Assembly: GCA_013334925.1 (NCBI GenBank)
Contig: JAAXWP010000018.1
Span: 1 to 44,563 of the forward strand
Length of the DNA stretch: 44,563 nt
From: Chlorobiaceae bacterium
GTDB lineage: Bacteria; Bacteroidota; Chlorobiia; Chlorobiales; Chlorobiaceae
Reading direction: 5' to 3'
Shown here: positions 1 through 44,563 of the stretch, in pieces
Numbering within the stretch: position 1 is the stretch's first letter
Layout of the letters: each line of letters starts with the position of its first letter
The notes under the pieces: generated by a model
Told to the model about the DNA's origin: nothing
The model's input: the letters and a program-made list of their open reading frames with translations, nothing else
Database searches by the model: none
Translations under genes and position numbers: made by a program

Positions 1-108
1 AGCCTGCTTCAGGGCTCCGCCGATGTAGGCAACCCAGCTTGGCGTCCAGTTGCCTGCAATCTCTGCGCCGCCTGAGTGATAATTCGGCTGAATCATCAGA
101 ATCTTCAT
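1..108 (-). CDS. bchE: Anaerobic Mg-protoporphyrin IX monomethyl ester cyclase BchE, N-terminal fragment
   Basis: Only the first 36 codons lie in the window; the gene runs off the left edge. The start ATG is at 108-106, with a purine-rich GGAGGGTGGAGAC stretch just upstream as ribosome binding site. The protein opens [19 protein letters not shown] and continues [12 protein letters not shown], which I recognise as the conserved opening of BchE, a cobalamin-binding radical SAM enzyme that forms the isocyclic E ring of (bacterio)chlorophyll without oxygen. BchE is B12-dependent, which links it to the cobalamin operon 6 kb away. The radical SAM cysteines lie outside the window, so a paralogous B12/radical SAM protein cannot be fully excluded. 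Confidence 0.8.
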
Positions 109-291
109 CTGTCTCCACCCTCCGGATTTATTGGTTTGATTGTAAAGGGCATCTCTAAAAAAATGAGCACCTCACAAGAGTGCCATCAACCCCGTGCAAT
201 GAGGCAACTCCCTGTGGATGCATCAAATGAGCGCAGAGCCCGTACTGCGTCGTCGCTATTTTTCGTGAGTGCTTTCATGATGTGCCCTACT

Positions 292-314
292 ACTGATACA
301 AATTTAGTATCAGT
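292..314. promoter_or_regulatory. Perfect inverted repeat upstream of bchE
   Basis: ACTGATAC and GTATCAGT form a perfect 8-bp inverted repeat around a 7-nt AT spacer, 184 nt upstream of the bchE start. On the + strand it is followed by TTTTT, so it could be an intrinsic terminator. However, no + strand gene ends here, and an operator for the divergent bchE promoter is equally possible. Function is inferred only from symmetry and position. Confidence 0.4.
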
Positions 315-543
315 TTTTATCAAAATCAAACCATTTCTGACGGAAACATGCCTGAATCCATCAGAACGGCAGCGGTTATGTATTGACCAGGCAGGGAACC
401 TGACCGGAGTCACCTTAACCGTCGATCAAAACTGCCGCAGCCTTATTACTCCGGCGACTAAAGGACGCAAAAGTATTCCAGGCCCAAACTGTCATCCTGA
501 ACGAAGTGAAGGATCCATCTTCAATCACCACAATATTTTATGG

Positions 544-695
544 ATGAGGCTGTCTCAAAAGCACCAATAAAGCCGCTTACTGACGCCAGTTCGTTCACTT
601 TTTCTGTCATTCTGAGTCCGACACAGTCGGGATCAGGATGACATTCAGGCACAAACGCAAAACACATAGGTGAATCCCTTCTGAGACAGCCTCAT
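544..695. repeat. 152-bp MITE-like element with 14-bp inverted ends
   Basis: The segment starts ATGAGGCTGTCTCA (544-557) and ends with its exact reverse complement TGAGACAGCCTCAT (682-695). Inside is CTGTCATTCTGAGTCC, the same string that opens the repeat at 13016 in the cobalamin operon, followed by a partly mirrored GGATGACA. It codes for nothing obvious. The half-end GAGGCTGTCTCA recurs at about 19376. Small size, perfect ends and recurrence suggest a non-autonomous mobile repeat; no target-site duplication was established. Confidence 0.6.
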
Positions 696-740
696 GACAA
701 CCAGTAACAAACCAAATTGACACGTTTAATTGCCGCGGCA

Positions 741-1133
741 TTAATCCCGCCGTTTTATGTAGCCCAGTCCTGAAAACGTTGCCACCAGCGATCCGTCCTC
801 ATCCTGTATGGCAACCTTGTAACCGCAGATCTTCTTGCCCGTGCTCTCCGCTCTGGCTTCCGCCCTGATATAGGCGCCAGTGGGAGCCTTGAAGTATGAA
901 ATGGAAGCGTTGATGCCCACTGTTGTGCTCCCATCCGCATTGCTCGCCACGCCAAACGCATAATCGGCAAGCGTGAAGATCGCGCCCCCCTGAACGATAT
1001 TGATGCCGTTTTTATGCTTGTCCTCGATCTTCAGCTCAAGCAGCGCATATCCCGGAGATACCTCCAGGATCTCGATGCCCAGCAACTGCGCAAACCGGTC
1101 GTTTTTAACGTTTTTCAGCATGTCCTGCTCCAT
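741..1133 (-). CDS. PaaI-family hotdog-fold thioesterase
   Basis: A 130-residue protein of the usual length for single-domain hotdog acyl-CoA thioesterases (PaaI/YbgC-like). The central stretch NGINIVQGGAIFTLADYAF is the family signature around the active site: the Gly-Gly and Leu-Ala-Asp are present, and the position that is often His in PaaI is Gln, a common variant. The start at 1133 follows GGGAGGACG with tight spacing; the internal ATG at 1121 has GGAG better placed and is an alternative start. The acyl substrate cannot be read from sequence. It is monocistronic, with no functionally linked neighbour. Confidence 0.8.
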   Translation of the reverse strand: MEQDMLKNVKNDRFAQLLGIEILEVSPGYALLELKIEDKHKNGINIVQGGAIFTLADYAFGVASNADGSTTVGINASISYFKAPTGAYIRAEARAESTGKKICGYKVAIQDEDGSLVATFSGLGYIKRRD

Positions 1134-1397
1134 CGTCCTCCCTTGTTACGTTGCATATCCGGATCGAACGCGACCCCCTGACCATCAACGGCGTTCACCT
1201 GCGAATCCAGCATCCTGAAAAGCACCTGCAATAACGGGTCAGCAAAATTCGAAACCGAATCAGAAGTTATTGTTCTATGCTTTTGATTCAATTGAACTTA
1301 ATGAAATTGCTCATCACCAAAAACCGTCAACCGCCCGATCTGAAGTGTAATGGTTTGTCGCATTATGACGATCAGTCTTATCCGCTCGATAGCCAGA

Positions 1398-1976
1398 TCA
1401 GATATAAATCTCGACGTCCGGGAGGTTGGACAGGACCTGGTCATACGTTTCATAGCGTTCGAGCACTTCCACCACAGGCAGAAGCGGTTCTGCCCATATC
1501 TCCGGGAGATCGCGTTCCTGCGGCTCCCTGATCCGGAAAGCAAGGCACGCTTCCGGAGGATTGAACTGTGCATCGATGCCCGGCTTGTTTCCTCTCGCAT
1601 CGATACGGTACCAGCCGAAATCATGGAGGTAAACAGCGTTCAGGCCATGCAGGCAGTAGGGCGCCCCACTATCCCCTACCGACAGACGCTGATAACAAAG
1701 CCCGGTGGGGATACCGTTGGCTCTGAGCAAAGCGGCAAGCAAATGGCTCTTTGCATAGCAGTATCCTGTCCTGTACCGCAACACATCCGATGCTTTGCAG
1801 GTGACCGGGTTCAGCCTGAAATCCGAGCTATGCCGGATCTCGTCCCTGACGAACTCGAAGCACAGGCGGACAAGCTCGTATTCGGAACCGGCACGGCCCG
1901 CCAGCGCAAAAGCAAGGGCCCGGACCTCAGGAGCATCGAAATCGACGTATGTGCTGGCAGCGAGATAGCGCTTCAT
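1398..1976 (-). CDS. Transglutaminase-like cysteine protease-fold protein
   Basis: A 192-residue protein when started at MKRYLAAS (ATG at 1976). The frame stays open 74 codons further upstream, but that part is low-complexity and carries no family motif, so the shorter start is preferred although its ribosome site is weak. A transglutaminase core triad is visible: Cys73 in RTGYCYAKSHLLAALLRANG, His110 in YCLHGLNAVY and Asp126 in WYRIDARGNKPG. Bacterial members of this superfamily are mostly predicted cysteine proteases or amidases of unknown substrate. No signal peptide is seen with the short start, so it is probably cytoplasmic. Confidence 0.75.
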   Translation of the reverse strand: MKRYLAASTYVDFDAPEVRALAFALAGRAGSEYELVRLCFEFVRDEIRHSSDFRLNPVTCKASDVLRYRTGYCYAKSHLLAALLRANGIPTGLCYQRLSVGDSGAPYCLHGLNAVYLHDFGWYRIDARGNKPGIDAQFNPPEACLAFRIREPQERDLPEIWAEPLLPVVEVLERYETYDQVLSNLPDVEIYI

Positions 1977-2360
1977 GTTCTTGCGATGTAACGGTAAAGC
2001 AGGCCTCTGTGCCAGCGGAAGCAAAAAGTCCCATCCACCATTTCCGAAAAGATTTGAACCTGTATCCGTCAACTTAGGGAATCTGCAGATTTCTGAAGCA
2101 TTATCCGTCTGACAAGCCACTTGCACCGTCAAACGCTCAGCGATTTTGAGTCCTTCACCCCTGTTCATGATTTTGCATGTAGCGAACAAAGTCCCCAAGG
2201 CTCCCCATCAACTACACATTTTGTATTGATCGAGATACTAACTTCATTAAATTCATATACTTGAATCTTTCGCAGACAGGGATTCAGGCGGCCAGGAAAG
2301 CATGGTTTTACCTCATGGTCACAAGCAGGTCTGTATCAACTTCCCATTTCAATCATCAAA

Positions 2361-3092
2361 ATGAAACGAACTGCCAGATTTCTTCTGATTTCACTCATGG
2401 TCGCAACTTCGGCGTGTTCCGGCAAAACGGATTCAGGCAAACCCGGAACGGACATCGGAATCTCGACAGACTCTTCCCCGAAACGCTACGAACTGAAATC
2501 GGGTATCGTACACTACGAAATGTCCCAAACCATGGGTATGAAAACCCAGGAAACCCTCTATTTCGACGATTATGGCAGAAAAGAGGCTCGGGAAAGCATA
2601 ACAGAGGCCAACATCATGGGAATCAGGACCCGTGAACACAAAATGACGATCACCAACGGGGACTATGTCATCAACTTCGATATCGAAAAATCGACCAATG
2701 GCAAGGATGAAACGAGCCGCGAAGCGACCAGAACGAATATCAAAGAGTTCAGGCAGATGGCCATGGCGATGGGCAGCATGATGGACCCTGTCGAGCTGAA
2801 AAAGAACATGGATTATCGTGAAGAGGGAACCGAAACGATAGCCGGAGTGACCGGTACGAAATTTTCCGTGTCACTCGACAAAGGGCAATCGGCAGAGCGG
2901 GTCTATGGTGTCCTGTACAAGAACATCTCCATGAAAAGCCAGATGGGGCCGATTCAGATAAAAGCCACCAAAATCGAGGAAAACGTAGCCGTTCCAGCCT
3001 CGAAATTTGAAGTCCCTGCCGGATATACCATCAAAGATGTGAACCTGCAGGAAGAGATGGACAAAGCCTCTGCTGCAGGAGCTGAAAAGTAA
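2361..3092 (+). CDS. Predicted lipoprotein of unknown function
   Basis: A 243-residue protein with a basic n-region, a hydrophobic stretch (residues 7-16) and Cys19 in VATSAC, a plausible but not ideal lipobox (Thr at -3), so signal peptidase II processing is predicted. The mature part begins with a Gly/Ser/Thr/Asp-rich linker and continues as a hydrophilic, beta-prone domain (EYREEGTETIAGVTG is typical of its texture). I do not recognise a catalytic motif. The second half resembles DUF4412-like periplasmic proteins in character, which is only an impression. It stands alone on the + strand and is followed by a hairpin at 3133-3166. Confidence 0.65.
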   Translation: MKRTARFLLISLMVATSACSGKTDSGKPGTDIGISTDSSPKRYELKSGIVHYEMSQTMGMKTQETLYFDDYGRKEARESITEANIMGIRTREHKMTITNGDYVINFDIEKSTNGKDETSREATRTNIKEFRQMAMAMGSMMDPVELKKNMDYREEGTETIAGVTGTKFSVSLDKGQSAERVYGVLYKNISMKSQMGPIQIKATKIEENVAVPASKFEVPAGYTIKDVNLQEEMDKASAAGAEK

Positions 3093-3132
3093 AACCAGAT
3101 TGGTTTTGCCATCCTGTTTGTCTTTGAGTTAA

Positions 3133-3166
3133 GTTTGTGGGGCTGCAACTGGTGCACCCCACAAAC
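3133..3166 (+). terminator. Hairpin after the lipoprotein gene
   Basis: GTTTGTGGGG pairs perfectly with CCCCACAAAC, and the loop side can add a further TGCA/TGCA pairing. It lies 40 nt after the stop codon. There is no clear T-run, so termination efficiency is uncertain. Confidence 0.55.
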
Positions 3167-3203
3167 CTGTCTGCCCACATCGCTTCACCTCACAAACAAC
3201 ACG

Positions 3204-3486
3204 GGGGACATTGTAGAGTAAGCGCAATAACAAAAATAAGAGAAGTAAAGATCTGATCTGATACACCACTGCGTTGGTGCTGACCCTCAACTATATAAGG
3301 CGTTTCGTCAAGCGATATGCCGTACCCATCGACGGACTCATTGCCATCCCCGGCAACGGAGTTCTCCCGGCTCCAGACCTTAAAACTGCTACAGATATCC
3401 CCTTTTTCATGATACAATGCATCATGCTGAAACGTCACCCCGCGATCGATCCCCGGCAGGGCCACGAGGCGACTTGCCCGGAACAT
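3204..3486 (-). pseudogene. Decayed, internally deleted REP-associated Y1 transposase
   Basis: The segment aligns by eye with both ends of the intact elements at 29102-30253 and 36922-38005. The N-terminal part reads MFRASRLVALPGIDRGVTFQ against MPRGPRLDAPG...IERGVIFQ, with a short deletion. It then jumps to the C-terminal part (EKGDI ... YGISLDETP ... GVSDQ against EKGISL ... YGLSLAETA ... GVTTNAV). The 3' end carries GGGGACATTGTAGAGTAAG, a mutated form of the element terminus GGGGACGTTGTACTGTAAG. The catalytic HUH and Tyr region is gone, so this is a dead relic older than the other copies. Confidence 0.75.
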
Positions 3487-3652
3487 CCTGCATTGCTCCT
3501 TTTGTCTTCAGCACCCTATTATCGCAGACCACATTGCCGGATTTCGTGAATATCATATAAATTGCAGCTATATCATGCCTCGACGTATCTGCCAGTTTGG
3601 AGAGACTCCCTTTCCCGTATCAGCATCTTTCTGATCTGAATCCATTCTGGTT

Positions 3653-5455
3653 ATGGCATACTACAAGAACATCTGTTTTGTCGAGGCGCCACAGGCGATT
3701 GTCACGCCATTTCCGAGATATATCAGCGATTGCATCGGGGTATGTTACCTGGCTGCCGCGGTCGAAGAGATCGTCGAAAGCATGGCGATGCCCGAAAACT
3801 ACTACAACGAAGGCATTTTCGACAGTTTCGAGCGATTGCTGAAACAACGATCTTTCGATCTGGTGGCCATCTCCTCGATGACCGGAGCCTTCAACAATGC
3901 GGTGCGGCTGGCACAAATAGCCAGGAAACACGGAATTACAGTCGTGATGGGCGGTTTTCATCCGACAGCCATGCCCGAAGAGGCGCTCGACCGGGGAGGC
4001 GCCGATCTGGTGGTGATCGGTGAAGGCGAAATGACCTTCAGGGAACTGGTGCTGCAGGGGCCATCGCGCAATATCAAGGGACTTGTCTGGAAGGAGAACG
4101 GCGAGTACATCCATACAGGAATGCGGGAGCTGATCACGGACATCGATTCGATCCGGTTACCGCTCCGCTCGATCCGTCCCGAACGGTTCGGAGAGAAAAG
4201 CGAAGATTACACCATCGACACCATCTACACTTCACGCGGCTGCCCGTGGGCCTGCTCCTTCTGTGCCAACGACAGGATGCACAAACAGTGGCGGGGCCGG
4301 AGCGCGGAGAATGTCGTCGAGGAGATCGCCCTGATTCACGATCCGAAGAAGAGAAAGCTCCTGAAAATCTGGGATGCGAACTTCCTGACCAACATCAGGC
4401 GAGCTGAGGAGATCTGCGACCTGATGATCGAGCGCGGCCTGACCAATTTCAGGATCATGACCGAGACAAGGGCCAAGGATGTGATTCGGGCCGAGCGGAT
4501 TCTGCCCAAACTCCACCAGGCCGGACTCAGAAAGGTGGGGCTTGGCATCGAAAGCCCCAATCCGGAAACACTCGTAAAAATGAACAAGCAGAACCGGCTC
4601 GACGATGTCGCCCGGGCTATCGGGCTGCTTGGGAAACTGCGCATCGGCGTCGATGGCTATTTTATTGTCGGGCACCACAGCGAAACCGAAGCTGATACCA
4701 TAACGTATCCGGAATTTGCCCGCTCGCTCGGCCTGAAAAATGTGCTGTTCTTTGCCATGACGCCCTATCCGGGCACGCAGATTTTCGAGGAGTACCGCAG
4801 CCAGGGCAACATCACCTCGTACGATTGGGATCTCTATAACAACTTCTGCCCGGTGGTGAAAACCGAGTCCATGAGCAATGAGCGGCTGATGACGATGATG
4901 GTGTACTGCTACGTGGCATTCTTCAATTACCGGACCCTGCTGAAACAGGAGAGCGAGCGTGGAATGGTATGGATTTTCCTGAGGGATCTCTTCCAGTTTA
5001 TCTTTGTGGCCCTGGTAAACCGGAGACTGAACGAACAGGAGATCGCATCAACGATCTACAACGCATTCGCATGTTATGCAAACACGGCTCCCCGCATCGA
5101 CTATCCATCAAAGAATACCCTGAAACGGCCGGTATCCCTGTTCCTTGAAGAGTCTGAGGGCAGGCGTATCGAGTTCCGTATCACCCAGGAGGCCGACCGG
5201 CGGATACTGACCATTCAGTCAGGTTCTTCAACCGCTCAGGATGGAGGACATGTTGTGAACATCAGAGCAGCGGTCGAAGCCGCATCATCGGTTTCCGAAG
5301 AGGTGTTCATGCGCTTTCTGTACAGGAAAGAGCTTATACGCAACAATCCATCCGTAAAGACCCGCCAGTGGCTGGCACTCGCTTCCGACCCCGACATCCG
5401 CCGCTCTGCCATCGCTTTTTATCGCCTGTATCGGACCTGCTCACGGAAAGAGTGA
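3653..5455 (+). CDS. Cobalamin-binding-domain radical SAM enzyme
   Basis: A 600-residue protein with the two-domain plan of class B/BchE-like enzymes. The N-terminal Rossmann-like B12-binding domain (about 5-150) includes VVMGGFHPTAMPEEAL and VIGEGE; a radical SAM barrel follows with CPWACSFC (Cys197, Cys201, Cys204) for the 4Fe-4S cluster. A helical C-terminal extension of about 170 residues follows. In Chlorobiaceae such proteins include BchE, the BChl side-chain methylases BchQ and BchR, and several uncharacterised paralogues. I cannot tell which this is, so no symbol is given. Its presence adds to the demand for B12. It is not in an operon; the start at 3653 lacks a strong ribosome site. 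Confidence 0.8.
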   Translation: MAYYKNICFVEAPQAIVTPFPRYISDCIGVCYLAAAVEEIVESMAMPENYYNEGIFDSFERLLKQRSFDLVAISSMTGAFNNAVRLAQIARKHGITVVMGGFHPTAMPEEALDRGGADLVVIGEGEMTFRELVLQGPSRNIKGLVWKENGEYIHTGMRELITDIDSIRLPLRSIRPERFGEKSEDYTIDTIYTSRGCPWACSFCANDRMHKQWRGRSAENVVEEIALIHDPKKRKLLKIWDANFLTNIRRAEEICDLMIERGLTNFRIMTETRAKDVIRAERILPKLHQAGLRKVGLGIESPNPETLVKMNKQNRLDDVARAIGLLGKLRIGVDGYFIVGHHSETEADTITYPEFARSLGLKNVLFFAMTPYPGTQIFEEYRSQGNITSYDWDLYNNFCPVVKTESMSNERLMTMMVYCYVAFFNYRTLLKQESERGMVWIFLRDLFQFIFVALVNRRLNEQEIASTIYNAFACYANTAPRIDYPSKNTLKRPVSLFLEESEGRRIEFRITQEADRRILTIQSGSSTAQDGGHVVNIRAAVEAASSVSEEVFMRFLYRKELIRNNPSVKTRQWLALASDPDIRRSAIAFYRLYRTCSRKE

Positions 5456-5873
5456 GGTTCAGGGCATAGCTGCAACATAGACTGTCAAACAATTTTACGT
5501 TTGTGAGCAGAAACAGGATACCCTGTGTATTGTCCAGGACAAGCTCGCCGGCAAGCCGCTGATTATCACCTGGGCTCTGATGAAGCACAAAGAGATGTTT
5601 GCCTATGAAAAGCTGAGCTATTGCTGACCAACGGCTTCCAGTGCATCGATTCGGCAGAGTAAACTGCGTTCTGACTAACGTTGATACAGCGAACTCGTGC
5701 GAGACATTTCAAGGCTCACACCCGAATCCTGGAACCCGGAAAACGGATACTTGACAGGCATTCATCAACATGTCGTATATCTGATAGAAATACAAAATAT
5801 ACAAGTGGTCACCTGTGAACATCCCGCCTCGTCAACACATGCTTTTTCAAGCGTTTGACAAGGTTATTCGCTG
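5456..5873. other. Gene-free spacer with possible transposase tail relic
   Basis: No intact gene is seen. A short + strand frame at about 5548-5625 (GKPLIITWALMKHKEMFA, then stop) has the feel of a transposase C-terminus, but I cannot assign a family. The part from about 5810 onward recurs, diverged, at 43167-43268 downstream of a cbiD tail remnant. A weak hairpin (TTTGACA/TGTCAAA at about 5856-5877) just after the cbiJ-cbiD stop could be the operon terminator. Confidence 0.35.
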
Positions 5874-7724
5874 TCAAAAAATATTTGCGTCTGGATTGTG
5901 CACTATAGGATGCCCCTCCATGTCAAACAGCACGAAGGTCAGCGGTGTGGTTGGAAGCCATTGCCGGCAAGCACTATGGCAAGCTTTGGCAATAGCGTCG
6001 TAAAATGGTTCATCGCTGCTAAAGGGGATGAGGTCGATCATGTTCCGGACGAGATGGAGATCGGCAAGCCGGCTGACAATTTCCGAAGTGTAACCGAGAT
6101 TTGTAGCAAGGGTAGCAAGCCATTGGGGATTAAGGTGGACAACGCGGCTGGAGAGGTCTGGCTGGCCCTGGGCAAGTTTGGTGGCTTTGGCAAGCATAAC
6201 GCCGACGACAACACGACTGAAACCGCCATATTTGTGCACGAGTTCGAGGGTGCGCCCGATGAAGTTACCGTAGTGGATGCTTGCCAGCTCGGGCAGATCA
6301 TGGTAAAGCGCGCGAAGATGGCGCTCGCCACGGAGACCGGAGGTGAGGGCTAAAGTAGTGCAGCCGTTGGCAGCGGCAACGCTGATGGACTGGTGAATAC
6401 TGGCGAGCCAGGCCTCCATCGAGTAGGGGACAACCTCACCGCTGGTGCCAAGGATCGAAATTCCACCGGTGATGCCGAGCCGAGCGTTCATCGTTTTGCA
6501 AGCGACAATATCCCCACCCGGCGCCGAAATCGTAACTGCTACAGCGTGACAAAGATTGCGTTGCCGCAGCTCTCCGACGATACACTCCCGAATCATCCTG
6601 CGCGGCACCGGGTTGATCGCCGGTTCGCCAGGTGGAATCTCAAGCCCCGGCAACGTGACTTTACCTACGCCCTCACCTTGCAGAAACAGCACCTTGTCCG
6701 GCTCACTGTCCGCCACGTGCGAAACTTCGCTGACAATCAAAATACCGTGCGTCACGTCGGGATCATCGCCTGCGAACTTCCGAACACCACAACGCGCCCG
6801 CCCTTTATCAGCGTTGTACGTAACAATCCCGAAGCTCGCTACATTACCGGACGGAAGAGTAATCGTAACCGAATCGGGCGCAGTGCCGTCCAGCAACATG
6901 ATCATCGCTGCTTTCGTAGCGGCAGCTGCGCAGGCTCCGGTGGTATAGCCCGTTCGGAGCGCCTTCAGAGCAGAGAGTTCCGTCAGGCTTTTTTCAAGTT
7001 CCCGGACGGAGAATACCACCGTATCGAAGGGCTGGGCCTGAGGGCGGCGGATGACGATGAGCGGAATCCCGCACCTTTCGGCGACCCGAAGCTTCGAAGA
7101 GAAAAAACCGGATTCACCACTCTCCTTGACGAGCAGGCAATCGACGCCATGCCCCCTCACCAGCGCTTCTAGTTCTTCGTCCGAACCGTCGGGACTCATC
7201 GGCAGCAGCTTGGCTTCGGGAAAGCCTTCTTGCCGCGCAAGCTCCATCGATGCCGTTGACGGCATGATGCGCAACAGCATATCGCGCCGCTCCCACCACG
7301 GACGCAACGGGGCGACGGACTGCACGCCGGTGAGCGCAAGCAGTTTAGCGGGATCGAGACGTTCGAGCAGCGTGATGGTTTCGGTGAAATTGGCGACGGA
7401 GTGGAGGCCCGCACTATCCGGCAAGGATGATGCTGGTCTGTCAAAGCGAATCAACCGGACGGCAAGACGGTTACAGACTTCGAATAGTGATTTGTGCAAT
7501 CGCGCTGCGAAAGGGTGCGCAGCATCAATGACGAGCCTGACACCGCGCGAAGAGACGAGCTCCGCAAGCGACGCATCGTCAAGTGCGCCATGGCGGAACT
7601 CGCCGTGCATGGCCGCGAACGGCTCAACGCGGGTTTTGGTCGAATATATGAAGAACATGGAGAGCCGGTCGAGCAAGGCTGCCGCCTGCCGCCCCTCGGT
7701 CGTGCCGCCGAAAAGCAGAATCAT
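5874..7724 (-). CDS. cbiJ-cbiD: CbiJ-CbiD fusion: cobalt-precorrin-6A reductase / cobalt-precorrin-5B C1-methyltransferase
   Basis: The start at 7724 is fixed by GAGGAGGACGGC directly before ATG; the open frame extends further upstream only over the previous gene. Residues 1-245 are CbiJ/CobK (opening MILLFGGTTEGRQ, then DAAHPFA at 67-73 and KESGESGFF near 200), the NADH-dependent reductase of cobalt-precorrin-6A. Residues 255-616 are CbiD, starting with the hallmark LRTGYTTGACAAAATKAA, which methylates C1 of cobalt-precorrin-5B to give 6A. The fusion therefore joins two successive steps in one chain. It is the last gene of the operon, 10 nt after cbiG-cbiF. A diverged copy of its 3' end lies at 41938-43268. 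Confidence 0.92.
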   Translation of the reverse strand: MILLFGGTTEGRQAAALLDRLSMFFIYSTKTRVEPFAAMHGEFRHGALDDASLAELVSSRGVRLVIDAAHPFAARLHKSLFEVCNRLAVRLIRFDRPASSLPDSAGLHSVANFTETITLLERLDPAKLLALTGVQSVAPLRPWWERRDMLLRIMPSTASMELARQEGFPEAKLLPMSPDGSDEELEALVRGHGVDCLLVKESGESGFFSSKLRVAERCGIPLIVIRRPQAQPFDTVVFSVRELEKSLTELSALKALRTGYTTGACAAAATKAAMIMLLDGTAPDSVTITLPSGNVASFGIVTYNADKGRARCGVRKFAGDDPDVTHGILIVSEVSHVADSEPDKVLFLQGEGVGKVTLPGLEIPPGEPAINPVPRRMIRECIVGELRQRNLCHAVAVTISAPGGDIVACKTMNARLGITGGISILGTSGEVVPYSMEAWLASIHQSISVAAANGCTTLALTSGLRGERHLRALYHDLPELASIHYGNFIGRTLELVHKYGGFSRVVVGVMLAKATKLAQGQPDLSSRVVHLNPQWLATLATNLGYTSEIVSRLADLHLVRNMIDLIPFSSDEPFYDAIAKACHSACRQWLPTTPLTFVLFDMEGHPIVHNPDANIF

Positions 7725-7734
7725 GCCGTCCTCC

Positions 7735-9618
7735 TCATGCACCGCGACCTTCGCGGAAGCCATGCGTGAACGAGGGATCGTAGAGCTTCGAGCGTCCGCC
7801 GCGCGCGCCAATCGCCTCGCCGACCACGAGCAGCACCGTGCGGCTCTTGCCGCTCTGCCGGACGAGCGCAGAAAGGCCGTCGAGGCGCCCACGCCACACC
7901 TGCTGATCGTCCCAGGTGAGCCGGTAGCAGACCGCCACGGGGGTGTCGGGATCGTAGTGCCTGAGCAGTTCGGACTGCACCTCGTCGCTCCACTCGGCGC
8001 TGAGGTAGATGCACATGGTCGCCCGCGCTCGGGCCAGCTCCGAGAGGCGCTCCCTGTCCGGTACCGGCGTCCGCCCGTTGCCGCGCGTCAGGATGATGGT
8101 CTGCACCTTCTCCGGCACGGTGAACTGCGACTGCAACACCGCTGCCGCCGCCTGGAACGACGACACGCCCGGCACGATTTCGTACTCGAATCCTTCAGCG
8201 TCGAAAAAGGCCATCTGCTCCTGGATCGCCCCGTAGATCGACGGGTCGCCGGTGTGCAGCCGCACGACGAATTTGCCCCGGCGGCAGAAGCTCGCCATCA
8301 GCTCGAACTGCTCTTCGAGCGACATCGAGGCCGAACTCCGCACCAGTGCACACGGTTTAGAGCAGTGGGTCAGCTTCTCCGGCACGAGGCTGCCCGCGTA
8401 GAGAATCAGGTCAGCCTGTTCGAGGTAGCGCCTCCCCCTGACCGTCACCAGCTCCGGATCGCCCGGCCCCGCCCCAATAATGGCGATGCGCCCCCGCCGT
8501 TCGGCTCCGCGCAATAGACTGACGGCAAAGGTATAATGTCGAGGCTGTCCTTCAGGGATGCCATCGAGAGCTACTTTTCGTTTTTCGAGCACCCAGCGAT
8601 TTTCGCCAGAAAGCAGCGCTGCCGAAGCTTCTGAAACGCTGTGCAAACCGGTTTTTCGGAATACCACCTCCGATGGATTGGGGACCCTCCCGACGCTTTC
8701 AAGCTGATCCGGTGTGAAACCCTTCAGCGTCGTGCCGCACGCATCGGCCAGCGAGATGAAGGCCTCTTCGTCAAGTTTGAAGTCCACCGAACCGACGCTG
8801 CGGATCGAAAGCGGCGAAAACCCCGCAGCGGGAAGCTCCGCAGTGATTGAGCAGACAAAACGTTCGGGATCGATACCTCGTTCAGAACCCACGCCAACGC
8901 AAAGTACTTTAGGTCGATAGCATACAGTCTGCACGGGCGAATTGATGAGATGCGGAGTGACGGCAAGCAGCAGTTGGCAGGTGCTGAAATCGACATCCTC
9001 ATACCGATACGCAATCATCACAAACGATGGTGCGGTGCGTTCAAGCTGGTCGGTAAGAGCATCGCGAACGTCGAGTAGCAGTGTCGTCGGTTCATGATTC
9101 ACGAACGCCGATATGGCGCTGGTCATCGATTCACCCTCGACCGGCGAAGTAAACTCGACACCCCAGCCCTGCTCACGCCCCAGAATATCGAGTGACCACA
9201 ACCCCTGTACATCGCTCGACGTGCTCAGCACCGACTGAGCTCCAAGAAGCCTTGCGACCCGTTCGGCAAGCGCGTTCGCACCGCCCGCATGGCCAGACAG
9301 CACACTCTGCACAAACCGCCCCGACTCGTCGCAGTTGATAACCGCCGGATCTCGCCGCTTGCTTTGCAATACAGGCGCAATCGAACGCACGCAAATGCCG
9401 AGAGAGCCGATAAAAACAAAGGCATCGAAGCTTCCAAACGAACACTGGACAAATGCAGGCACGCTTTCGATTGGTTCGACCAGTTCAGAGTTTCGTGACG
9501 AAAATAGTCCACACCTGGCAAAACCATCGGCCTCAATCATGCTTTTCAATGAATGGCCGAGAGCGATACCTGTTTCGGTGATGGCGATAATGGCGATTCG
9601 TTCGTGCATTGAATACAT
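7735..9618 (-). CDS. cbiG-cbiF: CbiG-CbiF fusion: cobalt-precorrin-5A hydrolase / cobalt-precorrin-4 C11-methyltransferase
   Basis: A 627-residue fusion. Residues 4-369 are a full CbiG: the N-terminal part has [12 protein letters not shown] and [15 protein letters not shown], and the C-terminal CbiG domain has VGVGSERG through [11 protein letters not shown]. CbiG opens the delta-lactone and releases acetaldehyde. Residues 377-620 are the SAM-dependent tetrapyrrole methylase CbiF/CobM ([19 protein letters not shown], and [12 protein letters not shown] later). CbiF makes the substrate that CbiG hydrolyses, so neighbouring steps are again fused. The start is at 9618, 8 nt after the previous stop, or at the internal ATG at 9609; neither has a strong ribosome site, suggesting translational coupling. 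Confidence 0.92.
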
Positions 9619-9626
9619 GAAATTTA

Positions 9627-10832
9627 TTATGTGGTTGACTTCACAGCCTTCATAACCAACACGGGATTGTGCTCGCCGACGGCCAGCTTGAGGGGATCGG
9701 CGAGTCCCATGCCGCAGCGGGCGGCGTTAGCTGCAAAGGCTTCGGCACTCGACTCGCGAACGGCGTTCATGACCACACGGCCTCCGGGAGCAAGAGAACG
9801 CGACACTGCGGCAAACACTTCGTCGAGGCGATCACCGTGGCCCCCGATGAAAACCGCATCGACGCCGAAACTGCCGCACAGCGCACGGTGATCATGTTCA
9901 AGGAAGTCGCCCATCATCGTCACAATGCCAGGCGCACCGAAGCGCCGGGTATTGACATCCAGCAGGGCTTCGCACTCGGAGCGCTTCTCGAAGGCGGTCA
10001 CCTCGAGACCAGGAAACAAGAGCCGCGCTTCGATGGCAACCGACCCCGTACAGAACCCAACGTCCCAGAAGGTGCGCGCCCGGCCAAGCTCCAGCGCAGC
10101 GAGGGCTGCCAGGCGAAAGGGCATTTTGGTAATCATGTTGGGCCGTCCCGACAGTCCGTCAAACAGCTTTTCGGGAATGCCGAACAAGCGTTGTTGTGGG
10201 TCGATGGCTTCGAGCAGGAGGCAGTTCAGACGGCCAAATCCCATCCTTGCAGCCTCATCCAGTGTACAACGCGTTACCCGCTCGCTGCTGCCGCCGAGCG
10301 ATTCACCAACCACCATTCGGTAGCCGGAATAGCCAAAATCGAGCATTCGCCGGGCAACCTCCGAGGGGGTTTTGCGGGTGTCGGTCAGCACACCGATGAG
10401 CCTCTCACCCCCGATCAGGGCTCGATCCAGCTCCTCCCAACCCCGCCCGGTGAGCGATGTATTACGCATCGATTGGTAAGGTATAAGGCAGCGCTGCGCG
10501 AGCATCTGGAGCGAATGGAATGCCGGAAAGCTCCGTATCGACGCACGGGGAAAGCGCTTCTGCAATGTCGCGCCGAAACCGTAGAAAAAGGGGTCGCCCG
10601 AAGCGAAAACTACCACCGGCTCGTCAGCTCCGGCAAGTTGCGACAGTACCCCTGCAATCGGTGGCGCAATGGTGATCCAGCGGTGCCCGGCAGGAAGCAG
10701 CCCAGCGACAATCTCGCGATGACGCTCACCACCCGCGAAGATTCGATGCTCGCGAATCGCTGCTAAGGCGGCAGAATCAAGCTGTGGCTCAGGATGGTCG
10801 CTAAGGCCGATAAGCGTAATCCGCTCAGACAT
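9627..10832 (-). CDS. cbiET: CbiE-CbiT (CobL-type) precorrin-6B C5,15-methyltransferase/decarboxylase
   Basis: A 401-residue two-domain enzyme. Residues 1-210 form the CbiE tetrapyrrole methylase (SERITLIGL opening, [12 protein letters not shown] at about 77-88). Residues 228-395 form the CbiT Rossmann methyltransferase, with its SAM-binding glycine motif as [15 protein letters not shown]. The motif reads GFCTGS where GAGSGS is usual, so the first glycine-rich turn is slightly altered. Together the domains methylate C5 and C15 and decarboxylate the C12 acetate. The ATG at 10832 overlaps the cbiH-cbiC stop by 8 nt. The fused form is the CobL architecture seen in many bacteria; it is named cbiET because the surrounding pathway is the cobalt-early one. 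Confidence 0.9.
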
Positions 10833-12234
10833 GGCACCCCGGATTCATCGCCTCCGCCTCGTCGAGGCTAAACGCTGCGTTGACAATGGTGGCCGCTATG
10901 GCGCTGCCCCCCTTGCGCCCCTCGATGACTGCAATCGGCGTCGCGCCAGCAGCCGCCTTGAGCCGGTGCTTCGACTCGACCACGTTCACGAACCCAACCG
11001 GAGCACCAATCACCCCCATCGGCGCAAAACCGCCGCGTTGCAACAGCGACGCCAGCTCCAAGAGCGCCGTCGGGGCATTGCCGATCACGAAAAGCGCGTC
11101 GGGATGCTCCCCGGCGGCAAGCCGCATCCCGGCCTGACTGCGTGTGATACCCGCGCTTTTGGCCAGCTCCGCCACGCGAGGATCATGCAGGAAGCAGTGT
11201 ACCGTAACGCCGTAGCGATCCATTGCCACCTTGCGGAGGCCCGACTGCACCATCGTCACATCGGTGATGATCGTGGCGCCACCGGCGGTCAGTGCATCGT
11301 GCCATCGCCGGATCGCTCCGGGCGAAGCATGGAACAGCTCCTGCATCTCGAAATCGGCGGTCGTATGAATCGTGTGCATGACCGCCCAGCGCTCGTCGAT
11401 CTGGCGACCGTCCGGCTTCATCAGCCCGGCGATCGTGCGGAAGCTGCCGCTCATGATCGACTGGCCGACCGCCATTGAGCGATCTTCCTCCTCACGGCTG
11501 AAGTAGCCCCTCGGCGTAATCATCCGCTGGCCGGAGAAAAAGGTGGAAGAGTTGCCCACCAGCATCACGGTGAACATGTCGAGCGAATCGGGATCGAACT
11601 CGCCGAGCGTCGTCAGCATGACCGATTCGTCGTCGCGCGAGACGTTGCGGACGATACCGACCGGCGTCGCGGGCGAGCGGTGGCGCAGGAACAGCTCGCG
11701 GAAGCGGTGAATTTGCCAGTAGCGGTCGCGGCTGCGCGGATTGTACACCGCCGTCACGAAATCAGCCGTAGCCGCCGCCTCGATCCGCTTTTCGATCACC
11801 TCCCACGGCGTCATCAGATCGGAGAGCGAAATGGCGCAGAAGTCGTGGCTCACCGGAGCGCCGAGCCGCGCGGCAGCGGCCTGGAACGCGCTGATACCCG
11901 CCAGCACCTCGACCGTAACGTCTGGCCAGCGACCACTCGCGTGCAGTTCGAGAATCAGCGGCGCCATACCGTAGATACCCGCGTCACCCGAACTGACTAC
12001 AACAACGTGCCGCCCTTCGGAGGCCAGTGCAAACGCCTGTTCGGCTCTCTGCATCTCTCCGGTCATGCCGGTCGCGACGGTTTGGACTGAGTCCGGAATC
12101 AGGTGTTCGATGCTTTTGATGTAGCCGGTGTAGCCGACCACTGCGTCAGCGGAGATGATCGCTTCGAGCACCTGCGGGGTCATCATCGAGTCGCTGCCGG
12201 AGCCGAGGCCCGCAACGGTAATCCTGCCGCTCAT
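10825..12234 (-). CDS. cbiH-cbiC: CbiH-CbiC fusion: cobalt-factor III C17-methyltransferase / cobalt-precorrin-8 methylmutase
   Basis: The start MSGRITVAGLGSG at 12234 overlaps the cbiL stop as ATGA. Residues 1-245 are CbiH/CobJ, the ring-contracting C17 methylase (SSGDAGIYGMA, AVYNPRSRDR, MLVGNSST). Residues 257-460 are CbiC/CobH, the methylmutase that moves a methyl from C11 to C12 (QSIMSGSFRTIAG, MHTIHTTADFEM with the likely catalytic His290, VIGAPVGFVNVVESK). Unlike the other two fusions, these enzymes are not successive: CbiH acts early and CbiC last. The arrangement may balance amounts rather than channel substrate, which is inference. Confidence 0.92.
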   Translation of the reverse strand: MSGRITVAGLGSGSDSMMTPQVLEAIISADAVVGYTGYIKSIEHLIPDSVQTVATGMTGEMQRAEQAFALASEGRHVVVVSSGDAGIYGMAPLILELHASGRWPDVTVEVLAGISAFQAAAARLGAPVSHDFCAISLSDLMTPWEVIEKRIEAAATADFVTAVYNPRSRDRYWQIHRFRELFLRHRSPATPVGIVRNVSRDDESVMLTTLGEFDPDSLDMFTVMLVGNSSTFFSGQRMITPRGYFSREEEDRSMAVGQSIMSGSFRTIAGLMKPDGRQIDERWAVMHTIHTTADFEMQELFHASPGAIRRWHDALTAGGATIITDVTMVQSGLRKVAMDRYGVTVHCFLHDPRVAELAKSAGITRSQAGMRLAAGEHPDALFVIGNAPTALLELASLLQRGGFAPMGVIGAPVGFVNVVESKHRLKAAAGATPIAVIEGRKGGSAIAATIVNAAFSLDEAEAMNPGCHV

Positions 12235-12980
12235 GATGCAAAGGGTGAAAGGGTTGACTGTCGGCAATGCGGAGAGCAGACCAGCAGCGAAAAGTAGGGT
12301 ATGACGCGATCCTGCAAAGCGTCGACCTCCATCGTGATGAACTCGCCCGCCATGCCGACTTTTTCGGCGTAGAGGAAGGGCCTGGCATACCGTTCGAGGA
12401 AACCGACCAACTCTTTTTTCACCGTCGAGAGCTTCATCACCACGACGGTGCTGTGGTCTGCAAGAGCGCGTTCGAGTTCGCCGATCTCATCGATCTGTGC
12501 CAGCACGAGCACACTGTCGCTTTGCAACGCAAGCGGCATTCCGGCAGCCGACCCAGCGGCGATGAAGGCCGGAATGCCGGGCGTCATCAAGCACTCCAGG
12601 CCGTCCCTCCGCGCCCGCTCGATGATAGCCGATGCGGTGCTGTAAAAGCCCCCATCGCCAACGCTCACCACCACAACCCTGCGTCCTGCCCTTACAGCCT
12701 CAACCATCGAGGCATAGTTAGCTGCATAGCTCGCCTCGGCAGCCTCACGCGAACGCGACATCGGCACCAGCATCCCGCGAAGCTTCGACGGATCGAGATC
12801 GAACGCTTCGAGAATATCGAGCGCCACGCTCGTAACCGCGCCCGAAGCGCTCACCGTGCCGGGATAGTAGATCACCTCCGCCTCGCGAAGCTGTTCCAGC
12901 GCCCTGACGGTGATGAGGCCAGGATCGCCCGGCCCGAGCGAAACGCTGATGATCGAGCCTTGTTTGTTCATTGATTGCAT
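12231..12980 (-). CDS. cbiL: Cobalt-factor II / precorrin-2 C20-methyltransferase CbiL
   Basis: About 249 residues of a tetrapyrrole methylase, with the first SAM loop VSLGPGDPGLITVRALEQL and VVSVGDGGFYSTAS in the second half. CbiL adds the C20 methyl that is later expelled on ring contraction. The start is uncertain: ATG at 12980 (MQSMNKQ) or 12971 (MNKQGSIIS). An AAGGAG lies 20-30 nt upstream of these, too far for ideal use, and the frame stays open to 13022 inside the neighbouring repeat. The odd leader may come from insertion of the repeat at 13016-13114, which separates cbiL from cbiK by about 160 nt while most other genes here overlap. Confidence 0.9.
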   Translation of the reverse strand: MQSMNKQGSIISVSLGPGDPGLITVRALEQLREAEVIYYPGTVSASGAVTSVALDILEAFDLDPSKLRGMLVPMSRSREAAEASYAANYASMVEAVRAGRRVVVVSVGDGGFYSTASAIIERARRDGLECLMTPGIPAFIAAGSAAGMPLALQSDSVLVLAQIDEIGELERALADHSTVVVMKLSTVKKELVGFLERYARPFLYAEKVGMAGEFITMEVDALQDRVIPYFSLLVCSPHCRQSTLSPFAS

Positions 12981-13015
12981 GTAATTATCGGTAACAGTAT
13001 CAACTCCTTTTTTTT

Positions 13016-13114
13016 CTGTCATTCTGAGTCCAACTCAGTCGAGCCAAGAATCCAGAGAAGTTTCGCAAAGTACTTTCAGAGAAACTGGAATCATCGCGTC
13101 ATTCAGAATGACAG
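13016..13114. repeat. 99-bp inverted-repeat element inside the cobalamin operon
   Basis: The ends are CTGTCATTCTGA (13016-13027) and its exact reverse complement TCAGAATGACAG (13103-13114). The interior includes GTCGAGCCAAGAATCC, typical of the dispersed 'TCATTCTGAG...AAGAATCC' repeats found in many bacterial genomes. It shares TTTTTCTGTCATTCTGAGTCC-like sequence with the element at 544-695. Transcribed, it would fold into a long imperfect hairpin between cbiK and cbiL. It is probably a passive insertion, but it could act as a partial terminator or an mRNA-processing site. Confidence 0.65.
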
Positions 13115-13141
13115 GAAACGAACACGACATGCCCCCACCCA

Positions 13142-14065
13142 TCACAACAACAGATCGATGCCGTGATCTTCAGCGGTTTCGAGAATTCTCCGGGCGAAAA
13201 TCGAGGCAAAACGGTCGTCTGAACCGAGCCCCTCCATGCGGATCTCGACCCGGCAGCCTGCCGCCTCGAAAGCGCCTTTCCACGAACCGGGATCGTCATC
13301 GGCAATGTCGTTGTGCGCATGATCGCCCGCAGTTATCATAAAGGGCCGTAGCAGCACCGCCCTGCGTCCGCTGCGCAACACCTCGGCGACGATCTCCTCC
13401 ACGCCGGGCCGCCCCTCCACCATGCCGATGTGAATCTCCGCCCCCGGATAGAGATTGCGCATCACACCACAGGTTTCGTGGAACGCGCCCGACGAGAAAA
13501 AGTCGTTGCCGTGCGCCACATAGACCAGCACCGCATCCAGCTTGCGTGCGCGTTCGACATCGTCGTCGAACAGCCCGGCAACCTCCACGATGTCCGCCGC
13601 ATAGTCGTGCTCAACACCACAGGTACCGAGCGCCGGGCGCGACAGCACAACCTTTTCGAAGGGCGACCAGACACGCTTGATGGTGCGGATCGATTGAAGC
13701 GCAGAGACGTAGGATTTAAGATCCTCGAACTGCTCGCCGTGGTACATGTGAGTCGGCTGAACGATAACCGTCCGGTAGTTGCCGTCCTGCAAGTTGCCGA
13801 TAGCTCCAAGAAACCCCTGAACATTCAGAAACTCATCAGTCACCCCCTCTTCGAGCCACTTACGGGGATCGAGACGCCGCGCTGACCAGATGTTGCGTAC
13901 CATGTTCGAGGTAAAGCAGTGGCGAACTTCGATGCCTGGAATCAGCGTCTGAACCTGTCGACGAATGTTTTCCAGGGACGGTAGCGCCGTCGGATAGGTG
14001 GTGCCGAAATGGGCGAGCAGAATCGCCTTCCTGTTGATCTGCGAACGCTTTTTATGTTTACTCAT
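13142..14065 (-). CDS. cbiK: Anaerobic sirohydrochlorin cobaltochelatase CbiK
   Basis: A 307-residue protein matching single-chain, ATP-independent class II chelatase CbiK. It begins with the KAILLAHFGTTYPTALPSL motif, has His185 in VYVAHGNDFF and ends with the CbiK signature AGDHAHNDIADDDPGSW (His249, His251), which supplies metal ligands. It inserts Co2+ into sirohydrochlorin, committing it to B12. No signal peptide is visible, so it is cytoplasmic, unlike periplasmic CbiK forms of sulfate reducers. Its ATG overlaps the end of cobA by 8 nt. No precorrin-2 dehydrogenase (CysG-B/Met8 type) is in this operon, so sirohydrochlorin must be formed by an enzyme coded elsewhere. Confidence 0.92.
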   Translation of the reverse strand: MSKHKKRSQINRKAILLAHFGTTYPTALPSLENIRRQVQTLIPGIEVRHCFTSNMVRNIWSARRLDPRKWLEEGVTDEFLNVQGFLGAIGNLQDGNYRTVIVQPTHMYHGEQFEDLKSYVSALQSIRTIKRVWSPFEKVVLSRPALGTCGVEHDYAADIVEVAGLFDDDVERARKLDAVLVYVAHGNDFFSSGAFHETCGVMRNLYPGAEIHIGMVEGRPGVEEIVAEVLRSGRRAVLLRPFMITAGDHAHNDIADDDPGSWKGAFEAAGCRVEIRMEGLGSDDRFASIFARRILETAEDHGIDLLL

Positions 14066-14864
14066 GCTGGTTCAACGTGATATCCCTTTCAGACTTGTCT
14101 GACTTACCGTTAATTAGACTGGCCTGACCTTCCGGCACAGCATACTCGCCGATGATGAAGACCACCGGTAAGGGCAGCTCATGTTCACGTATTTTCTCAA
14201 CAATCGTGCCGAGCGTGGCAGCGACCAGCGCCTGATCGCCCCGAGAAACTCGCGAAACCGCGCAAGCCGGAAGGTCAGGCGATATTCCGGACTCCATGAA
14301 GCGCTCGACGATCTTATCGAGATGATCGTAACCCATGTACATAACCAGAGGAGTCCCCACCTTAATCAGCTCGATCACCGCACTGAAATGGCTCAGCGAA
14401 CATTCCGCCGTCTGGCCTGTGCAGAAAAGCGCCGAGGTGTTCCGGTAACGCTCGGTCAGCGGAATTCTGCAGAGTTCGGCGGCAGCGATACCCGCAGTGA
14501 TACCCGGGACCACCTCGCACGGCGCTCCGGCGGCGGCAAGCGCGCGAACCTCCTCGATGCCGCGCCCGAACATGAAGGGGTCGCCCGCCTTCAGCCGGAC
14601 GACGCATTTACCCTCACGGGCGTACCGGGCCAGCAGCTCGTTGATCTGCCACTGCCGCTTCGTCTGATCTTTACCGTCTCCGATGCGTTTGCCGACGGCT
14701 ATCCTCTCCGCGCCGGGTGGCAGCAGCGCGAGAATCTCCGGGCTGACGAGCGCGTCGTGCAGCACCACGTCAGATGATTGCAGCAGCTTGTGCGCCCGAA
14801 CGGTCAGCAACTCCGGATCGCCCGGCCCGGCCCCGACCAGCCAAACTTTGCCACTATGTTCCAT
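14058..14864 (-). CDS. cobA: Uroporphyrinogen-III C-methyltransferase (SUMT)
   Basis: A 268-residue, single-domain SUMT. It has [18 protein letters not shown] at the N-terminus, [18 protein letters not shown] in the middle and [12 protein letters not shown] after it, all standard for CobA/CysG-A. It adds methyls at C2 and C7 of uroporphyrinogen III to make precorrin-2, the branch point to sirohaem and cobalamin. There is no CysG-B oxidase/ferrochelatase domain. The start at 14864 overlaps the cbiO end by 11 nt and the stop overlaps the start of cbiK. The last ~20 residues are polar and not part of the fold. Confidence 0.93.
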
Positions 14865-15720
14865 TGATCTCCTGTTCCTCCTTCATCAACTTTAAAAGCT
14901 TTCTGGCGCCGCTGATCGTCATTGCTGTGCCATGTAGATCGAAGCCGTCCTTTGTGGCAAGAATCTCGATCAGGTGGGCGATACGCGGCAGGCGAAGCCC
15001 GGCTTTTCTGACAAGATCGCGATGCTCGAACATCGAGGCGACCTCGCCCTCGAACAGCACTCTCCCCCGATCCATCACGCAGGCCCGATCACAGAAAAGC
15101 GGCACCATTTCGATATCGTGCGTGGCGATGATGACCGTCATGCCGGAGGAGCGTTGCAGTTCTCGGATGAATCGCATGATGCCGTCCGCGCCTTTCGGAT
15201 CAAGTCCGGCGGTCGGCTCGTCGAGCAGCAGCACCGACGGCTTCATCGCCAGCACCCCGGCCAGCGCCACCCGCTTTTTCTGTCCAAAACTCAGGTAGTG
15301 CACCGGCTTGCGAGCCAGTTCCGCGACGCCGACCAGCTCCATCGCCGCCTCGACCCTGCAGCGCACCTCCGGCTCCTGCAGGCCGAGATTGCAGAGGCCA
15401 AACGAAATGTCTTCGTAAACGCTCGACGCGAAGAGCTGCGCGTCGGGGTTCTGGAACACGATGCCGACCTCCTGCCGCAAGCTTTTGAGTCCCCGTGTCG
15501 AATAGTCAAGCGGCTGCTCGCGCAGCAGCACCCGGCCCGAGCATGGCCTGAGAATGCCGTTGAAGCTGAGCAGGAGCGACGATTTGCCAGCCCCGTTGCC
15601 GCCGAGCAACGCGGTAACCTGCCCCCCCGGAATGGGAAGTTCTACACCATCAAGCGCCACTGTGCCGTCCGGCCAAACGAACCTCAGCCCTTCCGTTTTG
15701 AGCATGCTCCGCAGCGACAT
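14854..15720 (-). CDS. cbiO: Cobalt ECF transporter ATPase CbiO
   Basis: A 288-residue ABC ATPase. Walker A is [10 protein letters not shown], the Q-loop lies in [18 protein letters not shown], the signature is [13 protein letters not shown], Walker B is [12 protein letters not shown] and the switch His is in ATHDIEMV. The FQNPDAQLF stretch is typical of ECF-type ATPases. The start [11 protein letters not shown] at 15720 overlaps the cbiQ stop as TGATG; the longer frame only reads through cbiQ. It powers Co2+ import with CbiMNQ. The roughly 50 residues after the ATPase core ([11 protein letters not shown] ... KLLKLMKEE) form the usual CbiO C-terminal extension. Confidence 0.93.
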
Positions 15721-16502
15721 CAGAAAAGCCTCCCGAAATGCGTAGCGATGGCGACGCAAAACAACGCCCCCTCGACCAGCGCGATGCCTGCAAGCGATGG
15801 CCTCTGCGCTCGCGGTGACAGAGCCAGCACACGAATCGAGCCGTCGTAGCCCCGGCACTCCATCGCCACATATACCTCCTCGGCGCGTCGGGCCGAAAAG
15901 AAGAACAGGTTCGAGGCGAGCGACGCAAGGGAGCGGAATGAGGCCATCGTGCCCGCATAGCCGAGCCGTGAGCGCTGAGCGGTCGCCATCTCCGAGGCTG
16001 TCTCGAAGAGCAGGAAGACAAAGCGATAGATGAGCAACATCATTTCGATGAGCAGCACCGGAATACCCACCGAAGCCATGAAGCGCCCGAGGTCGGCGAC
16101 AGGCGTCGTGAAGGCGATGAAGTAAAGGCACGAAACCGACGCCAGCGCCTTGAACGCCAGGTAAATCGCCATCGCAAGACCGGCCGAGGTCACGCCGATG
16201 AAAGCACTGCCAACCGGAATCGAGAAAAGAAATGGCTCTGGATGCACGGAAATATCGAACGCGACAGCTGCCGTTCCGGTCATGAGAAAGGCTGCCGGAA
16301 GCAGTAGCCAGCGGAGATAGTCACCAGGCTGGACACCTCCCTTCATGACGATCGAGGCGCTCATCAGCACGAACACCAGCAGCGAAAACGGCACGGAATC
16401 CGCCCAGAGCACCATCGCGATGGGCGGCAGCGCGTAGAGCAGCTTGAGGTGCGGCACGACATCGCGCAACCGGGATCGCGCGGCATGGTCATCGAGCGTC
16501 AT
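15720..16502 (-). CDS. cbiQ: Cobalt ECF transporter transmembrane coupling protein CbiQ
   Basis: A 260-residue membrane protein from [14 protein letters not shown] (ATG at 16502, overlapping the cbiN stop as TGATG). Several hydrophobic segments are visible (for example [13 protein letters not shown] and [17 protein letters not shown]). The late cytoplasmic motif MECRGYDG is the ARG-type coupling-helix sequence that docks on CbiO. It links the CbiM/CbiN substrate module to the ATPase in the inner membrane. Confidence 0.9.
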
Positions 16503-16801
16503 CACGCCTGCCCCGCGTCGGCAGATTCGTCCTTGCCCCGCAGAAATCCGAGGCCATAGCCCAGCACACCCGCCCCAATCGCCGCCTGCAACGCAAAAAG
16601 CAGGCTCTCGACTTCGCCGCCCGGCGGCTCCCAGAACGGGGTGAACCACGGTTTGTATTCCGGATGCAATTGCGTGATCGCCTGTTCGGCCTGGTCGTCC
16701 GAACCGCCGAATTCCGCATGTTTGAGCGTCATCAGCGGCACGACCGCCAGCGCAACCACCATCACTGCAAGCAAGAGATTTTTCAGGATTGAACGTTTCA
16801 T
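16502..16801 (-). CDS. cbiN: Cobalt transport accessory protein CbiN
   Basis: A 99-residue protein with an N-terminal transmembrane helix (LKNLLLAVMVVALAVVPL), a periplasmic loop containing FGGSDDQAEQAI and YKPWFTPFWEPPGGEVES, and a second helix near the C-terminus (LLFALQAAIGAGVLGYGLGF). This is the CbiN plan: two helices and an acidic loop that helps deliver Co2+ to CbiM. The ATG at 16801 overlaps the cbiM stop as TGATG; a GTG one codon upstream is also possible. Confidence 0.92.
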   Translation of the reverse strand: MKRSILKNLLLAVMVVALAVVPLMTLKHAEFGGSDDQAEQAITQLHPEYKPWFTPFWEPPGGEVESLLFALQAAIGAGVLGYGLGFLRGKDESADAGQA

Positions 16802-17556
16802 CACTTCACCTCCCCGGAAAGCGGCGACTCGCCGAATAACGATTCACCCGTGTAGGCCATGATGGCGTTGTAAACCATCACCGTCAGAATCCCCTCACTG
16901 ATGGCAAGCGGAACCTGGGTTATGGCGAAAATGCCGAGGAACTTGAGCGCCGAAGCGACAAAGCCTCCGGTGACGGAAGGAAACGCGATGGCGAGCTGAA
17001 ACGAGGTAACCACATAGGTGGCCAGATCACCAATCGAGGCGGCCACAAATACCGACAGCCAACGCGGAGCACGCAGGCCGTCAGCGAGCTTGTAGATGCC
17101 GTACGACACGAACGGCCCGGCAATGCCCATCGAAAAGAGGTTTGCGCCAAGCGTGGTCAGCCCGCCATGCGCGAGCAGCAGCGCCTGAAAGAGCAGCACG
17201 ATCGCCCCGAGCACGCTCATCACCGACGGGCCAAACATGATCGCCCCGAGTCCGACGCCGGTGGGATGCGAGCAGCTCCCGGTCACGGAAGGAATCTTGA
17301 GCGACGACAGCACGAACGCGAACGCGCCCGCCATCGCAAGCAGCAGCTTCATACGCGAATTGTCGGTCACGATCTTGCGCATCGACCGGAAGCCGAGCGC
17401 GAAAAAGGGCAACGACACTGCCGTCCAGAACAGGCTCCAGCCCGGCGACAGGAATCCCTCCATGATGTGCATGGCGTAAGCGTCTCCTCCACCAAGTAGC
17501 ATAAAAGCCATAGCCATCGAGGCCACGACGACTAAACGGAATCTCATGACTTTCAT
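16801..17556 (-). CDS. cbiM: Cobalt ECF transporter substrate-binding membrane protein CbiM
   Basis: A 251-residue membrane protein with a cleavable signal peptide ending GGGDAYA (residue 28). The mature chain then begins [12 protein letters not shown], the conserved N-terminus whose Met and His side chains bind Co2+/Ni2+ in this family. [18 protein letters not shown] supplies the further metal His. The start is set by GGAGGAAAAG before ATG, the strongest ribosome site in the operon. The gene lies 12 nt after the beta-barrel gene, and cbiN overlaps its end. Cobalt rather than nickel is inferred from the riboswitch and the B12 genes. Confidence 0.93.
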
Positions 17557-17568
17557 CTTTTCCTCCTG

Positions 17569-18360
17569 TTAATTGAATCGTGCAGCCACGCCAAGCAGCA
17601 TGGTCGTATCGGGTTCGGCATCGTTCAGTCCGCCCTTGATGCCCAAGTCGAAATCGAAGTTTTCGGTAACGCTGTAGATCAAGCCGCCGACAATAAATGA
17701 GGGATGTGTTTGCGCCCCTTTCTCCTCGGCGGTTTCGATGCCGATATCAGCTACTGCCCTCAGCTTTTCCGAAAGCGCATATTCGCCTGCTACGGATGCG
17801 CTCCAGATATCCTTGTTGGACGCCGCATCATCCTCGTCGCGATCGTATGCATTGCGATGATAGCCCGCGTTGGCGTGAAGCGTCAGCGGGCCAGACTCTT
17901 TCGTGGCGATCAGTACCGCACCCCCGGTTACCCGCCCGATGCCGAGACCCTTGTCAGCATCACCGGTCGGCAGAGAGATCCCTGGTTTCAGGGCAAGGCT
18001 GAAGCCATTTTTTTCTTCTTCGAAGCACCTCCACTTGAGTTCAACCGTCATATCGCCAATCCCGCTTTCATCGGCAGTAACAAGCTGATCTTCCCGATTC
18101 TGATACCACTGGTACGGCAGGCCGACAACAATGTCCATGCGTTTTGCGACACCATACGAGAACACCGTTGTGGCTTCGCCTTCGCGCTCTTTGAAGCTGA
18201 CTCCACCTTCGGTCTCACTGCTCCTCGAAAAGGCAGTATTGAATTCGACCTGCCAGCAACCAGCCCCCTGTGTGCCGGTATCATCGGTAAAAAGAGGATA
18301 GGCCGCGTAAGCCGGAGCTGTGCAGAAAAGCATAGCTGCCGCCATAAGATATTTTCTCAT
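17569..18360 (-). CDS. B12-operon outer-membrane beta-barrel protein
   Basis: A 263-residue protein from the ATG at 18360, with a clear signal peptide (MRKYLMAAAMLFCTAPAYA). The mature part is a series of alternating amphipathic beta-strands (VEFNTAFSRSSE, SLALKPGISLPTGDAD, LTLHANAGYHRN, ending VAARFN with a terminal aromatic residue), as in outer-membrane barrels of the transporter/MetA-pathway (PF13557-like) group; that family placement is by eye. It is the first gene after the cobalamin riboswitch and 12 nt before cbiM, so it should be repressed by B12 with the cobalt importer. A role as an outer-membrane path for cobalt is inferred from context. It has no TonB box or plug and is far smaller than BtuB. 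Confidence 0.75.
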   Translation of the reverse strand: MRKYLMAAAMLFCTAPAYAAYPLFTDDTGTQGAGCWQVEFNTAFSRSSETEGGVSFKEREGEATTVFSYGVAKRMDIVVGLPYQWYQNREDQLVTADESGIGDMTVELKWRCFEEEKNGFSLALKPGISLPTGDADKGLGIGRVTGGAVLIATKESGPLTLHANAGYHRNAYDRDEDDAASNKDIWSASVAGEYALSEKLRAVADIGIETAEEKGAQTHPSFIVGGLIYSVTENFDFDLGIKGGLNDAEPDTTMLLGVAARFN

Positions 18361-18756
18361 GATCGTCTGATTTTTGTTCAATGGATTTTTATAACAGCAA
18401 AGCCGTTCAACATTCCGGAGACAGGGCATAATCACCGCATCTCAAACAGATTGCGTTTCGGCAAGACCCATCGTCTGAAATCATGCTTCGAGTCACGATG
18501 TACGGCAATACAAATGCAGGCGAATGGAAACGGTCGCGCCAGAACAGACGCGAAGAGGTGGTGAACATCATGCCGGTCGTCATGCCGCCGCCAGAAAGCG
18601 AAACAAAATGAAAACCGCTGAATAGGTGTTTGAAAAGCGAATCAAGCAGGAGGTTCTGTATCGAACTGAAAGGTGCCCGATACCAAACGGTTCCGGAAGA
18701 CGGAACGAGGGTGTGTTTCATGATGGTATGTTGCTTTATTCCCGAAGCCTGAAAAA
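18361..18756 (-). other. Long leader between riboswitch and first operon gene
   Basis: Nearly 400 nt separate the aptamer from the first coding region. A frame of 104 codons (18721-18407, ATG start just after the aptamer) fills much of it. Its product (MKHTLVPSSGTVWYRAPF onward) has no recognisable motif and no ribosome site, so it is not called as a gene. No clear intrinsic terminator was found by eye, so how the riboswitch controls expression is not evident. Confidence 0.45.
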
Positions 18757-18945
18757 TATGAGGCAGGTCTTCTGACTTTCCCGGGTTTTGCCGGCCTTCC
18801 CATCCCTGAACGGGACAGTGGCGTTATCGGCAAACCGTTTCACCAGCCTTGCAGCCAGTGCGGGATTACAGCAGCGGGTACTGTTCCGGACTCACACCGG
18901 ATTCCCTTTTAAGCCCGTATGTCTCCATGACGGGCACCACATAAT
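18757..18945 (-). promoter_or_regulatory. Cobalamin (B12) riboswitch
   Basis: Read on the minus strand, the segment has all the conserved blocks of the cobalamin aptamer in order: GGGAATCCGGTGTGAGTCCGG, then ACAGTACCCGCTGCTGTAA, GCCACTGTCCCG, GGGAAGGCCGGC and finally GTCAGAAGACCTGCC (the B12 box region). It lies upstream of the beta-barrel/cbiMNQO/cob operon and should switch it off when adenosylcobalamin is plentiful. About 190 nt is a normal length for this RNA. Confidence 0.96.
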
Positions 18946-19415
18946 GGAATGAATTAAAAGAAAAAGAACATGAGATGCAAATGTGAACTGAGATTCATAC
19001 GACTACAGCACAAGCTGTTTGCTCAGCAATCTCCCATAATTCGCAGCTGGAACAGATTGCAGCTCCTGAATCGGAAAGCCTACGCCAGTGTCTGAATCGT
19101 TGCAAAAGAAGAGGCCGACCCGCACAGTCAGCCATTGCAGCAAGGTATTCAGGTTGATGAATGCCTGAATATGAACTTGTTTTGAGTCTGAAACACGCCC
19201 GCAAGTTATTGGGCAATGGCGTGATGATTACCCTGCAGTCCGACCGCACAGCAGTTTAGGTAGTCTGACGCCACAAGAATTTCTGGTTAAAAAAAACGGA
19301 TTCTTTCCAAAACAAGTGGCCTAGTATATTGGGCACGTCCTTGGGAAGAAAGGAAAGGCGAAATCGGCATAGGGGCGAGGCTGTCTCAGAAGCAAACTGA
19401 AGCAGGGTCAAACTA
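18946..19415. other. Gene-free spacer upstream of the cobalamin operon
   Basis: The operon promoter should lie just right of 18945, where the minus strand is AT-rich, but no convincing -35/-10 pair can be named. The remainder shows no supported gene. GAGGCTGTCTCAGAAGC at about 19376 repeats one end of the element at 544-695. GGTCAAAC directly before 19416 matches the flank of the other transposase elements. Confidence 0.5.
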
Positions 19416-19978
19416 GGGGACGTTGTACTGTAAGAGCAATAAAATCACTAAAAACAAACTCATGCGATAAATGGTGACACTGTACAGAAAAACCTTAACG
19501 AAATACACTCACAGGCGAGGCTTGAGCATATACGCCACTGCATTGGTGGTAACGCCTAACTGACGCGCCGTTTCGGCAAGTGACAGCCCATACTCCTCGA
19601 CAAACTTCACCGCCAGCCGTTTCCTCAGTTCCGGCAGCGGCGTTCTCCGGCTTCCAGACCGCAGAACAGTTAAGGATATCCCCTTCTCCTGACACAAGGA
19701 CTCGATGTCCTGCTTTACCAACTCCAGCCGTCTGGCACCAGATAATTGCTGCTTCACCGAAGCATCTGCCTGCTCAAGCAGAGAGCTGACGAACTCACCA
19801 CTCCCAAGCACCCTCGCATCGCTCATTTCCATCAGTCCCTGCTTTCGCATCGGCAGCACGTTCGACCAGCCACCATATGAGTGAACCAAGCCGCCACCGG
19901 ACAGCTCCGCCTCCCGATCCTGCGACAGTTCATCACTCAGGAACTCCAGATATGCCCAGATTGCCGAGTCCTCATGCG
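19416..19978 (-). pseudogene. REP-associated Y1 transposase element, copy A (3' half only)
   Basis: It begins with the element terminus GGGGACGTTGTACTGTAAG. The coding part (stop at 19509) holds only the C-terminal ~154 residues, from HEDSAIWAYLEFLSDEL to NAVAYMLKPRL, including the helix-turn-helix-like tail LSLAETARQLGVTTNAVAY. At 19978, immediately after TCATGCG, homology stops and the terminus of copy B begins 11 nt later. The HUH and Tyr catalytic region is missing, so no active enzyme can be made. The open frame to 20270 is a chance read into copy B. Confidence 0.85.
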
Positions 19979-19989
19979 AGGTCAAGCCA

Positions 19990-20998
19990 GGGGACGTTGT
20001 ACTGTAAGAGCAATAAAATCGAAAAAGAAATGACTCATACGTAAACATGGATACTGTACAGTACAAACTGTAACGAAATTCACTCACAGGCGGGACTTGA
20101 GCATGTACGCAACCGCGTTGGTGGTAACGCCTAACTGACGCGCCGTTTCGGCAAGTGACAGCCCATACTCCTCGACAAACTTCACCGCCAGCCGTTTCCT
20201 CAGTTCCGGCAGCGGAGTTCTCCGACTTCCAGACCGCAAAACAGTTAAGGATATCCCCTTCTCCTGACACAAGGACTCGATATCCTGCTTTACCAACTCC
20301 AGCCGTCTGGCACCAGATAACTGCTGTTTCACCGAAGCATCTGCCTGCTCAAGCAGCGAGCTGACGAACTCACCACTCCCCAGCACCCTCGCATCACTCA
20401 TTTCCATCAGCCCCTGCTTTCGCATTGACAGCACGTTCGACCAGCCACCATATGAGCGAACCAACCCGCCACCAGACAGCTCCGCCTCCCGATCCTGCGA
20501 CAGTTCATCACTCAGGAATTCCAGATATGCCCAGATTGCCGAGTCCTCATGCGTGCCGAAATGCTGCAACACATAGTGCCGATCGAACCAGTCGTACCGT
20601 ACCCGCTGCATGATACACGCATGACCTGCCCAGGGATATTCCTCGATTTCATCGAACGTCCGGACAACACCGGCTCTCAACGGGTTGAGATGGATATAGG
20701 CAACCAGTTTGATGAAGTAGGCGTCTTCTTCGCAGATGATCGACTTGTACCGGTTCTGGAACAGATGCCCGACGCGATGGTGTCGGCGGTTGTAGTACTG
20801 CGCATAACCAGACAGCAAACGGCGCATCAAGGTCGCGATGCCGCCAGAGCCACTCCTGACCAGCAGATGCACATGATTGCCCATCAGCGCAAAAGCGTAG
20901 ACCCCAGTACCTGTTGTCTTCGCCAAATCGCCAAACCGCCGCAGAAACTCGGTCCGATCTGCATCATCCTGAAATATCTCCCCTCGCTCGATCTCCTG
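19990..20998 (-). mobile_element. REP-associated Y1 transposase element, copy B (5'-truncated)
   Basis: The left terminus GGGGACGTTGTACTGTAAG is intact at 19990. The transposase (stop at 20084) matches the complete copies from IERGEIFQDDADRTEF onward, with the HUH motif NHVHLLVRSG and the Tyr region YAQYYNRRHHRVGHLFQNRY. The usual first ~20 residues (MPRG..LD..GTLHHVI.RG) and the right terminus are replaced by unrelated sequence from about 20998. A GTG at 21052 would allow a 322-residue product with a foreign N-terminus (MTMFIISIFSRGRFVCVLQ). Losing the first conserved strand and one terminus probably leaves it immobile. Confidence 0.85.
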
Positions 20999-21061
20999 CA
21001 ATACGCACACAAATCTACCCCTCGAAAAAATAGAAATGATAAACATCGTCACATCGGCTGG

Positions 21062-21074
21062 TCACATAATGTGA
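21062..21074. promoter_or_regulatory. Palindrome upstream of the large hybrid kinase
   Basis: TCACATAATGTGA is a perfect 6-1-6 inverted repeat about 95 nt before the kinase start. It is followed by AT-rich sequence (ATTATATATATTCGTATAAAT) suited to a promoter. The sequence resembles sites of CRP/FNR-type regulators in symmetry only; no regulator can be assigned. Confidence 0.35.
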
Positions 21075-21167
21075 ATTATATATATTCGTATAAATAACCT
21101 ATATCAAGACCATGTTCTCCGTTAAGCAAGCTTGCCGACAGAATTATCGCAGAAATCTCGCCCCTTC

Positions 21168-24100
21168 ATGGAAGTACACGTTTCAACCACGGATGAAAAG
21201 GATAGTTCAGCGTACAGCATACTGAAAAAGGAAAATGCTGAACTGAAAAAAGAGCTGCATCGGCTCTCAATAGTTATCGAAGGCACAAATGCCGGATACT
21301 GGGACTGGAACGTTCAGACCGGGATGGTGACTATCAATAGGGCCTGGGCTGAAATAATCGGCTATACTCCAGAAGAGTTGGGGCAGGTCACCATGGCCAC
21401 ATGGGAAAACCTGTGCCACCCGGAAGACCTTCGTGAAGCCACAGCTCGCATCTTAGGTCATTTTCAAGGCAATGCCGATTGCTATGAAGCGGAAGTGCGG
21501 ATGCGTCATAAAAACGGTCACTGGGTCTGGATTCTCGACCGAGGCAAGTTGTTTGAGCGTGACAGCCAGGGCAGGCCTCTTCGCATGGCCGGTTCGCACC
21601 AGGAGATCACGAAGCGCAAATATGTCGAGCAAAAACTTCAGGAAGAGCGGAATCTCTTCCTGGAAGGCCCAGTCACGGTGTTCCGGTGGCGGAACGCCGA
21701 AGGGTTTCCGATAGACTATGTCTCCCCCAATGTCACTAGTCTGACGGGATATCTGCCATCCGACTTCACCCAGGGCATCATACGGTATACCGACATTATC
21801 TATCCGGACGATTTCGATCGGGTTCTGGAGGAAATGATGCGGTTCTCTTCGGAACCTTCCAGAACATCGTTCGAACAGGAGTACAGGGTTGTCTGCAAAA
21901 ACGGTACTATCACCTGGCTCTACGAGTTCACGACCATCATACGGGACGACAATGGAAATATCGCTTGCTATGAAAGCTATACGCTCGACAACACGATCCG
22001 CAAACTGTCTGAAGAGTCCCTCTCCTACAACCGGCGGTTCGAGCATCTGATCTCAACGCTGGCAAAGCAGTTCATCAGCGCCTCAGCGGAACAGATCGAC
22101 GCTATGATCGACAGCGCATTGCAGGCAATCGGCATGTTCGTGCAAGCCGACCGAAGCTATATTTTCAGGTTTTACGACAATCAGAGGCTCATGGACAACA
22201 CCCATGAGTGGTGCGCTGAAGGCATCGACCCACAGATCGATATGCTCCAGCAGCTTCCTACAGCCGACTTCCCCTGGTCAATGAAAAAAATCAAAACGGG
22301 TGTAGTAATTATTGTACCGAGAGTCTCGGAATTGCCGTATGAAGCAACACCTGAGCGGGAAATTCTTGAACAGCAGGATATAAAGTCCCTGATTCTCATT
22401 CCACTCGTCTCAGACAGCGTACCGTTCGGCTACATTGGTTTCGACGCTGTACGGACAGTACGGGAATGGCCATCCGATTCAGCATCGATCCTGTTGATGG
22501 CAGGAGGCATCATCGCCAATGCACTGCAACGCAAGCAGATCAAGCGGATCATCCAGAGCGAGCTCGATCTTGCCCTCAAACTCAGTGCAACGAACTCATT
22601 CGCAGAAACCTTGCAGCATTGCCTGCAAACCGCAATAACCATATCAGGTATGGACTGCGGCGGCATCTATCTGATCAATGAGAATGAAAATAGCCTGGAG
22701 CTTTACCAGAGTCAGTGCCTCTCGGATGAGTGTACAACGGCGCACTGCTGGAATGAGTTTACAACGGCACACTGCTGTTTCAGACAGCATGACCCGGAGT
22801 ACCAGATTATGACCTCAGGCATAGCCATCTACAACGACCAGACAGATAAAATTAGCGACCGTTTAAAAAACAGTCTGCAAAAAGCGGGAGTGAAAGCATT
22901 TGCCATTCTGCCGGTTATCAACAAAAACCGGACGATCGCCACCATCAATGTCGGCTCACACCTGCTCAATCAAGTGCCGGAGTTTGAAAGAAAAGCCCTC
23001 GAAACTGTGTTATCGCATATCGGAGCGGCCATCATGCAGGCAAAGCAGGAAGAACAGGTCTTTTTGGGCAACCAAAATCTCAAGACCCTGTTCGAATCTA
23101 TCGACGATATGCTCTTCATTCTCGCCGATGACGGTACCATCGTGCACGCCAACACCGCGACGGTGAAAGCGCTCGGCTATTCGCTCGATGAGTTGCGAAC
23201 GATGAATGTACTCGAAGTCCATCCTCCGGATCTTCGAGAAAAGGCGAAAAAAACCGTTGAAGAGATGCTGGCCGGTACAGAAACCATCTGCAATATCTCC
23301 CTGCTAAATAAATCGGGGAATCTGCTTCCCGTGGAAACAAAGATCACCCATGGCACTTGGGATGGTAAATCAGTGCTTTTCGGAATCAGCCGGGACATAT
23401 CCGAGCGTGTAAAAGCCCAGAAGGCGCTTGTGGAAAGCGAGAGAAAGTTCCGAGAGCTTACCGAATACCTTCCCTTTCCGCTCTTCGAGACCAACCTGAA
23501 GGGCATCGTCACCTACATGAACCACTCCGGCATGGAGTTTTTCGAGATTTCTCCCGACGAGGTTCAACATGGCATTTCAGCGGTCAGTTTCTTCTCACCG
23601 GAAACACTCGAATCTCTCGTGGCAAACCACCGGCAAGAATTCACTCACGGCTATCTTCCCAAGGGAAAAGAATATACCATTGTGCTGAAGGACGGTCGCC
23701 AGTTACCGTCACTGTTTTTCAATACCCCCATTGAAAATGAGGGCGAAATTGCCGGAATGCGCACGACAGTGGTCGATCTTACAGAACTGAAAAAAGCAGA
23801 AGCGGCACTGCTCGAAAACACCGTGCAGAAACGGATCAGCGAAGAGTTCAAATCCATTATCGACAATATTCCCGGTGTTGTCTATCACCTGTCTGAAGAC
23901 AATATCGTCCGCTTCCTTTCGAATGGTACACAAGACTGGTCGAAGCTGCTTCTTCAGGCGAACAGTGTAGACTCACTTGACGACGCCTTGACGTTCCTCC
24001 ATCCTGATGACCGCCAGCCGGTTACCGAACTCATAAACGAACTGCGCCTCAACCAGAAATCGACGGCGAATGTTTACAGGATATCGCTTCCTGAAAATGA

Positions 24101-25370
24101 GATCAAATGGGTAGAAAACCGCAGTACGTCGAGCTTTTCAGACGATGGCCGTTTTACCGGTGTCGATGGCATCCTCTTTGACGTTACCGACAGGATAAGG
24201 GCGCAGGAGGAAAAAAAACAGATCGATGAAAAACTGAAGAAAACCCAGCGACTTGAAACCATAGGCACGCTTGCCGGCGGCATTGCTCATGATTTCAACA
24301 ACATTCTCACGCCGATCCTCGGATATTCGGAAATGGGTATGGTACTGATGCAGCATGAAAGCAAGGCGCATGGGTACTTCGAGCAGATCATGAATGCTGC
24401 GGAACGTGCGCAGCATCTCGTTTCACAGATTCTGACCTTCAGCCGGTCGGATGAGATCCAGCCTATTGTCGTTTCTGTGTGCGCTATCGTCAAAGAAGCC
24501 ATGAAGCTGTTGCGCGCCACGATACCGACAACCATCATTATCGATATCGTTCTCGAAAAATGCGGAAATGTATTGGCCGACCCAACGCAGTTACATCAGG
24601 TCGTCATGAATCTTTGCACCAATGCTTTCCAGGCCATTAAGGAACCTAGGGGCCGCATAACCGTTAGCATCAGGGAGGTATCCCCGCCCACCAGCCTCCC
24701 CGACCTGACTGCCAGGCGCTATATGCAACTCAGCGTCTCCGATACAGGGCACGGCATGGACAAGGCCACAATGGAAAGAATTTTCGAGCCGTTCTTTACA
24801 ACCAAGCCCGTCAACCAGGGCACCGGACTCGGGCTTTCGGTGGTTCACGGCATCATAACCAGTATAAATGGCGACATCACCGTCGAAAGTGAACCCGGTA
24901 AAGGCTGTACGTTCAGGGTGTATCTCCCGATCATTGAGGACGAAGTATTGATAGAGCAAACCGATCTTGCTCCAGCAGAAAAACAGAGAAATACACGTGT
25001 GCTTTTCGTCGATGACGAACTTGCCGCTGCTGAGGTAATGCAGGTGATGATGGGTCACCTCGGCTTCAATATCAGTACCCTGAATTCTCCCACCGAGGCT
25101 CTTGCCGAATTCCACAAGAATCCGGAGGCCTTCGACCTGGTCATTACCGACCTCACCATGCCGGAGATGACCGGAATCGATATGGCCCGGAACCTGCATG
25201 AGCTGAATCCGCAGCTCAAGATGATACTGATAACCGGATATGGCAAAACAATAGATAACCCTGAATCACTCAACCGCTATGGGTTCCGAAAGCTGCTGAA
25301 AAAACCGGTCAGACTCAACACGCTTGCACAAGCGATCGATGAGGTCATACATGGCGATGAGCATAGGTAA
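21168..25370 (+). CDS. Large hybrid sensor histidine kinase (PAS/GAF multi-sensor, HisKA-HATPase-REC)
   Basis: About 1400 residues from the ATG at 21168 (a TTG at 21132 is an alternative; neither has a clear ribosome site). Order: coiled N-terminus; two PAS/PAC domains (about 33-150 and 165-290); two GAF domains (about 300-450 and 460-625); three more PAS domains (about 640-1020); HisKA with phospho-acceptor His1041 in GGIAHDFNNILTPILGY; HATPase with NLCTNAFQAI, DTGHGMDK and GTGLGLSVVHGI; receiver domain from about 1277 with VDDE and phospho-acceptor Asp1328 (VITDLTMPEMTG). No transmembrane segment is seen, so it is cytosolic. Signal and output partner are unknown. The second GAF carries a 27-bp tandem duplication. 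Confidence 0.9.
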   Translation: MEVHVSTTDEKDSSAYSILKKENAELKKELHRLSIVIEGTNAGYWDWNVQTGMVTINRAWAEIIGYTPEELGQVTMATWENLCHPEDLREATARILGHFQGNADCYEAEVRMRHKNGHWVWILDRGKLFERDSQGRPLRMAGSHQEITKRKYVEQKLQEERNLFLEGPVTVFRWRNAEGFPIDYVSPNVTSLTGYLPSDFTQGIIRYTDIIYPDDFDRVLEEMMRFSSEPSRTSFEQEYRVVCKNGTITWLYEFTTIIRDDNGNIACYESYTLDNTIRKLSEESLSYNRRFEHLISTLAKQFISASAEQIDAMIDSALQAIGMFVQADRSYIFRFYDNQRLMDNTHEWCAEGIDPQIDMLQQLPTADFPWSMKKIKTGVVIIVPRVSELPYEATPEREILEQQDIKSLILIPLVSDSVPFGYIGFDAVRTVREWPSDSASILLMAGGIIANALQRKQIKRIIQSELDLALKLSATNSFAETLQHCLQTAITISGMDCGGIYLINENENSLELYQSQCLSDECTTAHCWNEFTTAHCCFRQHDPEYQIMTSGIAIYNDQTDKISDRLKNSLQKAGVKAFAILPVINKNRTIATINVGSHLLNQVPEFERKALETVLSHIGAAIMQAKQEEQVFLGNQNLKTLFESIDDMLFILADDGTIVHANTATVKALGYSLDELRTMNVLEVHPPDLREKAKKTVEEMLAGTETICNISLLNKSGNLLPVETKITHGTWDGKSVLFGISRDISERVKAQKALVESERKFRELTEYLPFPLFETNLKGIVTYMNHSGMEFFEISPDEVQHGISAVSFFSPETLESLVANHRQEFTHGYLPKGKEYTIVLKDGRQLPSLFFNTPIENEGEIAGMRTTVVDLTELKKAEAALLENTVQKRISEEFKSIIDNIPGVVYHLSEDNIVRFLSNGTQDWSKLLLQANSVDSLDDALTFLHPDDRQPVTELINELRLNQKSTANVYRISLPENEIKWVENRSTSSFSDDGRFTGVDGILFDVTDRIRAQEEKKQIDEKLKKTQRLETIGTLAGGIAHDFNNILTPILGYSEMGMVLMQHESKAHGYFEQIMNAAERAQHLVSQILTFSRSDEIQPIVVSVCAIVKEAMKLLRATIPTTIIIDIVLEKCGNVLADPTQLHQVVMNLCTNAFQAIKEPRGRITVSIREVSPPTSLPDLTARRYMQLSVSDTGHGMDKATMERIFEPFFTTKPVNQGTGLGLSVVHGIITSINGDITVESEPGKGCTFRVYLPIIEDEVLIEQTDLAPAEKQRNTRVLFVDDELAAAEVMQVMMGHLGFNISTLNSPTEALAEFHKNPEAFDLVITDLTMPEMTGIDMARNLHELNPQLKMILITGYGKTIDNPESLNRYGFRKLLKKPVRLNTLAQAIDEVIHGDEHR
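22734..22787 (+). repeat. 27-bp in-frame tandem duplication within the kinase gene
   Basis: Two near-identical 27-nt units starting ACAACGG encode TTAHCWNEF followed by TTAHCCFRQ. The duplication is in frame and adds cysteines and histidines to a loop of the second GAF domain (context CLSDEC...HCWNEF...HCCFRQH). Confidence 0.7.
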
Positions 25371-25425
25371 ACCTGCGGGATCGGGCTACTGAAGACGATA
25401 ACTCGCATCCAAAACGCCATCACGG

Positions 25426-25473
25426 GCCGGATAAGTAATTGCCTATCAAGTGTAGACCTATTACTTATCCGGC
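25426..25473. terminator. Perfect inverted repeat between convergent genes
   Basis: GCCGGATAAGTAAT and ATTACTTATCCGGC form a 14-bp perfect stem with a 20-nt loop, between the end of the large kinase gene (25370) and the end of the oppositely oriented regulator gene (25546). The position fits a bidirectional transcription stop, though neither side has a long T-run. Confidence 0.6.
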
Positions 25474-25545
25474 ATCTTCATACAATTCCCAAAAACAGGT
25501 CAGGCTGGTATTTCCCTGGACCCGTATTCAGAATCAGGGAAATAT

Positions 25546-25905
25546 TTAAAGATCGGCAATCGTATCAAGCAGTTCTGAACCCTTGAATGGCTTTTTAAGG
25601 GTTTTGTTTGCGCCAAGCGTTGCCGCAAGTAAAAGGTATTGGTCAGGATCGAGCTTTCCGCCACCGGAAATAGCAATGATTTTTAATTCCGGATATTTTT
25701 TCCGGACTTCTATGATGGTTTCGATACCCTCTTTATCCGGCATGATAATATCAGTAATGATCAGATCCGTATTTCTCTGCTCTTTGAGAATTTTCAGGCT
25801 GTCCATACCATTCTCTGCTTCCAGTACTGTATGGTCAGTTTCTCTGAGTATGGTGACGATGAAATTTCTGACCGTTGCATCGTCTTCAATGACAAGAACT
25901 TTCAT
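25546..25905 (-). CDS. Single-domain response regulator (CheY-like receiver)
   Basis: 119 residues, a receiver domain only: acidic pair Asp8/Asp9 (VIEDDATVRNF), phospho-acceptor Asp52 (LIITDIIMPDKEG), Ser/Thr switch in IIAISGGGK, and Lys105 before the conserved Pro (LKKPFKG). There is no output domain, so it must act by protein contact or as a phosphate relay or sink. It lies 19 nt downstream of the hybrid kinase gene at 25925-28747 in the same direction and is probably co-transcribed and phosphorylated by that kinase, which is inference. Confidence 0.92.
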   Translation of the reverse strand: MKVLVIEDDATVRNFIVTILRETDHTVLEAENGMDSLKILKEQRNTDLIITDIIMPDKEGIETIIEVRKKYPELKIIAISGGGKLDPDQYLLLAATLGANKTLKKPFKGSELLDTIADL

Positions 25906-25924
25906 ACATTATTTTCATTAAATG

Positions 25925-28747
25925 TTAGGTAGAGGGAAACACACTATTGATTGCTGAGACAAGGGATGCGAGCTTAACAGGTTTTGTCAGCAGATGCCGG
26001 ATACCCTGCCTTCCCAAATTCTCAACATTGTCTATATCCTTCCCGTACCCGGTCATCATGATAACCGGAATCTCTGGCCTTATTGCATGGATTTCAAATA
26101 CAAGGCTGACCCCGGTCATCTCCGGCATCGTAAGGTCGGTGATAACCAGGTCGAATGCTTCAGGTGACTGACGGAAATACTCGAGCGCCCTGGAGGGAGC
26201 GTTAAACGCACGTATCCGATATCCTTGCTCCCCCAAAAGACGGGTCATGAAATTCGTTGTCGCAAGTTCATCATCGACAAGAAGAATACTGGCGGTTCTA
26301 TTTGGAGCAACGACTGCCTGTTTAACTTCAGAAATCTTTTCATGGCTTACCGGCAGGTAGATATGGAAAGTACATCCTTTGCCCGGCATGCTCTCGACAT
26401 CGATTACGCCCTGGTACTCGGTTATGATACCGTGGACAACGGACAAACCAAGTCCGGTCCCTTTGTTGACCGGTTTGGTAGTAAAGAAGGGATCGAATAT
26501 ATGGTTCAGGGTCATCTTGTCCATACCTTGCCCCGTATCCGAAATAGTGAGTTTCGCATACGGCTGATCCTGTAATTGCAGGTATTTGCTTATGAGACTG
26601 CTGTCGGGTATGATCTCATTGAGCTCTATGCCCAAGATACCTCCCGAAGTTTCCATCGCCTGATAAGCATTGGTACAGATGTTAACGATGAGCTGATGAA
26701 TTTTTGACGGATCGGCATGGATATTCCGGCATGATGGATCGATGCGGAGCATGATGTTGATCGTCGACGGTATTGAGGGACGCAGAAGTTTTAAAGCTTC
26801 ATCGATGATGGACTGGATACTCACGATGGACCGTTCAGTTTTCTGTGCCTTAACGAATGTCAGGATCTGTGAAACGAGATGCTGCGCCCGTTCTGCAGAC
26901 AGCATGATCTCCGTGAAAAATTTATGGAGCGGGTTATCAGCCTGCAGTTTCAACATGCCCATTTCAGCATAGCCGAGGATCGGAGTAAGAATATTGTTGA
27001 AATCGTGTGCGATGCCACCGGCAAAGGTGCCGATCGTTTCAAGTCGCTGGGTCTTTAACAGCTGGGTCTCGAGCTGATGTTTTTGTTCTTCCTCCTTTTT
27101 CCGGTCGGTTATGTCGATAACGATTCCAGCAATACTCTCGATTGAACCATTCTGGTTAATGAATGGAGTGCCTTTTGCCATCAGCCAGCGGATAGTATCG
27201 TCAGGCTTTCGCACCCGCCAAAGACCGTTGAACTCCGATTTGTTTTCCATGGCCTTATAGGCGGCATCCCGCATGGCTTCACGATCTTCCGGAATCACTG
27301 TTTGCATCCAGTTTTCAAAAGAGGGCTCGCAGCTGCCCGGCTTAAGACCATACAGATCCCAGATCTCTTGTGACCAGATGGTCGTATCGGTGGTTAAACC
27401 CGCTTCCCAGAGCGCCGCATTGGTCGCGGTCAGGATATAATGCATCCGCTCATTTCTCTGATCGGCAAGCTCCTTGAAATGCCTGCGCTCGGTCACATCA
27501 TTGATGATCGAGTAAAGCACGGTTTTGCCGTTTGCGACAATCGGCCCGCTGTTGACTTCAACGTCCCGGATAGTACCATCAGCCAGACGATGCCTGAAAA
27601 AGAAGAGGTTGCAAGTTCGCTGAGATGCAAGCCCCATTTCAGCCTGGACATCTTCAGCTGGCAGGATGTTGATCTGCTTGATATTCATGCTGCAGAGCTC
27701 CTCCCTTGACCAGCCATAATAATCCATCGCCGCCGGGTTCGCATCTATAATCGAACCATCATGTGGATCGATTATCAGCATCACCGTGTAATGGTTCTCA
27801 AACAGACTTCGATAACGGGCCTCACTCTGCCGCATGGCAGCTTCGGCAGCATTTTTGGCATTGCGATTCCGCAGCATCGTAATACCGTATGACAGGTTAT
27901 CGGCAAGCGAAGAGAGCAGCTCGACCTCTTCATCATTGAATGCCGATTCTACCCCCGAGTAAATGGTTAGCGCTCCGAAAACTGTCTGTTCCGTTTTTAA
28001 CGGGAGTCCGAGAATAGAGATATAACCTCTTTTCGCAGCTTCTTTTTTCCATCTCGAAACCAGGCCGGGTGCATTCTGGAAATTGCAGACTGCATTGGGT
28101 TCCCCTGTTCTGATAGCTGTTCCGGTTGGCCCCCTTCCCCGGTCAACATCTTCCCATGTGATAGCAAGTTTATCGACATACCCTTCATCATACCCGTATC
28201 TTGCAACCGGCTGTACCGATTTTTCCGGATCGTTCTGCGCGTATCCCACCCAGGCCATGCGGTAACCACCGATCTCGACGACGATCCGGCAAATGTCATG
28301 CAACAGTTCCATTTCGTTCCCGGCCCGGAGAAGCGCATGATTGCAGCTGCTGATTGCCAGAAGGGCACGGTTAAGCGTCTGCAACTCCAGTTCCGTCTTT
28401 TCGATCTTTGCAGGATCCACAAGGTTACCGACAATTCGAGTGACGCTACCGTTCTCATCATAACCGATAACGCTACTGCTGCACTCGACCCGTCGTATTT
28501 CCCCTGCCCTGGTCAAAAGTCGGAATCTGATCGATGATACATCAGATGTGGAATCTGATCGATATAGGACAGCATCGAAAAAATCCTGCTGATCGTCCGG
28601 ATATATAAGGGTCTTCAGAAAGGAGGTACCGGTGACGGTGTCGGTATCATCAGCGCTGTATCCAGTAAATTCCCGGCAAAAAGCACTCAGACAAAGCCTG
28701 TCGGAAATGAGATCCCATTCCCAGAAACCTTCGTTATATATACTCAT
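25925..28747 (-). CDS. Hybrid sensor histidine kinase (PAS-GAF-PAS-PAS-HisKA-HATPase-REC)
   Basis: 940 residues. A PAS domain starts at the very N-terminus (NEGFWEWDLISDRLC). It is followed by a GAF domain (about 135-290, with MAWVGYAQND and GLPLKTEQTVFGALTIYSG), two PAS domains (about 308-545), HisKA (TQRLETIGTFAGGIAHDFNN), HATPase (NICTNAYQAM, DTGQGMDK, GTGLGLSVVHGI) and a C-terminal receiver (LLVDDELAT, VITDLTMPEMTG, LTKPVKLAS). From HisKA onward it is closely similar to the kinase at 21168-25370, so the two are paralogues with swapped sensor parts. No membrane segment is present. AT-rich sequence with GATATATATATC lies upstream of the start. Confidence 0.9.
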   Translation of the reverse strand: MSIYNEGFWEWDLISDRLCLSAFCREFTGYSADDTDTVTGTSFLKTLIYPDDQQDFFDAVLYRSDSTSDVSSIRFRLLTRAGEIRRVECSSSVIGYDENGSVTRIVGNLVDPAKIEKTELELQTLNRALLAISSCNHALLRAGNEMELLHDICRIVVEIGGYRMAWVGYAQNDPEKSVQPVARYGYDEGYVDKLAITWEDVDRGRGPTGTAIRTGEPNAVCNFQNAPGLVSRWKKEAAKRGYISILGLPLKTEQTVFGALTIYSGVESAFNDEEVELLSSLADNLSYGITMLRNRNAKNAAEAAMRQSEARYRSLFENHYTVMLIIDPHDGSIIDANPAAMDYYGWSREELCSMNIKQINILPAEDVQAEMGLASQRTCNLFFFRHRLADGTIRDVEVNSGPIVANGKTVLYSIINDVTERRHFKELADQRNERMHYILTATNAALWEAGLTTDTTIWSQEIWDLYGLKPGSCEPSFENWMQTVIPEDREAMRDAAYKAMENKSEFNGLWRVRKPDDTIRWLMAKGTPFINQNGSIESIAGIVIDITDRKKEEEQKHQLETQLLKTQRLETIGTFAGGIAHDFNNILTPILGYAEMGMLKLQADNPLHKFFTEIMLSAERAQHLVSQILTFVKAQKTERSIVSIQSIIDEALKLLRPSIPSTINIMLRIDPSCRNIHADPSKIHQLIVNICTNAYQAMETSGGILGIELNEIIPDSSLISKYLQLQDQPYAKLTISDTGQGMDKMTLNHIFDPFFTTKPVNKGTGLGLSVVHGIITEYQGVIDVESMPGKGCTFHIYLPVSHEKISEVKQAVVAPNRTASILLVDDELATTNFMTRLLGEQGYRIRAFNAPSRALEYFRQSPEAFDLVITDLTMPEMTGVSLVFEIHAIRPEIPVIMMTGYGKDIDNVENLGRQGIRHLLTKPVKLASLVSAINSVFPST

Positions 28748-29004
28748 TGCTGGGCGGATGGGGCAGGTAGTAGGGAATCTTATACTTTTGATATATATAT
28801 CATCTGAACATCAAGTAAATATATCATTTTTCGTCCTGATTTTTCTTTCATTTTTTAACCGGATCTCCACAAAACCTATGCATCCTTACCGTAAGATTCA
28901 GATACGTGTTTAAGAAACGTAGAAAAAAAGGCCCGGAAACATCAGGAGAAAAACTCAGGAACGTGTTACAGCCAGCGCAATTACGCTGCATCACAGAATA
29001 TGAG

Positions 29005-29074
29005 TCTTGACCTCGTCCGCAACTGCGTTGGTGGCAACACCTAACTGACGAGCCGTTTCGACAAGTAATAGCCC
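29005..29074 (-). pseudogene. Short relic of a REP-associated transposase C-terminus
   Basis: On the minus strand the segment reads LLLVETARQLGVATNAVADEVK, slightly changed from LSLAETARQLGVTTNAVAYMLK of the intact copies. Only this last helix region remains. It lies about 30 bp outside copy C, separated by GTCAAAACAGGTCATACCA, so elements are again found in series, as with copies A and B. Confidence 0.75.
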
Positions 29075-29101
29075 CCTCGTTAGTCAAAACAGGTCATACC
29101 A

Positions 29102-30253
29102 GGGGACGTTGTACTGTAAGAGCAATAAAATCGAAAAAGAAATGACTCATACATAAACATGGATACTGTACAGTACAAACATCAACGAATTCCCGTCACT
29201 TGCGGGGCTTGAGCATATACGCCACTGCATTGGTGGTAACGCCTAACTGACGTGCCGTTTCGGCAAGTGACAGCCCATACTCCTCGACAAACTTCACCGC
29301 CAGCCGTTTCCTCAGTTCCGGCAGCGGAGTTCTCCGACTTCCAGACCGCAAAACAGTTAAGGATATCCCCTTCTCCTGACACAAGGACTCGATATCCTGC
29401 TTTACCAACTCCAGCCGTCTGGCACCAGATAATTGCTGCTTCACCGAAGCATCTGCCTGCTCAAGCAGCGAGCTGACGAACTCACCACTCCCCAGCACCC
29501 TCGCATCGCTCATTTCCATCAGCCCCTGCTTTCGCATCGACAGCACGTTCGACCAGCCACCATATGAGCGAACCAAGCCACCACCGGACAGCTCCGCCTC
29601 CCGATCCTGCGACATTTCATCACTCAGGAATTCCAGATATGCCCAGATTGCCGAGTCCTCATGCGTACCAAAATGCTGCAAGACATAGTTCCGATCGAAC
29701 CAGTCGTACCGTACCCGCTGCATGATACACGCATGACCACCCCAGGGATATTCCTCGATTTCATCGAACGTCCGGACAACACCGGCTCTCAACGGGTTGA
29801 GATGGATATAGGCAACCAGTTTGATGAAGTAGGCGTCCTCTTCGCAGATGATCGACTTGTACCGGTTCTGGAACAGATGCCCGACGCGATGGTGTCGGCG
29901 GTTGTAGTACTGCGCATAACCAGACAGCAAACGGCGCATCAAGGTCGCGATGCCGCCAGAGCCACTCCTGACCAGCAGATGCACATGATTGCTCATCAGC
30001 GCAAAAGCGTAGACCCCGGTGCCCGATGCCTTCGCCAAATCGCCAAACCGCCGCATAAATTCGGTCCGATCGGCATCATCCTTAAATATCTCCCCTCGCT
30101 CGATCCCCCGAAGGATAACATGATGCAACGTCCCCAGCGCATCCAGCCTCGCTCCCCTCGGCATATCGACCCTCCTGGTTTTGGCGGCTATCGTCCTTGA
30201 TTTATCAGCGTTCTATCAATGAAATACTTTTGCGCTTACCGTACAACGTCCCC
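29102..30253 (-). mobile_element. REP-associated Y1 transposase element, copy C (complete)
   Basis: This is the best-defined copy, 1152 bp. The left end is GGGGACGTTGTACTGTAAG at 29102. The right end (CTTACCGTACAACGTCCCC, 30235-30253) is its near-perfect inverse, and the similarity continues inward for a few more bases (GAGCAATAAAA against GCGCAAAAGTA). A subterminal palindrome TACTGTACAGTA lies between the left end and the gene. The only gene inside is the transposase. Flanks show no obvious target duplication, as expected for HUH/Y1 chemistry. Confidence 0.85.
29196..30164 (-). CDS. REP-associated tyrosine (Y1/HUH) transposase, copy C
   Basis: 322 residues. The N-terminal Y1 transposase domain opens MPRGARLDALGTLHHVILRG, carries the HUH motif in FALMSNHVHLLVRSG, and has the tyrosine-bearing helix YAQYYNRRHHRVGHLFQNRYKS and IHLNPLRAGVV. 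The C-terminal half (about 170-322) ends in a helix-turn-helix-like segment (LAVKFVEEYGLSLAETARQL). This is the plan of IS200/IS605-related REP-associated (RAYT) transposases, which nick and join single-stranded DNA at palindromic ends. The frame is intact and key residues are present, so it may be functional. The translation start follows an AGGAGGGTCGAT ribosome site. Confidence 0.92.
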   Translation of the reverse strand: MPRGARLDALGTLHHVILRGIERGEIFKDDADRTEFMRRFGDLAKASGTGVYAFALMSNHVHLLVRSGSGGIATLMRRLLSGYAQYYNRRHHRVGHLFQNRYKSIICEEDAYFIKLVAYIHLNPLRAGVVRTFDEIEEYPWGGHACIMQRVRYDWFDRNYVLQHFGTHEDSAIWAYLEFLSDEMSQDREAELSGGGLVRSYGGWSNVLSMRKQGLMEMSDARVLGSGEFVSSLLEQADASVKQQLSGARRLELVKQDIESLCQEKGISLTVLRSGSRRTPLPELRKRLAVKFVEEYGLSLAETARQLGVTTNAVAYMLKPRK

Positions 30254-31027
30254 GAATATCCCCTTAAAAATCCAAAGCAACTTATTCGAATCGGGTATAC
30301 ATCGCACATTCTTCCTCAAGATCGTGTAAAAAATCATAACTCCTCAAACACGCCGAACATCACGAAAGCAGCTGCTTGAAGGGCTGACATTCGACGTATC
30401 AACGGATCTTTGGATTGCAGCAAATAGCCTGAATTGCCGAAACAGTATCATAAGGCGTAGTTGATATGTTGCTGTAACGCTTGACGCCATGGAAGAAAAC
30501 CTGAACGCTACTGAAATACTCGAATACAAAAAAGTTGTAGACCACCAACTCAATGAACTGATAACCACACTCCCGCCATCGCTCTGGTTAGACCACTGGG
30601 GATCAGTTTGACGCTGGAAGCGGAGGAGCGCTGCACCATCGCCGGGATATGAACCACCTTCGTGTGATGATTGAGAAACTACATGGCACAACTCTTTGAA
30701 ACAAAAACTTCCCCCATTTATTGATGAGAGACAGTGAATACATCGGTCTGTGATACCATGAGGTTGAAGCTGCCGAGAGATCTCTGAAACCGACAGCACT
30801 ACTTGGCCGTGAATACCACCAATACTTGGCTTTGATCGCCAGGCGATTGACGCTTGTTGACACTCCGTTTCGGTTAAGCTGAGGACACTCTCAGGCCATG
30901 CACTGTCCCTCGATCCAACGTGCTTTGGCCCGCCTGCCGATAAAGCATCATACAATCCATACATATTTTAGTAGTTTGAAGGATTACCAGAGGCATACCT
31001 GATTGCTCAATACCGCGCAGTGGAACC
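30254..31027. other. Gene-poor spacer with degraded coding traces
   Basis: No gene can be supported in these 774 bases. A 40-codon + strand frame at about 30490 (MEENLNATEILEYKKVVDHQ onward) looks protein-like but is short and stops. A long minus frame (30344-30964) is serine-rich and motif-free, so it is probably a shadow. The texture suggests old, disrupted mobile-element or gene remnants. Confidence 0.4.
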
Positions 31028-34021
31028 ATGAAGAAAAAGGCAAGTATCCGGCATTCGAAAAATGAACCGGACGGCAGTGCTCATCAGCAACAGCCATCGA
31101 TCGCTTTTCCGGTCATCGGTATCGGCTCTTCTGCCGGTGGACTGGAAGCTCTGGAACTGTTCCTGAAAAATGTTCCCGCATCCTGCGGCATGGCTTTTGT
31201 GATTGTGCAGCATCTCGATCCGAACCATAAGGGGATACTGGTTGAACTGCTTCAGCGAGTAACCTCGATGCCGGTCGCCCAGGTCACCGATCGACTGAAA
31301 ATCGAGGCTGATCACGTCTATGTCATTCCTCCGAACCAGGATATGACGATACTACACGGGCACCTGCATCTGCTCGATATGGTCAAGCCGAGGGGACTGC
31401 GACTGCCCATCGACTTTTTTTTTCGCTCGATGGCTGACGACCTGCAACAGCACGCTATCGGCTTAATTCTTTCGGGTATGGGTTCCGACGGCACGCTTGG
31501 CCTCCGCGCCATCAAGGAGAAGGGCGGCAGTGTTTTCGTGCAGGATCCGGCCTCGTCGAAGTTCGACGGGATGCCTCGAAGCGCAATCGATGAAGGGCTG
31601 GCTGATGTCGTCGCTCCGGTCGAGGAGCTTCCGGCGAAGATCATCGCCTATCTGAAGCATATACCAATCATAAAAAGGTCCTCCGGAGCGCTTGAAACCC
31701 GCTCGCAAAACTCCCTTGAAAAAGTGGTTATTCTCTTACGTTCGCAAACCGGACACGATTTCTCGCTCTATAAGAAAAATACAGTGTACCGGCGTATCGA
31801 GCGGCGTATGGGAATACACCAGATTGAAAAGATCACCGATTATGTCCGGTTCCTCCAGGAAAATCCACATGAGATAGAGCTGTTGTTCAAGGAGTTGCTG
31901 ATTGGCGTGACGAATTTCTTTCGCGATCCCGCAGCCTGGGAAGTTCTGAAAAACAAGGCCATCCCGTCGATTCTCGCGGCCCGACCGTCTGGCGGAGTTC
32001 TACGGGCCTGGGTTGCGGGATGCTCCACCGGAGAGGAGGCCTATTCGCTCGCGATCATCTTCAGGGAGGTCATCGCTTCCCTCAAGCAGTCTGGCGCGTT
32101 CAAGCTCCAGATATTCGCGACCGATCTGGACAAGGATGCCATCGAAAAGGCCCGTCAGGGACTCTATCCGCCCAATATTTCAGCAGATGTTTCGCCGGAG
32201 CGCCTCAAGCAGTTTTTCGAGAAGGATGAACGGGGCTTCAGAATAACCAGAGATATTCGGGAGACCATCGTGTTTGCGCCCCATAATGTGATCATGGATC
32301 CCCCCTTCACCAAGCTCGACATTCTGGTCTGCCGCAACCTCCTGATTTATATGGAGCCGCAACTTCAGAAAAAGCTGCTGCCGCTCTTCCATTACAGCCT
32401 CAATCCGGGCGGGATGCTGTTTCTCGGGAGTGCCGAGACGGTCGGCCCGAACGGACATCTGTTCGATCAGCTTGACAGCCATAGCCGCATCTTCCGCCAC
32501 ATTCCCCAGGGGGCACGGCTGTCTCCCGTCGATTTTCCGGCACCGTTTGCCATGCCCACGCAGAATGCGGCGGACCTGCCCACCTCGCCACTCAAAGGAA
32601 GCGGCTCTGAACTCAACTTGCAGATGATCACCAATCAGCTCCTGCTCCAGCATTTTGCCGCAGCAGCGGTACTGACAAACAACGAGGGCGATATCATCTT
32701 TATCAGCGGTCGGACAGGCAAATACCTGGAACCGGCTGCTGGCAAAGCTAATCTTAATATTTTCGCCATGGCCCGCGAAGGGCTTCGCTACGAGCTGAGC
32801 GTGCTTTTTAACAGCGGACTCCGCCAGAAAAAGGAGATGAGCAAAAAGGGACTGACCGTCGGCACGAACGGCGGCTCGCAGATGGTGGATCTCACGGTAA
32901 AACCTGTCGATAAACCGGACTGCCTCAAAGGCACCGTCCTGATCGTTTTTGCCGATGTCGCCGAAAAGCATGCCGGCGCTGGCCATCGCCATGCCTCGTT
33001 TGCAGCGGACGACGGCGGACGGGTCAAGTCGCTCGAAGATGAACTCAGGCAGGCCAAGGATGAGATTTTCACCATCCGGGAGGAGATGCAGACCTCGCAG
33101 GAGGAGCTCAAGTCGACAAACGAGGAGATGCAGTCGGCCAATGAGGAGCTGCAAAGCACAAACGAGGAGCTGACCACCTCCAAGGAGGAGATGCAGTCAC
33201 TGAATGAGGAGTTGCAGACGGTCAACCAGGAGCTGCAATCGAAGGTTAGCGACCTTTCGCAGGCAAATAATGATATGAAAAACCTGCTGAACAGCACCGA
33301 CATCGCGACCCTGTTCCTCGATGATGAGCTCAACGTACGTCGCTTCACCACCCGCACGGCAACACTCATCAAACTTATCCCGAGTGACATTGGACGACCC
33401 ATAACCGACATCGTGACCGATCTGGAGTATCCCGCCCTTGCGGACGATGCCCGGGGCGTGTTGCATAACCTCGTCTTCAGTGAGAAACAGGTTACGACCA
33501 GAGACGGTCGCTGGTTTACGGTGAAAATCATGCCATACCGCACCCAGGAAAACCGGATCGACGGCTTGGTCATCACCTTCAACGACATTACCACCTCCAA
33601 GCAGTTCGAAGAGAGCCTTCGCCTGAGCGAGGAAACCTGCCGGTTTTTGCTCAGTTCAACCCCGCTTGGCGCCCTGCTTCAGAATTCAGATGGAAAAATC
33701 GTTATGGCAAATCGGGAAGCCGAGCGCATTACTGGAATTACCATGGAAGAGCTCTGCGGGAAAACGATGGCGGAACTTCGCTGGAACCTGTACCGGGAAG
33801 ACGGCTCGGCGCTTTCGCCCGCAGAGCATCCCTCGATGATCGCGCTGCGCTCTGGCAAGCCTGTCAGCAACATCGTGATGCGCATGGAAATGCCTTACGG
33901 AACCCCCCCCAAATGGATCAGGGTCAGTGCCATTCCGCATGTGCCGGATGGCTCGGCAAGAACCTTTCATGTCTATACGACGTTTATTGAAATCAATGCC
34001 CCCCAGCAGACCTCAGGCTAA
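31028..34021 (+). CDS. CheB-CheR-PAS fusion (chemotaxis methylesterase/methyltransferase-like signalling protein)
   Basis: 997 residues. The CheB methylesterase domain (about 26-205) has the nucleophile in GIGSSAGGLEAL, the His in VIVQHLDPNHKG and the Asp in LSGMGSDGTLG. The CheR domain (about 225-490) has the SAM motif VAGCSTGEEAYSLAI and LVCRNLLIYME. Next come a linker domain, a long coiled coil (about 667-748, repeating EEMQS.NEELQST.EEL) and two PAS domains (about 740-990). No CheB-type receiver precedes the esterase. No chemoreceptor, CheA or CheW is nearby, so the target of methylation is unknown. The hybrid kinase gene starts 24 nt downstream, so the two form an operon. Confidence 0.92.
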   Translation: MKKKASIRHSKNEPDGSAHQQQPSIAFPVIGIGSSAGGLEALELFLKNVPASCGMAFVIVQHLDPNHKGILVELLQRVTSMPVAQVTDRLKIEADHVYVIPPNQDMTILHGHLHLLDMVKPRGLRLPIDFFFRSMADDLQQHAIGLILSGMGSDGTLGLRAIKEKGGSVFVQDPASSKFDGMPRSAIDEGLADVVAPVEELPAKIIAYLKHIPIIKRSSGALETRSQNSLEKVVILLRSQTGHDFSLYKKNTVYRRIERRMGIHQIEKITDYVRFLQENPHEIELLFKELLIGVTNFFRDPAAWEVLKNKAIPSILAARPSGGVLRAWVAGCSTGEEAYSLAIIFREVIASLKQSGAFKLQIFATDLDKDAIEKARQGLYPPNISADVSPERLKQFFEKDERGFRITRDIRETIVFAPHNVIMDPPFTKLDILVCRNLLIYMEPQLQKKLLPLFHYSLNPGGMLFLGSAETVGPNGHLFDQLDSHSRIFRHIPQGARLSPVDFPAPFAMPTQNAADLPTSPLKGSGSELNLQMITNQLLLQHFAAAAVLTNNEGDIIFISGRTGKYLEPAAGKANLNIFAMAREGLRYELSVLFNSGLRQKKEMSKKGLTVGTNGGSQMVDLTVKPVDKPDCLKGTVLIVFADVAEKHAGAGHRHASFAADDGGRVKSLEDELRQAKDEIFTIREEMQTSQEELKSTNEEMQSANEELQSTNEELTTSKEEMQSLNEELQTVNQELQSKVSDLSQANNDMKNLLNSTDIATLFLDDELNVRRFTTRTATLIKLIPSDIGRPITDIVTDLEYPALADDARGVLHNLVFSEKQVTTRDGRWFTVKIMPYRTQENRIDGLVITFNDITTSKQFEESLRLSEETCRFLLSSTPLGALLQNSDGKIVMANREAERITGITMEELCGKTMAELRWNLYREDGSALSPAEHPSMIALRSGKPVSNIVMRMEMPYGTPPKWIRVSAIPHVPDGSARTFHVYTTFIEINAPQQTSG

Positions 34022-34045
34022 CAATGTCATTCTGGAGTAAAGCTC

Positions 34046-35824
34046 ATGGAAGAAAATAAACCTAACACAGGTGATTTTTCTGAACTCCGGTACCAGGCCG
34101 AAAAGCAGCTCGCAGAAACGCATGACGAAACTCCTAATGTATCCGGGTCAGACGGAGAGCTTCGACGCCTCATCCATGAGCTTTCGGTCCATCAGATCGA
34201 GCTTGAAATGCAAAAGGAAGAGTTGCAGCAAACAGCTGAAAATCTTGCCAAGTCCCGTATAGAGCTGCAAAACGCACTTGATCGATACGCTGATCATTAT
34301 GATTTCGCACCCGTTGGCTACATAACGATAACACGCAACGGTATCATAATCGATGCGAATCTGACGTCGGCAAAACTACTCGATGTCGAGCGTGGCGTTC
34401 TGAAAGGATTGCGATTCGACGTATTTGTTGCCGATGACGATCTGCCGGGTTTCAACGCTTTTATGGAACTGGTGTGCAAGTATAACACCCCGGGAAACTA
34501 CCATGTCAGGCTCCGGAATACCAGACAATACAGTGAACAATGGACGCAAGGCAATTCAGCAACTGACCTGATAACTGTCCGCATCGATGCCTCGCTCAGT
34601 AATAACGGAGAGATTTGCCGTCTGGCACTCTCCGATATCAGCCGTCAGAAAGAGATCGAACTCGAGAACGCCTCCTTGCAGGAGAATCTGGCCCAGGCGC
34701 AGAAAATGGACTCCATCGGCAGGCTTGCAGGCGGCATAGCCCACGATTACAACAATATGCTCGCCGCCATTCTTGGCAATGCTGAGTTGGCGCTTCGCAA
34801 GGCAGACCGTGATCACCCGATGCGCAAGGAGCTCGAAACGATTATCAAGGTGGCGCAGCGTTCTGCAGAACTGACCCGGCAGCTTCTCGGTTTTGCAAGA
34901 AAACAGGACGTATTGCCGAAAATCTTCCTGCTGGACTCCGCGATCGAATCTTCACTTGAAATGTTGCGAAGATTGATCGGCGAAAATATTGTTGTCGACT
35001 GGCAGCCATCAAATGAAATGGATTATGTCCGGATGGATCCTGTACAGATTGACCAGATACTGATCAACCTCTGTGTCAATGCTCACGATGCCATAATCGG
35101 AAGCGGTCGAATTACCATCAGGACAGAAAAGGTTCATCTCACTCCATCGGACTGCAACCAAGGAAATTGCTGCAATAAACCGGAGGACTATGTGAGGCTT
35201 TCCGTTACGGATAATGGCGCTGGAATCGATAAACAGACCCTGCCGCATATTTACGAACCATTTTTCACCACCAAGGCGCTTGGTCAGGGAACCGGACTTG
35301 GCCTTTCGACGATCTATGGCATAGTAAAGCAGAATTTCGGCTTTCTCGAATGCACAAGCGAGCCGGGTAAAGGCACCTCGTTCGTTATCTATCTTCCCCT
35401 ATACAACACAGTCGTGCAGGATGAAGAATATCTACCACAGGCTAAAGATGTCTCAAGCGGCAAAGAATCGATACTCATCGTGGAGGACGAACCGGATATC
35501 CTTACCGTTGTGAAGAATATTCTTGAAAGTAGCGGATATTCTGTCCATGCAGCCCTTACCCCCTCGGAAGCTATCCGGAAAGCATCTGAAAACCCAGAAA
35601 TCAGGTTGCTCCTAACCGATGTCGTCATGCCAGAGATAAACGGTAGCGAACTTGCCCAAAAGCTAAAATTGATGATTCCCAACCTTAAAATCATTTTCAT
35701 GTCTGGATATACCGCTGACGTTATTGGCGGACATGTAGTTCTCGATAATGAAGTAAATTTTATCCAGAAACCATTCTCCGTGACAAATCTCATCAAAACA
35801 GTTAAAAAAGCTCTTAAATCATAG
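34046..35824 (+). CDS. Hybrid sensor histidine kinase (PAS-HisKA-HATPase-REC)
   Basis: 592 residues, started by ATG at 34046 after GGAGTAAAGCTC. An N-terminal coiled segment (HELSVHQIELEMQKEELQ) precedes one PAS domain (about 80-205, YDFAPVGYITITRNG). HisKA carries the phospho-acceptor in GRLAGGIAHDYNNMLAAILGN. HATPase has NLCVNAHDAI, DNGAGIDK and GTGLGLSTIYGI, with a small Cys-containing insert (CNQGNCC). The receiver begins at about 474 (LIVEDEPDIL, LLTDVVMPEING, FIQKPFS). It is translationally close to the CheB-CheR-PAS gene and is its probable partner. No transmembrane helix or DNA-binding output is seen. Confidence 0.92.
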   Translation: MEENKPNTGDFSELRYQAEKQLAETHDETPNVSGSDGELRRLIHELSVHQIELEMQKEELQQTAENLAKSRIELQNALDRYADHYDFAPVGYITITRNGIIIDANLTSAKLLDVERGVLKGLRFDVFVADDDLPGFNAFMELVCKYNTPGNYHVRLRNTRQYSEQWTQGNSATDLITVRIDASLSNNGEICRLALSDISRQKEIELENASLQENLAQAQKMDSIGRLAGGIAHDYNNMLAAILGNAELALRKADRDHPMRKELETIIKVAQRSAELTRQLLGFARKQDVLPKIFLLDSAIESSLEMLRRLIGENIVVDWQPSNEMDYVRMDPVQIDQILINLCVNAHDAIIGSGRITIRTEKVHLTPSDCNQGNCCNKPEDYVRLSVTDNGAGIDKQTLPHIYEPFFTTKALGQGTGLGLSTIYGIVKQNFGFLECTSEPGKGTSFVIYLPLYNTVVQDEEYLPQAKDVSSGKESILIVEDEPDILTVVKNILESSGYSVHAALTPSEAIRKASENPEIRLLLTDVVMPEINGSELAQKLKLMIPNLKIIFMSGYTADVIGGHVVLDNEVNFIQKPFSVTNLIKTVKKALKS

Positions 35825-35987
35825 CAGCCATTCTGACACGTAACACATAACACCTTACGATATCATCCACCATATATCTCCAACTATAACATCCAGACAG
35901 GGCCCGCCTATATAATGAACCTCCATTGATGTAATTCGACATTTCTCGTAGTAAACTCCCGAATCACTCAGCAACTGCTCATCTATT

Positions 35988-36608
35988 TCATTCAGGCTTA
36001 TTAATTGACCATCGACGAAAAGAAAAAAATAACGCCAGTAATAAACATAGTATGACACTCAATGGCTCAGATACAAATGACATTGCAAATGCACCTGTAT
36101 AGAGCAACGGCCCAAAGCGATAATGCCTCGTAATTTGCATAACCTCCTCTGTTTTCCCGGATATGGCATTTTCGGACAACAAATTTATCGATACATGTCT
36201 CCACAGAATATCGGATGAGAGTGAAATAGCAAGAAATATTCCCGTATAAAAAGAAGCCGCCACTCTTGCATCACGATGAAGCAGGTACTCAGACAATAAT
36301 GCCGTCGGGAAAGGTATAAAAGTCACAAAAAGCAGCAGTAAACCATTAAGGTAAAACAACCCGTGATCATATTTATTGATTAACGAAAATATCCAATGAT
36401 GATGAACCCAAATAACGAGAATGGTTGCAAAACTTGTTAAATAAGCCAGATAGCTCGGCCATATCTCAAGTAACGCCCGTAGCAATCCAACCCTATCAAC
36501 ATGCACATGATCCGGCACCTTAACCTCAATAACAAGCAACGTTACAGCTATTGCGAAAACCCCATCACTAAAAGCCTCGATCCGAGTTGTTTCATTTCGT
36601 TCATTCAT
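35988..36608 (-). CDS. TMEM175-family (DUF1211) predicted potassium channel
   Basis: 206 residues when started at MNERNETTRIEAFSDG (ATG at 36608); upstream codons are unlikely. The first helix has the family hallmark RIEAFSDGVFAIAVTLLVIE, which in bacterial TMEM175 proteins lines the K+ pore. Further hydrophobic segments (LAYLTSFATILVIWVHHHW, GLLLLFVTFIPFPTALL, AASFYTGIFLAISL, LLYTGAFAMSFV, SVILCLLLALFF) give about six helices in all. It is monocistronic, between the sensor block and an IS fragment, and its role is not evident from its neighbours. Confidence 0.85.
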   Translation of the reverse strand: MNERNETTRIEAFSDGVFAIAVTLLVIEVKVPDHVHVDRVGLLRALLEIWPSYLAYLTSFATILVIWVHHHWIFSLINKYDHGLFYLNGLLLLFVTFIPFPTALLSEYLLHRDARVAASFYTGIFLAISLSSDILWRHVSINLLSENAISGKTEEVMQITRHYRFGPLLYTGAFAMSFVSEPLSVILCLLLALFFSFRRWSINKPE

Positions 36609-36705
36609 TATAAGTATATTTTCTATGCATAGAGTTTGATATAGATAACATAAAATTCGGATCATGACAAGAACAGCAACTCAGAAATCTTTCTGACTTG
36701 CCGTG

Positions 36706-36921
36706 ATGTCGATAAATAACCGACACGTATGCTATTCCAAAATATCAGAGGCCAAATCCAGGTTATTGGTTCGCTATTTTGCTGCCAATCTTGAGGCGAC
36801 TCAAATCTCTTCGTTCACTGAGCTGAACCGCAATACCGCGAACCGGTACCTCACTGCTATTCGAGAACGTATTGCCGAATATTGCGATAGTCATTCCATT
36901 AACCAAACCAGGGAACACTCT
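36706..36921 (+). pseudogene. IS1595-family transposase, N-terminal fragment
   Basis: The first ~65 residues (RHVCYSKISEAKSRLLVRYF then NRNTANRYLTAIRERIAEYC) match the N-terminal region of IS1595-type transposases. Homology ends near EYCDSHS and the reading then passes into the end of the REP-associated element copy D. The catalytic DDE domain is absent, so this is a dead fragment. Confidence 0.75.
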
Positions 36922-38005
36922 ACAGCACAAACATCAACTAATTCCCGTCACTGGCGGGTCTTGAGCATATACGCCACTGCATTTGTGGTAACGCCTAACT
37001 GACGCGCCGTTTCGGCCAGTGACAGTCCATACTCCTCGACAAACTTCACCGCCAGCCGTTTCCTCAGTTCCGGCAGCGGAGTTCTCCGGCTTCCAGACCG
37101 CAAAACAGTTAAGGATATCCCCTTCTCCTGACACAAGGACTCGATATCCTGCTTTACCAACTCCAGCCGTCTGGCACCAGATAATTGCTGCTTCACCGAA
37201 GCATCTGCCTGCTCAAGCAGCGAGCTGACGAACTCACCACTCCCGAGCACCCTCGCATCACTCATTTCCATCAGACCCTGCTTTCGCATCGACAGCACGT
37301 TCGACCAGCCGCCATGAGACCGAACCAACCCGCCACCAGACAGCTCCGCCTCCCGATCCTGCGACATTTCATCACTCAGGAATTCCAGATATGCCCAGAT
37401 TGCCGAGTCCTCATGCGTGCCGAAATGCTGCAAGACATAATTCCGATCGAACCAGTCGTACCGTACCCGCTGCATGATACACGCATGACCAGCCCAGGGA
37501 TATTCCTCGATTTCATCGAACGTTCGAACAATACCGGCTCTCAACGGGTTGAGATGGATATAGGCCACCAGTTTGGTAAAGTAGGCGTCCTCTTCGCAGA
37601 TGATCGACTTGTACCGGTTCTGGAACAGATGACCGACGCGATGATGTCGGCGATTGTAATATTGCGCATAACCAGACAGAAAACGGCGCATCAACGTCGC
37701 GATACCGCCAGAGCCACTCCTGACCAGCAGATGCACATGATTGCTCATCAGCGCAAAAGCGTAGACCCCGGTACCCGATGCCTTCGCCAAATCGCCAAAA
37801 CGACGCAGAAACCCGGTCCGATCTGCATCATCCTGAAATATCACCCCACGCTCGATCCCCCTTATGATAACATGATGCAACGTCCCCGGAGCATCCAGCC
37901 TCGGTCCTCTCGGCATATCGTTCCTCCCGGTTTTAGCGGCTATCGTCCTTGAATCATCAGCTTTCTCTCAATGAAATACTTTTGCACTTACCGTACAACG
38001 TCCCC
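36922..38005 (-). mobile_element. REP-associated Y1 transposase element, copy D (left end lost)
   Basis: The right terminus (CTTACCGTACAACGTCCCC) ends at 38005. On the left, homology to copy C begins only at ACAGCACAAACATCAAC (36922), so the left terminus is missing. CCAGGGAACACT just upstream may be what remains after an internal deletion of the end. The fragment abuts the IS1595 relic. With one terminus gone the element is probably not self-mobile, although its transposase gene is intact. Confidence 0.8.
36948..37916 (-). CDS. REP-associated tyrosine (Y1/HUH) transposase, copy D
   Basis: 322 residues, full length, nearly identical to copy C apart from scattered substitutions (MPRGPRLDAPGTLHHVIIRG at the start, DLAKASGTGVYAFALMSN, C-terminus YMLKTRQ). 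The HUH motif NHVHLLVRSG and the YAQYYNRRHHRVGHLFQNRY helix are intact. It could supply transposase in trans to copies that keep both ends. Confidence 0.92.
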   Translation of the reverse strand: MPRGPRLDAPGTLHHVIIRGIERGVIFQDDADRTGFLRRFGDLAKASGTGVYAFALMSNHVHLLVRSGSGGIATLMRRFLSGYAQYYNRRHHRVGHLFQNRYKSIICEEDAYFTKLVAYIHLNPLRAGIVRTFDEIEEYPWAGHACIMQRVRYDWFDRNYVLQHFGTHEDSAIWAYLEFLSDEMSQDREAELSGGGLVRSHGGWSNVLSMRKQGLMEMSDARVLGSGEFVSSLLEQADASVKQQLSGARRLELVKQDIESLCQEKGISLTVLRSGSRRTPLPELRKRLAVKFVEEYGLSLAETARQLGVTTNAVAYMLKTRQ

Positions 38006-38047
38006 TAATCCCTAATTTCGGGGAGTATTTCGCCCACCGATGTGAAT

Positions 38048-38097
38048 TCAAATTGCAAGTGTTCTGGCCTATGACTCGTGGTGCACTTGCAATTTGA
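38048..38097. repeat. Perfect 14-bp inverted repeat hairpin
   Basis: TCAAATTGCAAGTG (38048-38061) and CACTTGCAATTTGA (38084-38097) are exact inverses around a 22-nt loop. The surrounding 38006-38295 contains no supported gene. It could be the end of a mobile element or a terminator, but it lacks a T-run. Confidence 0.5.
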
Positions 38098-38295
38098 CTT
38101 ATCGATGAACTTATTACTCATATTCAGTTGTTCCATCACGAGCGAATAAGTCAAAACCGAATGCTGTTTTGTGTGGGTAGACTGGAGACAAAGCACCGAA
38201 TGATCAGTGGCTGAACCGACGAGGAACATTTCGCGTTCCTGGATTCGAAATTTGTAAGATTCAACTGAACACGTCCACTAAATTTTTTTACGCAT

Positions 38296-38712
38296 GTGAG
38301 AGTGAACCATCAGGATCGTTCAGCAAAATCTTACCGGTCGAGCCGCCAGAGAGAGCGGCTTCTGGCGTTACTTCGCTCAACGGGCATCCATCCGACCGCA
38401 TCGTGGCTCTACGACCAGCTGAAAAAGGATTTTCCCAGCCTGAGCCTCGGAACGGTGTACAGAAACCTTTCGATCCTGATCGAGCAGGGCCTCGTCAGAA
38501 AAATCGACTCGGGCAGTACCTTCGACCGGTTCGAGGCCAAAACGACGCCGCATTACCATCTGATCTGCAATAAGTGCGGCAAGATCATCGATTTCGAGCA
38601 GCGCTTTTTTCCCGAAATCAACAAAGAGATCTCCCGTTCGACCGACTTCGACATCGAGTCACACCGAATAGACTTTTTCGGGACCTGCTCCGATTGCCGG
38701 ACAATAAGCTGA
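38296..38712 (+). CDS. perR: PerR-like Fur-family peroxide-responsive repressor
   Basis: 138 residues from a GTG start (the overlapping ATG is followed directly by TGA; the ribosome site is weak). The winged-helix domain includes [19 protein letters not shown]. Two CxxC pairs for structural zinc are present (Cys91/Cys94 in CNKCG and Cys131/Cys134 in CSDC). Compared with Bacillus PerR, the sensing-site residues are kept as His32, His86, His88 and Asp99 (IIDF), while the usual first Asp is Glu80. Asp99, rather than Glu, favours PerR over Fur. It lies 165 nt before katG, the classic PerR target, and an AT-rich palindrome lies between them. Confidence 0.82.
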
Positions 38713-38744
38713 AATCCTCTGGAAATGCAGGATATTTTTTTAGA

Positions 38745-38766
38745 CTATTATTAATAATCATTCCGA
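38745..38766. promoter_or_regulatory. Candidate PerR/Fur box upstream of katG
   Basis: CTATTATTAATAATCATTCC contains the perfect palindrome ATTATTAATAAT (38747-38758) and overlaps TAATAATCATT, close to the Fur/PerR box style (TTATAATNATTATAA). It lies between perR and katG about 110 nt before the katG start, a suitable place for peroxide-sensitive repression. The match is by eye. Confidence 0.5.
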
Positions 38767-38829
38767 TTACTATTCGATAACAGCAAGGATCACGTCAAGA
38801 ACCACTATTTACTTTCAGCGGTTTTATAA

Positions 38830-41076
<2,247 letters not shown>

Positions 41077-41164
41077 ATCATGAAAAAACTTGTCAGGAGA
41101 ACAGAGCGCCCGACATTTTGGGAAACATCAATAAACAACGCAAATCACAAGGAGAAACCACATC

Positions 41165-41833
41165 ATGTCACACTTTGATGACGAAGCGTATTTTGAAATT
41201 TCCATGCCGCTGCTCGGCGACGAGTTCCCGGAACTGAACGTGCAGACAACGCATGGCCCGATGAGCATCCCCGGCGACCTGAAGGGATCATGGTTCGTGC
41301 TCTTCAGCCATCCGGCGGACTACACGCCGGTCTGCACCACCGAGTTCGTTGCCTTCCAGCAGCGCGCCGCACAGTTCGAGGAAATTGGCTGCAAGCTGAT
41401 CGGCATGAGCGTCGATCAGGTCTTCTCGCACATCAAGTGGGTCGAGTGGATCAAGGACAATCTGAATGTCGAGATCACCTTCCCGATCGTGGCGGCCAAC
41501 GACCGCATCGCCAACAAGCTCGGCATGCTGCACCCCGGGAAGGGCACCAACACCGTACGCGCGGTCTTCGTCGGAGACCCCGAAGGCAAGGTGCGCCTCG
41601 TACTCTACTACCCTCAGGAGATCGGCCGCAACATGGATGAGATTCTACGTGCCGTTAAAGCCTTGCAAATCGCAGACAGGGAGAAGGTTGCCATACCCGC
41701 TGACTGGCCAAACAACGCATTGCTCAAGGATAGGGTAATTATCCCCCCTCCCAAAAACGTCGAAGAAGCAAACAAGCGCAAAGGCCAAAAAGACTGCTAT
41801 GACTGGTGGTTCTGCCACAAACCGCTCCCCTGA
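41165..41833 (+). CDS. Peroxiredoxin of the Prx6/archaeal type
   Basis: 222 residues, with AAGGAGAAACCACATC before ATG. The peroxidatic cysteine is Cys57 in [13 protein letters not shown]. The C-terminal arm has Cys211 and Cys217 ([10 protein letters not shown]), the pattern of archaeal-type Prx6 enzymes, where a C-terminal Cys resolves the sulfenate. It reduces H2O2 and organic peroxides, probably with thioredoxin-type donors. It is 88 nt after katG in the same direction, so co-transcription from the PerR-controlled promoter is likely. A strong hairpin follows. Confidence 0.93.
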
Positions 41834-41883
41834 CAACCTGTAGAAACAGTTGATGGAACAAAACCAACATCTCAACATTTCAT

Positions 41884-41918
41884 ATCGACAAGACTGCTGC
41901 TAAGGCAGTCTTGTCGAT
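41884..41918 (+). terminator. Hairpin terminator after the peroxiredoxin gene
   Basis: ATCGACAAGACTGC and GCAGTCTTGTCGAT form a perfect 14-bp stem around a 7-nt loop, 50 nt after the stop codon. The following bases are pyrimidine-rich but not a clean T-run. Confidence 0.75.
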
Positions 41919-41937
41919 GTATTCTGCCTCTCCCCCC

Positions 41938-42008
41938 TTATTCCCAAACCACCGCACTCCCCTCCATATCGAACAGCACGAAGGTCAGTGGAGTGTATGG
42001 AAGCCATA
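41938..42008 (-). pseudogene. Relic of a cbiD 3' end (left fragment)
   Basis: On the minus strand it reads WLPYTPLTFVLFDMEGSAVV then WE and stop, almost the same as WLPTTPLTFVLFDMEG near the C-terminus of the CbiJ-CbiD protein at 5874. About 50 bases align closely with 5911-5963. Upstream coding sequence is gone, replaced by the inserted transposase element at 42021. The different last residues show it is not a recent exact duplicate. Confidence 0.7.
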
Positions 42009-42020
42009 AGTTCAACTCAA

Positions 42021-43133
42021 GGACGTAAGTGACTGAGGTAACGAAAGAACACAAACAAGAATCGTCGTGATTCTGCCCCTTCATCGACGAAGCAGCTGGC
42101 TGACGCCGGCCCTTGAAATCCCCAGCATCCTTGCAACATTCGCATGCGACATACCCATTTCTGTCACAAATTTCCTGGCCAACACCGCCCGTAATGCAGA
42201 ATACTCCCGGCTTCGACAACCTGCCTGAAGTGCCGCCTGCGTCAATCCACTTTTATCACAATGGTATTTGAGCTGTTCTTCAGCATCGGCAATCCTCATC
42301 CGCATTGGCAGCATTTCCTTTTGTGCAGCCCCGATCTCTCCCAGCACATCTTCCACAAACTCACCACCACCCAATATCCGCTCATCGCTGAACTGCCGGT
42401 CCCCGCGTTTTCTCATCGACAGAACCTCGGACCACCCGCCTGCCGAACGCACCAGACCGCCTCCGGTCAACTCAGGCTGACGACCCATATGCATTTGATC
42501 CTGAACGAACTCAAGATATTTCACCCGTGCACTCCCGACTGTTCTTCCGAATTGTTGCAGGACATGCTCCTTATCCTGCCAGGCATATTCAGCCAAACCC
42601 ATGATCGCAGAATGTCCACTCCACGTATATCGCCCCAGCTCTTCAAGAGAAGTCACTAGCCCTACCCGTAATGGATTCAGATGGATATAACTGACCAGCT
42701 TGACAAAATAGGGTTCCTCTTCACACAGAATCGACTTGTAACGATTCTGAAACAAGTGACCAGTCCGATGATGCCGTTTGTTGAACCTTACCGAGTAGCC
42801 AGTCAACACGCACCTCATGAATGTTGGCAATCCCGACGACCCGCTCCGAAGCAACAGATGCGCATGATTGCTCATCAGCGCCCAGGCATATATCAACGTT
42901 CCGGTTTTGCCTGCCGCTTTGCCAATCCTTTTCACAAAATCAAGTCGATCTTCATCATCAACTGCAATCTCCGTGCGTTCGATACCTCGAACCATCACAT
43001 GATGCAGCGCTCCGGGCGTATCCAGTCTCGCTCCTCTCGGCATTGCGTCTTTCCCTTTGCGTTAACTTCCACGATTTCTTCACTTATCGAAATTTAACAG
43101 ACAAATATTTAGTTACCTTAGTCACTTACGTCC
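42021..43133 (-). mobile_element. Second-type Y1 transposase element with 22-bp inverted ends (copy E)
   Basis: GGACGTAAGTGACTGAGG (from 42021, continuing TAAC to 42042) matches in reverse 43112-43133 with one mismatch in 22 bp. The single gene inside is a diverged relative of the copies A-D transposase. The ends differ from those of A-D but share the opening GGACGT. Outside, CTCAAGG on the left is mirrored by CCTTGAG a few bases beyond the right end. Confidence 0.85.
42081..43043 (-). CDS. REP-associated tyrosine (Y1/HUH) transposase, second subfamily
   Basis: 320 residues. It shares the architecture of copies A-D: MPRGARLDTPGALHHVMVRG start, HUH motif as NHAHLLLRSG, Tyr-bearing helix around FNKRHHRTGHLFQNRYKS, IHLNPLRVGLV, and a C-terminal helix-turn-helix-like end (MSHANVARMLGISRAGVSQL). 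Overall it is only moderately similar to them, so it is a separate lineage. The frame and key residues are intact. Confidence 0.92.
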   Translation of the reverse strand: MPRGARLDTPGALHHVMVRGIERTEIAVDDEDRLDFVKRIGKAAGKTGTLIYAWALMSNHAHLLLRSGSSGLPTFMRCVLTGYSVRFNKRHHRTGHLFQNRYKSILCEEEPYFVKLVSYIHLNPLRVGLVTSLEELGRYTWSGHSAIMGLAEYAWQDKEHVLQQFGRTVGSARVKYLEFVQDQMHMGRQPELTGGGLVRSAGGWSEVLSMRKRGDRQFSDERILGGGEFVEDVLGEIGAAQKEMLPMRMRIADAEEQLKYHCDKSGLTQAALQAGCRSREYSALRAVLARKFVTEMGMSHANVARMLGISRAGVSQLLRR

Positions 43134-43166
43134 CTTAGTGCCTTGAGGTACAAGATTCATTGCCGG

Positions 43167-43268
43167 TGAGCAACCCGCTGCTTCAATTCGTGCTTTTTCA
43201 AGCACTTGGCAGGGCTGTACGTTATCAATAAATCTTTGCGTTTGGATATTTAACTATAGGATGTCCCT
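43167..43268 (-). pseudogene. Relic of a cbiD 3' end and downstream sequence (right fragment)
   Basis: The segment aligns with about 5810-5914, the sequence downstream of and including the last codons of cbiJ-cbiD. The minus-strand reading is GHPIVKYPNAKIY and stop, against GHPIVHNPDANIF and stop. It contains exactly the end that the left fragment at 41938 lacks, but lies on the opposite side from where a simple insertion would place it. Confidence 0.65.
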
Positions 43269-43290
43269 ATATTTTCTCGTATTCCGCTTT

Positions 43291-44211
43291 CTATGGCTGA
43301 TTGCCCTGCCATGTATCCGAAGCAATCCAGCTTTCTCCATAGCTCCCTTTTTCGATCAAGGCTTTGACAATTGGGGATAGAAATAGTTCCAACTGCTGCA
43401 CGATCTGATTGAAGTCCTCAGGCAAAAATTCAAGTCCAATACGCTTCCTGAAAGCAGTCCATTGCACCTGCTTTTCTTCGATAAACTTTCGGGAAAAAAT
43501 CTCCTGAGGTTCAACAAGTATTGTCCCCCGTTGCTCAAACGTCTGCTTGATGGCTTCGGCAAGCCTGCTGCCTTCAAAGTTATACTGGCGTGACAGCATC
43601 CAGATATCATAGAAGTCTTTCAGCCTGCTGTTGAGTATCCCAAGCTTGGCCATCACCTCAAACTTTTCGGCAATCATGCTTTCCCTGCTGTAACAGTACA
43701 TCTCCGCCGGAGGAAAGTTCAGCAATGATGGTAACGATTCCTGTACAGGCTCAGGGAAGACCTTGTCTCCAAATCCAATATCAAGCTGGATGGTCAGACG
43801 GGCTTCATCGAGATGTCCACGAAATCTTACACGCAATCCCTCATAGTCCGCATCTTCAGTTATCGGCTCTATAGTGATTGAATCCGGATCGAAAATGATC
43901 CCATCTTCCTGCTCTTCGACGGCCAAAACCTGATGGATAATGGTCGTGATATTCTCCGGGGCGTTTGCGGTTCTTCCCAGCATATCGATATCCATGGTAG
44001 GCCTTGCCAAGGGAGCTTGCCAGGCGCGAAGCAGCAATGCGCCCTTGAGAATGAAGCGATCTGCGAATGAGAAAACCGACAGACGATAGAGAAAGCGCTC
44101 CATGGCATAGTATTGCAACAGCTCCTGAAAAGGCCTCTTATCCTGTCTTGCCTTGTTCAAGAGCCGTTGCCTGACCGAAGCTCCGATATTTCTGATCACT
44201 TTTCCACTCAC
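43291..44211 (-). CDS. AbiEii/AbiGii-type nucleotidyltransferase toxin
   Basis: 306 residues from the GTG at 44211, which overlaps the antitoxin stop as GTGA and follows GGAGGCAACGCT. The nucleotidyltransferase core is visible as FILKGALLLRAW followed by RPTMDIDMLG (Asp74, Asp76 as metal-binding pair). The later motif IAEKFEVMAKLGILNSRLKD then FYDIW is also typical of the AbiEii family. Such toxins are the killing half of type IV-style AbiE toxin-antitoxin and phage-abortive systems. It is probably regulated by its partner AbiEi. Confidence 0.88.
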   Translation of the reverse strand: MSGKVIRNIGASVRQRLLNKARQDKRPFQELLQYYAMERFLYRLSVFSFADRFILKGALLLRAWQAPLARPTMDIDMLGRTANAPENITTIIHQVLAVEEQEDGIIFDPDSITIEPITEDADYEGLRVRFRGHLDEARLTIQLDIGFGDKVFPEPVQESLPSLLNFPPAEMYCYSRESMIAEKFEVMAKLGILNSRLKDFYDIWMLSRQYNFEGSRLAEAIKQTFEQRGTILVEPQEIFSRKFIEEKQVQWTAFRKRIGLEFLPEDFNQIVQQLELFLSPIVKALIEKGSYGESWIASDTWQGNQP

Positions 44212-44563
44212 AGCGTTGCCTCCAGATAGGGTTTCATAACGGAGAAAACACGGCACGCTTCTGCATACTGCATCAGTGCATGAAGGTTCTTTGGCTTTCG
44301 CTGTCGATACAGTTTGAGGGCTTCGAGCACAATATCCATCCCGATCCTGTTACGGAATCTGAAGCAATCGACAAGCGTCTTTTCCGGACTGTAGATCTTC
44401 ACCGGGACACCGTCGAGCTGATGTGTTTCAATGCCGAGCTTGAAACAAGCATGTGAAAACCGGAAAATCGTAACCGGAGGATACTCGATTCTTGGTTGTT
44501 CGGCACCCTTTTCAAGCGCAAGAGAGACGCTGTGCGGAACCTGGGTGGTCATCTCGTGAAAGG
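44208..44563 (-). CDS. AbiEi-type antitoxin, C-terminal part (cut by window edge)
   Basis: The frame is open to the window end; reading beyond the internal ATG at 44552 gives FHEMTTQVPHSVSLALEKG, typical of the middle of AbiEi antitoxins, so the true start (and the winged-helix DNA-binding domain) lies outside. The visible C-terminal domain includes IYSPEKTLVDCFRFRNRIG and LEALKLY, as in the family. It should neutralise the adjacent toxin and repress the operon. Confidence 0.82.
   Translation of the reverse strand, partial: FHEMTTQVPHSVSLALEKGAEQPRIEYPPVTIFRFSHACFKLGIETHQLDGVPVKIYSPEKTLVDCFRFRNRIGMDIVLEALKLYRQRKPKNLHALMQYAEACRVFSVMKPYLEATL

Follow-up and report, generated by a model that had tools for sequence, protein, structure and literature searches.

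Genes for RAYT-like transposases that carry long inverted ends (TIRs) were named TIRYTs and TIRtrons by Di Nocera et al. in 2013 (PMC3733652). According to a 2018 survey, most TIRYTs fall in subclass 2.1 and have a C-terminal HTH, the published signature of class 2 TnpA being a Y---NP motif together with HUH; class 2 TnpA is low in copy number, and formal evidence for its autonomous mobility is absent (PMC6006769). For tnpA-REP, a 2021 paper reported no evidence of mobility and described single-copy, housekeeping-like genes (PMC8266576).

The unit considered here, copy C, lies in a stretch of 44,563 bp that was analysed as a whole and is referred to below as the window; it belongs to a 2.73-Mb draft genome. 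This genome contains a gene for the FMO protein (PF02327, 737 bits), which marks its host as a green sulfur bacterium; we take it to be one of the Chlorobiaceae. Copy C is most likely a mobile element of the TIRYT/TIRtron kind, autonomous and IS-like. That kind is already known, and what is new is the comparative evidence for movement of the whole unit.

Copy C and related copies in the window

The features of the window on which the analysis is based are listed here by coordinates and strand.

29102-30253, minus strand: copy C, complete element (TIRtron) of 1152 bp, inverted ends plus transposase gene
29196-30164, minus strand: transposase gene of C, 322 aa, Y1_Tnp domain plus C-terminal HTH
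29102-29125, plus strand: TIR of C on the gene 3' side
30230-30253, minus strand: TIR of C on the gene 5' side
29091-29101, no strand: about 11 bp outside the 3'-side TIR, common to A, B and C, perhaps the real outer edge
29018-29074, minus strand: fragment of an older copy beside C, HTH-coding part, 86% match to 29220-29276
19416-19978, minus strand: copy A, gene-3' half with TIR, 93% identity to C
19990-20996, minus strand: copy B, lacking the 5' end but with TIR and most of the gene, 96% identity to C
36917-38005, minus strand: copy D, gene-5' TIR and an unbroken 322-aa frame, without the 3' TIR, 94% identity to C
42015-43139, minus strand: copy E, complete, second subfamily, 32-bp TIRs 88% complementary, 52% amino acid identity
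3204-3500, minus strand: relic, internally deleted C-like copy with one recognisable TIR

The arms of C, GGGGACGTTGTACTGTAAGAGCAA (29102-29125) and GGGGACGTTGTACGGTAAGCGCAA (30230-30253), are identical at 22 of 24 positions, and their score of 18 as inverted ends lies beyond the best value (12) in 300 Markov shuffles of both flanks, which bears out the near-perfect inverted ends claimed in the earlier note. With up to two mismatches, GGGGACGTTGTAC occurs nine times in the window, compared with 0.54 expected occurrences. The same termini or their remains had been said to recur with A, B, D and the relic. Each of these four does retain one end (the gene-3' end in A and B, the gene-5' end in D), but none keeps both, and in the window both ends are present only in C and in the second-subfamily copy E. 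Within this one genome, copies A, B, C and D are 92-97% alike, while in the relic pieces of the gene 3' and 5' regions of C directly abut and the middle is gone. Copy A ends where B begins; given the older-copy fragment beside C and the start of B inside A, the insertions look nested. Copies A to D, which share one orientation, all fall within a 19-kb part of a single contig, and local duplication could therefore have contributed. Furthermore, AGGTCAaaCCAG, the stretch of about 11 bp just beyond the 3' tip, is common to A, B and C, and the left edge of the unit may therefore be 29091 rather than 29102. A reading of D as an insertion inside an IS1595-like gene was dropped, as the left flank alone matches.

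The transposase of C matches Pfam Y1_Tnp at 4.8e-13. Its C-terminal HTH gives weak Pfam matches at residues 283-318, below curated cut-offs, and an AlphaFold model built from seven sequences (mean pLDDT 78) places three C-terminal helices at 282-318. The model fold is matched best by E. coli-type TnpA-REP 4er8 and next by the TnpA of IS608 and ISDra2; a sequence search of solved structures gave no convincing relative. In the set of family copies, H60, H62, Y119, N123 and P124 are each at least 95% conserved, and the HUH plus Y---NP signature is present. The NCBIfam RAYT model NF047646 gives 58.2 bits and so stays below its cut-off of 80. Local hairpins were sought in the 70 nt at either end on both strands, and none was significant (mean z -0.23 to 0.04); the joined ends fold strongly, as expected of any TIR pair. 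Copy C is not a classical RAYT; with its C-terminal HTH, long TIRs and lack of end hairpins, it is better filed as TIRYT/TIRtron than under the label "REP-associated" used in the earlier note.

Several other repeats and genes of the window were also recorded. The two flanks of E (41959-42007 and 43163-43268) are also found, in swapped order and joined to each other, at 5812-5961 as well as in several relatives, and an AbiEii gene (43291-44256) adjoins E. Short repeats with TGTCATTCTGAGTC occur in both orientations at 599-629, 13011-13041 and 13103-13127 and resemble published CGTC-tagged REP-like repeats. An equation of the TIR tip CGTCCCC with the published CGTC-tagged repeats was dropped, since those have AT-starting stems and a CCA tail. 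In a CheB/CheR-PAS gene, 21-bp tandem repeats (33080-33247) encode a coiled-coil-like stretch.

Distribution, ends and insertion sites across Chlorobiaceae

The protein search for relatives covered 121 genomes, our own included, with one genome per species. Relatives were found in 38 of them (37 besides our own). These genomes all belong to two genera of a single family, and each has at most nine matches at E 1e-30. The units are patchily distributed among genomes, and the two genera are intermixed in the tree of copies. For the family set, 74 copies were extracted together with their flanks. A motif-free inverted-repeat search recovered the tip GGGACG in most copies with good TIRs. Both TIRs were present in 42 copies, a count for which the tip itself was among the selection criteria; these copies have a median length of 1118 bp and mostly unrelated flanks, and just outside the tip they show TTAG by majority at both ends. 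The tip consensus across the family is (T)TAGGGGACG.

Copies of the same subfamily have unrelated 5' flanks, and the homology among them sets in at the TIR tip or no more than about ten bases from it. Many units consist of the gene and its TIRs alone, with unrelated flanks on both sides. Divergence of the TIRs follows that of the transposase (Mantel r 0.59, and 0.61-0.65 for the HTH part), whereas divergence of the flanks follows it weakly or not at all (0.20 and 0.06). The two arms of a unit show differences at 20% of sites, compared with 56% between units. As a sign of solo TIRs in this genome, the 24-bp TIR pattern has 14 matches and the reversed control none; nine of the 14, the relic included, lie outside copies A to D. 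Sites after terminators account for nine of 39 5' flanks and three of 79 distant controls, and a preference of the elements for such sites is suggestive only.

Unoccupied sites were found in relatives. At locus L089, which has a tRNA gene on one side and a conserved gene on the other, the element is absent in four relatives, and at L105 in one, with both flanks syntenic in each case; the junctions could not be placed because the intergenic bases are too diverged. At L037, L038, L058 and L085, the 5' flank (85-98% identical) continues unbroken in relatives. The L037 unit interrupts an IS3-type orfA that is whole in three relatives, the L038 unit stands at the end of a methyltransferase-like gene, and the L085 unit lies within the end of a Fic-like gene, these gene names having been read from sequence alone, with no family search. 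The 5' junction of L058 is base-precise against two relatives: homology ends at CTCCTGAA, and the unit begins with CTTAGGGGACG. At the other three loci, 8-16 or more extra bp separate flank and tip. The second junction was not placed because the downstream sides are not colinear with relatives. The search for empty sites called for in the earlier note thus succeeded in part: unoccupied sites exist, one with an exact 5' junction, but none exact at both ends was obtained among the relatives, because the comparison covered one genome per species. For C and D, no base-precise empty site was found in sister species, as the flanks were not alignable across the site.

Two observations concern repeats in the flanks. 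The 3' flank of L058 (G034:C45:143835-143874) holds a palindrome of about 40 bp, GCATAGATAATCGA...TCGATTATCTATGC, which occurs on both strands in many Chlorobiaceae genomes. The contig-end copies L074, L082 (G041) and L102 (G025) share the flank TAACtGGCATCCCTACCGtGAC, possibly a repeat or an assembly artefact.

Near-identical copies in unrelated flanks, unoccupied syntenic sites and ends that diverge together with the transposase agree with the repeated whole-unit movement proposed earlier. It is well supported, as far as sequence comparison can indicate, that the unit moves whole within and between Chlorobiaceae genomes, leaving decayed copies and solo ends, and the dozens of relatives have the appearance of a mobile family of units, not of a domesticated host gene. 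It is quite improbable that we are dealing with a domesticated, mainly vertically inherited RAYT whose extra copies arose through homologous recombination or segmental duplication: the published picture of tnpA-REP as single-copy and housekeeping-like (PMC8266576), the arrangement of A to D on one contig and in one orientation, and insertions common to sister species (for example, L095/L097 and L089/L096) would fit such a gene, whereas homology that stops at or near the TIR tips, sites unoccupied in relatives, patchy distribution and interrupted genes argue against it.

Neighbouring genes

Several copies stand beside genes of other kinds. A block of the transposase gene, a PIN-domain toxin and a small partner (VapBC-like) is shared over 1.92 kb by L061, L085 and L087, in three genomes; a 177-aa gene with no Pfam match is common to L037, L038 and L039, and a GNAT gene to L053 and L069. 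At L043, the 3' TIR is repeated 1.2 kb downstream, around MauE/DoxX and rhodanese genes, and HigA-like and other modules also adjoin several copies. At one locus, a relative carries an FGE-like gene in place of the unit, and these regions may thus be islands with a gene traffic of their own. The protein in question, at L271 (G040:C39, about 4779-5600), is a 272-aa FGE-like protein ending in RVHRGGGWDYDAENCRSAYRSSRVPDDRDIDYGFRLVF, where the relative has a TIRtron with VapBC; it is reminiscent of the variable proteins of diversity-generating retroelements. The neighbouring genes are reported as an observation and are not claimed as proven cargo because other modules, possibly mobile on their own, are present in the same regions. 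That the TIRYT gene is itself a passenger of larger islands or cassette arrays, moved with toxin-antitoxin-like modules by another recombinase, would suit this company of VapBC and HigA-like modules and the downstream flanks that are often not colinear with relatives, but we consider it equally improbable given the codivergence of TIRs and transposase, the retained catalytic residues and the many units that are just gene and TIRs.

Possible mechanism and comparison with known systems

Under the preferred reading of an autonomous TIRtron, the transposase would cut one DNA strand via Tyr119 by Y1 chemistry, with which motif and fold are compatible, and the HTH would recognise the TIR. The two TIRs would pair on one strand and bring the ends together, and the TIR-TIR stem would take the place of the hairpins that lie subterminally in IS200/IS605 and of the REP hairpin in classical RAYTs. 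A further proposal, which we regard as tentative and rather unlikely, is that TIRtrons are fully mobile single-strand transposons whose TIRs anneal into what amounts to an outsized REP-like hairpin, the loop of which holds the transposase gene; the TIRtron tip TTAG-GGGACG may be compared with the GTAG tag of REPs. If this were true, TIRtrons would be a living intermediate between IS200/IS605 and the domesticated RAYT/REP systems, and they might also acquire neighbours such as toxin-antitoxin pairs. A multi-copy, TIR-bounded and apparently recently active family also offers a direct way to test for mobility, how the ends are recognised and how REP/RAYT domestication arose.

Among the known systems, IS200/IS605 elements (IS608, ISDra2) share the Y1 HUH domain and IS-like behaviour with the present family, which differs in lacking subterminal hairpins and in having long TIRs and an HTH extension. 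RAYT/TnpA-REP of the E. coli type has the closest solved fold (4er8) and likewise carries the Y---NP motif; in contrast, the units described here have no end hairpin, are multi-copy with TIRs, and score below the NCBIfam RAYT cut-off. The TIRYT/TIRtron resemblance extends to a Y1/HUH RAYT-like transposase, long TIRs instead of REPs, a C-terminal HTH, solo TIR repeats in the genome and a TIR starting with GGGG. The TIR here, GGGGACGT, fits the published GGGGWSAS at six of eight positions, and that motif is not strictly defining because it was published for some TIRYT TIRs only. Relative to class 2, subclass 2.1, as described so far, this family differs in that a genome has several near-identical copies, that sites are unoccupied in relatives and that genes are interrupted.
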